In this document: positions 1 to 64,000 of the stretch, piece by piece
How positions within the stretch are numbered: position 1 is the stretch's first letter
How the letters are laid out: each line of letters starts with the position of its first letter
DNA from: Asaia bogorensis NBRC 16594
GTDB lineage: Bacteria; Pseudomonadota; Alphaproteobacteria; Acetobacterales; Acetobacteraceae
DNA length: 64,000 nt
Direction: 5' to 3'
Assembly: GCF_001547995.1 (NCBI RefSeq)
Contig: NZ_AP014690.1
Span: forward strand, 2,415,001-2,479,000
The notes under the pieces: generated by a model
Seen by the model: only the letters and a program-made list of their open reading frames with translations
What the model was told of the DNA's origin: nothing
The model's database searches: none
Translations under genes and position numbers: made by a program

Positions 1-1
1 G

Positions 2-1117
2 GTCAAAATGATGGACATGGAGCGCTCGATATATCTTTATAACGATGAAGCCAGCAATTGCACGATCCTCGGAGTAAAGCGCTACTTCATCCCCATGCGT
101 ATCGAGGTGCAGTCGCTTGATACCAACGAGACCGTTCTCGTTCACGAATATGACTGCCGTGACCGGGACGTGGCCATATTGCTGCCTGGCAACACGTTGG
201 GCGACGCTGTTGGATGGTTTTCCTATGCGATCAAGTTCCAGGAAAAACACCACTGCCGATTAACGGTCGCCATGAACCCGGAAGCCTGCAAATTATTTGC
301 CGGTCAGTACCCAGGGATCCGGTGTTGCACACTCGCCGAGTATGCAGCCGAACGCGATAAATTCTACGCCACGTACTATATCGGCCTCTTTTTCAGCGAT
401 GCTGACCACAATTGGCAGCCCTCGGATTTCCGTCTGGTGGGCCTGCACCGGACAGCGGCGCATATTCTGGGCGTCGACGATCAGGAAGTACCCCCGCGTA
501 TCACGCCATGGCCCGTCGCCACGCGCCCGATCGACAAGCCTTATGTCGTGATCGCTACCCAGGCCTCAAGCCAGTGCAAGTACTGGAATAACCCGCATGG
601 CTGGCACAAGGTGATTGATCATCTGCACATGCTTGGCTACGAGGTCGTGTGCATCGACAAAAGCCCGGTGGGCGGTCATCGCAATCACTGGAACTATATT
701 CCGCATGGCACCCGTGACGAAACGGGGGACCGTCCGCTCGCCGAACGCGCCTGGTGGCTCCATCACGCGGCGTTCTTTATCGGCCTCTCAAGTGGCCTGT
801 CCTGGCTCGCTTGGGCAGCCAGAACGCCGGTTGTCATGATCAGTGGATTTACCCATCCGTCAAACGAGTTCCATACGCCCTATCGCGTGTTCAATCCTCA
901 TGTCTGCAACAGTTGCTGGCATGATATCAGAACACCCTTCGAGCACAGCGATATCCTCTTTTGCCCACGCCATGCGGACACGCCCCGGCAGTTCGAATGC
1001 ACCAAACTGATCACGCCCGAACATGTCATCGCTTACTGCGACAAACTGCATGCGCAACACGCCACGGTGACAGTGCCTTCCTCCGACGACAGCGAACAGG
1101 CTTTGCAAGATGTATGA
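2..1117 (+). CDS. Autotransporter O-heptosyltransferase (BAHT/TibC family), 5' end outside window
   Basis: Likely transfers a heptose from an ADP-heptose donor to serine hydroxyls of a self-associating autotransporter adhesin in the cytoplasm before export, as TibC and Aah do. The visible part begins near the family stretch KRYFIPMRIEVQ and LLPGNTLGDAVGWFSYAIKFQE, continues through a GT9-like fold (SSGLSWLAWA), and ends with four cysteines, C300 and C303 (CNSC), C319 and C331 counted from the ATG at 8, spaced like the iron finger of TibC. The frame is open to the window edge and about 60 N-terminal residues of the family are absent, so the true start probably lies upstream and the ATG at 8 is internal. 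The stop overlaps the next start by 8 bp, which implies translational coupling. The target adhesin should lie upstream of the window. Family assignment is firm; the substrate is inferred. Confidence 0.85.
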   Translation, partial: VKMMDMERSIYLYNDEASNCTILGVKRYFIPMRIEVQSLDTNETVLVHEYDCRDRDVAILLPGNTLGDAVGWFSYAIKFQEKHHCRLTVAMNPEACKLFAGQYPGIRCCTLAEYAAERDKFYATYYIGLFFSDADHNWQPSDFRLVGLHRTAAHILGVDDQEVPPRITPWPVATRPIDKPYVVIATQASSQCKYWNNPHGWHKVIDHLHMLGYEVVCIDKSPVGGHRNHWNYIPHGTRDETGDRPLAERAWWLHHAAFFIGLSSGLSWLAWAARTPVVMISGFTHPSNEFHTPYRVFNPHVCNSCWHDIRTPFEHSDILFCPRHADTPRQFECTKLITPEHVIAYCDKLHAQHATVTVPSSDDSEQALQDV

Positions 1118-2870
1118 AGACGAACAGGCCATTGTCGGAACAGAGGCCTGGAAGGAACGCACGCTCGTCGATTTGCTCAGGCTCCGCCGCCTGACGAAAA
1201 AGGAAAATCCGATTTTCCTTTTTCTCGGTGATGGAGAGAACGTCACCGAAACGCTAAGCGCCGTCGAACTGCATGAGCGTGCAGCGTCGGCAGGTGCCCA
1301 TCTCGCACGTACCCTGCCCAAGGGCGCCCATGTCGTTCTCCTTTTCGAAAACGGCATCGAGTATATCGTGGCTTTCTTTGCGTGCCTGTATGCAGGGCAC
1401 GTGCCTGTTTCAGGTGTCTATCCCAGCGCCATCGGGGCTACGGAACGCTTTGCTTTCATACTGCAGGACAGTGAGGCAAAGGCTGTACTGGGCAAACGCG
1501 ATACACTGACCCTCTTCCATCAGGGGCAGGCCGCCAAAAGTGGCTTGAAGTGGATTCCGCTTGAGAGCGCTCTCAAGGCGGTGCCGCTTGATGAGCCGGT
1601 CGCGCTCACATCCGATACACTGGCTGTCATCCAGTACACCTCGGGCTCGACGGAAAACCCGAAAGGCGTTTGCCTCACCCATCGCAACATCTGCCACAAT
1701 ATTCACGCGCAACTCATTTCGTTTCAATATCAGGACAATGATACCGGGCTGAGCTGGCTGCCATTTACCCATGATATGGGTCTGGTTGGCGCCGTGCTTC
1801 CTGCACTGGCTGCGGGCAATCCCTTCTACTTCATGGGACCTGACAAGTTTATCGAGAAGCCATCGCGCTGGCTTCAGGCGATCAGCCGATATGGCGCAAC
1901 CATTTCCGGCGGCCCGGATTTTGCGTACCGCTATTGCGCCCGCCTGCCAGAGCAGGACATTTCGCCTGACTGGAACTTTTCACGCTGGACCATTGCCTTC
2001 AATGGCTCAGAGAATATCAGTCCCGATACGCTGGAAAAATTCAAGACGCGCTTCGAGAAACAGGGCTTCCGAGGCGGGTCCTTCTACCCGTGTTACGGTC
2101 TGGCCGAAAACTCATTGCTCGTGACCTCCGGACGCAAAGGCGCCGGTGTCAGTCTTGTCGCATTCGACCGCGAAGCCCTGAGTCACGGCAAGGCGCTGCC
2201 GCTCGCCAATCCAGGCAGCGAGGCTGACCGCGAGACCGTTTCCGTTCTTGCAAGCTGTGGCACGCCCCATGAGGATCAGCATATCCATATCGTCGAGCCC
2301 GAACATCAGACCTTTTTGCCCGAGGGCACGGTCGGTGAAATCTGGATCGATAGTCCCAGCGTCAGTGTTGGCTACTTCAACAGTCCGCTTCGCAATGCCC
2401 AGTTCTTTGTCGAGCGCGAAGGCAAACGGTATCTCCGCACGCAGGATTTCGGTTTTATTCACCATGGCGAGCTTTTCCATGTCGGGCGCCTGAGTGAAAA
2501 ATTCCTCTATGAGGGAAATGTCTACTATACGAATGATATCGCCCTCTCACTTAGTCAGACACTCGATGGCGCGCTTTGCGTCGTGGTGCCGCCCGCCCTG
2601 CCTGAGCGCGACCTGCCAAGTCTGATCATCGAGCACGACGCTATCGAGGCCATTCCGTCCCTTCGACAGCGGATCGTCACAACGATGAACAGCTATCGCA
2701 TCGCCCGTTTCGCCTTCTATTTCATTCGCAAGGGCTTTGTGATCCGCACACCCAGCGGCAAGATACGGGCTGATCTGACGCTGGAGAATATCCTTGCCGA
2801 GAAATCGGCCATCGTTCTCTCCGGTGATACGCAGGCTCCCGTCGCGACAGGCATGAGCCGCATGATCTGA
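1110..2870 (+). CDS. Fatty-acyl-AMP ligase-like adenylating enzyme (FAAL/acyl-CoA synthetase family)
   Basis: 586 residues, the usual FAAL length. It probably activates a fatty acid as acyl-AMP and passes it to a carrier protein or CoA. Visible motifs are the ATP-binding loop YTSGSTENPKGV (about residues 174-185), SWLPFTHDMGLVGA, GGPDFAYRY, IAFNGSE, FYPCYGLAENSL, GEIWIDSPSVSVGY and LRTQDFGF with the ATP-contacting Asp kept. Near the C terminus TPSGKIRA supplies the catalytic Lys. The hinge (GRLSEKFLYEGNVYYTNDIA) is degenerate compared with typical FAALs (usually GR.KD.I..G.N.YP.DIE). The ATG lies inside the heptosyltransferase stop region (ATGTATGA). No acyl-carrier protein, PKS or NRPS is adjacent; the nearest carrier domain is in the NRPS about 10 kb away. 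An acyl-CoA ligase is the alternative. The family is clear; substrate and acceptor are unknown. Confidence 0.85.
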   Translation: MYEDEQAIVGTEAWKERTLVDLLRLRRLTKKENPIFLFLGDGENVTETLSAVELHERAASAGAHLARTLPKGAHVVLLFENGIEYIVAFFACLYAGHVPVSGVYPSAIGATERFAFILQDSEAKAVLGKRDTLTLFHQGQAAKSGLKWIPLESALKAVPLDEPVALTSDTLAVIQYTSGSTENPKGVCLTHRNICHNIHAQLISFQYQDNDTGLSWLPFTHDMGLVGAVLPALAAGNPFYFMGPDKFIEKPSRWLQAISRYGATISGGPDFAYRYCARLPEQDISPDWNFSRWTIAFNGSENISPDTLEKFKTRFEKQGFRGGSFYPCYGLAENSLLVTSGRKGAGVSLVAFDREALSHGKALPLANPGSEADRETVSVLASCGTPHEDQHIHIVEPEHQTFLPEGTVGEIWIDSPSVSVGYFNSPLRNAQFFVEREGKRYLRTQDFGFIHHGELFHVGRLSEKFLYEGNVYYTNDIALSLSQTLDGALCVVVPPALPERDLPSLIIEHDAIEAIPSLRQRIVTTMNSYRIARFAFYFIRKGFVIRTPSGKIRADLTLENILAEKSAIVLSGDTQAPVATGMSRMI

Positions 2871-2889
2871 CGCCTGGCTTGAAAAGACG

Positions 2890-2927
2890 GCATCCGACAC
2901 AACCTTCCTGATAGGCCAATCGGATGC
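2890..2927 (+). terminator. Hairpin after the FAAL gene, terminator-like
   Basis: GCATCCGA (2890-2897) pairs perfectly with TCGGATGC (2920-2927) around a 22-nt loop, 20 nt after the FAAL stop. No U tract follows, so it is only a candidate for ending the heptosyltransferase-FAAL transcript. The rest of 2871-3149 shows no credible gene. Confidence 0.35.
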
Positions 2928-3149
2928 GCGCCAGCATTTCTCACATTACGGGTATGGGCTCATATTGGCCTTGTTTGAGGCCATGTCGGTCACGTATTCA
3001 GAACACGACGTCGAAGCTTCACGCCAAGCCTGCAAGACGCGCCACGCTTTTGCCTCAAGAACCGTGCTTGTTCGGGTAAAGGCGTTATGACATCCTTAAC
3101 GTCGCCTCGACCCGGCTGCGTTCAATCAATAATCAAAGGCACTCTGCAA

Positions 3150-3434
3150 ATGGCAGATAATACTTCAGACAAGATCTTGCATCAGATCGCACAGGGGATT
3201 GCATCGCTCAGTGCAGAATCCGCACCGATCATCTTTGCCGACAACGTGCCGGTCTATGGTCATGTCGGAGGTATCATCACGGTCACACTCGCGGCAGAGC
3301 GCCCTTATGGTAACGAGATTGTCGTGGCACCGACCGCTCATCTGCGCCTGACGCCCAAAGCAGCCAAGTTGCTTGCAGAATCAATTCTCAAGGCATTTGC
3401 AATGGGAGAACGCAAGGAAGCCTCGGTCAACTAA
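3150..3434 (+). CDS. Small conserved-looking protein of unknown function, possibly DUF3467-like
   Basis: 94 residues from the ATG at 3150, chosen over the ATG at 3087 because AAGG sits about 10 nt upstream and the extra N-terminal residues look untranslated. There is no signal peptide or membrane segment. The layout (APIIFADNVPVYGH, then VTLAAE, then HLRLTPKAAKLLAESIL) resembles DUF3467 proteins, where a 'YAN' strand is followed by 'SP.HAK.L...L', but the match is weak and by eye only. It is not an acyl-carrier protein: there is no DSL-type serine motif. It follows the FAAL gene in the same direction after a 279-nt gap with a hairpin, so it probably has its own promoter. Function unknown. Confidence 0.6.
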   Translation: MADNTSDKILHQIAQGIASLSAESAPIIFADNVPVYGHVGGIITVTLAAERPYGNEIVVAPTAHLRLTPKAAKLLAESILKAFAMGERKEASVN

Positions 3435-3483
3435 GCGCCGCACATCGCCCCGGCGCATCCGACCTCGGGCCGATGACTATCCT

Positions 3484-4068
3484 TCAGACGCCACTCAGCG
3501 CGTCGAGCCGGGCCAGATTGATAGCAGCTGTCGCGTCGCCACAATCGCGCCCGGCACTATAATAGTCTCTAGCGTGGAGAGGATTGGCAGGGCAGTCACC
3601 ATAGCCATCCTCGTGAATCAGCCCGAGCATATTGAATGCCTTCCCCACACCGCGGCGGGCTGCCTCCATGTAAAGGGTACAGGCGCGAACACGGTCCTGC
3701 ACCACACCATCGCCGTTCAGATAAAGATCGGCCAGATTATAAAACGCCCATCCCTCACCGCCTGATGCTGCGCGCTCAAAGAGGCGACGCGCCTCATGCA
3801 CGTCGCGTTTCGTCCCCCAGCCCTGCTCGAACACACGCCCCAGCATATTGAGACATGTCGGATGCTCTGACTGCGCGGCCTGTGAGAAAAGGCAGAAGGC
3901 CTCGCTCATCGCCCCACGATCAAGATTCCATTGTGCGAGATAGAGTTGCGCCGCCACCGAGTTTTCGAGCGGCGGCAAACGCGGCGCAACGACCTGAGGG
4001 GAGGCAGGCGTTATGCCTGCCTCCCCTTCATGATTATCCCGATCCGGCTCAGGAACGTCAGCCCGCAT
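3484..4068 (-). CDS. Sel1-like/TPR repeat protein of a TonB receptor locus
   Basis: 194 residues. After a Pro- and acid-rich N terminus it carries about three Sel1 repeats: AFCLFSQAAQSEHPTCLNMLGRVFEQGWG, ARRLFERAASGGEGWAFYNLADLYLNGDG and ACTLYMEAARRGVGKAFNMLGLIHEDGYG, each with the alpha-alpha signature A...LG.....G. No signal peptide is visible. It starts 3 nt after the stop of the receptor gene and must be co-transcribed with it. Similar Sel1/TPR genes sit between a PiuA/Fiu-type receptor and the dioxygenase PiuC in Pseudomonas and other proteobacteria. Here piuC is separate, at 21.4-22.1 kb. Its role in the iron system is unknown; protein-protein adapter activity is the usual inference. 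Confidence 0.85.
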   Translation of the reverse strand: MRADVPEPDRDNHEGEAGITPASPQVVAPRLPPLENSVAAQLYLAQWNLDRGAMSEAFCLFSQAAQSEHPTCLNMLGRVFEQGWGTKRDVHEARRLFERAASGGEGWAFYNLADLYLNGDGVVQDRVRACTLYMEAARRGVGKAFNMLGLIHEDGYGDCPANPLHARDYYSAGRDCGDATAAINLARLDALSGV

Positions 4069-4071
4069 GGC

Positions 4072-6399
4072 TCAGAAGCGCAGACCGACCGAACCTAGGA
4101 ATGTCCGACCCGAAAGCGGGACAGCACGCGAGGTCGAGAAGGCCGAGGCGTAGTTGCGATGATTGGTCAGGTTATTGGCGTTGAACTGAACATGGTAGTG
4201 CGAAATGTCGTAGGAAATCATGCCATTGAGCGACACGTTATCCGGCATACGCCCTGTACGGCCTTCGTTGGACCAGTAACCCGACGAATACTGCACACCA
4301 CCGCCGGCCTGCAGCTTGCCGTTATTGGGCTTCAGGACCAGACTGGACACATCATAGGTGCTCCAGACCGACAGGCTGTTCGCAGGCAGCTGCGGTGCAC
4401 GATTGCCGCCATAAAGCGCGCTGTTCGTCACCTTGCCACCCATATAGGCGTAGGAGCCATAGATTTCCCAGTTGCGGGTCAGCTTGCCTGTGGCGCTGAC
4501 TTCAAGACCGCGAATACGACGACCGGAGCCTGCATCCTGGAAGCCAGTGATGATGTTGCCGTCATCGTCATAGGTGAAGGAGTTGTTCTGCTCGATCTGG
4601 AAGATTGCGCCAGTCACGCCAAGGCGCTTGTTGAAGAAATCGGCCTTGCCACCCAGTTCATACAGGTCGCTGCGCTGCGGCTTGAGGTCGCGCCCATTGG
4701 CCGCCACATCGCCGATGCTTGTCGAGCTCATGGTCAGTGAGGAAACATCCGTACCCACAGGCTTATAGGACTGCGAGAAGGTGAAGTAGAAGGTCGTGTT
4801 CTCCAGCGGTTCGTACATCAGGCTGGCGGACGGGCTGAACTTGTTCGATTTCTGCTTCTGCACGCCGATCGAGGATTGAGCCGCACTCCAATAGGTCGAG
4901 CGGTAATCGTCCCAACGCACCGTGCCATAGACCGAGATCTGTTTGGTCAGGTGGATCTTGTCTGCCAGAAACAGACCCAGATCGCGGAAATCCGCCGTGC
5001 GGCTGCCCGTTGCCGGGAAGGTCAGCATGGTGCCCGGATATTCGAATTGCGGCGCACGGATCTGCTGGTTATTCACCCGGTTGATCCAGGTGCCGTAAAG
5101 ACGATCATCCTTGGTATAATTGATGTCCACACCAGCGCGAATATCGTGGTGCATGAAGCCGGTCCGGAACTTGGAATGGCCCATGCTGACATTCTGCACG
5201 CCCCAGCCAGCCTGATCGTACCCCATGCCACCACCGGCGCCATAAGTCAGTGTCGGATTGCCGCCAGCCAGGAAGGAGGTTGCGCACGCTCCGGAGCAGG
5301 CTGCGGGCGTCGTCGCTGCAAAATTGCGGGTGTAATGCGAGTAACGTGTGTCGTTCGACAGGGTCAGCCATTTGGATAGCACGGAAGCGAATTTCGAGGT
5401 GACAATGTGCACATTGCCCATGTCGCGGTCGAAATTGCGCGAATAATTCGTGTCACGTGGCAGGCCGTATTCCGTGATCGGACGATAGGTCTTGCCGATC
5501 TGGATCATCGACACGCCGTAATCGGGACGACCGCGGCTGCCGAGCCACTGATAATTCAGATGCCAGGTGTTCTTCGTGCCCAGCCCGACACCCAGATCGG
5601 CAGCAGCGCCGTAGCGATCGGTGCGGACATTGTTGCGGTCTGCCACCATCTGCTTGTTGTACATGCCGTTCACGCGAAGGGCGGTATGGGCATTGATCTC
5701 GTAATTGGCATCCGCCGAACCACGATACTGCATGCCACTGCCAAAGGACTGATCAGCCCCGAAAGCATTGCCGCTATGCGCCTTCTTGAGCGTCTGATTG
5801 ATGACGCCGCCCACATTGCCGGCACCGAAATACTCGCCAGACGGTCCCTTCACCACCTCGACGCTCTCGGTGTTATAAACGTCGCGCACATAATTGCCGA
5901 AATCGCGCAGGCCATCCTCATAGATGTCGCCACGTGCCTGCTGGCCACGAATACGGAACTGGTTGCCGTTCATGCCGCCATTGCCCTCACCGGCAGACAT
6001 GGTGATGCCCGGCACGTTGGACAGCGCCTGATCGAGCGTGAAGAGACGCTGCTCCTCGATCAGCTGCTTTGGCACGACGCTGACCGTCTGGGGCGTTTCA
6101 CGCACGTTATCGGGCATACGGCCGATATCAAGCGTCGTCGTGTTGGTGTTGAGCGTGTTGATCTGCTCCTTGCCGTGCACGCGCACGGCTGGCAGCGCGA
6201 TGGACTGCCCATCACTCGCCTTCTGGTCTGTCGTGACGGCATCCTGCGCTTCAGCGTCCTCGGCAGCGCCAAGCCCCATACCGGCCGTGAGCGCCAGCAG
6301 CAGAAGACGTTTCTGTTTGCCTGAGTAACTACCGGATACCACTGTGCGGGGGGCGCTATTATTCAGCGTTCCACAAGGGAACGTGCAGTCTTCAGGCAT
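4072..6399 (-). CDS. TonB-dependent catecholate siderophore receptor (Fiu/PiuA-like)
   Basis: Outer-membrane gated channel for ferric siderophores, energised by TonB-ExbBD. The ATG at 6399 (775 residues) is preferred over the one at 6498 because GGTGAG lies 5-6 nt upstream. A signal peptide follows (KRLLLLALTAGMGLGAAEDAEAQ). A TonB-box-like IALPAVRVHG precedes the plug, which holds DNVRETPQTVSVVPKQLIEEQ, FRIRGQQARGDIYEDGLRDF and VEVVKGPSGEYFGAGNVGGVINQ. The barrel runs to a C-terminal Phe (VGLRF), the outer-membrane insertion signature. The plug and the GRPDYGVSM stretch resemble Fiu and PiuA, which take catecholates and their breakdown products. It is followed after 3 nt by a Sel1 protein. 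A Fur-like site lies at 6579-6593. Family is certain; ligand is inferred. Confidence 0.93.
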   Translation of the reverse strand: MPEDCTFPCGTLNNSAPRTVVSGSYSGKQKRLLLLALTAGMGLGAAEDAEAQDAVTTDQKASDGQSIALPAVRVHGKEQINTLNTNTTTLDIGRMPDNVRETPQTVSVVPKQLIEEQRLFTLDQALSNVPGITMSAGEGNGGMNGNQFRIRGQQARGDIYEDGLRDFGNYVRDVYNTESVEVVKGPSGEYFGAGNVGGVINQTLKKAHSGNAFGADQSFGSGMQYRGSADANYEINAHTALRVNGMYNKQMVADRNNVRTDRYGAAADLGVGLGTKNTWHLNYQWLGSRGRPDYGVSMIQIGKTYRPITEYGLPRDTNYSRNFDRDMGNVHIVTSKFASVLSKWLTLSNDTRYSHYTRNFAATTPAACSGACATSFLAGGNPTLTYGAGGGMGYDQAGWGVQNVSMGHSKFRTGFMHHDIRAGVDINYTKDDRLYGTWINRVNNQQIRAPQFEYPGTMLTFPATGSRTADFRDLGLFLADKIHLTKQISVYGTVRWDDYRSTYWSAAQSSIGVQKQKSNKFSPSASLMYEPLENTTFYFTFSQSYKPVGTDVSSLTMSSTSIGDVAANGRDLKPQRSDLYELGGKADFFNKRLGVTGAIFQIEQNNSFTYDDDGNIITGFQDAGSGRRIRGLEVSATGKLTRNWEIYGSYAYMGGKVTNSALYGGNRAPQLPANSLSVWSTYDVSSLVLKPNNGKLQAGGGVQYSSGYWSNEGRTGRMPDNVSLNGMISYDISHYHVQFNANNLTNHRNYASAFSTSRAVPLSGRTFLGSVGLRF

Positions 6400-6578
6400 A
6401 CGACTCACCAGAAATCCGTTATTGACAGCGAAAGCGAGGCGCAGAACGACCTGAAATGTTTTGACATATCCGAATACAACTCGGAAATTCCTCTCCATTA
6501 CCTGCCGATGCAGGTATCAATACTCAGAATCGCGGCGCTCGGCCTTCGATGCTGTGTTTCGGGCAAGTTACATTCAGA

Positions 6579-6593
6579 TGCAAACGATTCTTA
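6579..6593 (-). promoter_or_regulatory. Possible Fur-box half, siderophore receptor promoter
   Basis: TGCAAACGATTCTTA resembles the left half of alphaproteobacterial Fur boxes (TGCAAATGATTC...), about 180 nt upstream of the receptor start. The second half is poor. Support comes mainly from the regulated gene type. Confidence 0.35.
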
Positions 6594-6655
6594 AAATCTT
6601 TCTTAACTCGGACCAGATATGTGCTTTTTCTGCAACATTTCGTCGGCACAGCCCG

Positions 6656-6685
6656 AGCAGGCTTCCCTGGCAAGATGCGCCTGCT
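6656..6685 (-). terminator. Hairpin after oprB-like gene
   Basis: AGCAGGC (6656-6662) pairs with GCCTGCT (6679-6685), 25 nt beyond the porin stop in its direction of transcription. There is no immediate U tract. Confidence 0.35.
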
Positions 6686-6709
6686 TCACGCGAGTCAGAG
6701 TTCATTGTG

Positions 6710-8044
6710 TCAGATGAACTCGATATGCGTCTTGACGCCCATCAGAAGCTGGTTCCGCAGGCCAGGCTGTAGCCCAGGGTTGATGTAATACTGGAGGTCA
6801 GGCGCAATCGAGACACCACGCCAGATATGCAGTTGATAAAACACCTCGATGATGCCCCCCCAATCCTGAGGTCGTCTGGTATGCCCCCGCAAATGCCCCC
6901 CCTGCGCATAGGCGGCCAGCTGCGCCCGGCGCGCAGCGCGCGAGACCTGAATGACCGTCATATCAAGCCCGATGGCATCGCTCGGGCGGGAGGCGATCAT
7001 GCCACGCATGAACAATCCCAGAGAATACTGGGCCTTGCGCAAGGCTGTGCGTGGCGCGTTCCAGTAAGCCGCCCCCAGCAGGGTCAGCCCGGCATCGCGA
7101 CCATGCCCCTTGAAGCGCCAGACCATCTGATCCGCCATGACCCATGCCGACCATGCCCCCTTGATCTGGCGTGGCGATGCGCTGACCAGATAGAGGTTCT
7201 GCCCTTCCATGCCCTCGAAACGGCTGTCATGACGGGCCGTGTCGTAAACAAAGCCGAGCTTGTAGAGACCAGACAGGCCCTTCCTCGGCCCGAAGGCCGG
7301 TGTCCAGCTCAGCTCAAGCGGCAGGGCCATGCCATCGATCGTGGCGCCGTTGAACTTGAAGCCCGTGCGTGTCTGATGGTGCGTATAGATCGCCTCGGTT
7401 TCAGTCAGGTAGAGACCGGTCTTGATGGCCATCTCATTGGTAATCTGCACGCGCACCCGTGTCGCCCAGTTCGACATGGGGAATGGCGCATGAGCCTTGT
7501 TATCCGATGCTGCACGCGGATTGCCGCAAAAAGCGCCGTTCATGAAATTGCAGTAGAGCGGATTGGCCGAGAAATCGGAAAGGAACGTCATGCGCCCCAC
7601 AGCCGCGCTCACCCGGTCATACAGCATGGATTTTTCAACATAGGCCGAGACCAGATGGATCACGACATTGCCGACACCGCCATAGGTGGCCTGGCTCGGA
7701 TTCAGAAAATCTCCGAATTTGTGGCTCGTCGGGCTGCCATAGCCACTGGCAAGAATGATATGCGTCGAGACACCTTGCAGGGCCGCCAGACGTTCCCAGT
7801 CGATGTCGCTGCCATAGGTGAAGATACCGACATTGCCGACACCCTTCTCCAGCCCCAGCCCGGGCGTGGGAGAGCCGATCATCGCCTGCGTCTCGTTGGT
7901 ATGCTGCACGTGAAACATCACGCCGTGCTCGCGTAACGCCGAGAGACTACCGAGCGTGGCAAGAGAATCAGCCCGTGCAATCCCGGCATGACCCATGATG
8001 ATGCTGACCCCGAGCGTAACGCCCAGTCTAGACACGCCTCTCAT
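6710..8044 (-). CDS. Carbohydrate-selective porin, OprB family
   Basis: 444 residues. OprB-family porins are 16-stranded outer-membrane barrels that admit glucose and other sugars. The protein begins with a signal peptide (GVTLGVSIIMGHAGIARA/DS). It contains typical OprB stretches: WERLAALQGVSTHIILASGYG near the N terminus, GRMTFLSDFSANPLYCNFMNGAFCGNP in mid-protein, and near the C terminus EVFYQLHIWRGVSIAPDLQYYINPG, the family's most recognisable block. It ends in Ile rather than the usual Phe. GGAGGAG sits 8 nt before the ATG. It diverges from phzF across 146 nt. Acetic acid bacteria carry several OprB paralogs, so the sugar cannot be named. Confidence 0.9.
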   Translation of the reverse strand: MRGVSRLGVTLGVSIIMGHAGIARADSLATLGSLSALREHGVMFHVQHTNETQAMIGSPTPGLGLEKGVGNVGIFTYGSDIDWERLAALQGVSTHIILASGYGSPTSHKFGDFLNPSQATYGGVGNVVIHLVSAYVEKSMLYDRVSAAVGRMTFLSDFSANPLYCNFMNGAFCGNPRAASDNKAHAPFPMSNWATRVRVQITNEMAIKTGLYLTETEAIYTHHQTRTGFKFNGATIDGMALPLELSWTPAFGPRKGLSGLYKLGFVYDTARHDSRFEGMEGQNLYLVSASPRQIKGAWSAWVMADQMVWRFKGHGRDAGLTLLGAAYWNAPRTALRKAQYSLGLFMRGMIASRPSDAIGLDMTVIQVSRAARRAQLAAYAQGGHLRGHTRRPQDWGGIIEVFYQLHIWRGVSIAPDLQYYINPGLQPGLRNQLLMGVKTHIEFI

Positions 8045-8190
8045 GGTTGTGCTCCTCCTGCCTTCAGGTCCTCTCTATCGTCCCGTGGTTCAAGCGGCGG
8101 TTTGTGGCGATTTTCGGCCGGTCTGGCCCGTGCAATGTTTTGTCTGTTACGCTTGTGTTCTGTCTCTCCCGCTCTACGAAAGGGTCGATC

Positions 8191-9033
8191 ATGAGCGACC
8201 ATCCCTTCCGGCAGGTCGATGTTTTCGCCGCCACACCCTTCGCCGGTAATCCCCTGGCGGTCATTCTGGATGCCGATGGCCTTGATGATGCGCTGATGGC
8301 CCGCATCGCCAACTGGACCAATCTGAGCGAGACAACCTTCCTGTTACGCCCCACGACGCCCGAGGCCTCGTATCGTGTGCGTATCTTCACGCCCGGCGGT
8401 GAGCTTCCCTTTGCGGGGCACCCGACACTCGGCACAGCCTTTGTATGGGCCTCCCTCCCCGGCAACACCCATAATGGCACCATCGTGCAGGAATGTGATG
8501 TGGGGCTGGTGCGCGTGCGGGTTGATGATACACGTTTTGCTTTCGCAGCCCCACCGAGGCGACGGGCCACCCCCCTGACGATCGAAGAGCGCAATACCGC
8601 CTGCGCGGCGCTGGGCCTTGCTCCCGATGATATTCTGGATGCTGCCTGGGGGGATAATGGCCCACCCTGGCAGCTTCTCTCCCTTCGTGAGCGCAAGGAT
8701 GTGCTCTCGGTCAGGCCTGACTGGTCGAGAATGGGCGACAATCTCTACGGGATCGTGGCGCCCTGGCAGGAAGACCGTGATGAGACAGGCGCTGCCTTAG
8801 AGATCAGGGCCTTTGTCGGCCAGAACCAGGGATTTGAGGACCCGGTGACCGGCAGTCTCAATGCCGCCATGGCCCAGTGGATGATTGGCAAGGGCGCAGC
8901 CCCGGAGAGCTATATCGCGAGCCAGGGTACTGCGATGGGCCGCAATGGCCGTGTTTCAATCGTCAAGAACGGGGAGACGATCTGGGTCGGGGGAACTGTC
9001 ACGCCACGCATTGCGGGCACGCTGACACTCTGA
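8191..9033 (+). CDS. PhzF-family isomerase/epimerase
   Basis: 280 residues, a normal PhzF length. The family catalyses proton shifts on small substrates using a catalytic Glu. The protein opens with QVDVFAATPFAGNPLAV and contains NLSETTFLLRP with the family's active-site Glu, then GGELPFAGHPTLGTAFV and, later, GFEDPVTGSLNAAMAQWM, all hallmark blocks. The ATG at 8191 is chosen because AAAGGG lies 8 nt upstream and the family N terminus matches there; an upstream ATG at 8047 would add about 48 unrelated residues. The gene stands alone, with no phenazine genes nearby, so it is a general PhzF-like protein and not evidence for phenazine synthesis. A terminator hairpin follows. Confidence 0.9.
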   Translation: MSDHPFRQVDVFAATPFAGNPLAVILDADGLDDALMARIANWTNLSETTFLLRPTTPEASYRVRIFTPGGELPFAGHPTLGTAFVWASLPGNTHNGTIVQECDVGLVRVRVDDTRFAFAAPPRRRATPLTIEERNTACAALGLAPDDILDAAWGDNGPPWQLLSLRERKDVLSVRPDWSRMGDNLYGIVAPWQEDRDETGAALEIRAFVGQNQGFEDPVTGSLNAAMAQWMIGKGAAPESYIASQGTAMGRNGRVSIVKNGETIWVGGTVTPRIAGTLTL

Positions 9034-9040
9034 AAACAGA

Positions 9041-9068
9041 AAAGGCGGCTCCTTTCGGAACCGCCTTT
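9041..9068 (-). terminator. Terminator between phzF-like and threitol dehydrogenase genes
   Basis: AAAGGCGG (9041-9048) pairs with CCGCCTTT (9061-9068), and an inner TCC/GGA extends the stem. On the minus strand the stem is followed by TTCTGTTTT, so it best ends the dehydrogenase transcript. It may act in both directions between these convergent genes. Confidence 0.7.
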
Positions 9069-9090
9069 CCCACCTGATACACGTTTGATC

Positions 9091-10218
9091 TTATGGGATC
9101 AGGACCGTCTTGATGGACTTGTCGCCCTTCTTCATCAGGTCGAAGCCTTCCTTCCACTGGTCCAGCGGCAGGGAGTGGGTCACCACACCCTCGACCGGCA
9201 GACGACCATCGGCAATGGCGGCAATGGTGAAGGGGTAGCAGTACGGACCCAGATGCGCACCGAGCACGTCCAGCTCCTTACGGTCGGAAATGATCGACCA
9301 GTCGCAGGTCACTTCATCGCCGAACACGCTGAACTCGACGAAGCGGCCGAGCTTGCGGATCATGTGCAGGCCCTGACGAACGCTCGAGGGATGGCCGGTT
9401 GCTTCGATATACACATCGCAGCCATAGCCACCGGTCAGTTCCTTGACCTTGGCCACCACGTCTTCTTCAAGCGGGTTCATCACGATATCCGCGCCGAACT
9501 TCTTGGCCAGATCCAGACGGTCCTGCTTGGTGTCGAGCACGATCAGCTTGCTCGGGTTCTTCAGGCGGGCAGCGCCCACCATGCCCAGACCCAGCGTACC
9601 GGCACCCGCCAGAACCACCACGTCATCAAGCTGGATGTTCGCACGGTTCACAGCGTGAACGGAGCAGGCATAGGGCTCGATCAGGGCAGCCGCCTCGGCA
9701 GGCATGTCCTCGGGAACACGATGGGTGCGCGACGTCTTGGGGAAGCGCATGTACTTCGCCATGGCGCCGTTGGTGTTGTTCTGGAAGCCGTACAGGTCGT
9801 GACGCTCGCACATCCAGTACTGACCGCCCTTGCAGTAGCGGCAATCGTCGCAGGGAACGATCTGCTCGCTGATCAGGCGGTCACCCACCTTGTACTGCCC
9901 GCGCAGGTTCTCGCCGATCTCGACAGCGCGCCCGATGAATTCGTGGCCCGGGATCATCGGCGGCTTGACGTAGCGGGGCTGTTCCTTGTCGCCCCAGAAG
10001 GAAGGGGCGCCCAGGAAGCACTTGATGTCACCGGCGCAGATGCCAACGGTCTCGACTTCGATGATGATGTCATCGGGACCGGCGCGGGGGACATCCACCT
10101 CTTCCCAGCGATAATCGCCGGGTTCGTAGGCGACGACGGCCATCATCTTTTCCGGCAGGGCGACGCTGGCTGCTTCTTTCTGCAGGGCACCCAGGTCAGG
10201 CGTAACAATCTTGTTCAT
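9091..10218 (-). CDS. Zinc-dependent threitol/erythritol-type polyol dehydrogenase
   Basis: 375-residue medium-chain dehydrogenase that likely oxidises a C4 polyol to erythrulose with NAD. Catalytic zinc residues are C61 (GICAGDIKC) and the His of GHEF (91-94); the structural zinc is bound by C123, C126, C129 and C137 (CDDCRYCKGGQYWMC). The nucleotide loop is GAGTLGLG (205-212). The N-terminal block (YEPGDYRWEEVDVPRAGPDDIIIEVE) and FLGAPSFWGD match L-threitol/erythritol dehydrogenases as I remember them. It follows the DhaK-DhaL kinase gene by 27 nt on the same strand, which fits a route polyol to erythrulose to erythrulose phosphate. Xylitol, glycerol or another polyol remains possible. The enzyme class is certain; the C4 substrate is moderately likely. 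Confidence 0.8.
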   Translation of the reverse strand: MNKIVTPDLGALQKEAASVALPEKMMAVVAYEPGDYRWEEVDVPRAGPDDIIIEVETVGICAGDIKCFLGAPSFWGDKEQPRYVKPPMIPGHEFIGRAVEIGENLRGQYKVGDRLISEQIVPCDDCRYCKGGQYWMCERHDLYGFQNNTNGAMAKYMRFPKTSRTHRVPEDMPAEAAALIEPYACSVHAVNRANIQLDDVVVLAGAGTLGLGMVGAARLKNPSKLIVLDTKQDRLDLAKKFGADIVMNPLEEDVVAKVKELTGGYGCDVYIEATGHPSSVRQGLHMIRKLGRFVEFSVFGDEVTCDWSIISDRKELDVLGAHLGPYCYPFTIAAIADGRLPVEGVVTHSLPLDQWKEGFDLMKKGDKSIKTVLIP

Positions 10219-10245
10219 GGTCTTGGTCTTTCGGTTCGTGGCGTA

Positions 10246-12078
10246 TCAGGCGTTGTGGTTACGCGCCGGAGCCACGAGCTCCTTGGCGATCGTCTGAAGG
10301 ATCAGGCAGCAGGAGGTTGCACCGGCATCGAGCACGCCACGTGAACGCTCGCCCAGTCGGCTGGCGCGGCCGATACGGGCCACCAGATCGATTGTGGAGT
10401 CACGACCACGTTCTGCCGCTTCCGACATCGTAATCAGGGCCTGCTCGAACGACTTTCCATCATCCAGTGCCTTGTGGAAGGCTTCAACCGAAGGTTGCAG
10501 CGTATCGACAAGGGTCTTGTCACCTACGCGGGCATTGCCAAGGCTGTTGATGCCGGCCAGCGCCCCATCGAGCATCTGGGCGAAGAGCTTGCCATCAAGG
10601 AATTCGACATTGCGCAGCGGGATCGCCATGCCTTCGAAGAAACGGCCATAAAGCGGGCCCATCGAGCCGCCGATACCGGCCATCAGCGAGTCTGACAGGG
10701 CATCGAGGCCCTTTTCCATGACCGGCGGGTTGGCACCCAGCGCATCACCGCAGCGGGCAAAGCCCTTGGCCATGTTGATGCCGTGATCGCCATCGCCAAT
10801 CTTGCCGTCGATCTCGCTCAGCCAGTCACGTGCCTTGACGATGGCATCGACCAGGGCCGGGATGACCTTCGTGGTTTCGGCAACGGGAATACCGCTCTTG
10901 GGCACGTATTTCTCGCCCGTCGCGGTCTTGACCAGCGCTTCGACCGGGTCGGCCTTGGCCGTAGGCGCTTCAGCAGCCTGAACCTGTGCCGCACCAGCGC
11001 CGACGCGCACCAGACCGATGGATTCGGCGGGAGCAGCCATCAGGCGATCCAGCTCTTCATCGGTCTTCATGATCGTCAGGGTGGCGCCCTTCATCTCGAG
11101 CGAGGTGAAGAGATTGCCAACGAAGCGATGCGCCACCTCAATGCCCTTCTCCTTCAGGAGATCGGCAACATCAGCGTAAAGCACATAGAGTTCGATGATC
11201 GGGGTGGCACCCAGACCCGAGAGCAGCACCGTCACGCGGTCGCCTTTGGTGAAGGGCAGGTCGGGCAGGATGTGCTCAAGCATCAGCTTGGCGATATCGC
11301 GCGAGCGGCCGAGCTCCTGAACCGACACGCCGGGCTCGCCATGATGGCCGATACCGACTTCCATGGTGCCGAGTTCGATCGAGAAATTCGGATGACCGTT
11401 GGCAACGATGGTGCAGGGCGTGAGGCCGACACCGATGGAGCGGGTATTGGCAATGGCCTTGCGGGCAACGGCAATCACCTCATCCAGCGAGCCGCCTTCT
11501 TCAGCGCGCGCACCGGCGGCTTTCCACATCAGGATTTCGCCAGCAACACCGCGGCGGCGCTCGGCTTCACTTGCCGGAGCCGAAGCAACGTCGTCGGTGG
11601 CGACCACGGTCTCGACCTTGATGCCAGCCTGCTGCGCATCACGCGCCGCCATGCGGACATTCATCGTATCACCCGCGTAGTTGCCAAACAGGCAGGCTAC
11701 GCCAGCGCCCATATCGGCTTCCTTCATGGCGTCGAGGAAGCTCACAGCCGTCGGAGAAGAGAAGATCTCACCAATGGCAACCGAGTCCAGAAGGCCCGTA
11801 CCGACATAGCCAAGGAACGCCGGCTCATGGCCCGAACCGCCACCCGTGATCACGCCGACCTTGCGACGGCCCGTGGTCTTGGCGCGCTTGACGACACGCG
11901 GATTGGCCGTTTCTACAATGATGTCGGGATGAGCAAGGAGTGCGCCGCGCACGCCGTCTTCGACCACGCCATCGGGGTCGTTGAAGATGCGGTCCAGCTT
12001 GGGCCGTGCTGCGGGAGACTGGGACGAAGCGCCATCGCCATGGCCGGTATGCGCTGCGTGAACGATTGAATGAACCAT
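10246..12078 (-). CDS. DhaK-DhaL fusion kinase (dihydroxyacetone/erythrulose kinase type)
   Basis: ATP-dependent kinase for small ketoses. The N-terminal DhaK domain has GGGSGHEP (about residues 79-86) and GIGHHGEPG, whose His forms the covalent hemiaminal with the carbonyl. An Ala-Pro linker near residue 370 leads to a C-terminal DhaL domain with KIGDGDHGIN (ATP/Mg site, about 425) and LGARVGDKT-like SLGNARVGDKTLVDTL. About 610 residues is normal for the fused ATP type, so no PTS partner is needed. The start is unsettled between ATG 12078 and ATG 12090; neither has a strong ribosome site. It is the first gene of a two-gene unit with the polyol dehydrogenase, which argues for erythrulose as the in vivo substrate. 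An inverted repeat at 12150-12182 probably controls it. Confidence 0.85.
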   Translation of the reverse strand: MVHSIVHAAHTGHGDGASSQSPAARPKLDRIFNDPDGVVEDGVRGALLAHPDIIVETANPRVVKRAKTTGRRKVGVITGGGSGHEPAFLGYVGTGLLDSVAIGEIFSSPTAVSFLDAMKEADMGAGVACLFGNYAGDTMNVRMAARDAQQAGIKVETVVATDDVASAPASEAERRRGVAGEILMWKAAGARAEEGGSLDEVIAVARKAIANTRSIGVGLTPCTIVANGHPNFSIELGTMEVGIGHHGEPGVSVQELGRSRDIAKLMLEHILPDLPFTKGDRVTVLLSGLGATPIIELYVLYADVADLLKEKGIEVAHRFVGNLFTSLEMKGATLTIMKTDEELDRLMAAPAESIGLVRVGAGAAQVQAAEAPTAKADPVEALVKTATGEKYVPKSGIPVAETTKVIPALVDAIVKARDWLSEIDGKIGDGDHGINMAKGFARCGDALGANPPVMEKGLDALSDSLMAGIGGSMGPLYGRFFEGMAIPLRNVEFLDGKLFAQMLDGALAGINSLGNARVGDKTLVDTLQPSVEAFHKALDDGKSFEQALITMSEAAERGRDSTIDLVARIGRASRLGERSRGVLDAGATSCCLILQTIAKELVAPARNHNA

Positions 12079-12628
12079 AATGGGCCCCATACTGTGTGCC
12101 GGGAAAACACCCTAAGTGCCCAAGAACCATAACCGTAACAGCGGTTGTGAACGAAATCACACTAACGAGAGTGATATTCGTTACCTATTATGTGGGACCA
12201 GAACGATCCTGATTACTGTTTTTGCATGTGAACTACGGCACTTTGTTATAATTATGTATATTTGTCAATATGTTGTCCACTACAGGGCCTTTGGATCGCC
12301 TGCTGCGAGCACCCGGCATTCATCTGATCAAACTGAACAAATGTGATATTTCGTGTCACTTACGGACCATTCGGCCTGCCTGCGCCATGGTTTGAAAGAC
12401 TCTGTCCGTTCTTTTTCACATGATCAGCGACTATTGGCCTGTTTTTAAGTGCCCAAGGCCATACGGCGACCATGCGTGTATCGGCAGCATGATCATCAAT
12501 GGCGATCAAGTTCCGGTGTGACACTGCATTTGGGGTATCGGTTATTGTAAAACACTCCGATCCTCCTTAAAAGTCACCGGAGCCACACCCAAAATAATAA
12601 TACCTCAAAGAGGCCTTGGCACCGAACG
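12079..12628. other. 550-nt divergent intergenic region between the kinase and NRPS genes
   Basis: AT-rich compared with its surroundings, with no credible gene. It holds the inverted repeat 12150-12182, a smaller repeat AACCG/CGGTT (12131-12146), a -10-like TATAAT at 12247-12252 (plus strand, with TTGCAT 19 nt before), and a 6-bp hairpin (12435-12440 with 12456-12461). If the NRPS promoter is near 12250, its leader would be about 370 nt. Confidence 0.55.
12150..12182. promoter_or_regulatory. Long imperfect inverted repeat, probable operator of the polyol kinase/dehydrogenase unit
   Basis: AACGAAATCACACT (12150-12163) is the near-complement of AGAGTGATATTCGTT (12168-12182), separated by AACG, with one bulge and one mismatch. 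It lies about 70 nt upstream of the kinase start, where a repressor or activator dimer would bind. No regulator gene is adjacent. Confidence 0.5.
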
Positions 12629-15600
12629 ATGCTGCACGAAAACCGCGTTGCGACGCTGCCATTGACCACTGCACAACGTGGGTTGTGGATGACGCAATTT
12701 CTCGCCCCTTCAGGATCGAGCCTGAATATTGCGGAAGCGATCCATCTTCGCGGAGCACTCCGCACAGATCTCTTCATCGAGGCACTCACCTGCGTACAGG
12801 CCGAGGCCGAGACGCTCAGGACCGCCATCGTCAAAAAACCAGAGGGTCCGGTTTACACGATCCGCCCACCAGGATCCGTCACCTGTCCTGTCATCGCGTT
12901 CCACGACATGCCCGATCCGGAACAGTCCGCCCGTGACTGGATGCTTGAACGCCTGCGTGCACCGTTGGATCTCGAACATGATCCGTTGTGGCAAAACGCC
13001 TTACTGCAGCTCAGCGACACGTATCATATCTGGTTTCACTGCTGTCATCATGCCGTGCTGGACGGATTTGCAGGCGGGATGGTGGCAGCGCGTGTCGCGG
13101 CCCACTACAGCGCGCGATATGACGGGATATCCCCCCCGGAGGCCGCCTTCCTCCCACTCTCGACCCTGCATGAGCAGGAACAGGCCTACCGGCAGTCGCC
13201 TTGCTTCGAAAAGGACAAGGCCTACTGGAGCGAAGCGCTTTCAGAAGCACCCGAGCCGGTTTCGTTGTCGCTGCGCCCCCAACGTGCCCCCAGCGGCGAG
13301 GCTGGCGGCGCGATAACCCGCGCAGTTTTCATGTCGGATGAGCGCGCCGAGAGTCTGACCCGGATCGGCCGTGCGCTGGAGGCGACCCTCCCCCAGACAC
13401 TGACAGCCCTTCTCGTGGCCTATCTCTATCGCGTTACCGGACAATCCGACCTTGTCGTGGGCATGCCCGTCAGTGCACGCGCCAATCGTCAGCTCAGACA
13501 CACGCCCGGCATGGTCGCCAATGCTGTGGCGCTGCGTTTCAGGATCGCACCCAAAACCAGTTTTGCCGACCTCGTCGGCATGGCACGTCGGGCCATGCGT
13601 AATGCATTACGCCACCAGCAATATCGCTACGAGGATATGCGGCGTGATCTCGGGATGTTCAGCAATACTACCCAGATCAGCCGTATCGGCATCAATATCG
13701 AGCCTTTCGACTATAATCTCTCCTTCGGTCCCATCACCGCGCGCAACGAAAATCTGAGCAATGGCGCGATGGAGGATCTGACCATCTTCGTCTTCGACCG
13801 CAAGGACGGTGCTGGCCTGTGTTTTCAATGCGATGCCAACCCAGCGCTTTACGCGGCCCATGAGCTGGATGCGCATCTGACCCGAATCCTGCGTCTGGCT
13901 GAACAGATCGCCAACGTACCCGATACCACGCTCGATCATCTGTCCCTGCTCACGCCAGAGGAACGCGATGCGCAGGAAGCCAGAAACCGGACAACCCGCC
14001 GCGACTGGCCCACCACGCCCCTGACAAAGCTTATCGACCATGGGGTCAGTCGCGGCTCCGGCCCCCTCGTCAGCGATGCCTATGGCGTGATGACGCGTGA
14101 GGTATTTCTTCGACAGAGCGGCGCTTTGGCCGAACAGCTTCGGGCAGAAGGCATGGGGCCGGGCAAGCTGGTCGCTCTGGCCCTGCCACGCGACAGACGC
14201 ATGATCCTTGCTGTTGCCGCTGTCCTGCAGGCAGGCGCCGCATGGTTGCCCCTCGATATCGCCTCGCCCCAGGCACGGGCAAAGTTGATCCTCGAAGATG
14301 CTGAACCCAGTGCCGTCATTGTGCCGGACGCTGCCCATCTCGACTGGGCGGCAGAATACACCGCATGGGCTCTTGCGAGCGACGCGTCCACACTGCAGCG
14401 ACTTTCGCGAGGGAAGATAGCCTCGTCCTCGCCCGTCCCGGATGACACGGCCTATGTCACCTATACCTCAGGTACGACCGGGCGACCCAAGGGGGTGGTT
14501 ATTCCCCGCAAGGCCCTGACAAACTTCCTGCATGCCATCACGGAAAGACTGGCCTATGGCGCGCAGGAAACACTTCTGGCCGTCACGGCCTGGACATTTG
14601 ATATTGCCGTGCTCGAAATGCTCCTGCCGCTCACATCCGGCGGGGCCTGTGTCATTGCCAGCCGCGAGGATATCCTGGAACCAGGCCGTCTGGCAGCCCT
14701 TGTTCGGGAACATGGCATCACAGCCATGCAAGCGACCCCGACGCTGTGGCAGACCCTGCTCGGCACAGCCGAGAGCAGCGCCCTGCAGGGTATAATGCTC
14801 ATGAGCGGCGGCGAGGCGATGCCAGCCCATATGGCGCGCCAGATGCTGCATCTCGGCCGGGCGGTGCATAATCTGTATGGCCCCACGGAAACCACGATCT
14901 GGTCTACGACGCATCATCTCGACCCTCAGGAAACCGATACGCCGGCCGCTGGGCATGCTCTGGCCAATACACAGCTTTACATCATCGGGCCCGATCAAAC
15001 CCCGCTGCCAGATGGCGTTGTCGGCGAATTGCTGATTGCGGGTGATGGCGTTGCCTCGGGCTATCTCAATCAGCCGGAACTCACGGCAAGCCGCTTCATC
15101 CCCGACCCTCTTGGGGTACCTGGACACAAGGCCTATCGCACAGGCGATCGGGCGGCAATTGGACATGACGGGACGTTGACCGTCTTTGGGCGCGGCGACC
15201 AGCAGATCAAGATACGCGGGATGCGTATCGAACCCAGTGAGATCGAGAGTACGTTGCTTAGCCTGCCAGAAATCCTGCAGGCCGCCGTGATGATCGAGAA
15301 AGACCCTGCACGCGGCACGTCTCTCCTCGCCGCCTATCTCGTACCCGCAACCCATGGCGCAAAGCTCGACCCTTCACAGATCAGACGCACCCTTCTTGGC
15401 CTGCTTCCCCCCCAGATGATCCCGGTGCGTATCGTCTGCGTCGAGACACTGCCGCGCATGACAAGCGGCAAGCTTGACCGGGCGGCGCTGGCCTCCCTGC
15501 GTGAAGAGACGGAGACGACAACCTTCACCGAAGCCCGCACCCCGGCGGAACGCAGGCTGAGCGCATTATGGGGCGAACTGCTCGATCTCGAACGCGTCGA

Positions 15601-16624
15601 CATCCATACCAGCTTCTTCGAACTCGGCGGCGACAGCCTCATGGTCGTACAGATGATCGCCTGCCTCTCACGCGAGGGTTACGCGCTTCCTGTCGGGCAG
15701 GTTTTTGCCGCTCCTACAATTGCCCTTCTGGCTCCCCTGCTCGAAGGGGGCTCGGTCACCTGCGACCCGCTTGCGCCATGCCTTGCCATACGGGAACAGG
15801 GACACAACGCGCCGGTCTTCTGTTTTCATCCCGTGATCGGCATGAGCTGGAACTTCAACACGCTGGCCCCACTCCTTTCTGAGTCCCATCCGGTCTATGG
15901 CCTGCAGGATGCCGGGCTCCTGCTGAAGAACGATGCGCCCGCCACGCTCGCGGCCCTGGCGGCCTTCTATGTTGCCGAATTGCGGCGTTTGCAGCCGCAC
16001 GGCCCCTATCATCTGGTCGGGTGGTCCATGGGTGGCGTTGTTGCCCATGAAATTGCGTCTCTCCTAAGACAGGAGGGGGAGGAGATAGCCCTGTTGGCCA
16101 TGCTGGATTCTTATCCCTGCCTGCTCCAGGATCAGAGCCTTGCGCCGGATAGCCCCCAGGCCATACGCGCTGCCCTGCAATTCCTGCAGATCGCTCCGGT
16201 CGAGGATGCAGCCTTGCCCGATACGCTCGATGGCCTGGCCGATCTGTTTCTGGAAACACTGGACACAACGGTGCTTCCGGATCTGCCTGAAATCGACCTC
16301 AATGCCCTGACCAGCCTTGCCGAGAAGCTGCGCCTGATCACCAGACGCAATATCGAGATGCTGCTCGCCCATGTTCCGACGCCCAATGATGCCGATATCC
16401 TGTTCCTCAGGGCTGCGGACAAGGGAAGCCAGAACGAGGTGACGATCATCTCGGACGACCCGTATGCCTGGAGGGCGTACAGCTCTGGCCATATCACGGC
16501 CCATGACCTTGACTGCCGTCATGGCGATATGCTGCTGCCCGGCCATGTCGAGACCGTTGCGCGTTGGATCAATATCGGCCTCGCGCAGGACCGCACGCCC
16601 GCATCCTGCCTCTCTGCCGCCTGA
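12629..16624 (+). CDS. Single-module nonribosomal peptide synthetase, C-A-T-TE, A domain predicted for glycine
   Basis: 1331 residues with EntF-like architecture. Condensation domain, about 8-440: active-site HHAVLDG at 140-146. Adenylation, about 475-960: YVTYTSGTTGRPKG near 609-622, AWTFDIAVLE, NLYGPTETTIW, YRTGDRA and the catalytic Lys in SGKLDR. Thiolation, about 970-1040: FFELGGDSL with phosphopantetheine Ser1003. Thioesterase, about 1075-1325: GWSMGG with nucleophile Ser1133 and a late His in CRHGDML. Specificity positions read by eye are D-I-L-Q-M-G-L-I-W plus K, one change from the glycine code as I recall it (DILQLGLIWK). A C domain before the only A domain implies an acyl or aryl donor in trans. 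No EntB/EntE-like genes are visible. AGAGG sits 15 nt before the ATG, rather far. GT1 and ABC genes follow. Product unknown; glycine is a prediction. Confidence 0.93.
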   Translation: MLHENRVATLPLTTAQRGLWMTQFLAPSGSSLNIAEAIHLRGALRTDLFIEALTCVQAEAETLRTAIVKKPEGPVYTIRPPGSVTCPVIAFHDMPDPEQSARDWMLERLRAPLDLEHDPLWQNALLQLSDTYHIWFHCCHHAVLDGFAGGMVAARVAAHYSARYDGISPPEAAFLPLSTLHEQEQAYRQSPCFEKDKAYWSEALSEAPEPVSLSLRPQRAPSGEAGGAITRAVFMSDERAESLTRIGRALEATLPQTLTALLVAYLYRVTGQSDLVVGMPVSARANRQLRHTPGMVANAVALRFRIAPKTSFADLVGMARRAMRNALRHQQYRYEDMRRDLGMFSNTTQISRIGINIEPFDYNLSFGPITARNENLSNGAMEDLTIFVFDRKDGAGLCFQCDANPALYAAHELDAHLTRILRLAEQIANVPDTTLDHLSLLTPEERDAQEARNRTTRRDWPTTPLTKLIDHGVSRGSGPLVSDAYGVMTREVFLRQSGALAEQLRAEGMGPGKLVALALPRDRRMILAVAAVLQAGAAWLPLDIASPQARAKLILEDAEPSAVIVPDAAHLDWAAEYTAWALASDASTLQRLSRGKIASSSPVPDDTAYVTYTSGTTGRPKGVVIPRKALTNFLHAITERLAYGAQETLLAVTAWTFDIAVLEMLLPLTSGGACVIASREDILEPGRLAALVREHGITAMQATPTLWQTLLGTAESSALQGIMLMSGGEAMPAHMARQMLHLGRAVHNLYGPTETTIWSTTHHLDPQETDTPAAGHALANTQLYIIGPDQTPLPDGVVGELLIAGDGVASGYLNQPELTASRFIPDPLGVPGHKAYRTGDRAAIGHDGTLTVFGRGDQQIKIRGMRIEPSEIESTLLSLPEILQAAVMIEKDPARGTSLLAAYLVPATHGAKLDPSQIRRTLLGLLPPQMIPVRIVCVETLPRMTSGKLDRAALASLREETETTTFTEARTPAERRLSALWGELLDLERVDIHTSFFELGGDSLMVVQMIACLSREGYALPVGQVFAAPTIALLAPLLEGGSVTCDPLAPCLAIREQGHNAPVFCFHPVIGMSWNFNTLAPLLSESHPVYGLQDAGLLLKNDAPATLAALAAFYVAELRRLQPHGPYHLVGWSMGGVVAHEIASLLRQEGEEIALLAMLDSYPCLLQDQSLAPDSPQAIRAALQFLQIAPVEDAALPDTLDGLADLFLETLDTTVLPDLPEIDLNALTSLAEKLRLITRRNIEMLLAHVPTPNDADILFLRAADKGSQNEVTIISDDPYAWRAYSSGHITAHDLDCRHGDMLLPGHVETVARWINIGLAQDRTPASCLSAA

Positions 16625-16636
16625 CCGGATGCCGCC

Positions 16637-17950
16637 ATGAAAATCGTGATCTTCACCATCGGCACGCAGGGCGATGCGCGTCCGTTCGTCGCCCTTGGGC
16701 AGGGCCTCGCCAGACGGGGTCACGACGTCTGCATTGCCACATCAGCGCGCCACGAAGCCCTCATAAGGGGCGGTGGTCTCAGGTTTGCGCCCATCGAGTC
16801 CGATTTCGCCGACCTGATGACACAGGAACATGCTGTGCTGGAAAAGGGAAACCAGTTGCGCATGGGATGGCAGGTCGCTCGTGCCCTGTGTCGGTGGATG
16901 CCTCTCTGGGTCAGGCAGGCGATGGAAGCCACGAAAAGAGCAGAACTCGTCATCGGATCGGGCTCCGGCACGATACTCGGAGCCTCGATTGCCCAGAAGC
17001 GGGGCATAGCGTTCGTTCAGGCGCAATTCATGCCCATGACCCCGTCGAAATGGGTGCCTCCCCTGTGGCCGAACCCGGCCCTGCGCTTGCCCGGTATCCT
17101 GCATAAGGCGCTGACCCATGTGGCACGATTCCTGATCTGGCGTTTCATGTCGTTTCCGGTGGCGATCATGCGTCGCGAGCTGTCCCTGCCTCCCATTGGC
17201 TGGAAGGGACCGTGGTCCGAAACGGACAGCGCGGGTAACAGGCGCTATCTGCTTTATGCCTTCAGCCGGCACATCCAGCCCCAACCCGCTGACTGGTCGC
17301 GTGACCGCATTGCCGTAACCGGGAGCTGGTTCTACGACCAGAAAACAAGCTGGCGCCCCTCACCGGAGCTGGAAGCATTTCTCGCCGCCGGTCCTGCCCC
17401 GGTCTATGTCGGGTTTGGCAGCATGATGACCGGCAACCCGGAGAAATTTACCGCGCTCATTCTCAGGGCCCTGCGCCTGACCGGGCGACGCGCGATCGTC
17501 GCGACAGGCTGGGGAGCGCTCAAAAACCTCAAGCCCGACCAGGAGGGGGATATCTTTTTCATCGACAACGCCCCCCATGACTGGCTTTTTCCCCGCGTAT
17601 CCCTTGCGGTTCATCACGGGGGCGCTGGAACGGTGGCGGCTGCCACGCGCGCCGGCCTGCCTCAGGTGATCATACCGTTTCTGGCTGACCAGTTTTTCTG
17701 GAGCTGGCGCCTGAAGGTTATCGGTATCAGCCCGATGCGCCTGTCGCGCAGGACACTCACCGCCGAAAGGCTGGCCGAGGCCATCGGGCGCGCAACAACA
17801 CGCGCTCCGCGCGACAAGGCCGCCTCATTGCGTCCACTGATCGAAGCAGAGCAGGGTGTCGAGAGCGCCATCGACATACTTGAGGGCTGGGGCCTGTTGA
17901 GGCAGGAAACCCGGAGTGCCACCCTGACCACAGGGATATTACCGCGTTGA
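16637..17950 (+). CDS. GT1-family glycosyltransferase (UGT/GtfB-like)
   Basis: 437 residues with the GT-B fold of natural-product and lipid glycosyltransferases. The N terminus has GTQGDARPFVALGQGLARRGH, where Asp13 occupies the place of the catalytic base in GtfB/UGT51-type enzymes. The donor domain has FVGFGSM-like VGFGSMMTGNP and VHHGGAGTVAAATRAGLPQVIIPFLADQFFW, the nucleotide-sugar signature with the ring-contacting DQ. No signal or membrane helix is apparent. It starts 12 nt after the NRPS stop and is followed at once by the ABC genes, so it probably glycosylates the NRPS product before export. MGT-type macrolide-glycosylating relatives and sterol or rhamnolipid glycosyltransferases are similar; sugar and acceptor are unknown. 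Confidence 0.88.
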   Translation: MKIVIFTIGTQGDARPFVALGQGLARRGHDVCIATSARHEALIRGGGLRFAPIESDFADLMTQEHAVLEKGNQLRMGWQVARALCRWMPLWVRQAMEATKRAELVIGSGSGTILGASIAQKRGIAFVQAQFMPMTPSKWVPPLWPNPALRLPGILHKALTHVARFLIWRFMSFPVAIMRRELSLPPIGWKGPWSETDSAGNRRYLLYAFSRHIQPQPADWSRDRIAVTGSWFYDQKTSWRPSPELEAFLAAGPAPVYVGFGSMMTGNPEKFTALILRALRLTGRRAIVATGWGALKNLKPDQEGDIFFIDNAPHDWLFPRVSLAVHHGGAGTVAAATRAGLPQVIIPFLADQFFWSWRLKVIGISPMRLSRRTLTAERLAEAIGRATTRAPRDKAASLRPLIEAEQGVESAIDILEGWGLLRQETRSATLTTGILPR

Positions 17951-18009
17951 CGCCAGCCAAGCCCTCTACCGAGCAAGCTCATGATCGCTCATGCAGACCG
18001 GAGCATGCC

Positions 18010-18783
18010 GTGCCCTCAGCGCCTTCGGGCATGGCAGGCGCGCCACAGGCTGTGATCAGGGTGGAGAAGCTGGTCAAATCCTACGGGGATCGGCAGGTTG
18101 TCTCGGGTCTGGATTTCACGGTCGCTCGCGGTGAGATTTTCGCCTTTCTGGGGCCCAACGGCGCAGGCAAGACCACCACGATCAAGATGCTGACCACCCT
18201 GCTTCCCCCTGATAGCGGACGCATCCTGTTGAATGGCATCGATCTGGCCAATGACCCGATGGAAGCCAGGCGTCATTTCGGCGTGGTCTTCCAGGAATGT
18301 ACCCTGGACCCTGCCATGACCGTGCAGGAGAATCTCTGGATCCATTGCGCTTTCTACCGCATCCCGCGTGCCGAGAGAGCGTCACGTATTGCAGACGCGC
18401 TAACCCTGTTCGATATGACGGACCACGCGCGGCAGATGGTCAGGACCCTGAGTGGCGGTCTCAAGCGGCGGGTCGAGATCGCCAGATCCCTGCTGCACCG
18501 CCCAGCCCTGATTTTTCTGGATGAGCCGACTCTCGGGCTCGACCCGCAATCACGGCGTGTGCTGTGGGATCATCTACAGGCGTTGCAGGCCCATCAGGGT
18601 ACGACCATTTTCCTGACGAGCCATTATCTCGATGAGGTCGAACGCGTTGCACAGAGCGTCGCTGTGATCAAACAAGGACGCATCCTGACCCAAGGCGCGG
18701 TCAGCGCTGTGATGGATCATGCCCAGCAAGGTTCGCTGGAAGACAGCTTCCTCTCTCTGACCGCCGGGGAAGAGCCGCGTTGA
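18010..18783 (+). CDS. ABC exporter ATP-binding subunit, DrrA-like
   Basis: Cytoplasmic ATPase of a two-part exporter. Walker A is GPNGAGKTT, the Q-loop lies in VVFQECTLD, the signature is LSGGLKRRVEIARSL, Walker B is LIFLDEPTLGLD and the switch His is in TSHYLDE. After the core comes a short C-terminal tail ending in SLEDSFLSL, as in DrrA/CcmA-type antibiotic and polysaccharide exporters. I chose GTG 18010 because GGAG lies 6 nt upstream. A TTG at 17947 overlapping the glycosyltransferase stop would add a 21-residue Pro-rich tail, and ATG 18031 is also possible. It overlaps the permease start. Exporting the NRPS/GT product is the inference from context. Confidence 0.88.
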   Translation: MPSAPSGMAGAPQAVIRVEKLVKSYGDRQVVSGLDFTVARGEIFAFLGPNGAGKTTTIKMLTTLLPPDSGRILLNGIDLANDPMEARRHFGVVFQECTLDPAMTVQENLWIHCAFYRIPRAERASRIADALTLFDMTDHARQMVRTLSGGLKRRVEIARSLLHRPALIFLDEPTLGLDPQSRRVLWDHLQALQAHQGTTIFLTSHYLDEVERVAQSVAVIKQGRILTQGAVSAVMDHAQQGSLEDSFLSLTAGEEPR

Positions 18784-19532
18784 TGATCGATGTCATCTAT
18801 AATTTATGGCTCAGGCAAATCAGGAGCTTCTTGCGTGCGCGAGGCCGGCTGATTTCGGCGCTGGCACAGCCTTTCCTGTTTCTCGTTGCCCTCGGTCTGG
18901 GCTTTGCGCCAGTTTTTCGCAAGGCGGGCGAAGGGGATTATTTCACGTTCCTCGCACCGGGTGTGGTGGGCGCAGGTATCCTGTTCAACACGGTCTATTC
19001 AGGTGCGGATTTGCTGTGGGACAGGCAGTTCGGGTTCATCAAGGAGACACTGGTCTCGCCGGTTTCCCGACACTGGATCCTGCTCGGGCGTGCGCTGGGT
19101 GTGGCAAGTGTCGCGTTGATCCAGGCTATCATCGTGAGTGTGATATGCCTGACACTGGCAGGTGTTCTCCCTTCACCCGCCCATCTGGCGCTCGCCTTAG
19201 CCTTTGCCCTGCTTCTGGCTTTGCTCTTTGCCTTTTTCGGCTCGGTGCTGGGCTCCGTCATGAGCGATGCCCAAAGCTTTTCACAAACCGTCAATTTTAT
19301 CCTGACGCCGCTTTTCTATCTTTCCGGCGCTGTCTTCCCCCTTGAAGGGCAGAGCCGCCTTATCAGGGGACTCGCCTTCAGCAACCCGCTGACCTACGGC
19401 ATTGACGGCATGAGAGGCGCCCTGACCGGCCACGCTATGCTGGACCCACTTTTGTCCCTGTCGGTGCTCGGCGTCACAACCCTTCTTATGGCTCTTGCCG
19501 CCCAGATAGCGTTCTCCCGCATTCGGCCCTGA
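18783..19532 (+). CDS. ABC-2 type permease, DrrB-like
   Basis: 249 residues with six predicted membrane segments. The first follows RLISALAQPFLFLVALGLGFAP; later ones include VASVALIQAIIVSVICLTLAGVL, LALAFALLLALLFAFFGSVLG and a hydrophobic C-terminal end. The block FSQTVNFILTPLFYLSGAVFPL is the ABC-2/DrrB signature. Translation is coupled: the ATPase stop and this ATG share bases (TGATG at 18781-18785). Together with the ATPase it forms a complete exporter. The gene ends 11 nt from the convergent symporter gene and closes the four-gene cluster that starts with the NRPS. Confidence 0.88.
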   Translation: MIDVIYNLWLRQIRSFLRARGRLISALAQPFLFLVALGLGFAPVFRKAGEGDYFTFLAPGVVGAGILFNTVYSGADLLWDRQFGFIKETLVSPVSRHWILLGRALGVASVALIQAIIVSVICLTLAGVLPSPAHLALALAFALLLALLFAFFGSVLGSVMSDAQSFSQTVNFILTPLFYLSGAVFPLEGQSRLIRGLAFSNPLTYGIDGMRGALTGHAMLDPLLSLSVLGVTTLLMALAAQIAFSRIRP

Positions 19533-19543
19533 CCCTTCAGAGA

Positions 19544-20956
19544 TCAGGCGCCTTTGGCCTTCCTCCCCATTTCGCCGTGGCAGACAGAATCCCTGCGCGG
19601 CAGTCCGGCCTGAAACAGTATCGCACCATTGACCAGCAAACCCGGAAGAGCCGGACTCAGACCAAAGGGGCCCCAGTCCAAGGCGAAAACCACGCCACCC
19701 GATACAAGCCCGAGGAACAGGGCAGCAAGCAGCCGTCCAGGGGAAACGCGATATCCCGTCACGCAAAGCAGCACGGCGGGTAGGAGCTGCACCAGCCCTA
19801 CATAGAACAGCCGGTTGAGTGTCACGATCAGCGCGGTATGCAGGGCAGCTGTCAGCACGGAAAGGCCAAGATAGAGCGCAATGATGGCCAGACCCGTACG
19901 CTTTTGCGCAGGGGCAGAAAGATGCGGCGTGAAACTGCCGGTGACGATCGCCGCAAGGCTGAGGCACACCGCCCCGAGCCAGACGAGCGCGGTCAGGGCC
20001 ACTGCGCCTGAGACGATCCCGACACCCCACCCCGGCAGAAGATGCGACGCTACCGAGAGAAAGACTGAGTCGGGCCGTCCCATAATGACGGGATGGGTCA
20101 GGCCGAAACACGCAATGACGACCAGCAGCGGAAACAGCACCATATAGAGCGGCATCCAGATCTGGGCCCGTCTGATGGTTTGCGGATCGCGGGCCGAGAA
20201 GACAGCGGCAGCGGTTTGTGGCGCAATGCAAAAGCCGAAAGCCTGCGTCACGATCGTGCTCATGATCATCACACAGGTCGAAAAAGGATGTGGACTGGCA
20301 CCACGCAGCGCCACGTTGAGAGGGCGCGTCGCCTGATGGGGCCAGGCCAAGAGGGCTGCAAACGCCACGCAGACGATGGAGAGCAGGATCAGGCCATCCT
20401 TCAATGCCGCACTCAGCGCCGCACCACGCAATCCGGCACCCGCCACAAAAAGGAACGCCAGCAATGCTGCGAACGCACTGAGCATGATAGGGGAAACCGG
20501 TAGGGCAAGGGTCGAGAATACCGCATCCAGGCCTATGAACTGCATGGTCCCCAGCGGGAGCATCAGAATAACGAGCACAAGGCCCGTCACACGCCCGACA
20601 AGCGTACTCCGGAAATACCCCCCCAGCATGTCTGGCAGGGTTATGGCGCCCAGGCGGTTTCCCACCCGCCATAACCGGGGATACAGCACCATCCCGACCG
20701 GGAAGGCGAGCAGGATATACCCGACAAACCACAATGCCACGTCGATGGAACCGCTCGCGGCGATACCTCCGGGAAAGCCCAAAACCGAACCGATCGAATA
20801 GGTCTCGCCCACTGAAAGCAGAAAGAAGAGCGCAACGCCGAACTGCCCTCGTGCGGCAAAAAAGGCGCGAGGGTCACGGGTGACGCCGCTTCTGAGCGGC
20901 GCGCAGGCCAAACCCAGGGCGAGCAGGAGGACGAGAACGAAACCCGCCACTCTCAA
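19544..20956 (-). CDS. Sodium:solute symporter family transporter
   Basis: 470 residues and about 12-13 membrane helices. SSS features are the N-terminal GQFGVALFFLLSVGETYSIGSVLGFPGG, a periplasm-exposed loop, and LPDMLGGYFRS after helix 2-3, which matches the symporter family. Transport is presumably driven by Na+ or H+. The substrate cannot be read; relatives carry carboxylates, amino acids or sugars. The start is a TTG (20956) with a strong GGAGGGG upstream, overlapping the stop of the DUF3311 gene; a GTG two codons later is the alternative. The pairing with a DUF3311 protein is typical of this subgroup, where both form one transporter unit. It is convergent with the ABC exporter genes and not obviously part of that cluster. 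Confidence 0.88.
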   Translation of the reverse strand: MRVAGFVLVLLLALGLACAPLRSGVTRDPRAFFAARGQFGVALFFLLSVGETYSIGSVLGFPGGIAASGSIDVALWFVGYILLAFPVGMVLYPRLWRVGNRLGAITLPDMLGGYFRSTLVGRVTGLVLVILMLPLGTMQFIGLDAVFSTLALPVSPIMLSAFAALLAFLFVAGAGLRGAALSAALKDGLILLSIVCVAFAALLAWPHQATRPLNVALRGASPHPFSTCVMIMSTIVTQAFGFCIAPQTAAAVFSARDPQTIRRAQIWMPLYMVLFPLLVVIACFGLTHPVIMGRPDSVFLSVASHLLPGWGVGIVSGAVALTALVWLGAVCLSLAAIVTGSFTPHLSAPAQKRTGLAIIALYLGLSVLTAALHTALIVTLNRLFYVGLVQLLPAVLLCVTGYRVSPGRLLAALFLGLVSGGVVFALDWGPFGLSPALPGLLVNGAILFQAGLPRRDSVCHGEMGRKAKGA

Positions 20957-21192
20957 CGTTCTGCCCCTCCGACAGGTGCAGCATCATCGTTAAGGGGCCC
21001 CATGGGCCGGAGTGCAAGGGCAAGGCAGAGTGTCGTGAACGGCAGACAGGCAAACAGCCACCACAGGCTCACTGGCACACCAAGCAGCCGCCATGAGGCC
21101 CCATAAAGAAAAGGCATGGGCAGCAGAACCGCGCAGAACGGGGCTCCCACCAGCAGGAGACGTTGCCCGTGAAGGGAAAAGCGGGGCGACAT
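20953..21192 (-). CDS. DUF3311-like small membrane protein, symporter partner
   Basis: 79 residues from the ATG at 21192, with two membrane helices (LLLVGAPFCAVLLPMPFLYG and LWWLFACLPFTTLCLALAL). Size, position just before an SSS transporter and the 'P..YG....LG.P....W' pattern match DUF3311 subunits. The upstream ATG at 21237 would add residues that are not membrane-like. Its stop overlaps the symporter start, so the two are co-translated. Assignment rests on context and topology, not on detailed identity. Confidence 0.7.
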   Translation of the reverse strand: MSPRFSLHGQRLLLVGAPFCAVLLPMPFLYGASWRLLGVPVSLWWLFACLPFTTLCLALALRPMGPLNDDAAPVGGAER

Positions 21193-21376
21193 GGCACACT
21201 CGGGTTCAGGAGACCGGAACGCCCGACATAACGGCAAGTGCCATCATGGGGCCAGCCCTGAATATCACGCCTGAATTGCCACTCAGACAAACGAAGCAGA
21301 CAGGGCGTCTGCCTCGCTGGCAAAGCACCTCCCCTTCATCTACTCCTGCAAGGCAGCAGCGCGGTAGGGTGGTGGC

Positions 21377-22060
21377 TCAGAGCTCCGCCCACTGACGCAG
21401 CAGGTTGTGATAGGTCGAGGTCAGCCCGAGCACACCCGGATGATCATCGGGGAGAGCCTTGCGGGTCTCGATGATCGAACGGTCGAAGTCGTACAGAAGG
21501 GCACGCTTCGTATCGTCGCGCACCATGGACTGGCTCCAGAAAAACGAGGCCCAGCGTGAGCCGCGTGTCACCTCGCTCACGCGATGCAGGCTGGTAGACG
21601 GATACAGCACCATGTCACCAGCGGGCAGTTTGACACGCTGCTCACCATAAGTGTCCTGAATCACCAGTTCACCCCCGTCATATTCATCCGGCCCGGTGAT
21701 GAAGAGCGTTGAGGACACATCGGTCCGGATTCTGAAGCCGCTCTCGGGAATGGGGCGTATGGCGTTATCGACATGGGCGCCGAATTTCATGCCCACATCG
21801 TAGCGGTTGAAGAGCGGCGGGAAGACGCGCAGCGGCAGGGCGGCACTATTGAACACGGGGTTTCGTCCCAGCGCCCGCAACACGATCTCGCCCAGTTCGC
21901 GCGAGGTCTCGCAATCCTGAGGCACCTGAAGGTTGTGCTTGGCTTTTGCCGATTGCTGCCCGGCGGTCACCTTGCCGTCCAGCCACGACGCCTGCTCAAG
22001 CGTCTGACGGCAATGACGCAGCTCTTCAGGTGTCAGGACATTGGGAATATGAACCAGCAT
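21377..22060 (-). CDS. piuC: Fe(II)/2-oxoglutarate-dependent dioxygenase, PiuC/YbiX (PKHD-type hydroxylase)
   Basis: 227 residues, as expected for PiuC/YbiX. The start at 22060 has AGGAGAG 7 nt upstream and matches the family N terminus ([14 protein letters not shown]); an ATG at 22078 is less likely. Metal ligands are H96 and D98 ([10 protein letters not shown]) and H159 (LHRVSEV), and R169 binds 2-oxoglutarate. Family members are iron-regulated and usually neighbour a Fiu/PiuA catecholate receptor. Here the receptor and its Sel1 partner lie 15 kb away, and piuC is instead divergent from exbBD-tonB across a Fur-like site (22094-22108). Its substrate is not known. Family certain, symbol by homology. 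Confidence 0.92.
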
Positions 22061-22093
22061 GAGCGCTCTCCTGTGCAATCGCTTTCTTGTAAT

Positions 22094-22108
22094 TGAGAAT
22101 GAATCTGA
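22094..22108. promoter_or_regulatory. Fur-box-like site between piuC and exbBD-tonB
   Basis: TGAGAATGAATCTGA matches 10 of 14 defined positions of the 7-1-7 Fur model TGATAAT-N-ATTATCA. It sits 34 nt upstream of piuC and 92 nt upstream of exbB, placed to control both iron-uptake units. Confidence 0.5.
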
Positions 22109-22199
22109 TTAACAGGGACTCAGCGGATGGTTACATCCCGTAACAAGAGCAAAATGTCCCCGGATGGGTGACCGCCCCTCAGAATGACAGGAGAGCCCC

Positions 22200-22952
22200 A
22201 TGGCTGCGCCCGCTGGCGACCTCGCCTCACTTCCCTTTACCCCGTGGGAAATGTTCCTCGGTGCCGGCCCCGTCGTGCGCTTCGTCATGATGCTGCTGAT
22301 CGTGGCCTGCGTGATCAGCTGGGCGGTGTTTATCGCCAAGGTCGTTGAGGTCATGCGTGTCAGGCGTGCACTGTCACAGGCCGAACTGAAGCTGGAAAAT
22401 GCAGCCTCGCTTGCCGAGTCCCAGTCGCTTTGCCCCGATATCGGCATCGTCCGCGCCCTGCTGCTCGCAGCCTCCAATGAATGGACACGCTCTGCCGATG
22501 TGCTGGAAGACCGCGAAGGGCTGAAAGAGCGCATCATGCTGCATCTTGAGCGTCTGGAAGCCGCAGAGGGGCGTCGCCTGATGCGCGGCACGGGAATTCT
22601 GGCTACGATCGGCGCGACATCGCCGTTTATCGGGCTTTTCGGCACGGTATGGGGCATCATGACCTCGTTCACCGGTATTGCCGCCACGAAGGCCACGAGC
22701 CTTGCTGTGGTCGCCCCCGGCATTGCCGAGGCCCTTCTTGCCACGGCGCTTGGGCTCGTGGCGGCCATCCCAGCCGTCGTGATCTATAATTTCCTGTCGC
22801 GACAGTGCCTTGGCTGCAAGGCGCAGGTGGGTGATCTCACCGCGCTCATCCTGCGTCTCGTCTCACGCGACTTGAGCCGCCTGCATGTGCAGGGCGGCGG
22901 TGGGCAGGTGCTGCGCTTTGCAACACCGCGTGCCGAGCAGGCCGGGCGCTGA
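22200..22952 (+). CDS. exbB: ExbB/TolQ-type proton channel subunit
   Basis: 250 residues, inner membrane. The first helix is FVMMLLIVACVISWAVFIAKVVEV; after a cytoplasmic loop, the second and third helices are TGILATIGATSPFIGLFGTVWGIMTSF and APGIAEALLATALGLVAAIPAVVIYNF. GTVWGIM and the conserved Thr/Pro around GATSPFIG line the proton path in ExbB/TolQ/MotA. AGGAGAG lies upstream of the ATG. It is first of three overlapping or abutting genes ending in tonB, so ExbB rather than TolQ is chosen; no tolA, tolB or pal is nearby. With ExbD it uses the proton gradient to energise TonB-dependent receptors such as the one at 4.1-6.4 kb. A Fur-like site precedes it. Confidence 0.93.
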   Translation: MAAPAGDLASLPFTPWEMFLGAGPVVRFVMMLLIVACVISWAVFIAKVVEVMRVRRALSQAELKLENAASLAESQSLCPDIGIVRALLLAASNEWTRSADVLEDREGLKERIMLHLERLEAAEGRRLMRGTGILATIGATSPFIGLFGTVWGIMTSFTGIAATKATSLAVVAPGIAEALLATALGLVAAIPAVVIYNFLSRQCLGCKAQVGDLTALILRLVSRDLSRLHVQGGGGQVLRFATPRAEQAGR

Positions 22953-22954
22953 CC

Positions 22955-23389
22955 ATGGCGTTGCGTATGCGTCATGCCGACGATACGGCGCTTGATGCCC
23001 ATGAGCTGAACGTGACACCGCTGATCGATGTCATGCTCGTGCTTCTGGTTATCTTCATGGTGACGGCACCGCTAAGCACGGTCAACGTTCCGGTGGATTT
23101 GCCCTCCTCAACCCAGAAACCTGCCCCGCGTCCGGCCAATCCGATTTTCGTCACGGTGAAGGCCGACAAATCCCTGGCTCTGGGTGAGGACGATATCAGC
23201 AATGAGGCGCTTCCCCTGCGCCTCATGACCCTGACGAACGGCCACAAGGATGAACGCATCTTCCTGCGCGCAGACAAGACCGTGGATTACGAGACGCTGA
23301 TGAAAACCATGGATCTGCTGCGCAAGGCAGGGTTCCTGAAGGTGGCGCTCGTCAATCTGCAAGGTCAGGAGGAGGGCGACGAACCGTGA
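22955..23389 (+). CDS. exbD: ExbD/TolR-type biopolymer transport protein
   Basis: 144 residues. One N-terminal membrane helix (LNVTPLIDVMLVLLVIFMVTAPL) contains the conserved proton-carrying Asp in PLIDVMLVLL. It is followed by a periplasmic domain with VDLPSS, a typical ILRADKTVDYETLMKTMDLLRKAGFLKVALV-like end and no signal peptide. It begins 2 nt after exbB and its last codons overlap the GTG start of tonB. It works in complex with ExbB and TonB at the inner membrane. Confidence 0.93.
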   Translation: MALRMRHADDTALDAHELNVTPLIDVMLVLLVIFMVTAPLSTVNVPVDLPSSTQKPAPRPANPIFVTVKADKSLALGEDDISNEALPLRLMTLTNGHKDERIFLRADKTVDYETLMKTMDLLRKAGFLKVALVNLQGQEEGDEP

Positions 23390-24270
23390 CCGCAAGGCGT
23401 TATCGCACGGCGCCAGCCACCCCGGCAGTGACTTCACCCGCAGCAGGAGACATGCTGTCCTTTCGCGCTGTCTACCAGCTTCATCAGAAGCTTGAGGGGC
23501 AGAGGCAAAGGCGTCTTGGTGGCTGCTCTACACTCGCCATCCTTGCCTTGACGGGTCTCGGGATCTGGACAGCCTCGACGCTGCGGGCAACCCCGCCCCT
23601 TCCCTATGCGCCCCCGCCTGCTGCGATCGCCATCGATCTTGCACCCGAGCCCGCCAGTATTCCTTCACCGCCCCAGGAGCGGCCGCCCGGGCCGCCTCAG
23701 GTCGCCACGCCGGAACTGCCCGCGCCTGAAAAACCTCCCGAAATCATGGCTCCTCCGTCGCCCGCACCCCTGCCGCCCGTGCCGGTGCCTGCCAGAATCA
23801 AGGTGCCGCCGGTGCGCCGCAAGGTAACGCCCACACCGCCCGTACCGCGCCACGTCGCTCCACTCGTGCCAACGCAGTCGACAGCGAATACCGCACCCCC
23901 ACCTTCGGATGCGCCCCCATCAACCGTATCGGCCACCAGCGCCAAGGGAGCGCCTTCGACGCGGGAAATGTCGCAGGCCAAGGCAAGCTGGCAGGGCAGT
24001 CTTCTGGCGCGGCTTGAACGTTTCAAGCGCTATCCGGCACAGGCACAGGCCGAGCATCAGGAAGGAACGGTGATGCTGCGCTTTACGATGGACCGCAAAG
24101 GCCATGTGCTCTCAGCCAGTCTCGTCAGACCGACCGGCTATGCCCTGCTGGATAACGAGACCCTCGCGCTTGTCCGGCGCGCCGAACCTCTGCCTGCCCC
24201 GCCCGACACCATACCGGGTGCCACACTGAGCCTTACCGTTCCTGTGGAATTCTATATGGAGGAACACTGA
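23386..24270 (+). CDS. tonB: TonB energy transducer
   Basis: 294 residues, GTG start overlapping the exbD stop. It has a cytoplasmic N terminus, then a single anchor helix (STLAILALTGLGIWTAST, about 48-65) that follows a Leu/Arg-rich stretch. A long Pro-rich spacer (roughly residues 70-175, with PPSPAPLPPVPVPAR) spans the periplasm. The C-terminal domain (about 200-294) has WQGSLLARLERFKRYPAQAQ, GTVMLRFTMDRKGHVLSASLVRPTGYALLDNETLALVRRAEPLP, the hallmark TonB C-terminal fold. It transmits ExbBD energy to outer-membrane receptors. The iron-linked piuC gene is divergent, which suggests this TonB serves iron uptake. Confidence 0.93.
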   Translation: MTARRYRTAPATPAVTSPAAGDMLSFRAVYQLHQKLEGQRQRRLGGCSTLAILALTGLGIWTASTLRATPPLPYAPPPAAIAIDLAPEPASIPSPPQERPPGPPQVATPELPAPEKPPEIMAPPSPAPLPPVPVPARIKVPPVRRKVTPTPPVPRHVAPLVPTQSTANTAPPPSDAPPSTVSATSAKGAPSTREMSQAKASWQGSLLARLERFKRYPAQAQAEHQEGTVMLRFTMDRKGHVLSASLVRPTGYALLDNETLALVRRAEPLPAPPDTIPGATLSLTVPVEFYMEEH

Positions 24271-24291
24271 TCGAACGGCCGGAAGGGGCAT

Positions 24292-24315
24292 GTCGGGTCA
24301 ATTAAGCGACCCGAC
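24292..24315 (+). terminator. Hairpin after tonB
   Basis: GTCGGGTC (24292-24299) and GACCCGAC (24308-24315) pair perfectly around an 8-nt AT-rich loop, 21 nt after tonB. No U tract follows, so the strength is uncertain. The remaining 190 nt before mlaE show no gene. Confidence 0.5.
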
Positions 24316-24504
24316 CGCCGCCAGCCGGAACGGTGTGCAGTGATCACATATCGGGCAGCCTGCCCCCAGGTGGGGCCCGCTGTTCTTGCGCGGGCGCAGT
24401 CTTGCCCTCACAATACCACCGCATGATGGCAGCAAACCAAAAGCCTCCGCTACGGCCTCGACAACACGCCTTCTGTCTAGATACTCTGACAGCGTGACGG
24501 CCTG

Positions 24505-25728
24505 ATGCGTCAAACCCCCAACACCCCTGACACATCGCCTGTCCTGAACGCGCGTCCAACGGCCGACACGGCAGGGACGATGCCAACCGGCCGGTTTGAG
24601 ATCATCCCGCCCCCTGATCGCATGACGCAGGACGCGGCATCTCCCTCAGCACGACTCGTCCTGACAGGATCCTGGCTTAGCCATGATTCAGCATTGCCGG
24701 ACTGCACGGTTGAGGCACTCGCGCCGATGGGCGAGGCCACTACACTGGCCTGCGATGTCTCCGGCGTTACGGGCTGGGATACCGGGCTGATCGCGTTTCT
24801 GTGGGATGTGCGCCGCCTGTGCGATGCGTCACAGCGCGTGTTTGACGCCACGCTCCTGCCGCATCCGATGCAGCAATTGCTTGATTTGCTTCCTGATCAG
24901 GCTGGCCCCGCGACCCCGAAGAGAAAACCCCGCCAGCCCGTTCTCGAACATGTCGGGGGCAAGGCGATTGATGTGTTCGCCGAGACGGGAATCGTGGCTG
25001 GCATGGCCTCACGCACGGCGTTGGCGGCGTTCCGCTCGCTGTTCCGGCGTGTTGGCCTGCGGCGCAGTGACCTGTTTTCCGATCTGTTCAATGCTGGCCC
25101 GTCAGCCCTGCTGATCGTCGGTGTGGTCAATTTTCTTGTGGGTGCCATTCTAGCCTTTGTCGGTGCCGTACAGCTGCAGAAATTCGCCGCAGGTATCTAT
25201 GTCGCCAGCCTGGTCGGCATTGCGACCGTGCGCGAAATGGCAGCGGTCATGACGGCCATCATCATGGCCGGGCGCACAGGCGGGGCCTATGCCGCACGCA
25301 TATCCACCATGCAGGGCAATGAGGAAATCGACGCGCTGAAGGTTTTCGGCATCTCGGTTTCTTCCTACCTCATTCTGCCCGCTGTGCTCTCGCTCGTCGT
25401 CACCATGCCGTTTCTCTATCTCTATGGCTGTCTGATTGGCATGCTGGGCGGTTATGTGGTGGCCATATCGATGCTCGACATCACGAGCCTTGGCTATTTT
25501 CATCAGACCGTCATTGCCTTTGGCATCGGCCAGTTCATCTTCGGCTTCGTCAAGAGCATCGTGTTTGGCGCGTTCATCGGGCTGACGAGCTGCCGCATCG
25601 GCCTCAAGGCTGGGCGATCGGCGGCGGATGTCGGTATTGCCGCAACACGGGCCGTGGTGATTGGTATTGTCGGGGTCATCGCGCTCGATGCCATCTTTGC
25701 TGTCATCGCCAATAGTCTGGGGGTCTGA
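24505..25728 (+). CDS. MlaE-type lipid ABC permease with N-terminal STAS-like domain
   Basis: 407 residues, longer than E. coli MlaE (about 260). The N-terminal part, about 40-130, looks like a STAS domain (ARLVLTGSW, TLACDVSGVTGWDTGLIAFLWDVRRLC). The permease part starts near 190 (FNAGPSALLIVGVVNFLVGAILAFVGAVQLQKFA) and contains VREMAAVMTAIIMAGRTGGAYAARISTMQGNEEIDAL, the MlaE signature, then further helices to the C terminus. STAS-fused permeases are common in Mla systems whose MlaB is not a separate gene. It is first of a four-gene operon with ATPase, MCE protein and lipoprotein. Moves glycerophospholipid or similar lipid between membranes; direction not deducible. Confidence 0.9.
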   Translation: MRQTPNTPDTSPVLNARPTADTAGTMPTGRFEIIPPPDRMTQDAASPSARLVLTGSWLSHDSALPDCTVEALAPMGEATTLACDVSGVTGWDTGLIAFLWDVRRLCDASQRVFDATLLPHPMQQLLDLLPDQAGPATPKRKPRQPVLEHVGGKAIDVFAETGIVAGMASRTALAAFRSLFRRVGLRRSDLFSDLFNAGPSALLIVGVVNFLVGAILAFVGAVQLQKFAAGIYVASLVGIATVREMAAVMTAIIMAGRTGGAYAARISTMQGNEEIDALKVFGISVSSYLILPAVLSLVVTMPFLYLYGCLIGMLGGYVVAISMLDITSLGYFHQTVIAFGIGQFIFGFVKSIVFGAFIGLTSCRIGLKAGRSAADVGIAATRAVVIGIVGVIALDAIFAVIANSLGV

Positions 25729-25731
25729 GCC

Positions 25732-26526
25732 ATGAGCCACGAGACAGACACACAGCCCCCTGCTCCCGCCATCCTGACAATGCAGGACGTGACCCTCGCT
25801 TTCGGCCCCAAGGTCATCCAGTCGCATATCGATCTATCGGTGCGGCGGGGCAGCATTTTCGCGGTGATGGGGGGCTCGGGCTGCGGCAAATCCACCCTGC
25901 TTAAAAGCATGATCGGTCTGCTGCGTCCCACTACGGGCCGCTTCATGGTTGGCGAGCAGGACTACTGGAAAGGCACGGATGCCGATCGCACGCAGATCAA
26001 TCACCGCTTTGGCGTGCTGTTCCAGAGCGGTGCCCTGTGGAGCTCCATGACTGTGGGCGAGAATGTCGCCCTGCCCCTGCAGATGTTCACCTCTCTCGAT
26101 GCCCGGGCCGTCAGACGGCTGGTGGAGCTCAAACTCGCTCTGGTGGGCCTGCTCGACGCCATCGATCTCGCACCGTCGGAAATCAGCGGCGGCATGCGCA
26201 AGCGCGCCGGCCTTGCTCGCGCTCTGGCCCTCGACCCCGATATCCTGTTTTTCGACGAGCCCTCTGCGGGGCTCGATCCGATCACCTCAGCGCGTCTGGA
26301 TGACCTCATCCTTAATCTGCGTGACGGTCTGGGCGCGACCATCGTCATCGTGAGCCATGAACTGCCCAGTCTGTTCAGTATCGCAGACGATGGCATTTTT
26401 CTCGATGCCATCACCAAGAGACCCATCGCCCACGGCTCGCCGCGCTTTCTGCGCGATCACTGCGACGACAGTCAGGTCCATGCTTTCATGAACCGGCAAC
26501 GCAACGAAGAAGGATCCCCCTCATGA
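25732..26526 (+). CDS. Mla/MCE-type ABC transporter ATP-binding protein
   Basis: 264 residues. Walker A GGSGCGKST, Q-loop FGVLFQSGALWSSMTVGENV (the MlaF pattern), signature ISGGMRKRAGLARALAL and Walker B ILFFDEPSAGLDPITSARLD. The MlaF-type block PLQMFTSLD precedes the signature. It begins 3 nt after the permease stop and its own stop overlaps the MCE gene (ATGA). Powers lipid transport by the permease at the inner membrane. Confidence 0.93.
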   Translation: MSHETDTQPPAPAILTMQDVTLAFGPKVIQSHIDLSVRRGSIFAVMGGSGCGKSTLLKSMIGLLRPTTGRFMVGEQDYWKGTDADRTQINHRFGVLFQSGALWSSMTVGENVALPLQMFTSLDARAVRRLVELKLALVGLLDAIDLAPSEISGGMRKRAGLARALALDPDILFFDEPSAGLDPITSARLDDLILNLRDGLGATIVIVSHELPSLFSIADDGIFLDAITKRPIAHGSPRFLRDHCDDSQVHAFMNRQRNEEGSPS

Positions 26527-27485
26527 ACAGGCAAGCCCTTGTCGGCGCATTCGTGCTGGGTGGTATGGCCCTCATGGTGGCGGCCTTTGTCTTTTTCGGC
26601 AATTTCCATCCGTTCACCCATACAGATCGGGCAGTCCTGATCTTTCGTGGGTCAACCAACGGTCTTTCTGTGGGCGCACCGGTCAATTTCCGTGGCGTAC
26701 AGGTCGGTGCGGTCGATCGCATTGCCATCGAATACGATCCGAAAAACCGCGAGGCCTATATCCCGGTCTATGTCACGCTGCGACGCGACGATATTTTGGT
26801 GGCCGGGCAGAAGCATGGCCATCTTCCGAGCCTGAAAAGCCTCGTCGATCATGGTCTGCGCGGTGAGATGAACCTCAAGAGCTTTGTCACGGGCACGTCG
26901 CAGATCGATCTCGACATCTCGCCCGATACGCCGGCAATCCTCCATCCCGAACTCACGAACGAAACCGAGATCCCGACGCGCCAGTCATCCATTCAGGCCA
27001 TTACCAATACCATCACCCACCTGCCTTTGCGCAAGCTCAGCGATGACGCGGCTGCAACCATCGCCATCATGCACCATCTGGCCGAAATGCTCGATGAGCG
27101 CCTGCCGGCCCTTGCCGACAACCTGCAACAGACATCGCAGAGCACACGCGCGACACTCGATGCCGCACATGACATGATCACAGCCGTCCAGCCGCAATTG
27201 CTTCGCACCCTGGCCAGCGTGGACCGGCTGGCCACGACCGGGTCCGATCAATTGACGGCGCGCGGGCAGGAATTGCGTCTGCTGCTGCAAAACAGCCGCG
27301 AAACCATGGTGACCGCCAACAAGACGCTGTCGAACCTGCAAGGCATGACCTCACCCCGCTCGATCGATCGCGCCAATCTGGATGCCAGCTTGCGCGATAT
27401 TGCCTCGGCGGCTGCGGCGTTGCGCGGCTTTGCCAATGATGTGGAGCGCAACCCGCAACTTCTGCTGACAGGACGCCGCCAATGA
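26523..27485 (+). CDS. MCE-domain (MlaD-like) periplasmic lipid-transport protein
   Basis: 320 residues. One N-terminal membrane anchor (ALVGAFVLGGMALMVAAFVFFGNF), then a single MCE domain (about 38-125) with VLIFRGSTNGLSVGAPVNFRGVQVGAVDRI, the most conserved MCE block, and a helical C-terminal region (about 160-320) with heptad-like stretches. It probably forms a hexameric ring that shuttles lipid between the ABC complex and periplasmic carriers. AAGGA precedes the ATG, which overlaps the ATPase stop. It overlaps the next gene by ATGA as well. Confidence 0.92.
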   Translation: MNRQALVGAFVLGGMALMVAAFVFFGNFHPFTHTDRAVLIFRGSTNGLSVGAPVNFRGVQVGAVDRIAIEYDPKNREAYIPVYVTLRRDDILVAGQKHGHLPSLKSLVDHGLRGEMNLKSFVTGTSQIDLDISPDTPAILHPELTNETEIPTRQSSIQAITNTITHLPLRKLSDDAAATIAIMHHLAEMLDERLPALADNLQQTSQSTRATLDAAHDMITAVQPQLLRTLASVDRLATTGSDQLTARGQELRLLLQNSRETMVTANKTLSNLQGMTSPRSIDRANLDASLRDIASAAAALRGFANDVERNPQLLLTGRRQ

Positions 27486-28048
27486 AAACGCGCCAGCTTA
27501 TTCCGGCCATTGCTCTGGGCCTGCTGACGGGCTGTGCCTCGGCGCCCGTACAGTTCTATACAATTGCCCCGGATCCGGGCGCGGCCTTACCGGCAGGCAC
27601 GGGAATGGCGGTGGTCTATGTTCCGCGTATCGTCATGCCGGACTATCTGGATACACAGGATATCCTGGTCCGTGATGGCAGTCGATTGATACGCAGCAGC
27701 AACGGGCGCTGGGCCAGCCGCCTGTCGCAATCAGCGACCGATCTGATCGTGGCGCGCCTTTCGCAGGACTGGCCGCAACGCACGATCACGGCCCATTCCC
27801 CTCTGGAACCACCGGAGTCACGCCTGAGCATCACCATTGAGCGTATGGATCTGACCAAGCAGGGTCAGGCTATTCTGCTTGCCTCATGGAGCGATCTGCC
27901 TAGCGACGACGCCCGCCCGGCGCGTCAGGGCCGTGCCAGTCTCAGCGTGCAGGGCAGTGTGGCCGATGATGCGGCCAAGGCGGCCCTGCTGCAAAAACTG
28001 TTCGAGCAACTGGCTGACCGCATCGCAAGTACGCTGCCCCAACGCTGA
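27482..28048 (+). CDS. ABC-type transport auxiliary lipoprotein (PqiC/MCE partner)
   Basis: 188 residues. Lipoprotein signal with lipobox LLTGC (Cys at about residue 18). The body matches the PqiC/ABC-auxiliary family: FYTIAPDPG near the start, VVYVPRIVMPDYLDTQDILVRDGSRLIRSSNGRWASRLSQSATDLIVARL, and a C-terminal helix (LLQKLFEQLADRIA). It is last of the four-gene operon and is presumably anchored in the outer membrane as the end point of the lipid path. It is convergent with the OprP-like porin gene, 60 nt away. Confidence 0.88.
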   Translation: MKTRQLIPAIALGLLTGCASAPVQFYTIAPDPGAALPAGTGMAVVYVPRIVMPDYLDTQDILVRDGSRLIRSSNGRWASRLSQSATDLIVARLSQDWPQRTITAHSPLEPPESRLSITIERMDLTKQGQAILLASWSDLPSDDARPARQGRASLSVQGSVADDAAKAALLQKLFEQLADRIASTLPQR

Positions 28049-28108
28049 AGACCGCCTGAACAAAGGGGCTGCCCTTCACGCCGGGTCGTCCCGAGCCGGT
28101 CAACAGGT

Positions 28109-30031
28109 TCAGAAGGCAGCCTGAATACGGCTGCCCAGCGCATTGATCGAACGGCCCTTGTTATTGACTGTGCCGACCGTCTGGGAGCGCGTGGCATCGA
28201 TGTGACTGTACTGCAGCTGGATGCGATAATGCCGGTTGATGTACCAGTTCAGCCCACCCGACCAGACGGTCTGTGTGCCGCCGCGCACCCCGCCCGTCAC
28301 CGAGGCAGGCGCATCGCCGCGCAGATTGCTGTTGAAATCGAGCACACTCCAGCGTCCGACCAGTTCGAGCGCGCCCCATTTATTGTTCCAGATATCGAAA
28401 TCCTCTTTCGGAGCGGGCGATGAAAACGCGGCATCCTTGGGGCTGTAGCGCCGCGGCTGTCCGAACAGGGTGTAGCTGCCCGCAACATAATAGCCATCAA
28501 AGCCGAGATTGGGCGCGGGACCCTTGACCCTTGCAGCCGCGGTACGGTCGACACCGATATGATAATATTCCGCCTGGATGAGCGCGGCCTTGTAGCGCAG
28601 GGCAATTTCCGGGCCGATCGCCCAGACCTTGCCGATATCGGCGATGGTCCCGGTAGAGACGAGACGCTCATTGGTCAGGCGTGTCTCAGGACGATCGCTA
28701 AGCGAAAGGACACGTCCCTGCGATGTCTGGTTGCGTTTGAAAGACATGGTTGAGGACATGCCAAGGTGGAGATCGACATTGGGTGTTGCCACCGGGCGAC
28801 CCGCCACACGCAGCAAACCACCCATCTGGCTGTCGGACACTGTGGGGTCATTGGTGCGATCACCATAGGTCTGACCCGTCAGATAAGCGCCGAGATACCA
28901 GCGCTTTTCATGCGTACGCCCACCAAGGCTCATACGGGTATCGCCCGCAGCAATCAGACGCACCACTTCCGAAATCGAGGCACGCTCCATCAGGATGAAG
29001 CCGTTGGACGATTCTGAATCCTGCATCGTCACGCGAGGCTGATAATAGCCAAAGGTGAACTGCGAATTGTGGATGCCACTATAGACCATATTGGCCTCAT
29101 AGAGCCCAGCCGTCCCGTCGACCGTGCGCCCCCATTCTGGCGTAAGGTTGGCCAGAAGATTGCCATAACGCCATGTCAGCGGCAGACGCAGGCGACGGGC
29201 ATTTTCGTTCATCTTGGGAAAACGACCGGTCTGCCCCTGAGCCGTACCGCCCGTTGACGGAAAACCGCCAATATCCAGATGCATGACCAGCCCCACCGAA
29301 AAGGCATAGAGCCCGTCACTGGATGCGATGGTCGGACGCCCAGCAGGAAAGCCGATCCGTATTCCGCCGATATCGACCGTTTCAGCAGATTTCGTGGCCC
29401 GGCGGAAATCGGCCAGTGACATGTTCAGACCATGATCGGGCGGCGGGATCAGATGGGTATCATAAGCTACCTGTGGGTCAGAGGGCTTGCCCTCCCCATG
29501 TGACCGGGCCGCGGCCAGCTGGATGCCTTCCCCTCCAGAATTGTTCACCTGACCGGGCGATGTAGGGCCGGGCGATGCAGTGCCCGCCCCGCTCCCCGGG
29601 CTGGAAGGAGACGCCGAGGTATGCACTGCCCTAGCGGTTTGCGAGGCAGCGCCGCCCACCCCGGCTGATGCCATGAGAACACCAGGGGCGTCTTCATGAG
29701 GCTTGGTGTGCTGCGGCCCATCGGATCTCACAGGCAAGCCCGGTCGCGCATCAGCGACATCATGAGGGCTGGCTGTGCCAACAACGCCGGTGACACGACC
29801 ATGACGGTTAGACACCGCCTTGTTTTGCGCAAGTTCCGACTGACGGCGCAGGGTGCGTTCCTTCGCCAGTTCCCGGCGCAGATCGCTGATCTGCCCCTGC
29901 ATCTGCGCCCGCATTTCAAGCATTTCACGGCGCAGGGTGGCGATGTCATCTGATTGCCCCGCGGCAAAACCGGTTTCCGGCATGACAACGCCGCATAGAA
30001 GCAGCAGGGAAGTAAGGGAACGCGCGCGCAT
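28109..30031 (-). CDS. OprO/OprP-type porin with coiled-coil N terminus
   Basis: 640 residues: signal peptide (SLLLLCGVVMPETGFAAG), then a coiled coil (about 28-70: IATLRREMLEMRAQMQGQI...), a Pro/Ser/Gly-rich linker (about 75-185), and a barrel of about 440 residues. The barrel has repeated aromatic strands (FTFGYYQPRVTMQDSESSNGFILMERASI, WGALELVGRWSVLDFNSN) and ends in a Phe (IQAAF). The coiled coil plus phosphate-selective-type barrel (YFQ/ELVGRYS pattern) matches OprO/OprP in acetic acid bacteria. A Pho-box-like direct repeat lies at 30087-30104, about 60 nt upstream, which supports a phosphate role. Polyphosphate or another anion could be the real substrate. Confidence 0.85.
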   Translation of the reverse strand: MRARSLTSLLLLCGVVMPETGFAAGQSDDIATLRREMLEMRAQMQGQISDLRRELAKERTLRRQSELAQNKAVSNRHGRVTGVVGTASPHDVADARPGLPVRSDGPQHTKPHEDAPGVLMASAGVGGAASQTARAVHTSASPSSPGSGAGTASPGPTSPGQVNNSGGEGIQLAAARSHGEGKPSDPQVAYDTHLIPPPDHGLNMSLADFRRATKSAETVDIGGIRIGFPAGRPTIASSDGLYAFSVGLVMHLDIGGFPSTGGTAQGQTGRFPKMNENARRLRLPLTWRYGNLLANLTPEWGRTVDGTAGLYEANMVYSGIHNSQFTFGYYQPRVTMQDSESSNGFILMERASISEVVRLIAAGDTRMSLGGRTHEKRWYLGAYLTGQTYGDRTNDPTVSDSQMGGLLRVAGRPVATPNVDLHLGMSSTMSFKRNQTSQGRVLSLSDRPETRLTNERLVSTGTIADIGKVWAIGPEIALRYKAALIQAEYYHIGVDRTAAARVKGPAPNLGFDGYYVAGSYTLFGQPRRYSPKDAAFSSPAPKEDFDIWNNKWGALELVGRWSVLDFNSNLRGDAPASVTGGVRGGTQTVWSGGLNWYINRHYRIQLQYSHIDATRSQTVGTVNNKGRSINALGSRIQAAF

Positions 30032-30086
30032 GAATTTGACTGACTCTGCCTCTGGACCGTATGCGCGATGCTATAAACGACCCAAT

Positions 30087-30104
30087 AAGTCAGTTGAATG
30101 ACTG
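30087..30104 (-). promoter_or_regulatory. PhoB-box-like direct repeat upstream of the OprP-like porin
   Basis: On the minus strand the sequence reads CAGTCAT-TCAA-CTGACTT, two 7-mers in an 11-nt repeat like CTGTCAT-N4-CTGTCAT, with 6/7 and 5/7 matches. It is 56-73 nt before the start codon. Confidence 0.45.
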
Positions 30105-30268
30105 TTTTATGAAAAAATGAACTTTTCGCAATCAAACGAAAGAAATGTTTTGTCGTAAAAATCAGTAGCACAATAACCGAAGCACTTATACCAGACGGAC
30201 CCCACTAACGTCCGCAGAAAGTCTCACCTAACGCACGTTTCAACTACACGCATGTAATCAGCCATCTA

Positions 30269-31339
30269 TCACGGCAAGAATTTCATAGGGCATCCGTTTA
30301 GCCTGGACCGCAATCCCGCAGAGAAAGGATAAGCCGCCCGTCGGGCACGCATGATATTGCCAAGCGGTCTGTGCGCCTCGAGCCCATGCCAGGGTGAAAA
30401 CGAGAGACATTCATCAATCTGGTATGATCGCGCCTCGTTCCAACTATCCTGTGGCGGGAGTTCGAGCGTTGCCACAGTGTGGAAAGGGCTGAGAGCCTCG
30501 CTCCATTCTGTTGCGGCATTCTCGACAGGTTGCTGCTCTTCATTGCGGCAAAGCTGCGCACGCAGGCTGAAGCGCCCACCTTCCTGCGCCATGACGCGCC
30601 TGATCGCCCGGCGTATCGCAACCGGATCATGATCGATATCGATCAAACGGCCCGTCAGCCGACGAAAGCTCTCTGAATCAGGCACGAGATCGAGCTTCGC
30701 GACATAATCACCAAAACGCACCGGCACCTGCGAGTAAAACCGGTCGCCCAGCGGATGAGTGGGTGTAAATCCACCCAGCGCAGCAAGGGTGGCACTGGGT
30801 CTGGCAAAGCGCGTCAATAGTCTCTGTATCAGGCGCAGCGTGCGCGAAAGCCACGCTTTGGCGCCCTCTGCCCGATCGGTTGTCAGCGCCAGCACGCGCA
30901 GATTCTGAAGAAATCCCCTGGCATCGGGTGCCCCGAAAACGGCACCATTGGCAAACAGGAAGTCCTGTACCGCCACCCCCTTGTTGTCTTCCAGCAACGG
31001 ACCGGGCACGTCATGAATTTTCAGGGCAAAGCCACGTGGCCCTGAAACGGCATCGCGCAGCGGATCGCCCGGTATGGCTGAAAGCCGTGCCGTCAGGCGA
31101 TAGGCACCTGGTGTCGCAAAAAGCCCTTGCGCAAGCTCCGGCGGAAGATTGGCCGCCACATGCAATGTCCCTTCAAGCAGGGCATGGCTCTTGGCATGAA
31201 CCCCGCGCGAAGCCGTGCCGATGTCACGATGCGTCGCCGTAATGATGCGCCGGAATGTCCGACGCAGTTGCTCGTGAGTGGCCCCTTCATCTGTCGAGCC
31301 TTTCTCGATGTCGGGGTGGTAGGCGATGGGTGCGCGCAT
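30269..31339 (-). CDS. Catalase-like heme protein family member
   Basis: About 356 residues, shorter than true catalases (about 480+). The N terminus has RGVHAKSHALLEGTLHVAANLPPELAQGLFATPGAYRLTARLSAIPGD, where the VHAKS His corresponds to the distal catalase His. PRGFALKIHDVPG, QDFLFANGAVF, GGFTPTHPLGDRFYSQVPVRFGDYVAKLDL and FSPWHGLEAHRPLGNIMRARR are the blocks of the small catalase-like family found in many bacteria. I chose ATG 31339, since GGAG lies 9 nt upstream and the family begins MRAPIAYHP-like; ATG 31417 would add 26 residues. Activity may be peroxidase-like or lipid-related rather than catalase. It is downstream of SIS and hydroxy-acid dehydrogenase genes on the same strand. Confidence 0.8.
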   Translation of the reverse strand: MRAPIAYHPDIEKGSTDEGATHEQLRRTFRRIITATHRDIGTASRGVHAKSHALLEGTLHVAANLPPELAQGLFATPGAYRLTARLSAIPGDPLRDAVSGPRGFALKIHDVPGPLLEDNKGVAVQDFLFANGAVFGAPDARGFLQNLRVLALTTDRAEGAKAWLSRTLRLIQRLLTRFARPSATLAALGGFTPTHPLGDRFYSQVPVRFGDYVAKLDLVPDSESFRRLTGRLIDIDHDPVAIRRAIRRVMAQEGGRFSLRAQLCRNEEQQPVENAATEWSEALSPFHTVATLELPPQDSWNEARSYQIDECLSFSPWHGLEAHRPLGNIMRARRAAYPFSAGLRSRLNGCPMKFLP

Positions 31340-31529
31340 CGATCGGCTCCGGCAGGTCTGGGCGAGGAATTCGATTTTTCCTCGCTCCCAGCGTCCGGCG
31401 ACCGTCCGGGTTGCCATAGGCTCGTGCCATCGGTGTCAGACACACCTGAGGCACGACCCCACCTGTGGCTCGATGGCTGCCCCATCGGATGCAACACGGG
31501 GCAAGAGCACCTTGCTCGGGATAAACCGG

Positions 31530-32486
31530 TCAGGCGTCGAATGTGACGACCTTGGTCAGATGACGTGGCGCCAGCGTGTCAAGCCCGTTGGCGCGCGCCA
31601 CGTACTCGCCCAGAAGTTGCAGCACGGGCAGACATACCAGTGGTCCCGCACCCTGATCGCCACCCACGGGGAGGGAAACCGTGCCCAGACCGCCAAGGCC
31701 AAGCACGACCGCTCCCTTCTCCATCACCTCACGCGCTACCTGCTCTTCCTCCTCACGGGTATCAGGATGATAGAGCATGACCACAAAGGAATGTTCATCG
31801 ATCAGGCTGATCGGGCCATGACGATATTCGAGCGGATGATGCGCCTCGCTCTGGCTCAGGCTCATCTCCTGCATCTTCAGCGCCCCCTCACGGGCCACAC
31901 CGTAATAGGCGCCGCCGCCAAGAAACACGAAATGCGAGCGCCCCTGAATCAGTGAAACGAGATGCGGGTCGGAAGCCTCCAGCAGGGCCTCGGCAGCGAC
32001 AATCGTATCAGGCGTAATGGACAACCCGGCATAGCGCAGGCCCGTCATCAACATCAGACTGGCCGAGGCGGTCATCACGATCCCCTCCTCGGGGTGGGTC
32101 TCAGCCTCGAAGGATTCGCTCGAAACGCGCGTCAGGGCGCTGCCGGGCGCACAGGTAACGCCCAAGACATCAAGCCCTGCCTTGAGGCCTGCTGCGGCGG
32201 CTGCCACGGTCTCGGTCGACTCACCGCTGCGCGACAACGCCAGCATGCGGGTGGGTGTCCCGGCCGGTACATAGGATGAGGCGCGACGCGTCCACTCGTT
32301 GCCCGGCACCGCACGTGCGGCAAACCCGGCCTCGTTCAGCGCGCAGGCAATGCTGTCAGCGATATGCACTGAGGTGCCACAGCCAATCACCACATGGGCA
32401 AAACCGGGCTCGGGCGAAGAACCGGGAGACGACAGCGCCCGCCAGAAGGAGAACTGCTCACGTATGCCGCGTTCGGTCGCATTCAT
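31530..32486 (-). CDS. SIS-domain sugar isomerase-like protein (GlmS C-terminal/AgaS type)
   Basis: 318 residues with two SIS domains. The first has VVIGCGTSVHIADSIACAL and MLALSRSGESTET, and the second has FVFLGGGAYYGVAREGALKMQEMSLSQSEAHHPLEYRHGP, the signature shared by GlmS isomerase domains and deglycases such as AgaS and FrlB. No glutaminase domain is present, so it is not GlmS. It probably acts on an aldose/ketose phosphate or amino-sugar phosphate. Starts at ATG 32486 or 32528; neither ribosome site is strong, and I prefer 32486 from family length. It is downstream of a hydroxy-acid dehydrogenase gene (gap about 90 nt or less), and no sugar transporter or GntR regulator is nearby. Confidence 0.82.
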   Translation of the reverse strand: MNATERGIREQFSFWRALSSPGSSPEPGFAHVVIGCGTSVHIADSIACALNEAGFAARAVPGNEWTRRASSYVPAGTPTRMLALSRSGESTETVAAAAAGLKAGLDVLGVTCAPGSALTRVSSESFEAETHPEEGIVMTASASLMLMTGLRYAGLSITPDTIVAAEALLEASDPHLVSLIQGRSHFVFLGGGAYYGVAREGALKMQEMSLSQSEAHHPLEYRHGPISLIDEHSFVVMLYHPDTREEEEQVAREVMEKGAVVLGLGGLGTVSLPVGGDQGAGPLVCLPVLQLLGEYVARANGLDTLAPRHLTKVVTFDA

Positions 32487-32572
32487 AGCCCAGTCTTTCA
32501 CGCCAGGGGTGGAGGTGGGCGCGATCATGACACAAGCTGCCCCGCGTTCCGATACCCCCTCTGCCCAATCGG

Positions 32573-33775
32573 TCAGGTTTTTTCCGTCGCCTGTTCGGCG
32601 AAACGGACATCGCCCAGATCCTTGAGCAGATCCTCCTTGAGTGCCTCCAGACCCGTGACACCCAGCAGGGCCAGATCCCGGCTGATTTCGGTGCTGAGAA
32701 TGGAAATGGCCTTGTCGAGCCCGGCACTGCCCGCCAGCGCACAGGCCTGAAGGAACGGGCGCCCCAGCATGACCGCATCGGCGCCGAGCGTGAGGGCCTT
32801 GAGCACATCACCGCCACAACGAAAGCCGCTATCGACAATCACGGCCATATCGCCCGCTGCCTGCCTGATGTCGCCAAGAGCCTCAAGCGGGGCGATGGTA
32901 GAGTCGAGCAGACGGGCACCGTGATCGGAAATGCCAACCGCATCGGCCCCGATCCGGGCGGCTTCGGCAATATCCTCAGGACGCAGCAGCCCCTTGAGCA
33001 CGAGCTTACCTTTCCATCGCGACCGGATGTGGCGGATATGGTCCCAGGTAAAGTGAGGCGACCCGCCGACAGCGGCAATCTCATTGGAGAAAAGGCCCGG
33101 CCCACCCTGAGGGCGGATGTTCACGATCTTCGGGTTGCGATCACGCAGGATCGTGCGGCCCAGCGTGCCGAATGTCCAACCGGGATGCGCCATGCCACCG
33201 AGTGTAGCGCGCAGATTGGGGCGGATTGGCATGGAATAGCCTGCCCGTGTCTCGGCGATACGTTGTGCAGGCACAGGCACGTCACAGGTAATGAGAAGGA
33301 CGGGATAGCCCGCCTCCTGCACACGATCGATCATCCCATCGATGATGCCCATATCGCTGGGCAGATAGGCCGCAAACCAGGCCTTGGGATTGATGCGTAT
33401 GATCTCTTCAAGAGGTGTGAGCGAATTGGCCGAGAGCGCATAGAAAAGGTTATGGCGACGCGCGGTCGATGCCTCGATACGGTCTGCGTCATAACGGGTC
33501 ATGGCAGCACCACCCGTCGGGGCGAACCCGAAAGGCTGGTCATAGGTCTCACCGAGAAGGGTGATCTTGGTGTTGAGACTGGACACATCGCGCAGGCGAT
33601 AGGGCCGCCACAAATAGCGCTGGAAGACGGCCCGGTTGCGGCGAAGGGTTATTTCCGACCCGGCGCCATTGCGCACATACTCATACACAGCCTTGGGCAG
33701 ATAGCGTTTAACGGCCTTCTCGAAATCGGTAAGCTGATAGATATCTTTCAAACGCCGTTTGGCCGTGATGGACAT
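32573..33775 (-). CDS. FMN-dependent 2-hydroxy-acid dehydrogenase/oxidase
   Basis: 400 residues from ATG 33775, preferred since GGGAGA lies 8-13 nt upstream; ATG 33814 would add 13. The family oxidises lactate, mandelate, glycolate or similar acids. Visible blocks are FAPTGGAAMTRYDADRIEASTARRHNLFYALS (FMN site), LLITCDVPVPAQRIAETRAGYSMP, KLVLKGLLRPEDIAEAARIGADAVGISDHGARLLD (His base in SDHGARLLD, versus SNHGGRQLD usually) and VIVDSGFRCGGDVLKALTLGADAVMLGRPFL (phosphate site). The Asn-to-Asp and Gly-to-Ala changes in the catalytic loop are unusual. Membrane-targeting segments of LldD are not obvious. It is divergent from the TPP enzyme gene across 286 nt. Confidence 0.9.
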   Translation of the reverse strand: MSITAKRRLKDIYQLTDFEKAVKRYLPKAVYEYVRNGAGSEITLRRNRAVFQRYLWRPYRLRDVSSLNTKITLLGETYDQPFGFAPTGGAAMTRYDADRIEASTARRHNLFYALSANSLTPLEEIIRINPKAWFAAYLPSDMGIIDGMIDRVQEAGYPVLLITCDVPVPAQRIAETRAGYSMPIRPNLRATLGGMAHPGWTFGTLGRTILRDRNPKIVNIRPQGGPGLFSNEIAAVGGSPHFTWDHIRHIRSRWKGKLVLKGLLRPEDIAEAARIGADAVGISDHGARLLDSTIAPLEALGDIRQAAGDMAVIVDSGFRCGGDVLKALTLGADAVMLGRPFLQACALAGSAGLDKAISILSTEISRDLALLGVTGLEALKEDLLKDLGDVRFAEQATEKT

Positions 33776-34061
33776 GAGAAGATCTCCCGAAGGTTCATGC
33801 TGATACGATGGCAATGAAGCAGGAACGGGGCCGGAGGCTTCTCGCGCTTTTGCAGCGTCGTCACGTTAAAGTGACATCTCGTACACCACGCTTATCCTGT
33901 CCCGGTTCATCCCGTTTTCAGCATCGGATACCGCAGGAAACAGCGAATTCTGATCATTCCGGTTCATGAATATAAAATAATTTTACAAAGTATGAAAATG
34001 AACATTCCCGCTTGACGCGACGTTGCTCTGGCACACAGCCAATCGCCGGAGCATCAGAGCC
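33776..34061. other. Divergent promoter region, hydroxy-acid dehydrogenase and TPP enzyme
   Basis: 286 nt without a gene. It contains an inverted repeat GTCAC-GTTAAA-GTGAC (33860-33875) and an AT-rich stretch 33966-34005. The TPP gene has GGAG 11 nt before its ATG. No sigma-32 or EcfG element was convincing. Confidence 0.5.
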
Positions 34062-35855
34062 ATGTCCATGAATGTCAGCGAATTCATGTGGAAACGCCTT
34101 CAGGAATGGGGCCTGAAAAGGGCCTATGGATATCCGGGTGATGGTGCAGGCGGGATCGATGTGGCGCTTCAGCGCGAGATCGATGCCGGGCGTGTGGAAT
34201 ATGTTCAGGTGCGCCATGAGGAAATGGCGGCGTTCATGGCTTCCGCCCATGCCAAATTCACTGGTCAGGTCGGGCTTTGCTTTGCCACCTCGGGGCCGGG
34301 TGCCATTCATCTGCTCAACGGACTTTATGACGCCAAGCTCGATCATGTGGGCGTCGTCGCCATCATGGGCCAGCAGGCGCGCACCTGTATCGGGTCGAAT
34401 TACCAGCAGGAAGTCGATCTGCAATCGCTCTGCAAAGATGTCGGCTCGGAATATATCGTTACCGTTACCGAACCTTCGCAGATGAGACACGCCATCGATC
34501 GCGCCGTGCGTATCGCCCGTGACAAACGTGCCCCTACCATCGTAATCGTCCCCAACGACCTGCAGGAACTGCCCTACAAGGAAGCGCCTGTGGCGCATGG
34601 CTTTACCCATACCGGCATTGGCGAGACAGTCATCAGCCCCGTGCCAGAGATGCATGGCCTGCAGGCCGCCGCGGAAATTCTGAATTCAGGCAAGAAAGTC
34701 GCCATTCTGGCCGGCGCAGGCGCGCTGGAAGCGACGGATGAGCTGATTGCGATCGCCGACCTGCTGGGCGCCGGTATTGCCAAGGCGCTTCTGGGCAAGG
34801 CCGCTGTGCCAGACGAACTGCCCTATGTCACTGGCTCACTCGGCCTGCTCGGCACCAAACCGTCCTGGGACCTGATGAAGGAATGTGACACCTTCCTGAT
34901 GGTGGGCTCGGCCTATCCGTATAGCGAGTTCCTGCCCAATCCGGGTCAGGCACGCGGCGTGCAGATCGATATCAACGGCTCCAACCTCTCTCTGCGCTAC
35001 CCGATGGAAGTCTGCCTACAAGGCGACAGCGCCGCAACGCTGCGCGCCCTGATCCCCCTTTTGCAGCGCAAGAGCGACCGGAGCTGGCGCGAAAAAATCG
35101 AGAAGGAAGTCGAGACGTGGTGGAAGGTTCTCGAAGCCCGCGCCATGACGGACGCCAACCCGATCAACCCGCAGCGCGTATTCTGGGAATTGTCACCCCG
35201 TCTGCCTGAAAACGCCATCATCACCGCCGATTCAGGCTCGGTCGCCAACTGGTTTGCGCGGGATCTGAAAATCCGTCGTGGCATGAAGGCCTCGCTCTCG
35301 GGCGGCCTTGCCTCGCTTGGAGCTGGCACACCTTATGCGGTCGCCGCGAAAATGGCCTTTCCTGAACGGACCGTCATTGCCTGCATGGGCGACGGGGCGA
35401 TGCAGATGAATGGCCTGAACGTGATGATCACGATCTCCAAATACTGGAAGCAATGGGAAAATCCGAAACTGATCGTTCTCGTGCTCAACAACCAGGACCT
35501 CAATCAGGTGACATGGGAGGAGCGCGTCCAACTTGGCGAGGGCAAGACGACCGCCACGCAATCCATTCCAGATTTCCCGTATCACAAATACGCCGAATTG
35601 CTCGACCTCAAGGGTATTCTGGTCGATCACCCCGATCAAATTGCCGGTGCATGGGAAGAGGCCCTGAACGCGGATCGACCCGTTATCCTCGAAGCCCGCA
35701 CCGATCCCGACGTGCCGCCCCTGCCACCGCACATCACCCTGCAACAGGCCAAAGCTTTCCTCTCTTCCCTGCCGACCGAACCCGAACTGCTCGATGTCAT
35801 CCGTGGGTCAGCGAAGGAAATGCTGGCCACGTTCCTGCCTTCGAAGAAATCCTGA
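34062..35855 (+). CDS. Thiamine-diphosphate enzyme, pyruvate oxidase/acetolactate synthase superfamily
   Basis: 597 residues. Start ATG 34062 has GGAG (34048-34051) upstream; ATG 34023 would add 13 residues. The Pyr domain contains RHEEMAAFMASAHAKFTG, with Glu53 as the cofactor-activating base, and CFATSGPGAIHLLNGLYDA. The central domain has GAGALEATDELIAIADLLGA. The PP domain has MGDGAMQMNGLNVMITISKYW, ending in VLNNQDLNQ, the GDG-N26-NN TDP motif. It is not a perfect match to PoxB (no clear C-terminal amphipathic lipid-binding helix). It could be a pyruvate oxidase or dehydrogenase making acetate or acetyl-phosphate, or another decarboxylase. It is first of four tightly packed genes with a GMC oxidoreductase; their joint role is unknown. 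Confidence 0.9.
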   Translation: MSMNVSEFMWKRLQEWGLKRAYGYPGDGAGGIDVALQREIDAGRVEYVQVRHEEMAAFMASAHAKFTGQVGLCFATSGPGAIHLLNGLYDAKLDHVGVVAIMGQQARTCIGSNYQQEVDLQSLCKDVGSEYIVTVTEPSQMRHAIDRAVRIARDKRAPTIVIVPNDLQELPYKEAPVAHGFTHTGIGETVISPVPEMHGLQAAAEILNSGKKVAILAGAGALEATDELIAIADLLGAGIAKALLGKAAVPDELPYVTGSLGLLGTKPSWDLMKECDTFLMVGSAYPYSEFLPNPGQARGVQIDINGSNLSLRYPMEVCLQGDSAATLRALIPLLQRKSDRSWREKIEKEVETWWKVLEARAMTDANPINPQRVFWELSPRLPENAIITADSGSVANWFARDLKIRRGMKASLSGGLASLGAGTPYAVAAKMAFPERTVIACMGDGAMQMNGLNVMITISKYWKQWENPKLIVLVLNNQDLNQVTWEERVQLGEGKTTATQSIPDFPYHKYAELLDLKGILVDHPDQIAGAWEEALNADRPVILEARTDPDVPPLPPHITLQQAKAFLSSLPTEPELLDVIRGSAKEMLATFLPSKKS

Positions 35856-36833
35856 ATGCCGCGTTATAGTGGCCCGCGTGGCGCGGTCGGCTGGGCCCTC
35901 GGCCTGACCGGCGCGCTCACAGCGGCGGCCTTCGCTGCCGCAACGCGAGGCGGGCGCATGAGCCGGAAATCCGCCCTCCCTGCCCTTGCGGCAGAGCCGC
36001 CTCCCTCGGCGGATCGCGCCAATCTCGCCGCAAGACGCCTCAACCGTTCCGCGGGCACACTGGCCGCTTCGGTTTTTTTCGACAGTGCCGTCGAACATTA
36101 CCGGGGCGATTTTGCAAACAAGGCGATGTACACCCCCCTTGTTACCTCGGCCCTCGCCCTCGCCGTCTCGGCGCATGGTACGGCGGATAGACGCGCTCAT
36201 GCGCATCTGGTCCGCGACGGGGTTTATGCCCTGACAGGGCTCGTGGGGTTGGTGGGTACCGGGTTTCACATCTGGAATGTCGTCCAGAAGCCGGGACGAT
36301 TCATCTGGCAGAACCTCTTTTACGGGGCGCCGCTCGGGGCGCCCATGGCCATAGGGCTCTCTGGCCTTCTCGGTTTTTTCTCTGAACGAGTGCGCGAGAC
36401 AAAACCGGGCGACGTGCCGAAACTGTTCGGTCTGCCCGCAGGGCGCGTCATCGGCGCGGTCACCGGCGCTGGCATGGTCGGCACAACGGGTGAGGCCGGG
36501 TTGCTCCATTTCCGCGGGAGTTTCCATGACCCGTTCATGGTCCTGCCTGTTGCCATGCCGCCTGCCGCTGCCGTGGCCATCACCCATGCTGCGTTGGGCG
36601 ATGCCCGGACGGACCGTCGCCTGACACGCTGGTGGCTGCGCGCTACCGCCATCATGGGGGTGTCCGGCACCGTCTTTCATGCGATTGGCGTCGGACGTGA
36701 CATGGATGGCTGGCGCAACATCCAGCAGAACCTGCTCAATGGCCCCCCTATTCCGGCCCCGCCCGCCTTCACCGGACTGGCGCTTGCCGGGCTCGCGGCG
36801 CTCGATCTGATGGAGGATGACCGCGATGTCTGA
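35856..36833 (+). CDS. Membrane protein of unknown function in TPP/GMC operon
   Basis: 325 residues beginning right after the TPP enzyme stop. Hydrophobic segments are at about 10-28 (VGWALGLTGALTAAAFAAA), 90-105, 125-140, 165-180, 205-220, 230-250 and near the C terminus, but several are short. The text is Ala/Gly-rich; GFHIWNVVQKPGRFIWQNLFYGAPLGAPMAIGLSGLLGFF and FHAIGVGRDMDGWRNIQQNLLNGPPIPAPPAF are internally similar, with two repeats of 'FH..GV...GRFIWQN..G.P..AP'. This suggests a duplicated half. I do not recognise the family. It overlaps the next gene by 8 bp and is presumably its partner. Confidence 0.8.
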   Translation: MPRYSGPRGAVGWALGLTGALTAAAFAAATRGGRMSRKSALPALAAEPPPSADRANLAARRLNRSAGTLAASVFFDSAVEHYRGDFANKAMYTPLVTSALALAVSAHGTADRRAHAHLVRDGVYALTGLVGLVGTGFHIWNVVQKPGRFIWQNLFYGAPLGAPMAIGLSGLLGFFSERVRETKPGDVPKLFGLPAGRVIGAVTGAGMVGTTGEAGLLHFRGSFHDPFMVLPVAMPPAAAVAITHAALGDARTDRRLTRWWLRATAIMGVSGTVFHAIGVGRDMDGWRNIQQNLLNGPPIPAPPAFTGLALAGLAALDLMEDDRDV

Positions 36834-37467
36834 GCGCTATCCGGGTTATGATGTGCTCAATAAGCGCCTCGGTCCTTCATGGAACGATGCGACGCGCCGT
36901 GTGATTGACGAGCGCCTCGCTGTACCGCGTGAGGCGCGCTTTCTGGAGCAGGCGGAATGGCTGACGCTTTGCGCCCTTTGCGACAGAGTCATGCCCCAGC
37001 CGAATGATCGCGCGCCCGTTCCGCTTGCTGCCTATGTTGACCAGAAGTTGCTCAAAGATGAGCGCCCCGGTTTTCGCGATGCAGCCCTGCCCCCCCAGCG
37101 CGAAACATGGAAGAGCGGCCTGGCGGTATTCGAAGCCGAAGCCCGCGCACGCCACAATGCCTCATTCCACCTTCTATCCGCTGCCGATCAGGAAAACCTG
37201 ATGCGCGAAGCCGGGGCCGGTCGTCTGGGCCATGCCGGGTGGAGCGCTGAGCAGATGCAGCTTTTCTTCAATGGACATGTGCTGACCGATATCCTCTCCG
37301 CCTATTACGCCCATCCCACTGCCTGGAGCGAAATCGGGTTTGGGGGTCCAGCAAGCCCACGGGGCTACGTCCGTATGCAGAATGACCGCCGCGACCCTTG
37401 GGAGGCGATCGAAGCCACGCCCGAAACGGTCGAGAAAGTGCGCAAGGAAAACCGTCATGTCCGATAA
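36826..37467 (+). CDS. Gluconate 2-dehydrogenase subunit 3-like protein
   Basis: 213 residues. ATG 36826 is preferred over 36817 because GGAGG lies 7 nt upstream of the former and abuts the latter. Family blocks are FLEQAEWLTLCALCDRVMPQP near 40-60, DQKLLKDERPGFRD, and the C-terminal HPTAWSEIGFGGPASPRGYVRM, shared with the small subunit of membrane GMC dehydrogenases. In classical complexes this subunit carries a Tat signal and exports the flavoprotein; here none is visible (N terminus MSERYPGYDVLNKR), so the complex may be cytoplasmic. It overlaps genes on both sides. Confidence 0.85.
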   Translation: MSERYPGYDVLNKRLGPSWNDATRRVIDERLAVPREARFLEQAEWLTLCALCDRVMPQPNDRAPVPLAAYVDQKLLKDERPGFRDAALPPQRETWKSGLAVFEAEARARHNASFHLLSAADQENLMREAGAGRLGHAGWSAEQMQLFFNGHVLTDILSAYYAHPTAWSEIGFGGPASPRGYVRMQNDRRDPWEAIEATPETVEKVRKENRHVR

Positions 37468-39106
37468 TCCCTTGCTCACACCGCGCGCCATTAATGGCCG
37501 CGCACCGGATGTTTTTCGCAAGGGCGAATGGGTGCCTATGCGCGAATATGCGCAGAATGAGCCGGTGGATTTCGTGGTGATTGGCACCGGGGCGGGTGGC
37601 GGTCCCCTCATCGCCCGTCTGGCTGAGATGGGTTATTCAGTCATCGGGTTCGATGCGGGCGCGTATTTCAGGCCGCTTGAGGATTTTGCCTCTGACGAGA
37701 CCAGTCAGAGCCAGCTTTACTGGACCGATGAACGGCTGATCGACGGGGCAAATCCGATCAAGATGGGCAGCAATAACAGCGGCAAGGCCGTTGGCGGCTC
37801 AACAGTCCATTTCGCTATGGTTTCATTACGATTCAGGCCCGAATGGTTCCAGTCACGCACCAAGCTGGGCTATGCGGTCGACTGGCCGCTCGATTGGCGC
37901 GAGATGTGGTCGTATTACGACAAGGCTGAACGCGACCTCGCCATTGCCGGGCCGATTTCCTACCCTTGGGGGCCAAAACGGCCACGCTATCCCTATCGTG
38001 CGCATGAAATTGGCGGCGCGGCGGAGTGGCTTGCGCGTGGTGCCGAGGCGATGGGCTATCAATGGTCTGAAACGCCTCTCGCCACGGTCTCGGCACCGCG
38101 CGGCGACTCCCCCTCTTGCGTCTATCGTGGCTTCTGTCGTGTCGGGTGCTCGACCAACGCCAAACAGAGCCAGCTTGTGACCTATATTCCCCGTGCCCTG
38201 AAGGCCGGTGCCGAGATTCGCGATCTTGCCATGGTGGGACGCATAGAGACCAATGCGCAGGGTGTCGCGACCGGTGTGCATTATCATCGCGAAGGGACGT
38301 GGCATTTCCAGAAGGCGAAACAGGTCATCGTTGCCGGTTATGCCATCGAGACGCCGCGACTATTGCTCAACTCGGCCACAGACCGCTTTCCGCAAGGGCT
38401 CGGCAATCGGTCGGGTTATGTGGGGCGCAACCTCATGGTTCAATCCAATCAGGCTGTTTATGGCAAGATGAAAGAGACGGTGCGCTGGAACAAGGGACCG
38501 CCCTCTCTAACCATCACTGAGCACTGGAACTATGAGGACAAGAAGGATTTCTTTGGCGGGTATTGCTGGATGGCCCAGGGTCCCCTGCCGCTGGAATGGT
38601 CCTCTGCCGTTTCCTCATCGCGCGGGCTGTGGGGCGAGGCGCTGCGCCAGAAAATGATGGATTATAACCATCAGGTCGGCCTCAAGATGGTAGGGGAAAT
38701 GCTCCCCAGCATGAATAACCGCGTCACGCTGGCTGATGAGAAAGACCAGTATGGCCTGCCCATCACACGTATCACCTATGGCTGGCAGGATAACGACAAG
38801 GTCATGATCCAGCACGCTCTGGGCGAAATGCAGCGCTCACTCGAACTCATTGGCGCACAGGATATCTGGCGTCAGGAGAACGATACCAACCATCTGGCAG
38901 GAACGGCGCGGATGGGGTTTTCGGCAGAAACATCGGTGGTTGATGCCGATTGTCGCAGCTGGGATGTCCCCAATCTGTGGATCTGCGACGGGTCGATTTT
39001 CCCGACCACAGGGGGCGTCAATCCCTCATTGACCATCACCGCCATTGCCCTGCGCACCGCCGACCGCATCCAGACACTGCATCGTCAGGGAAAGATCTCG
39101 CTCTGA
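37457..39106 (+). CDS. GMC-family FAD oxidoreductase (gluconate/sorbitol-dehydrogenase-like large subunit)
   Basis: 549 residues; ATG 37457 overlaps the subunit-3 stop by 11 bp and has AAGGAAA upstream. FAD-binding VVIGTGAGGGPLIARLAEMGYSV is at about 36-58. GSNNSGKAVGGSTVHFAMVSLRFRPEWF holds the GG.S family signature; the C-terminal domain has TNHLAGTARMG and NPSLTITAIALRTADRI with the active-site His/Asn region. The type matches the gluconate-2-dehydrogenase alpha group, whose partner is subunit 3; the cytochrome c subunit is not found. Together with the TPP enzyme and a membrane protein it forms one four-gene operon. Substrate unknown: a polyol, aldehyde or sugar acid is likely. Confidence 0.9.
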   Translation: MSDNPLLTPRAINGRAPDVFRKGEWVPMREYAQNEPVDFVVIGTGAGGGPLIARLAEMGYSVIGFDAGAYFRPLEDFASDETSQSQLYWTDERLIDGANPIKMGSNNSGKAVGGSTVHFAMVSLRFRPEWFQSRTKLGYAVDWPLDWREMWSYYDKAERDLAIAGPISYPWGPKRPRYPYRAHEIGGAAEWLARGAEAMGYQWSETPLATVSAPRGDSPSCVYRGFCRVGCSTNAKQSQLVTYIPRALKAGAEIRDLAMVGRIETNAQGVATGVHYHREGTWHFQKAKQVIVAGYAIETPRLLLNSATDRFPQGLGNRSGYVGRNLMVQSNQAVYGKMKETVRWNKGPPSLTITEHWNYEDKKDFFGGYCWMAQGPLPLEWSSAVSSSRGLWGEALRQKMMDYNHQVGLKMVGEMLPSMNNRVTLADEKDQYGLPITRITYGWQDNDKVMIQHALGEMQRSLELIGAQDIWRQENDTNHLAGTARMGFSAETSVVDADCRSWDVPNLWICDGSIFPTTGGVNPSLTITAIALRTADRIQTLHRQGKISL

Positions 39107-39127
39107 TCACCCCCTGACGCTGGGCCC

Positions 39128-39721
39128 TCAGTCGGCACGCAGGAACAGCACAACGCCGAGCGAGGCCTTGTCCAGATCGATCCTCACCCGACTTTCATCC
39201 CGGACTGGCATGAAAGCTAGACTGAACGGCGCGAACCGGGTGAGGCGCGGACCTGTGAAGGGCTTGCCCGAATTCCAGCCGGCTTCATCATGACCATAGG
39301 CGCAGAACAGCGACAGACGCCCTCCCGGCTCAGGCTGCCCCCCGGCCACGCCCGTGGTGAGAACCAGACTGATCCGGTTCGATCCCGAGAGGGCCGCGGC
39401 AAGCGACGCACAATGGGCAAGGTCCTCTGCCAGAAAATCCGGATATCCTTCCTCCGAAACAAGAGCCTGAGCCGCCTGCATCACCTGTTCGACCGTTCCT
39501 GAGAGCGAGAGCGGCTCCAGAGGCGGCAAGGCCTCTCTCATGGCATCCACCCAGCTCTGTGGAGGTTGGCGCGTCCAGATGACCATATCGAGATCCTGAC
39601 GGGTCAGGCTTGCCAGTGTGTCCTCCAGATTACCGGCGCGGACATGGGGAACCTGGCCTGACAGGGAAGCCATCCCGTGCAGCATATCCTGCCCGTCGGG
39701 CCAGCTCTCAATGGCGAACAT
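39128..39721 (-). CDS. Degenerate second DUF1826-like protein
   Basis: About 197 residues from ATG 39721; ATG 39808 would overlap the upstream gene by 100 nt. The N-terminal half (LTRQDLDMVIWTRQPPQSWVDAMREAL) and EDLAHCASLAAALSGSNRISLVLTTG parallel the usual DUF1826 pattern 'L.IW.R..P....' and the acid-rich helix. The FHVD motif and the RLL/YVGPG block of its neighbour are missing. It ends in a beta-rich stretch (RFAPFSLAFMPV and RIDLDKASLGVVLFL). It follows DUF1826 by a 14-bp overlap. It looks like a diverged or shortened copy. Family link is by eye; function unknown. Confidence 0.65.
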   Translation of the reverse strand: MFAIESWPDGQDMLHGMASLSGQVPHVRAGNLEDTLASLTRQDLDMVIWTRQPPQSWVDAMREALPPLEPLSLSGTVEQVMQAAQALVSEEGYPDFLAEDLAHCASLAAALSGSNRISLVLTTGVAGGQPEPGGRLSLFCAYGHDEAGWNSGKPFTGPRLTRFAPFSLAFMPVRDESRVRIDLDKASLGVVLFLRAD

Positions 39722-40403
39722 GCAACCCCGCATCATCGTCCGGCGCGTACCCGTCCTGCGGGGGCAGGCCGCGATCAACTGTGCCATGATCCTCTTCGCA
39801 GCAGGCATCGATCAGACCGTCATGCCCCAACGCAGTCTCGTCAATCGTCAGCAGCAGCCTTCCCCCGACCTGAAGCTGTGCCGCTGTCATCGGTGGAGAC
39901 CGATGTCGCACCGTGCATTGATCGGACCAGTCGGGATGGGCCGTCCCTGCCAGAAAGACAACCGCCCCTGGCGGGGTATCCTCGATGTGGGCGCCGTCAT
40001 CGCGTGTCCATTGCACGCCCGGCCCGACATAGCTGCGCAACAGACGCAAGGCGAGGTGATCGACATGGAATTTGCGGCAGCTATCCGTCACGATCCGCTC
40101 AAGCCTGACCCGCATGACAGAGTGCCCCGTCATATCGGCGTAGAGCGACACAAGCGACATGATATCCTCGCGCAAGGCGTCGAACGTGCCCTGCAAGGCA
40201 TCGGCCAGCTTCACCCCCAACTCATCACGCGTACCGCGCAGCACAATCACGGCGGGACGGGTCGCAAGGTAGCGATAGGCCGCATCGCGCACCTCTGCGT
40301 GCAAGCCCAGTGGCAGCGTCGTCAGGTCGCCGGAAGGGAGTGTGACCGCCAGCGGGCTTTTACGGAAGGCGAGGATACGTCGCGTCGGGCAGGAAGCAAT
40401 CAT
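39708..40403 (-). CDS. DUF1826 family protein (Zur regulon)
   Basis: 231 residues. The C-terminal half has CRKFHVDHLALRLLRSYVGPGVQW, with the conserved 'C..FH.D....RLL.TY.GPGT' pattern of DUF1826, and PGAVVFLAG, HRSPPM and RLLLTIDE. The fixed His/Asp/Cys set suggests metal binding or an iron/2OG-like fold, but no role is proven. GAGG is 7 nt upstream of the ATG. The Zur-type palindrome (40422-40439) is 19 nt upstream. In many proteobacteria DUF1826 genes occur beside CobW/zinc chaperone genes under Zur. Confidence 0.88.
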   Translation of the reverse strand: MIASCPTRRILAFRKSPLAVTLPSGDLTTLPLGLHAEVRDAAYRYLATRPAVIVLRGTRDELGVKLADALQGTFDALREDIMSLVSLYADMTGHSVMRVRLERIVTDSCRKFHVDHLALRLLRSYVGPGVQWTRDDGAHIEDTPPGAVVFLAGTAHPDWSDQCTVRHRSPPMTAAQLQVGGRLLLTIDETALGHDGLIDACCEEDHGTVDRGLPPQDGYAPDDDAGLHVRH

Positions 40404-40421
40404 GGGTGGCCCTCAGAGTAA

Positions 40422-40439
40422 GTTATGTTATAACATAAC
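40422..40439. promoter_or_regulatory. Perfect 18-bp Zur-type operator palindrome
   Basis: GTTATGTTATAACATAAC is its own reverse complement, with core ATGTTATAACAT like known alphaproteobacterial Zur boxes. It sits 19 nt before the DUF1826 start and 52 nt before the CobW start, in the divergent promoter of both. Confidence 0.85.
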
Positions 40440-40490
40440 AGTTCTAGCAAAGATTTCAATCCTTCCCCGTTCCCTTGCCCCGAGCGCCTC

Positions 40491-41768
40491 ATGCCCGATT
40501 CATCCAGCCTTTCCCCCGCTCATCTTTCCGCCGAGACCGCCGAAACCCTCGCGACCAATAAGGGAGACCGTGACACGCGCCTGCCGGTGACCATACTCTC
40601 AGGATATCTCGGCGCAGGGAAAACCACGCTGATGAACCATCTGCTGCATAACCGCGAAGGCTTGCGGATAGCGGTGATCGTCAATGACATGAGTGAGGTG
40701 AATATCGATTCCGCACTCATTCGCGCGGGCCATGCCGATCTGACGCGTGCAGAGGAAAACCTCGTTGAGATGACCAATGGCTGCATCTGCTGCACGCTTC
40801 GCGACGACCTTCTGACGGAAATCAGCCGCATTGCCGCTCTTGATCGCTTTGACTACCTGCTGATTGAATCAACAGGCATTGCAGAGCCTATGCCCATTGC
40901 CGCCACATTCGAGTTTCGTGACGAGGCAGGGCATAGTCTGAGCGACGTGGCGCGGCTCGATACGATGGTGACGGTGGTCGATGCGGTCAATCTGCTCAAT
41001 GACTTCTCCTCCACCGATTTCCTGCATGAGCGGGGTGAGAGCGCTGGCGAGGATGACCACCGCAGCCTTGTCGATCTTCTGACGGAGCAGATCGAATTTG
41101 CCGATGTCATCGTGCTCAACAAGATCGATACGGCAAGCGAGGCGCAGCGCCGGGTCGCACGCTCCATCATCAACGCCCTCAATAGCGAGGCCCGGGTGAT
41201 CGAAACCTCGGAAAGCCGTCTTGCCTCGCGGGAGGTGCTTGATACCGGCCTTTTCGATTTCGAGCGGGCCCATCGCCATGCCCGCTGGTTTCAGGAACTC
41301 TATCACCCGCACATGCATGCGCCAGAGACCGACGCCTATGGCGTGACCAGCTTCGTCTATCGCGCCCAGCGACCATTCGAGCCGGAAGCCTTCGCTTCAC
41401 TGATCGCCCGCTCATGGCCGGGGCTTGTGCGCGCCAAGGGGTATTTCTGGCTGGCGACCCGCCCCGACTGGGTGGGAGAGCTGAGTATTGCCGGCTCGCT
41501 GGCGCGCAACCAGGCCGCCGGGCGCTGGTGGGCAAGTATCCCTGCGGCAGACTGGCCGACCGATCCTGAATGGCGGCAAACACTCGATGCGCTATGGGAC
41601 CATTGCTATGGTGACCGCAGACAGGAGCTCGTTTTTATCGGTGCCAACCTGAACGAGGCCGCCTTGCGTCAGGCGCTTGACGCGTGCCTGATCACACCGC
41701 CCAATACCGGCGCTTTCGATCCCGGTCTTTATGCCGATTTGCGGGACCCGTTTCTCCCATGGGGATGA
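40491..41768 (+). CDS. CobW/COG0523 GTPase, zinc metallochaperone type
   Basis: 425 residues. G-domain with Walker [11 protein letters not shown] (about 39-47), [11 protein letters not shown] with the metal-binding CxCC motif, ESTGIAEP and NKID. The C-terminal COG0523 domain starts near 280 ([17 protein letters not shown]) and has [17 protein letters not shown]. Family members such as ZigA and ZagA deliver zinc under shortage; the Zur-type palindrome upstream supports this over cobalamin synthesis, and no cob genes are near. It is divergent from DUF1826 and convergent with an SDR gene. Confidence 0.92.
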
Positions 41769-41789
41769 TAACGAGCCCTGTGACACCCC

Positions 41790-42560
41790 TTACAGCGCGG
41801 TATAACCGCCATCGACAAAGATCTCCTGCCCATTGATCATGCCTGAGGCGGGCGCGGCAAGATAAAGCACCAGATCGGCCACTTCCTGCGGCGTGGCCAC
41901 ACGGCCTGCGGGGATTTTTTCCAGGAAACGCTGAAGCTTGTCCCCCTCCCCCCATACGCGCTCGCCCATGGGCGTCCAGACCACGGTAGGACAGACCGCA
42001 TTGGCCTGGATGTTATGCTGGGCCCATTCAGCGGTCATCACCTTGGTCAGGCCGTTCAACCCGGCTTTCGACGCGACATAGGGACCATGATCGACGAGCG
42101 CCACACCGCTGGCCATCGAGCTGATATTGATGATCTTGCCTGCCTTGGCGGCAATCATGCCAGGTGCAAGCGCACGGGCCATAAGCCAGGGCGCACGCAG
42201 GTTGAGGTTCAGGATGGAATCCCATTCCTCAACGCTCTGCTCGGTCAGCGAGCGCGGGATGCTCATGCCCGCGTTATTGACCAGGATCGTCGCGTCACCT
42301 AGCGTCGATTTGATCCGGGCCGTTACTGCCTCGGCGGCCTCGGCATCCAGAAGATCTGCGGCCAGTGCCAGACATTCACGTCCATTCGCCGTTACGCGGG
42401 TTCGTGTTTCTTCCAGCAGGGCCTCGTCACGCGCCACAGCCACGATATCGGCGCCAGCTGCGCTCAGGGTCTCACAGATCGTGACCCCCAGGCCGCGTGA
42501 GGCGCCGGTCACGACGGCAATCTTTCCTTCAAGCGAAAAGCGGTTCGAGAGAGCGTTCAT
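41790..42560 (-). CDS. Short-chain dehydrogenase/reductase (polyol/sugar type)
   Basis: 256 residues. ATG 42560 begins MNALSNRFSLEGKIAVVTGASRGLG, preferred over ATG 42599 which would start inside the AraC gene. NAD(P) motif TGASRGLG (about 18-25), NNAG, and catalytic Ser plus YVASK. C-terminal NGQEIFVDGGYTAL is typical of SDRs. Group members include gluconate 5-dehydrogenase and related sugar reductases. The AraC stop overlaps this start (ATGA), so the two are co-translated. Substrate likely a polyol-derived ketose or sugar acid, together with the polyol dehydrogenase upstream. It is convergent with the CobW gene. Confidence 0.88.
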   Translation of the reverse strand: MNALSNRFSLEGKIAVVTGASRGLGVTICETLSAAGADIVAVARDEALLEETRTRVTANGRECLALAADLLDAEAAEAVTARIKSTLGDATILVNNAGMSIPRSLTEQSVEEWDSILNLNLRAPWLMARALAPGMIAAKAGKIINISSMASGVALVDHGPYVASKAGLNGLTKVMTAEWAQHNIQANAVCPTVVWTPMGERVWGEGDKLQRFLEKIPAGRVATPQEVADLVLYLAAPASGMINGQEIFVDGGYTAL

Positions 42561-43630
42561 GACAGGGTCGATCCTTCGGGAAGAGGCGCCTTGTGGCACC
42601 CGGGAAAACAGGGGGCGGTAATCTGGTGCGAGTGGTGCCGGAACTGTCGCGGCGTGCAGCCACGCAGGCTTAGGAAAACCCGGTTGAAATTCGAGAGATT
42701 GCCAAAACCGGCCTCGAGACAGACCACCGTGATCGCATCATGTGTGGTGCTCAGAAGATGGCAGGCATGATCGATGCGCAAACGCTGCACAAAACTCATG
42801 AATGTCTCACCGGTGACCGCGCGAAACTGGCGCGAGAAACCCGATGCCGTCATACCCAGAGAGGCGGCAATATCTTCATGGCGCAACGTTGCCGGATCGG
42901 CAGATAAAAGCGCACGAACCAGCTGGTTGATCCTGACGGCGCCCGAGCCCCCCTGTGCGAGGGGGTCCTGCATTTTCTGGCAATTGCCGGAAAGGCGCCT
43001 CCAGGGGGAAGCTGCAAGACGCGCCATCAGGGCGATGCAATTAGCCAGACGCACACCGCTATCAGCGGCAGCACGCTCCATCGTGTCATCGGTCGAACCA
43101 TCCGGCGTGCAAGGCTGCTCGCCCATGGACTCCCCAACTGGGCCACCGAGATTTCTGAGCGCAAGACCGTTGGCGAGGGCTTGCGCGCCCGTAAACTCAA
43201 CGCCGTAGCGGGCATCAGCCAGCAGGCGCGTCAGGCCCGCGAGTTCAGGGCAGAGGGCGATCAACCCTTCTATCCAGCTCTGGCTGAACTGAAGCACCAC
43301 ATCACGGCCTTTCAGCACCTCCCCTTCAGCAAGCGGGCTGAACCATGCATGAGGCAGATCGGGGCCGACAAGCACCAGCTGACCGGCTTCAAAAGGGCCA
43401 ATATAATCACCGATCATTGCCCTGCCGGTCCCGCACGTGATCAGATGGAGCTCATATTCCGGGTGATGGTTCCAGCGGGCAATCGCCGCCGGATAATCGT
43501 GCTGATGCCAGCGGAAACTGAACGATTTCCGCTCCGGGATGAGTTCGAGCACGGCCGGATTGACGGCCCCACGCCCAACGCCACCCGATGGTCGTCTCGG
43601 CACTCTCGGATTATGCGCAGAAGACAGCAC
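42557..43630 (-). CDS. AraC-family transcriptional regulator of a polyol locus
   Basis: 357 residues. An N-terminal cupin-like sensing domain (about 35-110: SFSFRWHQHDYPAAIARWNHHPEYELHLI and DLPHAWFSP) is followed by a C-terminal AraC/XylS DNA-binding domain with two HTHs (about 255-340: HEDIAASLGMTASGFSRQFRAVTGETFMSFVQRLRIDHACHLL and VCLEAGFGNLSNFNRVFLSLRGCTPRQFR). The cupin motif HHPEYELH is the kind seen in regulators of sugar uptake. It lies between the polyol dehydrogenase and the SDR on the same strand, so it likely controls this three-gene unit. The inducer is unknown. Confidence 0.9.
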   Translation of the reverse strand: MLSSAHNPRVPRRPSGGVGRGAVNPAVLELIPERKSFSFRWHQHDYPAAIARWNHHPEYELHLITCGTGRAMIGDYIGPFEAGQLVLVGPDLPHAWFSPLAEGEVLKGRDVVLQFSQSWIEGLIALCPELAGLTRLLADARYGVEFTGAQALANGLALRNLGGPVGESMGEQPCTPDGSTDDTMERAAADSGVRLANCIALMARLAASPWRRLSGNCQKMQDPLAQGGSGAVRINQLVRALLSADPATLRHEDIAASLGMTASGFSRQFRAVTGETFMSFVQRLRIDHACHLLSTTHDAITVVCLEAGFGNLSNFNRVFLSLRGCTPRQFRHHSHQITAPCFPGCHKAPLPEGSTLS

Positions 43631-43663
43631 GTTGTTGTCTCGCTCAGGGGAAATGGCGGCGCG

Positions 43664-44701
43664 TCAGAGCGTGATCTGCAATTTGACATCCTCGGCGCGC
43701 CCCTCTGCCGCACGCTCAAAGGCGGCGATGGCGTCACCGAAGGGATAAGTACCGGAGACAAGCGGCTTAAGGTCGATACTGCCCGAGGCAATCAGGGCAA
43801 TCGCGCGATCATAGACATGGGCATAGCGGAAGATCGTCTCCATGCTCAGCTCCTTCGCCTGAGCCGCCACGATATCGAAAGCGACCTTGCGCGGCGGCAT
43901 GCCGACCAGAACGAGACGGCCACCGGGGCGCGTGCAGGCTATCGCATCGTCATAGGCGCTTTCGAAACCGCTCGCCTCGAACGTGACATCAACCCCCCAG
44001 CCCTCGCCGCAATGCAAGGCAATGCGCTCTGCTGCTTTCCCTTCTGCCAGATTGATCGGCACAATATTGGGATAAGCCCCGGCGATAGTGAGTTTGGGGG
44101 CCGAGAAATCGCTGATGAAAACCTGGCTTGCCCCGGAGGCCAGCGCCGCAAGCGCTGTCATGATCCCGATCGGCCCTGCTCCTGTAACAAGACAGACGTC
44201 GCCGGGCTGCAGGCGCGCCTTGACGCAGGCATGAACCCCGACCGCCAGCGGCTCGACCATCGCCCCTTCAGCAAAGCTCACACGATCAGGCAATTTGTAC
44301 GTGTAAGCCGCCGGATGCACGACAGAGGCGGTCAGGCAACCATGCACAGGCGGGGTTGCCCAGAAGCGCACTGCAGGGTCGATATTATACTGCCCCAGAC
44401 GGGAGGCACGCGATTGCGGGTCAGGAATGCCCGGCTCCATGCACACACGGTCACCGATTTTCAGCCCCGAGACGCGGCTGCCCAGCGCGGTGATGGTCCC
44501 CGAGGCCTCATGCCCGAGCACCATGGGCTCGCGCACGATAAACGGCCCGATGGCACCATGCGTATAGTAATGCACATCGCTCCCGCAGATCCCGACCGTA
44601 TGGATGGCAATACGCACATCATCAGGGCCAAGCGTGTCATCTAGGGCAATGTCCCGCAGCGACAGTTTGCTACGCTCTTCCAGAACCAGTGCCTGTGCCA
44701 T
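43664..44701 (-). CDS. Zinc-dependent polyol dehydrogenase (xylitol/sorbitol type)
   Basis: 345 residues from ATG 44701, which has AAGGAAT upstream; ATG 44749 would add 16. MDR enzyme with [21 protein letters not shown] (catalytic zinc Cys and the Asp/His pair) and GHEASGTI (Zn ligand), then [38 protein letters not shown] (NAD loop). The structural zinc Cys cluster is absent ([12 protein letters not shown] replaces it), as in xylitol/sorbitol dehydrogenase relatives. Likely oxidises a C5-C6 polyol to a ketose. It is first of a minus-strand unit followed by AraC and SDR genes. Palindromes at 44769-44797 lie upstream. Confidence 0.88.
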
Positions 44702-44768
44702 ATCGTCATTCCTTGCAGGTCCCGACATGCTCCAACGATACGCGAACATGACAGAACTGTTAGATATA

Positions 44769-44797
44769 ACGACGTCGTCTCATGAAATAGATCTATT
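44769..44797. promoter_or_regulatory. Two perfect palindromes upstream of polyol dehydrogenase
   Basis: ACGACGTCGT (44769-44778) and AATAGATCTATT (44786-44797) are each perfect palindromes, 8 nt apart, in an AT-rich stretch about 70-95 nt upstream of the dehydrogenase. The second can extend imperfectly to TGAA...TTCA. Likely regulator sites; they also precede the divergent GH32 gene by about 200 nt. Confidence 0.4.
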
Positions 44798-44998
44798 ATT
44801 CACAAAATCCGATGATTTTTTGCGTGAGCAGAACACCACTCCGTGATTTTTGATCTGGGCGCGAGCCTCTGTGGGCAGGCACCGCATTCACCCAAGGCAC
44901 TGCGTAGGGACCCGGTTTGGCGCTGCGCCATCGCTGACCTATGCTGGTTTTCCATCGGGGGGCACCTCGGCCTTCCTCCAATGCCGACAGAAAGAGTT

Positions 44999-46705
44999 AT
45001 GATGACCGAGCGTCCCGTTTTCCCCGGATTGAGCCGCCGACGGGCCCTCGCTTCGCTTGTCGCGACCGGAGGTGGCCTGATGGGAACGGCACTGGCGCAG
45101 GCCGCGCCCGGCCCTGTGGCGGCACCCAAGGCACCGGACAAGGAAAGAAAGGCCGAGCCGAACGCCTCGCATCCCTCCCCTGCCGACCAGCCAGGAGCCA
45201 CCGCCCATCCGGTCATTCGCACGCAAAGCGATGCCCTCTATCGCCCCACGATCCATTTCTCACCCGAGAGCGGTTTCATGAACGACCCCAACGGGCTTAT
45301 TCATGATGGATCGGTTTTTCATCTCTATTATCAATATGACCCCCTTGCCCCCTATGCCGGTCACGTGCATTGGGGGCATGCGACGAGCAAGGATCTGTTG
45401 TCATGGCAGGACCAGCCGATTGCGCTCAATGAAACACCGGCTGGCGAGGCCTATACTGGATGCGCCGTGCTGGACGCACAGAACAGTTCAGGCCTGTTCA
45501 AGGAGGGGCAAGGTGGACTGGTTGCCCTCTACACCCGCGCCACGCCCAAGAAGCAGTCGCAATATCTCGCGATCAGTGAGGACGGGGGGCAGAGTTTCCA
45601 CGATATCGCCCAGAATCCGGTGCTCGATATCGGCAGCAACTCATTTCGTGATCCGCAGGTGATCTTTCACGAACCTACCCGGCAATGGGTCATGGTGGTT
45701 GCAAAGTCACGCCTGCATCAGATTGCATTCTACGCCTCCATCGATCTCCGACACTGGGTGCATCTCAGCGATTTCGGCCCGTCCGGCCTGTATGGCGTCG
45801 ATTATGAATGCCCCAATCTGATCGAGATTCCCGTTGAAGGCGGCGGGTCACGCTGGGTTCTGTTCATCTCGGTCAATCCCGGTGGGCCGACGGGGGGCAG
45901 CATCACCCAGTATTTCGTTGGCAGCTTCGATGGCAGTCGCTTCACCCCCGATGACACCGTGATCGGGCTGACGGATTTTGCCAAGGATGCCTATGCCCTT
46001 CAATGTTACCAGAACATGCCGGGCAAGCAGGCCGTCTCCATCGCCTGGCTCGGCAACTGGCAATACTGTCAGGAACTCCCGACACAAAGCTGGCGCGGCT
46101 GCATGACCCTGCCCCGGCTCATGACACTGCGCCATGACTCAGCCGGCTGGCTGCGCCTCGCCCAGGCCCCGAGAGGGCTGGAAACGCTGCGTGAAGCGCC
46201 CATCGCTTTCACCTGTCAGCGTCTGGCCGCCGGTGCCAGTGCCTCGGTGCCCCTCCCGCAAGGCGTGGCGCTCGAACTGGTCCTGAGTGCGACCGTTGAC
46301 CAGATGCCCCCTAATCTGCCGCTGGGGGACAAGGGGCGCACAGGTCGGTTCGTTATCGTGTTCGGCAATGATATGGGCGAGAACCTGACCGTTGGGTTTG
46401 ACGCCTTCAGCGGTCAGCTCTGGATTGACCGGGCCGATCTCAACGGTTTCAAGCAGCCTTTCTTTACCGGGCAGTTCTCAACCCCTCTCAATGCCGATGA
46501 CCGCCATTTCGACATACGTCTGGTGCTTGATGCCTGCACGCTTGAGGTCTTCGCCAATGGTGGCCTTTCGGTTGGAACCGCCTTGCTCTTTCCGGCCAAC
46601 CCGCTCAGCTTCCTCAAGCTTGAGGCGACGGGCGCAGGGGCAAGCATCGAGACGCTGGGCCTGTACCGGCTCAGGAAGGTCATGCCGCGCGAGACAGCCC
46701 TGTAA
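44999..46705 (+). CDS. Tat-exported GH32 fructan/sucrose hydrolase
   Basis: 568 residues from ATG 44999 (or 45002), with an AAAGAG site upstream; earlier ATGs add residues that are not signal-like. A twin-arginine signal (LSRRRALASLVATGGGLMGTALAQA) is followed by a Pro/Lys-rich linker. GH32 blocks: FMNDPNG with the nucleophile Asp (about residue 94), SFRDPQV with the stabilising Asp, and DYECPNL with the acid/base Glu, then the C-terminal beta-sandwich (LEVFANGG). Family members hydrolyse levan, inulin or sucrose outside the cytoplasm. The exported form fits scavenging of fructan or sucrose in a sugar-rich niche. Levanase or exo-fructosidase is most likely; exact specificity is not decided. 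Confidence 0.92.
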   Translation: MMTERPVFPGLSRRRALASLVATGGGLMGTALAQAAPGPVAAPKAPDKERKAEPNASHPSPADQPGATAHPVIRTQSDALYRPTIHFSPESGFMNDPNGLIHDGSVFHLYYQYDPLAPYAGHVHWGHATSKDLLSWQDQPIALNETPAGEAYTGCAVLDAQNSSGLFKEGQGGLVALYTRATPKKQSQYLAISEDGGQSFHDIAQNPVLDIGSNSFRDPQVIFHEPTRQWVMVVAKSRLHQIAFYASIDLRHWVHLSDFGPSGLYGVDYECPNLIEIPVEGGGSRWVLFISVNPGGPTGGSITQYFVGSFDGSRFTPDDTVIGLTDFAKDAYALQCYQNMPGKQAVSIAWLGNWQYCQELPTQSWRGCMTLPRLMTLRHDSAGWLRLAQAPRGLETLREAPIAFTCQRLAAGASASVPLPQGVALELVLSATVDQMPPNLPLGDKGRTGRFVIVFGNDMGENLTVGFDAFSGQLWIDRADLNGFKQPFFTGQFSTPLNADDRHFDIRLVLDACTLEVFANGGLSVGTALLFPANPLSFLKLEATGAGASIETLGLYRLRKVMPRETAL

Positions 46706-46767
46706 GCCTCGGCCACGCTATGATAAGGCGGTGATCCCGACGAACCAGACCGGAGCTATTCCCCCTC

Positions 46768-47202
46768 ATGTCCTTCACTGCCTGTCTTTTCGTCATGCTT
46801 GGCGGGGCCCTTGGCACGCTGGGGCGCTATCTCGTCTCTGTCGCGACCGCGCCCTATAGCCGCTCCATGCCGTGGGGCACGATCCTGGCCATCAATACGG
46901 TCGGGTCGTTCGTCATCGGTTTTTTCGGTACGCTGACGCTCGCCCATGGCCGCTTTCCCGTTTCAGAAAACATGCGGCTCTTTGTCATGGTCGGGATTTG
47001 CGGAGGGTACACCACCTTCTCGTCATTCAGCCTCCAGACACTGGATCTGATGCGTGCCGATGCATGGGGCCGCGCCATGCTCAACATCATTCTTTCAGCC
47101 GTGCTCTGCCTTGGCGCGGTATCGCTGGGGCATCATGCCGCCTCGAAGCTCAATGCCGGGGCCTTTCAGATTGCCCAGAACGAGACCGAAGAGGACGCCT
47201 GA
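46768..47202 (+). CDS. crcB: CrcB/Fluc fluoride ion channel
   Basis: 144 residues, four membrane helices. Hallmarks: GGALGTLGRYLVS near the N terminus, NTVGSFVIGFFG with the pore Asn, and GGYTTFSSFSLQTLDLMRA with the Phe-box and TTFS pattern of Fluc/CrcB channels. It dissipates cytoplasmic fluoride. It starts 63 nt after the GH32 gene; GGAG is about 12 nt before the ATG. A fluoride riboswitch is not visible in the short gap. Its stop is 80 nt from the convergent PLP-enzyme gene. Confidence 0.92.
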   Translation: MSFTACLFVMLGGALGTLGRYLVSVATAPYSRSMPWGTILAINTVGSFVIGFFGTLTLAHGRFPVSENMRLFVMVGICGGYTTFSSFSLQTLDLMRADAWGRAMLNIILSAVLCLGAVSLGHHAASKLNAGAFQIAQNETEEDA

Positions 47203-47281
47203 TATCCTGACGACCGTCCCGCCGGGTCAGAGCCTGGCGGGACACAGGGTTTGCCTTGTTCGCTCCCGCAGAGGCCATCCT

Positions 47282-48739
47282 TCAGGCTGAGAGCGCTTCG
47301 AAGCGGGCTGTCTGCTCGTCGCAGCGATAGATATCGGCCATCGGGTATGGCTGTCGCGCAAGCGTCGCCACCGCGTTGATGACCCGATCAACCTTCTCGT
47401 CGCTCATCAGAACGCTGAAGTTCAGCCGGGTCCAGCCGGGCTTTTCGATTTCATGACCCGACAGGATCTCGCGACGCAGGATTGCCGAGGCAGGCTCATC
47501 GATGGAGAGCAGACGATGCGCATAGGGCCCGGCGCAGGCACAGCCGCCACGTGCCTGAATACCGTAGCAATCGGACAGCAAGCGGGTGAAAAGCTGCTGA
47601 TGGATATGACCGCCGCGCTGATGATCGCGGATGCGCATGGAGAAAATCGGCAGAGCCGGCTTGTCGGGTGAGGCACCGATCAGTTCGATCTCTGCCACGT
47701 CGCCCCATGCCTTCAGCGCCCGCGCGCGCAGTTCGGCATGACGTTCATCCATGAAATCCTGACCGATGGCGTCCTTCACCAAAAATGCCAGCGCCGCACG
47801 GATATCGCCCACCACATTGGGTGTTCCCGCTTCCTCACGGTCGCTCACGCGATCGGAGTAATCATGCCCCCAGGGCGAGACAAAACGCACCGTCCCACCA
47901 CCGGGCAGGCTCGGACGTGTGATGGCCACGGCAGCATCACGAACGATCATTACACCCGAAGCACCGGGCCCGCCGACGAATTTGTGGGGTGATACGACCA
48001 CCGCATCGATCTGGGCAGGCGTTCCCGCTGCCATATCGATGGCGAGATACGGCCCACCGCCCGCATAGTCCCAGACCGAACGCGCGCCATGCGCATTGAG
48101 CAGGGTCGTGATGGCCGCGACATCGGTCAGGATGCCGGTCACATTCGAGGCTACTGAAAAGGCTGCCACCACCAGTCGTCCCGGGGTAAGGGATTCCAGC
48201 ACGCGGGCGAGCTCTGCCACATCAGGCCCACCTTGCACGGCCTCGCCAATCTCGATGATTTCCGCCCCGCTTTCGCGCCACGGGAGAATGTTGGAGTGAT
48301 GCTCGTAAGGCCCGATCAGAACGAGCGGTTTTCTGCCTTCAGCGACGGCCTGTGTAACGCCCATAAGGCTGACGAGACGGTTGATGCCTGACGTCGCACC
48401 TGAGCCGGTGAAAACAACGCTGTACGCCTCCGTTGCCTTGCAGAGCCGGGCGATATGAGCGCGCGCTGAGGCGCGCAGCCTTGTCATCATGCGCCCGCAA
48501 TAGGACGCTTGGGTATGACTATTGGCGTAGTAGGGCAGAACCTGCGTGAGGACGAAACTTTCGACCTGCTGAAGCGCACGTCCCGATGCCACGTAATCGG
48601 CATAGAGCAGCGGATGGTCGCCAAACGGCCCCGGCACAGGCACACCCTCACCAATGACCCCTTTGCGAAGCCCTGCCAGCCCCTCTTCGCCCTTCAGAGA
48701 AACGGCAAAATCATCGAGGCAGGTATCGGGGTTCAGCAT
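47282..48739 (-). CDS. Class-V aminotransferase-fold PLP enzyme (cysteine desulfurase/selenocysteine lyase-like)
   Basis: 485 residues. The N-terminal end holds YADYVASGRALQQVE and PYYANSHTQAS, the cofactor-fold opening. VVFTGSGATSGINRLV is the aldehyde pocket; DAVVVSPHKFVGGPGASGVMIVR has the PLP Lys (SPHK). A later region has ARGGCACAGPYAHRLL with a Cys-rich loop, where a desulfurase-type nucleophile Cys could lie. Members of this long class-V group are often annotated as cysteine desulfurases. AGGAG is upstream of the ATG and lies inside the 48749-48772 inverted repeat. Divergent from an Lrp regulator, which probably controls it; no isc or suf genes are near. Substrate unknown. Confidence 0.88.
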   Translation of the reverse strand: MLNPDTCLDDFAVSLKGEEGLAGLRKGVIGEGVPVPGPFGDHPLLYADYVASGRALQQVESFVLTQVLPYYANSHTQASYCGRMMTRLRASARAHIARLCKATEAYSVVFTGSGATSGINRLVSLMGVTQAVAEGRKPLVLIGPYEHHSNILPWRESGAEIIEIGEAVQGGPDVAELARVLESLTPGRLVVAAFSVASNVTGILTDVAAITTLLNAHGARSVWDYAGGGPYLAIDMAAGTPAQIDAVVVSPHKFVGGPGASGVMIVRDAAVAITRPSLPGGGTVRFVSPWGHDYSDRVSDREEAGTPNVVGDIRAALAFLVKDAIGQDFMDERHAELRARALKAWGDVAEIELIGASPDKPALPIFSMRIRDHQRGGHIHQQLFTRLLSDCYGIQARGGCACAGPYAHRLLSIDEPASAILRREILSGHEIEKPGWTRLNFSVLMSDEKVDRVINAVATLARQPYPMADIYRCDEQTARFEALSA

Positions 48740-48748
48740 GGTAATGGC

Positions 48749-48772
48749 TCCTGTGATCGGATGAACACAGGA
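48749..48772. promoter_or_regulatory. Inverted repeat spanning the PLP gene's ribosome site
   Basis: TCCTGTG (48749-48755) and CACAGGA (48766-48772) are perfect complements separated by 10 nt. On the minus strand the repeat contains AGGAG of the PLP gene's ribosome site, so a hairpin could hide it, or it could be an operator for the divergent Lrp protein. Confidence 0.4.
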
Positions 48773-48858
48773 TAGAGCGATGGAATGGTGGAAAACTCAC
48801 CCTATTTCATCTCAAATTATGCTTTATTTCTATCAAATGATCTGTTTTTCTCGGTTTC

Positions 48859-49308
48859 ATGGATCAGATAGACCGCGCCATCGTCCGAGCCCTCCAACAG
48901 GATTCATCGCTTTCCCAGCGGGGTCTGGCCGAAAAGGTCGGATTGTCGCAGAATGCCTGCTGGCGCCGTCTGAATGCGCTTCGAGCCAGCGGTGTAATCG
49001 AGGGAGAAACCGTCCGCCTGTCGCAAACGGCCATAGGGCTGGGTGTTACGGTATTCGTGATGGTACGTACACGCTACCACTCACGCGAATGGCTGAGCCA
49101 GTTTCGCGAGGCCGTTCTGGCCATACCCAATATCGTGGATTTCCACCGTCTGGCGGGTGATTACGACTACATGCTCAAGGTCGTCGCCAAGGACATGAAC
49201 GCATTCGACCGCATCTATCAGATGCTTATCAGCAAGGTAGAGTTGGACACCGTCACCTCCTATCTTTCGATGGAGGCTATCGCCGATAATCGTGACATGC
49301 CTGTGTGA
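48859..49308 (+). CDS. Lrp/AsnC-family transcriptional regulator
   Basis: 149 residues. Helix-turn-helix at about 15-60 (LQQDSSLSQRGLAEKVGLSQNACWRRLNALRASGVI), then the RAM/AsnC ligand domain (about 65-140: VFVMVRTRYHS, IVDFHRLAGDYDYMLKVVAKDMNAFDRIYQ). The short form and gene position, divergent from a PLP enzyme 119 nt away, are typical for a specific local regulator that responds to an amino acid. No clear ribosome site precedes the ATG. Ends before a long terminator hairpin shared with glgX. Confidence 0.92.
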   Translation: MDQIDRAIVRALQQDSSLSQRGLAEKVGLSQNACWRRLNALRASGVIEGETVRLSQTAIGLGVTVFVMVRTRYHSREWLSQFREAVLAIPNIVDFHRLAGDYDYMLKVVAKDMNAFDRIYQMLISKVELDTVTSYLSMEAIADNRDMPV

Positions 49309-49359
49309 TTGCGCAGGATGGAAAGGCCTTTCGCAACAGCCACGCTCACACATACAAAT

Positions 49360-49403
49360 ACTGATGATGGACAGACGCCCCAGAGGCACCGTCCATCATC
49401 AGT
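49360..49403. terminator. Strong bidirectional terminator-like hairpin
   Basis: ACTGATGATGGAC (49360-49372) pairs perfectly with GTCCATCATCAGT (49391-49403), 13 bp, with an 18-nt loop. It lies between the convergent lrp-like and glgX genes. On the plus strand TTTCC follows. Confidence 0.75.
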
Positions 49404-49421
49404 TTCCAGGCCAAAGAAGGC

Positions 49422-51554
49422 TCAGCTTGCTTCAGGTTTGGTGATCAGTTCGAACAGAAGAACCGAGCGCCCTGTCACGGTATAAACCTGCTCCTGCTCA
49501 AACAACTCGGATTCCAGCGCCTCGCCGTCATCTGGCCGGTTGGTGTCCAGCAGCAGCTTCCATTCGTCTCCTTCTGCCTTCGGCAGCGTGAACTCCACCA
49601 CATCGTGCCAGCTATTGAGGATGAGCAAGAGCGTGGCATCAGCGCCGCGACGCATGATACCGCTGGGCTGGGCCCGACCATCCAGCATGAGCCCGAAGCA
49701 CTGTGCCAGCGACCATTCATCCTGCTGCATGTCGCCACCGGACGCGCTGATCCAGGTCAGTTCCTTGACGTCGAGTTCAGGATTATAGGCCTCGGTCAGG
49801 AACCGGGCGCGACGCAGGATCGGGAAGCGTCGACGAAGCGCGAGAAGCCGCGTGGTGAACTTGGAAAGACGAGCCCCCCCTTCACTGAGACGCCAATCAA
49901 CCCAGGAGATGTCGTTATTCTGACAATAGGCATTGTTGTTGCCGCCCTGGGTTCTGCCGAACTCATCCCCCGCCACAATCATGGGGGTGCCTTGCGAGAA
50001 GATCAGGGTCGCCATCATGTTGCGGCACTGACGCCAGCGCACTTCGTTGATGGCTGCATCGTCCGTCTCACCCTCCACGCCGTAATTGCATGAGCGGTTA
50101 TCCGACGTGCCGTCCTTGCCGTCCTCTCCATTCGCCTCGTTGTGCTTCTCGTTATACGAGACGCAGTCCCACAGCGTGAAGCCATCATGAGCCGTGAGAA
50201 AATTGACACTGGCCCAGGCCTGACGACCCAGATGGTTGAACAGGTCAGGGCTGCCAAGCAGGCGCGGCGCCAATACATCAGCCTTGGCCTCGCCGCGCCA
50301 GAAATCGCGCACCGTATCACGGAACTTATCGTTCCATTCGGCCCAGCCGGGAGGAAACTGGCCAACCTGGTACCCGCCGGGACCAATATCCCAGGGCTCG
50401 GCGATCATTTTGAGATGGGTAAGGGTCGGATCCTGCTGGCAAATGCGCAGGAAGCCCGACTGACTGTCGAACCCGTCAACCTCGCGCGCGAGGATGGTGC
50501 CAAGATCGAAGCGGAAGCCATCCACACCGATTTCATTGGCCCAATAGCGCAGACTATCAACAACAAACTGTAATGATGCAGTTTTTGTCAGGTTGAACGT
50601 ATTACCAGTACCGGTATCATTAATATAGAATCTCTTATTGTCAGGCATGAGCCTGTAATACGTCGCGTTATCCAGCCCCTTGAAGGAGAGGGTCGGGCCG
50701 AGTTCGTTGCCTTCTGCGGTGTGGTTGTAAACCACGTCCATGACAACCTCAATGCCCGCCTCGTGGTAGGCGGCGACCATGCGACGTACTTCGGTCAGGG
50801 CATCATCCTGATCCGCAGCATAGCGCGTGTCAGGGGCAAAAAAGCCGATCGTGTTGTAGCCCCAGTAATTCGTAAGGCCCTTGTTCACCAGATACTCATC
50901 AGCGACGAAGCTCTGGATGGGCAGCAATTCGATTGTCGTGATGCCAAGCGATTTCAGGTGCTCGATCACATGGCGATTGGCCAGCCCTGCATAGGTGCCG
51001 CGCAGGCGCCGTGGAACGCGAGGATGATTGAGGGTGTAGCCCCGGACATGGGTTTCATACACCACCGTATCTGACCAGCGCGTACCCAGCGGACGCAGGT
51101 TCTGAGCGGCAGGATCGGTAATCACGCATTTCGGTATGTATGCTGCGCTGTCACGCTCATCGAAGCTCAGATCCTTGTCGGCATGGCCAATCTGGTAACC
51201 AAAGAGCGCAGGATTCCATTCGATCTCGCCAAAATGCTCACGCGCATAGGGGTCGAGCAGGAGCTTGTTCGGGTTGAAGCGGTGACCGGCATCGGGCTCG
51301 TAAGGGCCATGCACACGCAGGCCGTAGAGCTGCCCCGGACGCAGGTCCGGGACCCAGCCGTGGAAAACCTGATCTGTATATTCCGGCAGGCGAATCCGGT
51401 CTGTTTCCTTCTCGCCGTTCTGGTCGAACAGGCAGATCTCGACCGCCTCTGCATTGGCGGAGAATACGGCAAAATTGACGCCCTTACCGTCATAGACGGC
51501 GCCTCTCTCGGCGGGGCTTCCTTCCTTCAGGCGTTTCGCAAAAGAATCACTCAT
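49422..51554 (-). CDS. glgX: Glycogen debranching enzyme GlgX
   Basis: 710 residues from ATG 51554, which has GGAAAG upstream; ATG 51653 would add a 33-residue stretch unlike the family start (typically GxxxPxGAxxDGxGVNFAVFS). N-terminal CBM48-like domain (GAVYDGKGVNFAVFSANAEAVEICLFD). GH13 domain with VVYNHTAEG, DGFRFDLG (nucleophile Asp), AEPWDIGPGGYQ (acid/base Glu) and NFLTAHDGFTLWDCVSYNEKHNEANGEDG (GlgX-specific). It cleaves alpha-1,6 branches of phosphorylase-trimmed glycogen. Divergent from glgA-glgB-treZ-treY across 199 nt. No glgP or glgC in the window. The assignment is firm. Confidence 0.95.
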   Translation of the reverse strand: MSDSFAKRLKEGSPAERGAVYDGKGVNFAVFSANAEAVEICLFDQNGEKETDRIRLPEYTDQVFHGWVPDLRPGQLYGLRVHGPYEPDAGHRFNPNKLLLDPYAREHFGEIEWNPALFGYQIGHADKDLSFDERDSAAYIPKCVITDPAAQNLRPLGTRWSDTVVYETHVRGYTLNHPRVPRRLRGTYAGLANRHVIEHLKSLGITTIELLPIQSFVADEYLVNKGLTNYWGYNTIGFFAPDTRYAADQDDALTEVRRMVAAYHEAGIEVVMDVVYNHTAEGNELGPTLSFKGLDNATYYRLMPDNKRFYINDTGTGNTFNLTKTASLQFVVDSLRYWANEIGVDGFRFDLGTILAREVDGFDSQSGFLRICQQDPTLTHLKMIAEPWDIGPGGYQVGQFPPGWAEWNDKFRDTVRDFWRGEAKADVLAPRLLGSPDLFNHLGRQAWASVNFLTAHDGFTLWDCVSYNEKHNEANGEDGKDGTSDNRSCNYGVEGETDDAAINEVRWRQCRNMMATLIFSQGTPMIVAGDEFGRTQGGNNNAYCQNNDISWVDWRLSEGGARLSKFTTRLLALRRRFPILRRARFLTEAYNPELDVKELTWISASGGDMQQDEWSLAQCFGLMLDGRAQPSGIMRRGADATLLLILNSWHDVVEFTLPKAEGDEWKLLLDTNRPDDGEALESELFEQEQVYTVTGRSVLLFELITKPEAS

Positions 51555-51753
51555 GAGTTTCTTTCCATCCTGACCCGTTAGACCGGCATTTTCCCTATCT
51601 GCACCCGGGTTCGAGGGGCCTAACGCTATGGAAAGGGAAAGTGCTGATAACATAAACGCGAGCGGTTAACGATTTCAGATGCGAAGCGTTTCACAAGTAT
51701 TAGCATCCAAATGGCTCTGCAATTTCTTCCCGATTTCCCAGACGAGGCTCGCC

Positions 51754-53397
51754 ATGCCGTCAGACCAGATCGTTACGCTTCCGACGGATTTGCAGCTGCT
51801 TTCCGTCACGGCAGAGATGTTTCCTTTCGTCAAAACCGGAGGGCTGGGCGATGTGGCGGCCTCGCTTCCTACCGCCCTGCGTCATCATGGCGTGCGCACC
51901 CGCACCATCCTGCCCGGCTATCCCGCAGTCATGAAGGCTCTGACCCAGAAGGTGCAGGCCTATGTGTTCCACGACATGCTCGGCTATCGCGTCACCCTGT
52001 GGGAGGGAACAGCGCACGGGCATCATCTCTACGCAATCGAGTCGAGCGATCTCTACGATCGTGCAGGTGGCCCCTATCTGGGTCCGGACGGGCGGGACTG
52101 GCCCGACAATGACATGCGATTTGCCGTGCTCTCCCGTGTCGCGGCCTGCATTGCCCAGGGTTGCCTTGCAAACTGGCAGCCCGACGTTGTCATGACTCAT
52201 GACTGGCAGGCTGGATTGGTGAGTGCCTATCTACGCTACGACAATCTGCCTGCACCACCGGTTGCCCATGTCATTCACAACATGGCGTTTCAGGGGCTCT
52301 TTCCCCGCGATCTTCTTGCGCGCATCGGTCTGCCCGACCAGGCGTTCTCAGTCGACGGGGTCGAATTCTACGGCAAGCTCGGATATCTCAAGGCCGGTTT
52401 GCAGCTTGCAGACAAGCTCATTACGGTCTCACCCACCTATGCCGAGGAAATCCAGACGGCCGAAAACGGCATGGGTCTCGAGGGTCTGCTCAGCACGCGG
52501 GCGAATGACCTGCATGGCATTCTCAATGGCATCGATCTCCATGACTGGAACTCGCTGACCGATCCAGCGGTGATCTTCCCTTACGCGGTTGGCGACATCG
52601 CGGGCCGTCGTGCCAACAAGCGCGTGTTCCAGGCAGAGTTCGGCCTCCCGCAGGACCCGAACGCCATGTTGCTGGGTATCGTGAGCCGTCTCACCCGCCA
52701 GAAAGGTGTGGATATCCTGGCCGAAATCGCGCCGCGTCTCTTCCAGGCCAATATCCAGCTCGCCGTCGTAGGCGTGGGTGACAATGACATCATGCAGGCT
52801 TTCCGGTCCCTGCAGCTGCGCTATCCGCGCCATCTCGTCTGCCATTTGCGTTATGATGAGGTACTCGGCCACCGCCTGCACTCTGCGGTCGATGCCTCAC
52901 TCATACCCTCCCGCTTCGAGCCCTGCGGCCTGACGCAGCTTCATGCCCTCCGTTACGGCTCTGTGCCAATCGCTGCACGCGTGGGTGGCCTGACCGACAC
53001 GATTGTGGACGCTAATGCCGCGGCCATTGAGGAAGGTGTGGCCAATGGCATCCTGTTCTCCCCAACCCAGGGCGATGCGTTGTATCGCGCGATCCGTCAT
53101 GCTCAGAGGCTCTATCGCCAGAAATCAGTCTGGGCGCGTCTGCAACGCAATGGCTCACTCCATGATGTGTCGTGGCATGGGAAAGCCGCCCATTATGCGC
53201 GACTGCTTCTCGAAATGGCTGGTCGCGCACCGGCCCGCCTGATTGGCGAAGGGGAGATCGCGCCTCGACTGAGCGATGTGGGCATCCCGCTTGCCCCCAA
53301 TACGTCTTTCACTCGCACAGCCAGAATGCCGCAGAGCCGGCCACGCAACCCCGGTCTGGGCCGCACCGATCTGCCCCGTTTCGGAACCAGCGCCTGA
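51754..53397 (+). CDS. glgA: Glycogen synthase GlgA
   Basis: 547 residues from ATG 51754 (family start 'LSVTAEMFPFVKTGGLGDV' follows); ATG 51679 would add 25. GT5 enzyme: donor Lys loop KTGGLGDVAASLP (about 24-36), acceptor HDWQAGL, C-terminal R..KQKG-type block (SRLTRQKGVDILAEI) and EPCGLTQLHALRYGSVPIAARVGGLTDTIVD. The C-terminal tail (about 60 residues) is Pro/Arg-rich and not conserved. It extends the alpha-1,4 chain from ADP-glucose. GlgC is not in the window. It is first of a five-gene carbon-storage run, 97 nt before glgB. Confidence 0.95.
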   Translation: MPSDQIVTLPTDLQLLSVTAEMFPFVKTGGLGDVAASLPTALRHHGVRTRTILPGYPAVMKALTQKVQAYVFHDMLGYRVTLWEGTAHGHHLYAIESSDLYDRAGGPYLGPDGRDWPDNDMRFAVLSRVAACIAQGCLANWQPDVVMTHDWQAGLVSAYLRYDNLPAPPVAHVIHNMAFQGLFPRDLLARIGLPDQAFSVDGVEFYGKLGYLKAGLQLADKLITVSPTYAEEIQTAENGMGLEGLLSTRANDLHGILNGIDLHDWNSLTDPAVIFPYAVGDIAGRRANKRVFQAEFGLPQDPNAMLLGIVSRLTRQKGVDILAEIAPRLFQANIQLAVVGVGDNDIMQAFRSLQLRYPRHLVCHLRYDEVLGHRLHSAVDASLIPSRFEPCGLTQLHALRYGSVPIAARVGGLTDTIVDANAAAIEEGVANGILFSPTQGDALYRAIRHAQRLYRQKSVWARLQRNGSLHDVSWHGKAAHYARLLLEMAGRAPARLIGEGEIAPRLSDVGIPLAPNTSFTRTARMPQSRPRNPGLGRTDLPRFGTSA

Positions 53398-53494
53398 CCG
53401 CACGCATCCGTATCCAGCTTTGAATGGCTCGCGGGCCCTACAGCCCGTGAGCCTCACCGCTTGCACACTTCCCTGAGGCGAGATCGTCTTTCCC

Positions 53495-55726
53495 ATGACC
53501 GATACAGAAACCACGCAGCCCACCATCAGGGCCATCAAGCCTCAGGAGCAATCCCTGATCGACGAGATCGTCGAAGGTCGCGCTCATGATCCGTTTTCCT
53601 ATCTTGGGCGCCATCGCGAAGGGCGTAACGGGGTCGTACGCGTGTTCTACCCTGACGCCGTCGAGGTCAGACTGCTGGCTGAACGCAAGAACAAGCCCCC
53701 GCTCGAAAAGAAAATGGACCGCATCGATGAGCGCGGCATCTACAAGGCGACCATAGCCGCGACCTCCACACGCTACAGCCTGCGCATTCTATGGGCGGAT
53801 GGCTGGCAGGAAACGCACGACCCGTACAGCTTCGGCACGTTGATTGGCGATCTTGATCTCTATCTCTTCGCGGAAGGCAATCATCGCGATATCGACCGGA
53901 TCATGGGCGCCCATATCTGTGAGATCGACGGCGTATCGGGTGTACGCTTCAGCGTCTGGGCACCTAATGCCCATCGCGTGTCGGTGATCGGCGATTTCAA
54001 CATCTGGGATGGGCGTCGTCATGCCATGCGCCTGCGCCACAGCGCAGGCATCTGGGAGCTGTTCGTTCCGGGCATCGGATCTGGCGAGCGCTACAAATTC
54101 GAGATCATGGCACAAGGGGGTGTCATTCTGCCCGCCAAAGCGGACCCCTATGCCCGTTATGCCGAGCTCCCCCCGGCCACAGCCTCGATCGTTGCCCCAC
54201 CGCTCGAGCATGACTGGCAGGATCAGGACTGGATGGCGCAGCGTGCGGCACGGCAGTCGCTCGAGGCACCGATCTCGATTTATGAACTGCACGTGCCATC
54301 ATGGCAGCGCCTGAACAGCCCGACCGGCTATGTGAGCTGGAATGATCTGGGTGACAAGCTCATTCCTTATGTCACCGAGCTTGGCTTCACCCATATCGAG
54401 CTGATGCCGATCACGGAATATCCCTTTTCGGGCTCGTGGGGCTACCAGCCTCTGAGCATGTATGCGCCAACCTCGCGCCACGGAACGCCTGCGGAATTCG
54501 CGCGCTTTGTGGACCGCTGCCATCAGGCAGGGCTCGGTGTCATCATGGACTGGGTACCGGCGCATTTTCCGGCAGATGCCCACGGGCTGGCCCTGTTCGA
54601 TGGCACGCATCTTTACGAGCACTCCGACCCGATGGAGGGCTACCATCAGGACTGGCATACGCTCATTTACAATTTCGGGCGCACGGAGGTTCGCAATTTC
54701 CTGACCGGCAGTGCGCTCTACTGGTTGAGAAATTTTCACATCGACGGCCTGCGTGTCGATGCAGTGGCTTCCATGCTCTATCGCGATTACAGCCGCAAGG
54801 AAGGCGAGTGGCGTCCCAACGTCTATGGCGGCCGTGAAAATCTGGAGGCCGTGAATTTCATGCGCGAGCTCTCCGGGATCATACGCGATTACTGCCATGA
54901 CGCTGCTCTGATTGCCGAGGAGTCGACGGCCTGGCCGGGTGTGACTGCGCCTGCTGAGGTCGGTGGGCTGGGTTTTCGCTTCAAATGGAATATGGGGTGG
55001 ATGCACGATACGCTGCGCTACATGCAGCAGGATCCGCTATGGCGGCGCTATCATGGGTCAGACCTCACCTTTGGCATGGTCTATGCCTATACCGAGCATT
55101 TCATTTTGCCGCTGTCTCATGACGAGGTCGTGCATGGCAAAGGATCCCTTTTGTCGCGCATGCCGGGTGATGATTGGCGGCGACATGCCAATCTGCGCGC
55201 CTATTACGCCCTGATGTGGGCCTATCCGGGCAAGAAGCTGCTCTTCATGGGCGGTGAGCTCGCCCAGTGGGAAGAATGGCATAATGATCGCGAACTCGCC
55301 TGGAACCGCCTGCATGATCACCTTGGCAAAGGTATGCACAATACGGTCGGCCTGCTGAACGCGGTCTATCGCGAGGAACGGGCGCTCAGCGCTCATGATT
55401 ACCACCATGACGGTTTCAGATGGATCATCGCAGACGATACCGAAAATACGGTTTTCGCCTGGTTGCGTCAGGCCCCGGGGGCTAACCCTGTTCTCGTCGT
55501 GTGCAACATGACGCCCGTGGTCCATCATGAGTATCGCATCGGCGTGCCGTGTGGTGGGGCATGGGTCGAACGTGTCAACACCGACCGCAGCGAGCTGGGT
55601 GGCTCTGGCGTGGTTCATGACAATCCCGTCATGGCATCGCAAGAATTTGCTCATGGCATGGAACATTCACTCGTCCTGACGCTTCCTCCTCTCGCCGTTC
55701 TGTATCTCGTCCCGAAGCACGGCTGA
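53495..55726 (+). CDS. glgB: 1,4-alpha-glucan branching enzyme GlgB
   Basis: 743 residues, family length. Two CBM48-like N-terminal domains (DPFSYLGRHRE and FSVWAPNAHRVSVIGDFNIWDGR), then GH13: ISIYELHVPSWQR, GVIMDWVPAHFP, GLRVDAVASMLYRDYSR (nucleophile Asp), LIAEESTAWPGV (acid/base Glu), LPLSHDEVVHGKGSLL (Asp). C-terminal beta-sandwich ends in LPPLAVLYLV. Makes alpha-1,6 branches in glycogen. The only ribosome-site-like GAGG is about 16 nt before the ATG. It sits between glgA and treZ on the same strand. Assignment certain. Confidence 0.96.
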   Translation: MTDTETTQPTIRAIKPQEQSLIDEIVEGRAHDPFSYLGRHREGRNGVVRVFYPDAVEVRLLAERKNKPPLEKKMDRIDERGIYKATIAATSTRYSLRILWADGWQETHDPYSFGTLIGDLDLYLFAEGNHRDIDRIMGAHICEIDGVSGVRFSVWAPNAHRVSVIGDFNIWDGRRHAMRLRHSAGIWELFVPGIGSGERYKFEIMAQGGVILPAKADPYARYAELPPATASIVAPPLEHDWQDQDWMAQRAARQSLEAPISIYELHVPSWQRLNSPTGYVSWNDLGDKLIPYVTELGFTHIELMPITEYPFSGSWGYQPLSMYAPTSRHGTPAEFARFVDRCHQAGLGVIMDWVPAHFPADAHGLALFDGTHLYEHSDPMEGYHQDWHTLIYNFGRTEVRNFLTGSALYWLRNFHIDGLRVDAVASMLYRDYSRKEGEWRPNVYGGRENLEAVNFMRELSGIIRDYCHDAALIAEESTAWPGVTAPAEVGGLGFRFKWNMGWMHDTLRYMQQDPLWRRYHGSDLTFGMVYAYTEHFILPLSHDEVVHGKGSLLSRMPGDDWRRHANLRAYYALMWAYPGKKLLFMGGELAQWEEWHNDRELAWNRLHDHLGKGMHNTVGLLNAVYREERALSAHDYHHDGFRWIIADDTENTVFAWLRQAPGANPVLVVCNMTPVVHHEYRIGVPCGGAWVERVNTDRSELGGSGVVHDNPVMASQEFAHGMEHSLVLTLPPLAVLYLVPKHG

Positions 55727-55749
55727 CCCTTCCCCAACCGGAGGCACCA

Positions 55750-57504
55750 ATGCCAGAAGCGTATCTCTACCAGACCCGTTTTGGTGCCACCCCCCAGAGT
55801 GACGGAACAACGCGTTTCGCGCTCTGGGCGCCGTCATGCGAGGCCGTCAGCCTCGAACTGGAAAACCAGGCGCCCCTGCCCATGCAGGCCGAATCTGACG
55901 GTACGTTCACCCTGACAACGTCATGTCCGTCAGGTGCCCGCTATCGCTATCGCGTACGGGACGATCTTGCCGTTCCCGATCCGGCCAGCCGTAGTCAGCC
56001 GGATGGCGTGCATGGGCCGAGCGTCGTGACAGACCCGTCTTCCTATATCTGGAAAACACGGAACTGGGCTGGGCGCCCTTGGGTCGAAGCCGTCATTTAC
56101 GAGCTCCATGCCGGCCTGCTCGGCGGTTTCGATGGCGTGCGCGATCGTCTGGATGAGCTCAAGGCGCTGGGTATCACGGCCATCGAGATCATGCCCGTCA
56201 ACAGCTTCGGCGGCACACGCAACTGGGGGTATGATGGTGTCCTGCCCTACGCCCCGACGCAGGCCTATGGCGACCCTGACTCGCTGAAGCGGCTCATCGA
56301 CACGGCTCATGCCAAAGGCATGATGGTGTTGCTGGATGTGGTCTATAACCATTTCGGCCCGGACGGGAATTTCCTGCACGACTACGCCGAAGCGTTTTTC
56401 GATCACGACAACAACTCCACCTGGGGCACTGGCATTGCCTTTGCGCAGCCTGAAGTGGCCGATTTCTTCATCGACAATGTGCTCTACTGGCTGATGGAAT
56501 TCCGGTTTGACGGTGTGCGCATCGATGCGGCCTCGGCCATTACCGATCATGCGTGGTTCGGCAAGCTGCGCAAGCGCGTCGCCGGGACAATCGAGCCCGG
56601 TCGCTACGTGCATCTCATTCTCGAAAACGAAAACAACGACGCAGGCCTTCTGCGTGATGGCTATACCGCCCAATGGAATGATGACGGCCATAACGTACTG
56701 CATGTCATGCTCACGGGGGAGAAGGAGGGCTATTATGAGATGTTCGCCGATAACCCCACGCGCATACTCGCCCGCGTTTTGCATGAGGGATTTACCTATC
56801 AGGGTGAGATGAACCCGTATTCGGGCAAGAAACGCGGCATGCCGAGCGGCGACCTGCCCGCAACCAAATTTATCCTGTTCCTGCAAAACCATGACCAGAC
56901 CGGCAACCGTGCCATGGGCGAGCGTCTGATTTCACTCGCAGCGCACGAAGCCCTCCATGCGGCCTATGCTCTTTTGCTGCTGAGCCCCATGGTCCCGATG
57001 CTGTTCATGGGGGAGGAATGGGGCTGCACCACACCCTTCCTATTCTTCTGCGATTTTCATGATGAACTGGCTGACGCCGTGCGTGAGGGCAGACGCAAGG
57101 AATTTGCCAAATTCGCCTCGTTTCAGGATCCCGAAAAGCGCAAGACCATCCCTGACCCCAATGCGCTCTCGACCTTCGACCAGTCGCGCCCGGATCGTGA
57201 TGAGCGCGCCACGCTGGATGGGCGTATCTGGCTTGACCGCACCCATAGCCTCCTCTCCCTGCGCAAACGCTTTCTTGTGCCGAGGCTCTCGAATGTGCAC
57301 AGCCTCGATGCCAGCGTGATTGGCGATAAATCGGTGCTGGCGCGCTGGAAACTCGACGATGGATCAATCCTGTCGATCGCCATCAATCTTTCGGACCACG
57401 AAACCTGCAAGATTTCCGAACCTGCCACGCTCCTTTATAGCTCGGCAGCGCGACGCGCCGTAGAAGAACTGCCACCCGGCAGTCTGGTGGCCGGACTGGA
57501 GTGA
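55750..57504 (+). CDS. treZ: Malto-oligosyltrehalose trehalohydrolase TreZ
   Basis: 584 residues. GGAGG 7 nt before the ATG. CBM48-like start (FGATPQSDGTTRFALWAPSCEAVSLELE), then GH13: WVEAVIYELHAGLLGGFDGVRDRLDELKALGITAIEIMPVNSFGGTRNWGYDGVLPYAP, FRFDGVRIDAASAI (nucleophile), LILENENN (acid/base) and FLQNHDQTGNRAMGERL, which is distinctive for TreZ. It releases trehalose from maltooligosyltrehalose made by TreY. Starts 23 nt after glgB; its stop overlaps a GTG of treY. Confidence 0.95.
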   Translation: MPEAYLYQTRFGATPQSDGTTRFALWAPSCEAVSLELENQAPLPMQAESDGTFTLTTSCPSGARYRYRVRDDLAVPDPASRSQPDGVHGPSVVTDPSSYIWKTRNWAGRPWVEAVIYELHAGLLGGFDGVRDRLDELKALGITAIEIMPVNSFGGTRNWGYDGVLPYAPTQAYGDPDSLKRLIDTAHAKGMMVLLDVVYNHFGPDGNFLHDYAEAFFDHDNNSTWGTGIAFAQPEVADFFIDNVLYWLMEFRFDGVRIDAASAITDHAWFGKLRKRVAGTIEPGRYVHLILENENNDAGLLRDGYTAQWNDDGHNVLHVMLTGEKEGYYEMFADNPTRILARVLHEGFTYQGEMNPYSGKKRGMPSGDLPATKFILFLQNHDQTGNRAMGERLISLAAHEALHAAYALLLLSPMVPMLFMGEEWGCTTPFLFFCDFHDELADAVREGRRKEFAKFASFQDPEKRKTIPDPNALSTFDQSRPDRDERATLDGRIWLDRTHSLLSLRKRFLVPRLSNVHSLDASVIGDKSVLARWKLDDGSILSIAINLSDHETCKISEPATLLYSSAARRAVEELPPGSLVAGLE

Positions 57505-57509
57505 CGCGC

Positions 57510-60119
57510 ATGACCTATCTGCCTCTGACAGCAACCCTGCGGCTGCAATTTCATCGTGAATTCACCCTCAACGACGCCGTCCCGCTGGTTCCCTACTTCA
57601 GAAAGCTCGGGATCAGCCATGTCTATGCATCGCCGCTCCTGTCCTCCACCCCTGGCTCCATGCACGGCTATGACACGATCGATTGCCACACGATCGACCC
57701 GGATCGTGGCGGCATTGAAGGGCTAAAGAATCTGGTTTCGGCGCTGCGTGACCAAGGTATGGGGCTTATCCTCGATATTGTCCCCAACCATATGGGGGTC
57801 GGTTCCGCCAATCACTGGTGGATGGATGTCCTGCGCCACGGGCGCGACAGCGCCTATGCCCAGCATTTCGACATCGACTGGTCACCAGCCAGCCCGATGC
57901 TGCACAACAAGGTGCTGCTGCCTTTTCTCGGCGATCCCCTCGATGACACCATCAGGAGCGGTGATCTGAAAATCGCGCTTCATGAGGCGTCCAACCATCT
58001 CGCCATCCATTACGGCGATCAGTTTTATCCTTTGTCCGCACAAAGCGAAGCCGGATTGCTTGCCGAGGCCGGAAGCGTCAGAACATCGGCCATAACGGAT
58101 GAGACCCTGACGAAACTCAACGCGCTGATCACCCCTGACAGCAAGACCGGGAGGGAGAGACTGGAAGCCCTGCTTGAGGCCCAGCACTACCGTTTGGCCT
58201 GGTGGCGCGTTGCAGGCGATCTGGTCAACTGGCGCCGTTTTTTCGATGTTACCTCCCTCGTTGCCCTGCGTATGGACCGCAAGGACGTGTTTGATGACGC
58301 GCATAAACTCGTCTTCGAGCTCTATCGTGAAGGCCTGATCGACGGCTTGCGCGTGGACCATGTCGATGGCCTCGCTCGCCCGGCGGAATACTGCACGAGA
58401 CTTCGCGCCCGTCTGGACACCCTGCGGCGGGAGCGCCCGGAAGGTCTGCGCGATCAGGCACCTTTCTTCATCGAGAAAATCCTTCAGAAGAACGAAATCC
58501 TGCCACTGGAATGGCCGGTCACGGGGACGACTGGCTACGACTTTCTCGAACAGGTTGATCTTGCCCTTCATGACCCACGTGGCGAGGCACCACTAACCGA
58601 ATTGTGGTCCGCTTACGGTCCGGCCGATTTTGAAACCGTCGAGCACGGGGCCCGGCATGAAAAACTCGACACTTCATTCGTGGGCGATTTCGAGGCGCTG
58701 ACAGCGCGGCTTGCGGGGCAGTTCCCGTCGGGTCGTGACCTTACGCCGCACGCCATTGGCGTTGCCCTGCGCGCCCTTCTGACCGTCTTTCCGGTCTATC
58801 GCAGCTACTTCGCCGATGGTGGTGATTCCGGTGCCGATTTTCGCGCCATCGACAGGGCACGTCTCGCAGCACAGCAGATTTTGCCTGTCTATCAGCACGA
58901 GATACTGGACCAGATTTGCCAGTACCTTGCCGATGCCCGGATCGACACGACGGAACGGCAGGATATTCTCGAACGCTTCGAGCATCTCACAGCGCCCCTC
59001 ACGGCCAAGGCAGGTGAGGATACAGCGTTCTATCGCTATGCCCGCCTTCTCTCGCGCAACGATGTCGGTTGCAGCCCCGATCGGTTCGCAGCCCCTGTGA
59101 AGAGCTTTCACAGCATGAATATCGAGCGTCTGGCCAACCACCCCCAGGCACTCCTTACCACCGCAACGCATGACCACAAGCGCGGGGAAGATGGACGGGC
59201 TCGGCTCATGGTTCTCAGTGAGCCGGCGGCCAACTGGCCTGAAACGGCGCGGCGCTGGCTGGACCAGAGTCAGGCTTTCCTTGAAAAGACTGCCCATGGT
59301 CCCTCACCCATATCGGCCGATGCCTATTTCATTTTCCAGACGCTGATTTCTTCCTGGCCCCTAAATGAGGCTGGTTTCAGCGATTACAGCGAACGTATCG
59401 ACGCCTATCTGACGAAGGCGCTGCGTGAAGCCGGCAGCCAGACCGGGTGGAGCAATCCTGACGAAGCCTACGAGAAAGCCTGTCTGGATTTCGCCCATCG
59501 CTGCATGACCGGAGACTTTGGCAAAGGCCTGTCATCCTATGTCGCGCGCATCAGCCCGGCCGCCACGCTCAACAGCCTGTCACAGACATTGCTGCGCATG
59601 ACCAGCCCCGGTGTTCCCGACCTTTATCAGGGTCGTGAAACCTGGGATTTCAGCCTTGTCGATCCGGATAACCGCCGACCCGTCGATTATCCCGGCCACC
59701 AGTCAATGCTCGATGAAGCCCTGCCCTTTGCCCAAAGCAGCGCCGGGTGGAAAAATGGGCGCATCAAGCAGGCATTGATCGAAACCGTTCTGGCTCTTCG
59801 CCTTGAGAACACGGATCTTTTTGCCTCCGGGCGTTATCTGCCACTGATGGCCACCGGCCCTCTGGCAGAGCATGTAATTGCCTTCCAGCGGCAAACGATG
59901 GAAGGCTCCTGTCTCATCATTGCGCCGCGGCTGACAATGGCGCTGGCGCCCGATGAGGGACTATGCATTCACCATCGCGGCCTGAGCGAAACAATGCTTC
60001 CTGTTCAGGGTGCCTGGCGCAGCCTGCTGCATGACGGCATCGCGCCCGAGGCCGGTGCTTTCTCGCTGGGTTATCTCAATGGCCGCCCCCCGATTGATAT
60101 CCTGATCAACCGGGACTGA
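57510..60119 (+). CDS. treY: Malto-oligosyltrehalose synthase TreY
   Basis: 869 residues from ATG 57510 (GGAG 8 nt upstream); GTG 57501 overlapping the treZ stop is the alternative. Family opening TATLRLQFHREFTLNDAVPLVPYFRKLGISHVYASPLLSSTPGSMHGYDTID, then IVPNHMGVGSANHWWMDVLRHG, GLRVDHVDGLARPAEY, FFIEKILQ (acid/base Glu), ATHDHKRGEDGRARL and SPGVPDLYQGRETWDFSLVDPDNRRPVD near the end. It turns the reducing end of a glucan into an alpha,alpha-1,1 trehalose unit. TreY-TreZ behind glgA-glgB gives a glycogen-to-trehalose route. Terminator-like hairpin follows. Confidence 0.96.
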   Translation: MTYLPLTATLRLQFHREFTLNDAVPLVPYFRKLGISHVYASPLLSSTPGSMHGYDTIDCHTIDPDRGGIEGLKNLVSALRDQGMGLILDIVPNHMGVGSANHWWMDVLRHGRDSAYAQHFDIDWSPASPMLHNKVLLPFLGDPLDDTIRSGDLKIALHEASNHLAIHYGDQFYPLSAQSEAGLLAEAGSVRTSAITDETLTKLNALITPDSKTGRERLEALLEAQHYRLAWWRVAGDLVNWRRFFDVTSLVALRMDRKDVFDDAHKLVFELYREGLIDGLRVDHVDGLARPAEYCTRLRARLDTLRRERPEGLRDQAPFFIEKILQKNEILPLEWPVTGTTGYDFLEQVDLALHDPRGEAPLTELWSAYGPADFETVEHGARHEKLDTSFVGDFEALTARLAGQFPSGRDLTPHAIGVALRALLTVFPVYRSYFADGGDSGADFRAIDRARLAAQQILPVYQHEILDQICQYLADARIDTTERQDILERFEHLTAPLTAKAGEDTAFYRYARLLSRNDVGCSPDRFAAPVKSFHSMNIERLANHPQALLTTATHDHKRGEDGRARLMVLSEPAANWPETARRWLDQSQAFLEKTAHGPSPISADAYFIFQTLISSWPLNEAGFSDYSERIDAYLTKALREAGSQTGWSNPDEAYEKACLDFAHRCMTGDFGKGLSSYVARISPAATLNSLSQTLLRMTSPGVPDLYQGRETWDFSLVDPDNRRPVDYPGHQSMLDEALPFAQSSAGWKNGRIKQALIETVLALRLENTDLFASGRYLPLMATGPLAEHVIAFQRQTMEGSCLIIAPRLTMALAPDEGLCIHHRGLSETMLPVQGAWRSLLHDGIAPEAGAFSLGYLNGRPPIDILINRD

Positions 60120-60130
60120 TTTTCCGTGAT

Positions 60131-60160
60131 GCGACAGGCTCGAACCATGACGCCTGTCGC
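60131..60160 (+). terminator. Hairpin after treY
   Basis: GCGACAGGC (60131-60139) pairs perfectly with GCCTGTCGC (60152-60160), loop 12 nt, 11 nt after the treY stop. There is no U tract. The remaining 217 nt to the next gene show no feature I can name. Confidence 0.6.
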
Positions 60161-60377
60161 CCACTCCCTTGGGCATACACATCCCTATCCTCGCCGGACG
60201 CGCTGCAGCGTGGGACTGGTGTCGACAACCATGCGTAGTCGGCTTTGCATGACCGCTCGTGATTCAACGAGAGTCTCTCAAGCGCCACACGAGGAAATGG
60301 GACGCGGAATGAGTCCCTAGGCGGCGCAACCCGTTCTCTCCCGAAAACGTTACATCGCCCCATGAGCGAGGTGACGC

Positions 60378-61811
60378 GTGCATATACTTCACATTGCGCT
60401 GGGCGGCTGTCTTCGCGCGCCCCCGGTTACCTACGGAATTACGCCCGATACGGGCGGTCATATCGCTTATGTGCTTGAGGCAGCCAGTGCACAGGCTGCC
60501 CGTCCTGACGTTGATCATATCACAATCATTACGAGACGTTTTCGTAATGAAATGCTTGGTCTGATTCACGATCAGGAGATCGAATGTGTCTCGGACAAGA
60601 TCACGATCCGGCGCATCGGTGCTCCTGCCTCGCCTTACCGCGAAAAAGATGCCGCTCTTGCGGACCTTCCTGACCTGACTGAAGCCCTGCTGCGCCATGC
60701 CAGCCGCCCGGACCAGCGTTACGACGCTATTCATGTGCATTTTGCCGATGCTGCCCAGCTTGGTCTCGCTCTTGCGCAAAAGCTGAATATTCCCGTCATC
60801 TACACACCCCATGCACTAGGCATCGACAAATTGCAGGCGGGAGGGCGCAATTGCCCGGCTTTGCACGCGCGTATCGCCATGGAGCGAAGCGCCATCGCTC
60901 AGGCCGATGGCATCATCGTTTCAACCCGCGATGAAGCGAGCCACCAGATCCCCCGCTACGGCGTCGCGCTCAACCGCTCACGTCTGCGCCAGATCACACC
61001 CGGCGTCCCCACGCTCGATCCCGCACCCGCCGCGCAAGGACGGACCTTTATCGCCCGCCATCTGGCTCATCCTGATCGCCCCGTCATTCTGGCAATCGCC
61101 CGCGCTGTCGAGAAGAAGAACCTTGTCCTTTTGGCTCAGGCCTATGCAAGTGATCCCGGCCTGCGCGAGCGCGCCAATCTGGTCATTCTCGCGGGGCAAC
61201 ATGCCGGTGTGCAACCCGGCACGGAAGAAGCCGGTGTAATTGCACAACTGCATCATATCCGTCATGCAGCGGGGCTGGAGGGGCAATTTGCTCTACCTGC
61301 TGCTCATGAGGCGCATGATGTTGCCAGCCTTTACCGGTTTGCGGCTCATACGAGAGGCGTTTTGGTCAATCCGGCGCGTCACGAACCCTTCGGTCTGACC
61401 CTGCTCGAAGCGGCCTCGGTCGGACTGCCCGTCCTTGCCACAAATCGGGGTGGTCCGGTCGATATCATCGCCAGACTGGGGCATGGCCTGCTTTTCTCCC
61501 CTGATTCACCAGACAGCCTGACGGACAGGCTGAACCATCTGCTGTCGTCGCCCGAACTATGGGCACGGCTTTCGGGGTCAGCTACCAGACATCAGGCGCT
61601 CCTGGGCTGGGAAAACTACGCCGCGGACTCTGTCGAGTTCTACCGCAAGCTTGGACGCCAGCGTCAGCGTTTGGCACGCCCTGCCCCGCGCAGGCTTGCA
61701 ACTACTGTCTTGCCGTCAGGCAACATCGCGCCATCGGTTCTTCCCTTGCCTGCATTCTCCCAGCTGATTGACAGCGCAACCCAGCCGCAACTGTCAGGAT
61801 GGTCCGCATGA
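60378..61811 (+). CDS. GT4 glycosyltransferase, sucrose-phosphate-synthase-like
   Basis: 477 residues from a GTG at 60378 (GAGG 5 nt upstream; MHILHIALGG). GT-B fold: TPDTGGHIAYVLEAASAQA near residue 25 resembles sucrose-phosphate synthase and mannosylfructose-phosphate synthase, with AIHVHFADAAQLGLALAQKLNIPVIYTPHALG and, near the C terminus, HEPFGLTLLEAASVGLPVLATNRGGPVDIIA (retaining GT4 E-x7-E). The last about 60 residues are a low-complexity extension. Could make a glucoside such as sucrose-, mannosylfructose- or glucosylglycerate-like compounds, but nothing confirms the acceptor. First of three overlapping glycosyltransferase genes. Confidence 0.85.
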   Translation: MHILHIALGGCLRAPPVTYGITPDTGGHIAYVLEAASAQAARPDVDHITIITRRFRNEMLGLIHDQEIECVSDKITIRRIGAPASPYREKDAALADLPDLTEALLRHASRPDQRYDAIHVHFADAAQLGLALAQKLNIPVIYTPHALGIDKLQAGGRNCPALHARIAMERSAIAQADGIIVSTRDEASHQIPRYGVALNRSRLRQITPGVPTLDPAPAAQGRTFIARHLAHPDRPVILAIARAVEKKNLVLLAQAYASDPGLRERANLVILAGQHAGVQPGTEEAGVIAQLHHIRHAAGLEGQFALPAAHEAHDVASLYRFAAHTRGVLVNPARHEPFGLTLLEAASVGLPVLATNRGGPVDIIARLGHGLLFSPDSPDSLTDRLNHLLSSPELWARLSGSATRHQALLGWENYAADSVEFYRKLGRQRQRLARPAPRRLATTVLPSGNIAPSVLPLPAFSQLIDSATQPQLSGWSA

Positions 61812-62956
61812 CACGCCCTATTGGTTATTTCGTGCATCATCAGGGTCGCGGTCATGCTGAGCGCTGCCTCGCGATCATCAACGCTCTGCCCGATACGCGT
61901 CCGGTACGCATTTTCTGTGCCCGCGCCGATCTGTTTCCTGACCTGCCCGCCCATGTCAGCCTGACCGTCATTCCGTCGCTTTTCGAAGCGACCGGGGTGG
62001 AAAACGCGGCGCTGGCAGATATGCCCACGCCCCGCACCCTGCATTGTGCGCCGCTTGGATGGCCCGGCATACGGCAGGCTATGGGGCAGATAGTGGCGTG
62101 GTTTGTCGAGGCAGACCCGGCCCTGATGATTTGTGATGTTTCGGCCGAAATTGCCCAGCTTTGCCGCCTGTGCAGTGTGCCGCATATCAAGATCCTGCAA
62201 CACGGCGACCGTGACGACGAGGGGCATCAGGCAGCTTATGATGGCGCAGTCGGTCTGCTGGCGCCGTTTTCGGCCCAGCTAGCACAACCTGAATGGACGA
62301 CCTCACGGCTGCAGCAGATTTTCTTTGCCGGTGGCCTCGGCAAGCCCGAGATCCTGCCTGAAAAGGAAGTGGCCCGACAACGCATCGGCATCGCCCCAGA
62401 CAGGGAAATGATCCTTGTCATGACAGGCGGCGGCGGATCGGGTTTCACTCTGGCCCCCATCACAGTCGGCGCACGCCACCGCCCCGATGCCCTGTGGGTC
62501 ACAATCGGCGCGCTGGAACGCGACTGGCACGCAACAGAGCCTGGCAATATTCTTCATCGCGGGTGGGTATCCAACGCGACAGACTATATCGCCGCGGCCG
62601 ATTGCATCATTGCGAGCACAGGCAATACGACCTGCCAGCAAATTCTCGCCGCCGGCAAGCCATGGCTTGCTATCCCGGAATGGCGCTATTTCGATGAACA
62701 GCGTCGCAAGGCCGAGTGCCTCGAAGCCGCCCATATGGCCGTCATACGCCAGCACATGCCTGCCTCGGCGCTCGCCTGGGCAAAAGCGCTGGAAGAGACC
62801 TATTTGAACCATCGGCCCGGCATCCAGCGCAGCGCCATAGATGATCGTCCCGCCGAGGGTGTTGCGCACTGGCTTGAGACCCTGATTGCCCGCCTCTGGA
62901 ATGAGCCCCCTTCCACCATGACCGGCGCCACCGCGCATGAAAGTTTCCTGCCATGA
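61808..62956 (+). CDS. MurG/GT28-like glycosyltransferase
   Basis: 382 residues from ATG 61808, which overlaps the previous stop (ATGA). ATG 61799 would add three residues. N-terminal IGYFVHHQGRGHAERCLAIINALP matches the GHxxR-type start of MurG-like and UDP-GlcNAc 2-epimerase-fold proteins. Rossmann-like C-terminal part with VMTGGGGSGFTLAP and TDYIAAADCIIASTGNTTCQQILAAGKPWLAIPEWRYFDEQ, where the donor site Ser/Gly and Glu sit. No membrane helix. Coupled to the GT4 and GT2 genes. Sugar and acceptor unknown. Confidence 0.8.
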   Translation: MTRPIGYFVHHQGRGHAERCLAIINALPDTRPVRIFCARADLFPDLPAHVSLTVIPSLFEATGVENAALADMPTPRTLHCAPLGWPGIRQAMGQIVAWFVEADPALMICDVSAEIAQLCRLCSVPHIKILQHGDRDDEGHQAAYDGAVGLLAPFSAQLAQPEWTTSRLQQIFFAGGLGKPEILPEKEVARQRIGIAPDREMILVMTGGGGSGFTLAPITVGARHRPDALWVTIGALERDWHATEPGNILHRGWVSNATDYIAAADCIIASTGNTTCQQILAAGKPWLAIPEWRYFDEQRRKAECLEAAHMAVIRQHMPASALAWAKALEETYLNHRPGIQRSAIDDRPAEGVAHWLETLIARLWNEPPSTMTGATAHESFLP

Positions 62957-63972
62957 ATACGCTTTCGGTTCTGACCCTTGCCAGAGGGCGCGCCAGCCAT
63001 CTGGCCAATATGATGCTCGGTCTGTCGCGCCAGAGCGTCCAGCCTGACGAATTCATCGTTATCGTGATGCAGGATAAGCCCTATGAAAACCTGCCAGAGG
63101 TGGATTTTCCCGCGCGTCAGATCCTTGCCCCTGCCGGGGTGATGAATCTGTCTGCCGCGCGTAATCTTGCGGCGTCGCAAGCCATTGGTGAGGCTCTCGT
63201 ATTTCTCGATATCGATTGTATCCCGGCACCGCATTGCCTGCGGGATTATCGGGATGCGCTGGAAACCTGCGACGGGCTGCTGATGGGTGAGGTCATGTAC
63301 CTCCCCGCCGGGGCAAATGATGAAGGTTGGACCTACGCTGCTTTCGAGGCCGTCAGCGAGCGCCATTCCGACCGACGCGGCCCCCCGGCCTACGGGGTGG
63401 AATCCTGCCCGGATTATCGCTGCTTCTGGTCGCTCAATTTCGCTATTCGCGGGACACGCTTCGCGAGTTCTGGCGGGTTCGACGAAGGATTCATCGGCTA
63501 TGGCGGTGAGGACACGGATTTTGCCAAGGGTTTCACTCTTGCCGGCAATGCCTTGGCCTGGGTCAATGGCGCACGCGTCTACCATCAGCACCACACGCAT
63601 CATATGCCGCCCGTTCACCATCTTGAGACGGTTGTTCGGAACGCCGAGATTTTTCAGAGCAAATGGGGCTACCGGACCATGGGCCACTGGCTTCACGCCT
63701 TCCGGCTCATGGGGCTGATCGATGACACGCCCGGACAACCTATCCGTATCCTGCGTGCCCCCAATGCAGACGATCTGGCCCTGACAGGACAGCAGGCTCA
63801 TCAGCCCTATGCCAATACGGCTTCGGTCATCAGAATTCTTGAGCAGCGTCAGGCAACACGTGAAGCCGCTTTCGCTGCGCTGCGACCGACTGAAACTGCC
63901 CCGCCCCTGCCAGTACCTCATGGCTCTTTACGCCCCGACGCGGTGAACCCTGTCGCCATCGCGGCTGAGTGA
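62953..63972 (+). CDS. GT2-type glycosyltransferase (galactosyltransferase-like)
   Basis: 339 residues; ATG overlaps the previous stop (ATGA). GT-A fold: LSVLTLARGRASHLANMMLGLSRQSVQPDEFIVIVM at the start, AARNLAASQAIGEALVFLDIDCIP with the DxD metal motif (DID), and SGGFDEGFIGYGGEDTDFAKGFTLAGNALAWV, the N-acetylgalactosaminyl/galactosyltransferase type 'GxDEDF' block with catalytic Asp/Glu. HQHHTHH near residue 217 may bind metal. Terminal about 40 residues are Ala/Pro-rich. Part of a three-glycosyltransferase operon that continues past the window. Confidence 0.85.
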   Translation: MNTLSVLTLARGRASHLANMMLGLSRQSVQPDEFIVIVMQDKPYENLPEVDFPARQILAPAGVMNLSAARNLAASQAIGEALVFLDIDCIPAPHCLRDYRDALETCDGLLMGEVMYLPAGANDEGWTYAAFEAVSERHSDRRGPPAYGVESCPDYRCFWSLNFAIRGTRFASSGGFDEGFIGYGGEDTDFAKGFTLAGNALAWVNGARVYHQHHTHHMPPVHHLETVVRNAEIFQSKWGYRTMGHWLHAFRLMGLIDDTPGQPIRILRAPNADDLALTGQQAHQPYANTASVIRILEQRQATREAAFAALRPTETAPPLPVPHGSLRPDAVNPVAIAAE

Positions 63973-63984
63973 CGGGTCGTCATC

Positions 63985-64000
63985 ATGAACCGCCCGCTCC
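63985..64000 (+). CDS. Possible start of a further gene, truncated by the window edge
   Basis: An ATG at 63985 (MNRPL) lies 12 nt after the GT2 stop with a weak GGG upstream. Only five codons are visible, so function cannot be stated; the context suggests another gene of the glycosyltransferase operon. Confidence 0.25.

Follow-up and report, generated by a model that had tools for sequence, protein, structure and literature searches.

A four-gene synthetase, glycosyltransferase and transporter cassette in Asaia bogorensis predicted to produce a glycosylated N-acylglycine lipid

The window, a 64,000-nucleotide stretch of the Asaia bogorensis NBRC 16594 genome (contig NZ_AP014690.1, positions 2,415,001 to 2,479,000), carries a compact cassette of four genes on the + strand. 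Open reading frame analysis identified a nonribosomal peptide synthetase (NRPS), a GT1-type glycosyltransferase (GT), an ABC ATPase and an ABC permease, with 12 nt between the NRPS and GT frames, a 4-nt overlap of the GT and ATPase frames, and a TGATG shared by the ATPase stop and an ATG of the permease. The gene places and order, the 12-nt gap and the TGATG overlap all agree with the original prediction for this DNA. The features, in window coordinates, are as follows.

12629..16624, + strand: NRPS, single-module C-A-T-TE, 1331 aa (ORF, Pfam; sole Condensation match in the genome)
12653..13969, + strand: C domain, starter-like; HHAVLDG; Gly at the gate position (RzmA R148) (PDB ranking, tree, motif)
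14081..15493, + strand: adenylation domain; code DILQMGLIWK, glycine-type (Pfam, alignment)
15554..15733, + strand: thiolation (carrier) domain; LGGDS (Pfam, motif)
15812..16570, + strand: type I thioesterase domain; GWSMGG, conserved His (Pfam, motif)
16637..17950, + strand: GT1/GT28-like glycosyltransferase, 437 aa; Asp13 and HHGGAGT motifs (ORF, Pfam, PDB ranking)
17947..18783, + strand: ABC transporter ATPase, DrrA-like, under the curated DrrA cut-off; 278 aa (ORF, Pfam, NCBIfam)
18780..19532, + strand: ABC-2 type permease, DrrB-like, under the curated DrrB cut-off; 250 aa (ORF, Pfam, NCBIfam)
10246..12090, - strand: flank outside the cassette, dihydroxyacetone kinase; matched in 9/9 Asaia genomes (Pfam, genome comparison)
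19544..20956, - strand: flank outside the cassette, MctP-like permease, far under the curated cut-off (profile score, genome comparison)

The kinase and the MctP-like permease adjoin each other in the five cassette-free Asaia genomes, and comparison of the cassette edges identified a conserved flank of ~157 bp on the kinase side. A promoter and terminator scan returned 2 promoter-like sites versus 2.5 expected and 7 terminator-like sites versus 5.3 expected. We regard the cassette as more than a chance arrangement because orthologous blocks occur in other species.

Pfam analysis of the NRPS identified Condensation (residues 9-447), AMP-binding (485-813), the C-terminal part of AMP-binding (871-948), PP-binding (976-1035) and Thioesterase (1062-1314), and the catalytic motifs HHAVLDG, A10 Lys, LGGDS and GWSMGG as well as the thioesterase His are intact. 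No other condensation domain was found in the 3.2-Mb genome; therefore, no upstream amino-acyl donor is apparent, and an origin of the C domain from a longer assembly line is disfavoured. A complete C-A-T-TE in one protein, with no second C domain in the genome, is what is expected of a SwrW-type synthetase. A single phosphopantetheinyl transferase match was found in the genome, within a 165-aa open frame; the NRPS must therefore depend on it for activation.

The specificity residues at NRPS (P0001) positions 658, 659, 662, 701, 725, 727, 749, 757, 758 and 948 read D-I-L-Q-M-G-L-I-W-K, whereas E. coli EntF in the same alignment reads DVWHFSLVDK. These letters and the glycine code had been proposed earlier and are confirmed here; a serine code, which would have spoken against the proposal, is rejected. 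The pattern DILQ[LM]G[LVFM][IV]WK was found in 15 members of the 21-member C-domain clade described below, and the code of member G255, DILQLGMIWK, is reported to be Gly-activating (PMC12283262). A literature search for the exact string DILQLGLIWK returned nothing. The genome contains four PP-binding matches. One is the NRPS T domain and one a PKS; the other two are short carriers of 79 and 84 aa, which resemble acyl carriers as judged by eye. No EntB-like aryl carrier was seen among these four, consistent with the earlier claim that such a partner is absent.

Ranked against solved structures, the C domain matched starter C domains best, that of RzmA at 225 bits and that of CDA at 194 bits; EntF (136), ObiF1 (128), VibH (106) and elongation domains (~91) followed. 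In a tree of 92 C domains (28 elongation-type and 64 others), the Asaia domain stood apart from the 28 elongation-type domains (fork 100/100) and belonged to a clade of 21 members (100/95) that lies outside the 35-member EntF group (97/94). A starter-type C domain, named beforehand as a supporting result, is borne out in that the nearest solved domains are starters, and the grouping with LCL elongation domains that would have undermined the proposal did not occur. The RzmA and CDA starter references form a sister branch with the EntF group, not with the Asaia clade, at a weak fork (87/88). The tree excludes the elongation type and does not alone separate acyl from aryl starters, because the starter references share that branch with the EntF group.

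We then considered the acyl gate. Replacement of the RzmA gate residue by the smaller Gly is reported to shift the acyl chains from C2 to C8 or C10 (PMC7804268). This residue is Gly in 20 of the 21 clade members and Ala in the remaining one, whereas Gly was found in 0/25 EntF-type and 0/31 other domains with a readable motif. A gate residue this small (Gly/Ala) leads us to expect that the C domain takes a fatty acyl donor of medium or long chain. Altogether, the domain combines separation from elongation domains, acyl starters as nearest solved relatives, an active HHxxxDG and a fitting gate, as expected of lipo-initiating domains.

NRPS and GT stand side by side in 14 of the 21 clade loci (14/16 of those with the glycine code), in three layouts, and a GT match was found in none of 24 loci outside the C clade. 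Of the Acetobacteraceae genomes, 13 were recognised as carriers of the clade NRPS, and each of them also contains the GT. Moreover, the 12 best GT hits among 397 genomes are exactly 12 of these 13 NRPS carriers; in the thirteenth, the sequence is cut off by a contig end. Ten Acetobacteraceae genomes that do not carry the clade NRPS have weaker homologues of the GT (185-251 bits). Within Asaia, the clade NRPS is present in 4/9 genomes and the cassette is absent from 5/9, and none of these five cassette-free genomes has a GT match at E 1e-40. Seven of the 21 clade loci have no GT match: the G428 locus, whose genome holds an unlinked, 42% identical GT copy on another contig; one on a Pseudosulfitobacter plasmid; one in a Cellvibrionaceae MAG, where the code reads DIIQLCLIFK; and four encoding Inquilinus-type proteins that have a serine code, of which the single one tested ends in a reductase. 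In Dyella, ATGA overlaps connect NRPS and GT1 with genes for a condensation/PapA-like acyltransferase and for a GT2 that resembles a rhamnosyltransferase (157 bits, cut-off 200.55), together a glycolipid gene set.

The glycosyltransferase had been described as GtfB/UGT-type. It is GT1-type, but GtfB is not its closest solved relative, since sterol 3-beta-glucosyltransferase scores higher (193 bits versus 109). The best NCBIfam match was the rifamycin-inactivating Rgt, far under its cut-off (117 of 800 bits). Similarly, the exporter genes encode by Pfam an ABC ATPase with an ABC-2 permease that resembles DrrAB, as had been proposed, but neither reaches its curated cut-off (DrrA, 269.7 of 312.45 bits; DrrB, 164.8 of 223.05 bits). 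A DrrAB-like exporter lies in an operon with the NRPS and GT only in Asaia and one other genus (G087), and we rejected DrrAB as part of the core on this ground. Other transporters were found elsewhere, namely an ABC pair ~2.6 kb from the GT in L072 and an MFS gene beside the GT in L069. The idea of a conserved four-gene block therefore holds in part: the block is kept beyond this strain, but the widely kept unit is NRPS plus GT.

We propose, with a probability of roughly 0.57, that the cassette directs the synthesis and export of a small glycolipid with an N-fatty-acyl-glycine core. The genes and domains, the intact motifs, the conserved code, the kinship of the C domain, its gate residue and the NRPS-GT linkage were observed directly; we infer the substrate identity, the acyl length, the site and kind of sugar, the order of the steps and the export. 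The A domain would activate glycine and load it onto the carrier domain, and the starter-like C domain would then place a medium or long fatty acyl group, donated by acyl-CoA or acyl-ACP, on the glycine amine. The thioesterase would free the N-acylglycine, most likely via hydrolysis. The GT1 enzyme would add a sugar to the acyl-chain hydroxyl if the chain is 3-hydroxylated, or else to the carboxylate, and the DrrAB-like ABC pair would carry the glycosylated product out. Of the glycosylated and exported N-acyl or N-aryl glycine suggested originally, the predicted N-acyl form is favoured; the place of the C domain outside the EntF group and its small gate residue, of a kind linked to longer chains, speak against an aryl donor.

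A wider reading, to which we give odds slightly short of even, is that the NRPS-GT1 pair is central to a class of bacterial glycolipids not yet described, namely glycosylated N-(3-hydroxy)acyl-glycines, with one NRPS module serving as a lipid-glycine ligase. The pair is old enough for three rearrangements and common to Alpha- and Gammaproteobacteria, and Asaia carries it within a present-or-absent four-gene cassette. Among the papers listed by literature searches, none was seen that gave a product for an NRPS-GT N-acylglycine cluster of this kind. Given that the NRPS and GT are kept together in several genera, the cassette suggests a type of small bacterial glycolipid that has yet to be characterised.

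Other readings of the cassette were weighed against the N-acylglycine glycolipid. It is unlikely that the thioesterase dimerises or cyclises the acyl-glycine in the manner of SwrW, leaving the GT to act on a leftover hydroxyl or another acceptor. The C-A-T-TE order is that reported for SwrW (PMC7767323) and the thioesterase active site is intact; however, full cyclisation would consume the hydroxyl and the carboxylate needed by the GT, which accompanies the NRPS in all 13 Acetobacteraceae carrier genomes. We consider it improbable that the two enzymes have separate roles, the GT glycosylating a sterol-like or hopanoid lipid or inactivating an antibiotic and the NRPS being linked to it for another reason. 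The sterol glucosyltransferase and Rgt matches would fit such roles, but the adjacency is kept through three layouts, the co-occurrence is 13/13, and the GT is missing together with the cassette in 5/5 Asaia genomes at the above threshold.

Quite improbable, too, is an enterobactin-type pathway, in which a separate aryl carrier delivers an aryl acid to give an aryl-glycine or siderophore-like product. EntF, whose partners are EntB and EntE, has a similar C-A-T-TE architecture in one protein with ~32% identity to the NRPS, the EntF and MxcG models match the NRPS, though far under the cut-off in each case (EntF, 588 of 2400 bits; MxcG, 645 of 2300 bits), TonB/ExbB genes lie near the cassette, and the tree puts the acyl-starter references no closer to the C domain than the EntF group. 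However, EntF differs in its serine code and in its C-domain group, the Asaia C domain scores 90 bits higher against the RzmA starter than against EntF, its gate residue is unlike that of all 25 readable EntF-type domains, no EntB-like carrier was seen among the four PP-binding matches, and ExbB/TonB are also present in cassette-free Asaia. A PKS/NRPS hybrid, in which a 2114-aa type I PKS ~22 kb from the NRPS and in the opposite direction supplies the acyl chain, recalls the A. bogorensis hybrid with VbsS similarity in PMC8776678 but is very improbable, because the PKS is matched in 9/9 Asaia genomes and the clade NRPS in 4/9, so that the two are not inherited jointly, and the PKS is unmatched in 11 stretches (6.5-24 kb) around clade NRPSs of other genera.

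The Asaia hybrid cluster of that survey is probably this same locus, with PKS and NRPS opposing, assuming that the strain is the same. The survey suggests a VbsS-like trimerisation for the hybrid cluster. It also limits C-A-PCP-TE in one monomodular NRPS to two Acetobacter among the acetous species, a statement at odds with the complete Asaia module seen here (PMC8776678). The earlier statement that no cluster of this exact composition had been described is to be modified, as the locus has probably been surveyed and read differently.

A comparison with EntF only misses single-module aminolipid synthetases such as SwrW, the serrawettin W1/serratamolide synthetase of Serratia. The SwrW product is serine-based, unlike the glycine product predicted here, and we know of no GT1 paired with SwrW. 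By description, SwrW resembles the Asaia NRPS in that a single C-A-T-TE module yields a small aminolipid surfactant (PMC7767323, PMC3353980). Starter C domains of the RzmA/CDA type are reported to attach the acyl group of an acyl-CoA or acyl-ACP to the first amino acid (PMC7804268). They are the closest solved relatives of the Asaia C domain, but they begin multi-module peptides, whereas here the first module is the last, and the tree places them in a sister branch. AB3403 of Acinetobacter (4zxh/4zxi), for which a glycine-bound structure is reported, is also a C-A-T-TE polypeptide and matches the NRPS over residues 12-1312; it was not among the PDB matches of the C domain at E 1e-20. This protein is described as uncharacterised (PMC6668435). 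Likened by pathway alone, the cassette would work as rhamnolipid synthesis does, and the Dyella cluster adds its rhamnosyltransferase-like GT2 to this likeness. In the rhamnolipid pathway (RhlA, RhlB, RhlC), a lipid acid is made and then glycosylated by a GT1 enzyme, whereas the lipid part here would be NRPS-made and should contain glycine.

A two-gene glycolipid pathway would be easy to test and easy to move into a laboratory host, and the reading predicts a surface-active lipid from acetic acid bacteria. Since one module does the first and the last step, it would also provide a minimal system for how a starter C domain chooses its acyl chain. The aglycone predicted here is similar to commendamide, an N-acylglycine from bacteria that acts on receptors, and a glycosylated form could therefore matter in host interaction; Asaia is a genus of insect symbionts. 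As a minor observation, the NRPS of A. prunellae is broken across three frames, and the same assembly also splits the flanking permease.

Four genes in the window, all on the + strand, form the cassette:
12629-16624, +, NRPS with the domain order C-A-T-TE
16637-17950, +, glycosyltransferase (GT1)
17947-18783, +, ABC ATPase
18780-19532, +, ABC-2 permease

We propose that the NRPS would form an N-fatty-acyl-glycine, which would then be released, glycosylated and exported, a reading that we hold at somewhat better than even odds (about 0.57). For the glycosylated position, the sugar and the export of the product, we rely on inference. A motif check found the catalytic motifs of the NRPS in place, and its nearest named relative at the locus, in A. 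bogorensis GD-01, is 93% identical. A genome-wide profile search of the single-contig Asaia genome (3,198,265 bases) identified this NRPS as the only Condensation match. Four PP-binding matches were also found: a PKS, the T domain of this NRPS and a pair of short carriers, 79 and 84 aa long, which by eye resembled acyl carriers. The single match to a phosphopantetheinyl transferase in the genome, at G000:C1:2096710-2097096 within a 165-aa open frame, is a weak point of the N-acyl-glycine glycolipid reading. One such enzyme, found in a genome that carries both a PKS and an NRPS, may serve all carriers.

The ten specificity residues of the A domain were read as DILQMGLIWK from an alignment of relatives, in which EntF of E. 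coli served as the control (DVWHFSLVDK). The code DILQ[LM]G[LVFM][IV]WK was found in 15 of the 21 members of the C-domain clade that includes the window NRPS: the window, A. bogorensis GD-01, A. siamensis, Dyella, a Pseudosulfitobacter plasmid protein, and the compared genomes G087 (a genus other than Asaia), G038, G348, G275, G045, G201, G159, G393, G255 and G428. The A. prunellae NRPS (locus L014, 10001-14000), a 16th member, is broken into three frames, and its readable segments agree with the code; the flanking permease gene is split as well, so assembly error and gene decay are indistinguishable here. The remaining members carry DIIQLCLIFK (a Cellvibrionaceae MAG) or DVWHFSLVDK (four Inquilinus-type proteins). 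The latter code was also found in 34 of the 35 rows that make up the EntF group in the C-domain tree, the exception being L009 (DTWDQGLVDK), from a multi-module protein of Asaia genome G004. DILQLGMIWK, the code of G255, is assigned to glycine in the available part of a signature-sequence paper (PMC12283262). By such sequence rules, the window NRPS is predicted to use glycine.

Among solved matches, the window C domain scored highest against two starter domains, RzmA (225 bits) and CDA (194), followed by EntF (136), ObiF1 (128) and VibH (106), with elongation domains near 91 or less. In a tree of 92 C domains, for which the program gave a long-branch warning that included CDA, 28 domains, mostly from multi-module proteins, were split from the 64 others at 100/100. 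The window domain fell among the 64, inside the 21-member clade (100/95), which excluded an elongation type. The remaining 43 formed a weak group (87/88) that takes in the EntF group (35 domains, 97/94) as well as the RzmA and CDA references, so the tree alone cannot split acyl from aryl starters. The available text of PMC7804268 states that changing Arg 148 of RzmA to Gly lengthened the acyl chain, giving C8 or C10 in place of C2. The matching residue was Gly in 20 of the 21 clade members and Ala in one. In the 25 EntF-type domains whose motif could be read it was Thr, Phe or Met, and none of 31 other domains with the motif had Gly; 13 of the 92 domains were dropped because the motif was unreadable. 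From this residue, a fatty acyl donor of medium or long chain is predicted, an assignment that, like the glycine step, follows from sequence rules.

A GT1 gene adjoins the NRPS at 14 of the 21 clade loci, that is, at 14 of the 16 with the glycine code. The GT follows the NRPS in tandem in four Asaia, G087, G201, G159, G393 and Dyella, precedes it in G255, and is convergent with it in G038, G348, G275 and G045. Of the seven other loci, G428 has a 42% identical GT copy on a different contig, and no adjacent match was found at the Pseudosulfitobacter plasmid, the Cellvibrionaceae MAG or the four Inquilinus-type loci. Outside the clade, 24 NRPS loci were checked for the GT at E 1e-5 over fetched lengths of 5-26 kb, some of them ending at a contig edge, and none gave a match; L081 (genome G308), a glycine-code NRPS outside the clade, likewise had no GT match nearby. 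Among 397 Acetobacteraceae genomes, 43 matched the NRPS at E 1e-140: 13 with a clade NRPS (at least 39% identity), and 30 at 31-38% identity, for which the code was typed in 19 and left untyped in 11. The GT search, whose draw was treated as identical on the basis of shared genome handles, gave 23 matches at E 1e-40, including all 13 clade-NRPS genomes. Twelve of these 13 supplied the top 12 hits, all at 292 bits or more; in the 13th the GT is cut by a contig end. The other ten matches scored 185-251 bits. The best solved match of the window GT was a sterol 3-beta-glucosyltransferase (193 bits; GtfB, 109). Among the titles listed by the literature searches, none described an NRPS-GT1 pair of this kind.

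The cassette is missing in five of nine Asaia genomes, where its two flanking genes, for a dihydroxyacetone kinase and an MctP-like permease, are neighbours; two of these draft assemblies, G001 (88% complete) and G005 (85%), have a flanking gene broken across frames. Other, unlike NRPS matches were found in G004 and G008. The flanking kinase is 87-100% identical across Asaia, and the NRPS of A. siamensis shares 67% identity with that of the window. G087 has the same four genes in other surroundings, where the exporter is adjoined by an ORF with helix-turn-helix domains of transposase type. The cassette genes have 58-63% GC, similar to the flanks (62%), and the 538-bp gap preceding the NRPS has 46.5%. 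Upstream of the NRPS, a short stretch (window 12329-12360) containing the near-palindrome GTGATATTTCGTGTCAC shows about 91-97% identity to its counterparts in A. siamensis and the cassette-free G005, and so may belong to the kinase control region.

The available part of PMC8776678 reports oppositely oriented PKS and NRPS genes in A. bogorensis NBRC 16594 and A. astilbis, with similarity to VbsS given for the Asaia locus. We located a type I PKS of 2114 aa (L062, 4024-10368, - strand) with KS, AT, DH, ER, KR and ACP domains and no TE by eye. It lies upstream of the NRPS by about 22 kb and of the window start by about 10-16 kb. Given its strand and position and the single C domain of the genome, the reported locus is probably the window NRPS with this PKS. 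A single PKS-NRPS unit was rejected, since the PKS was matched in nine of nine Asaia genomes whereas the clade NRPS was found in four, and 11 stretches fetched with clade NRPSs from elsewhere contained no PKS match.

Two related loci carry other gene sets:
L024 (Dyella marensis), 7253-17623, operon of NRPS, GT1, condensation/PapA-like acyltransferase and rhamnosyltransferase-like GT2
L019 (Inquilinus limosus), 7204-11541 and 17623-18576, NRPS and rhamnosyltransferase

The Dyella genes overlap by ATGA at each junction, and response regulator-like and histidine kinase-like ORFs, both read by eye, precede them. Serine-code C-A-T NRPSs of the same clade were found in L019, L013, L015 and L016. That of L019 terminates in a reductase domain, and the rhamnosyltransferase, about 6 kb away, scored 216 bits against a cut-off of 200.55; the predicted product may be an acylated serinol or serinal glycolipid. 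The L016 NRPS clusters tightly with Inquilinus limosus in the C-domain tree, suggesting that its record name, Mycobacterium sp. KBS0706, may be wrong.
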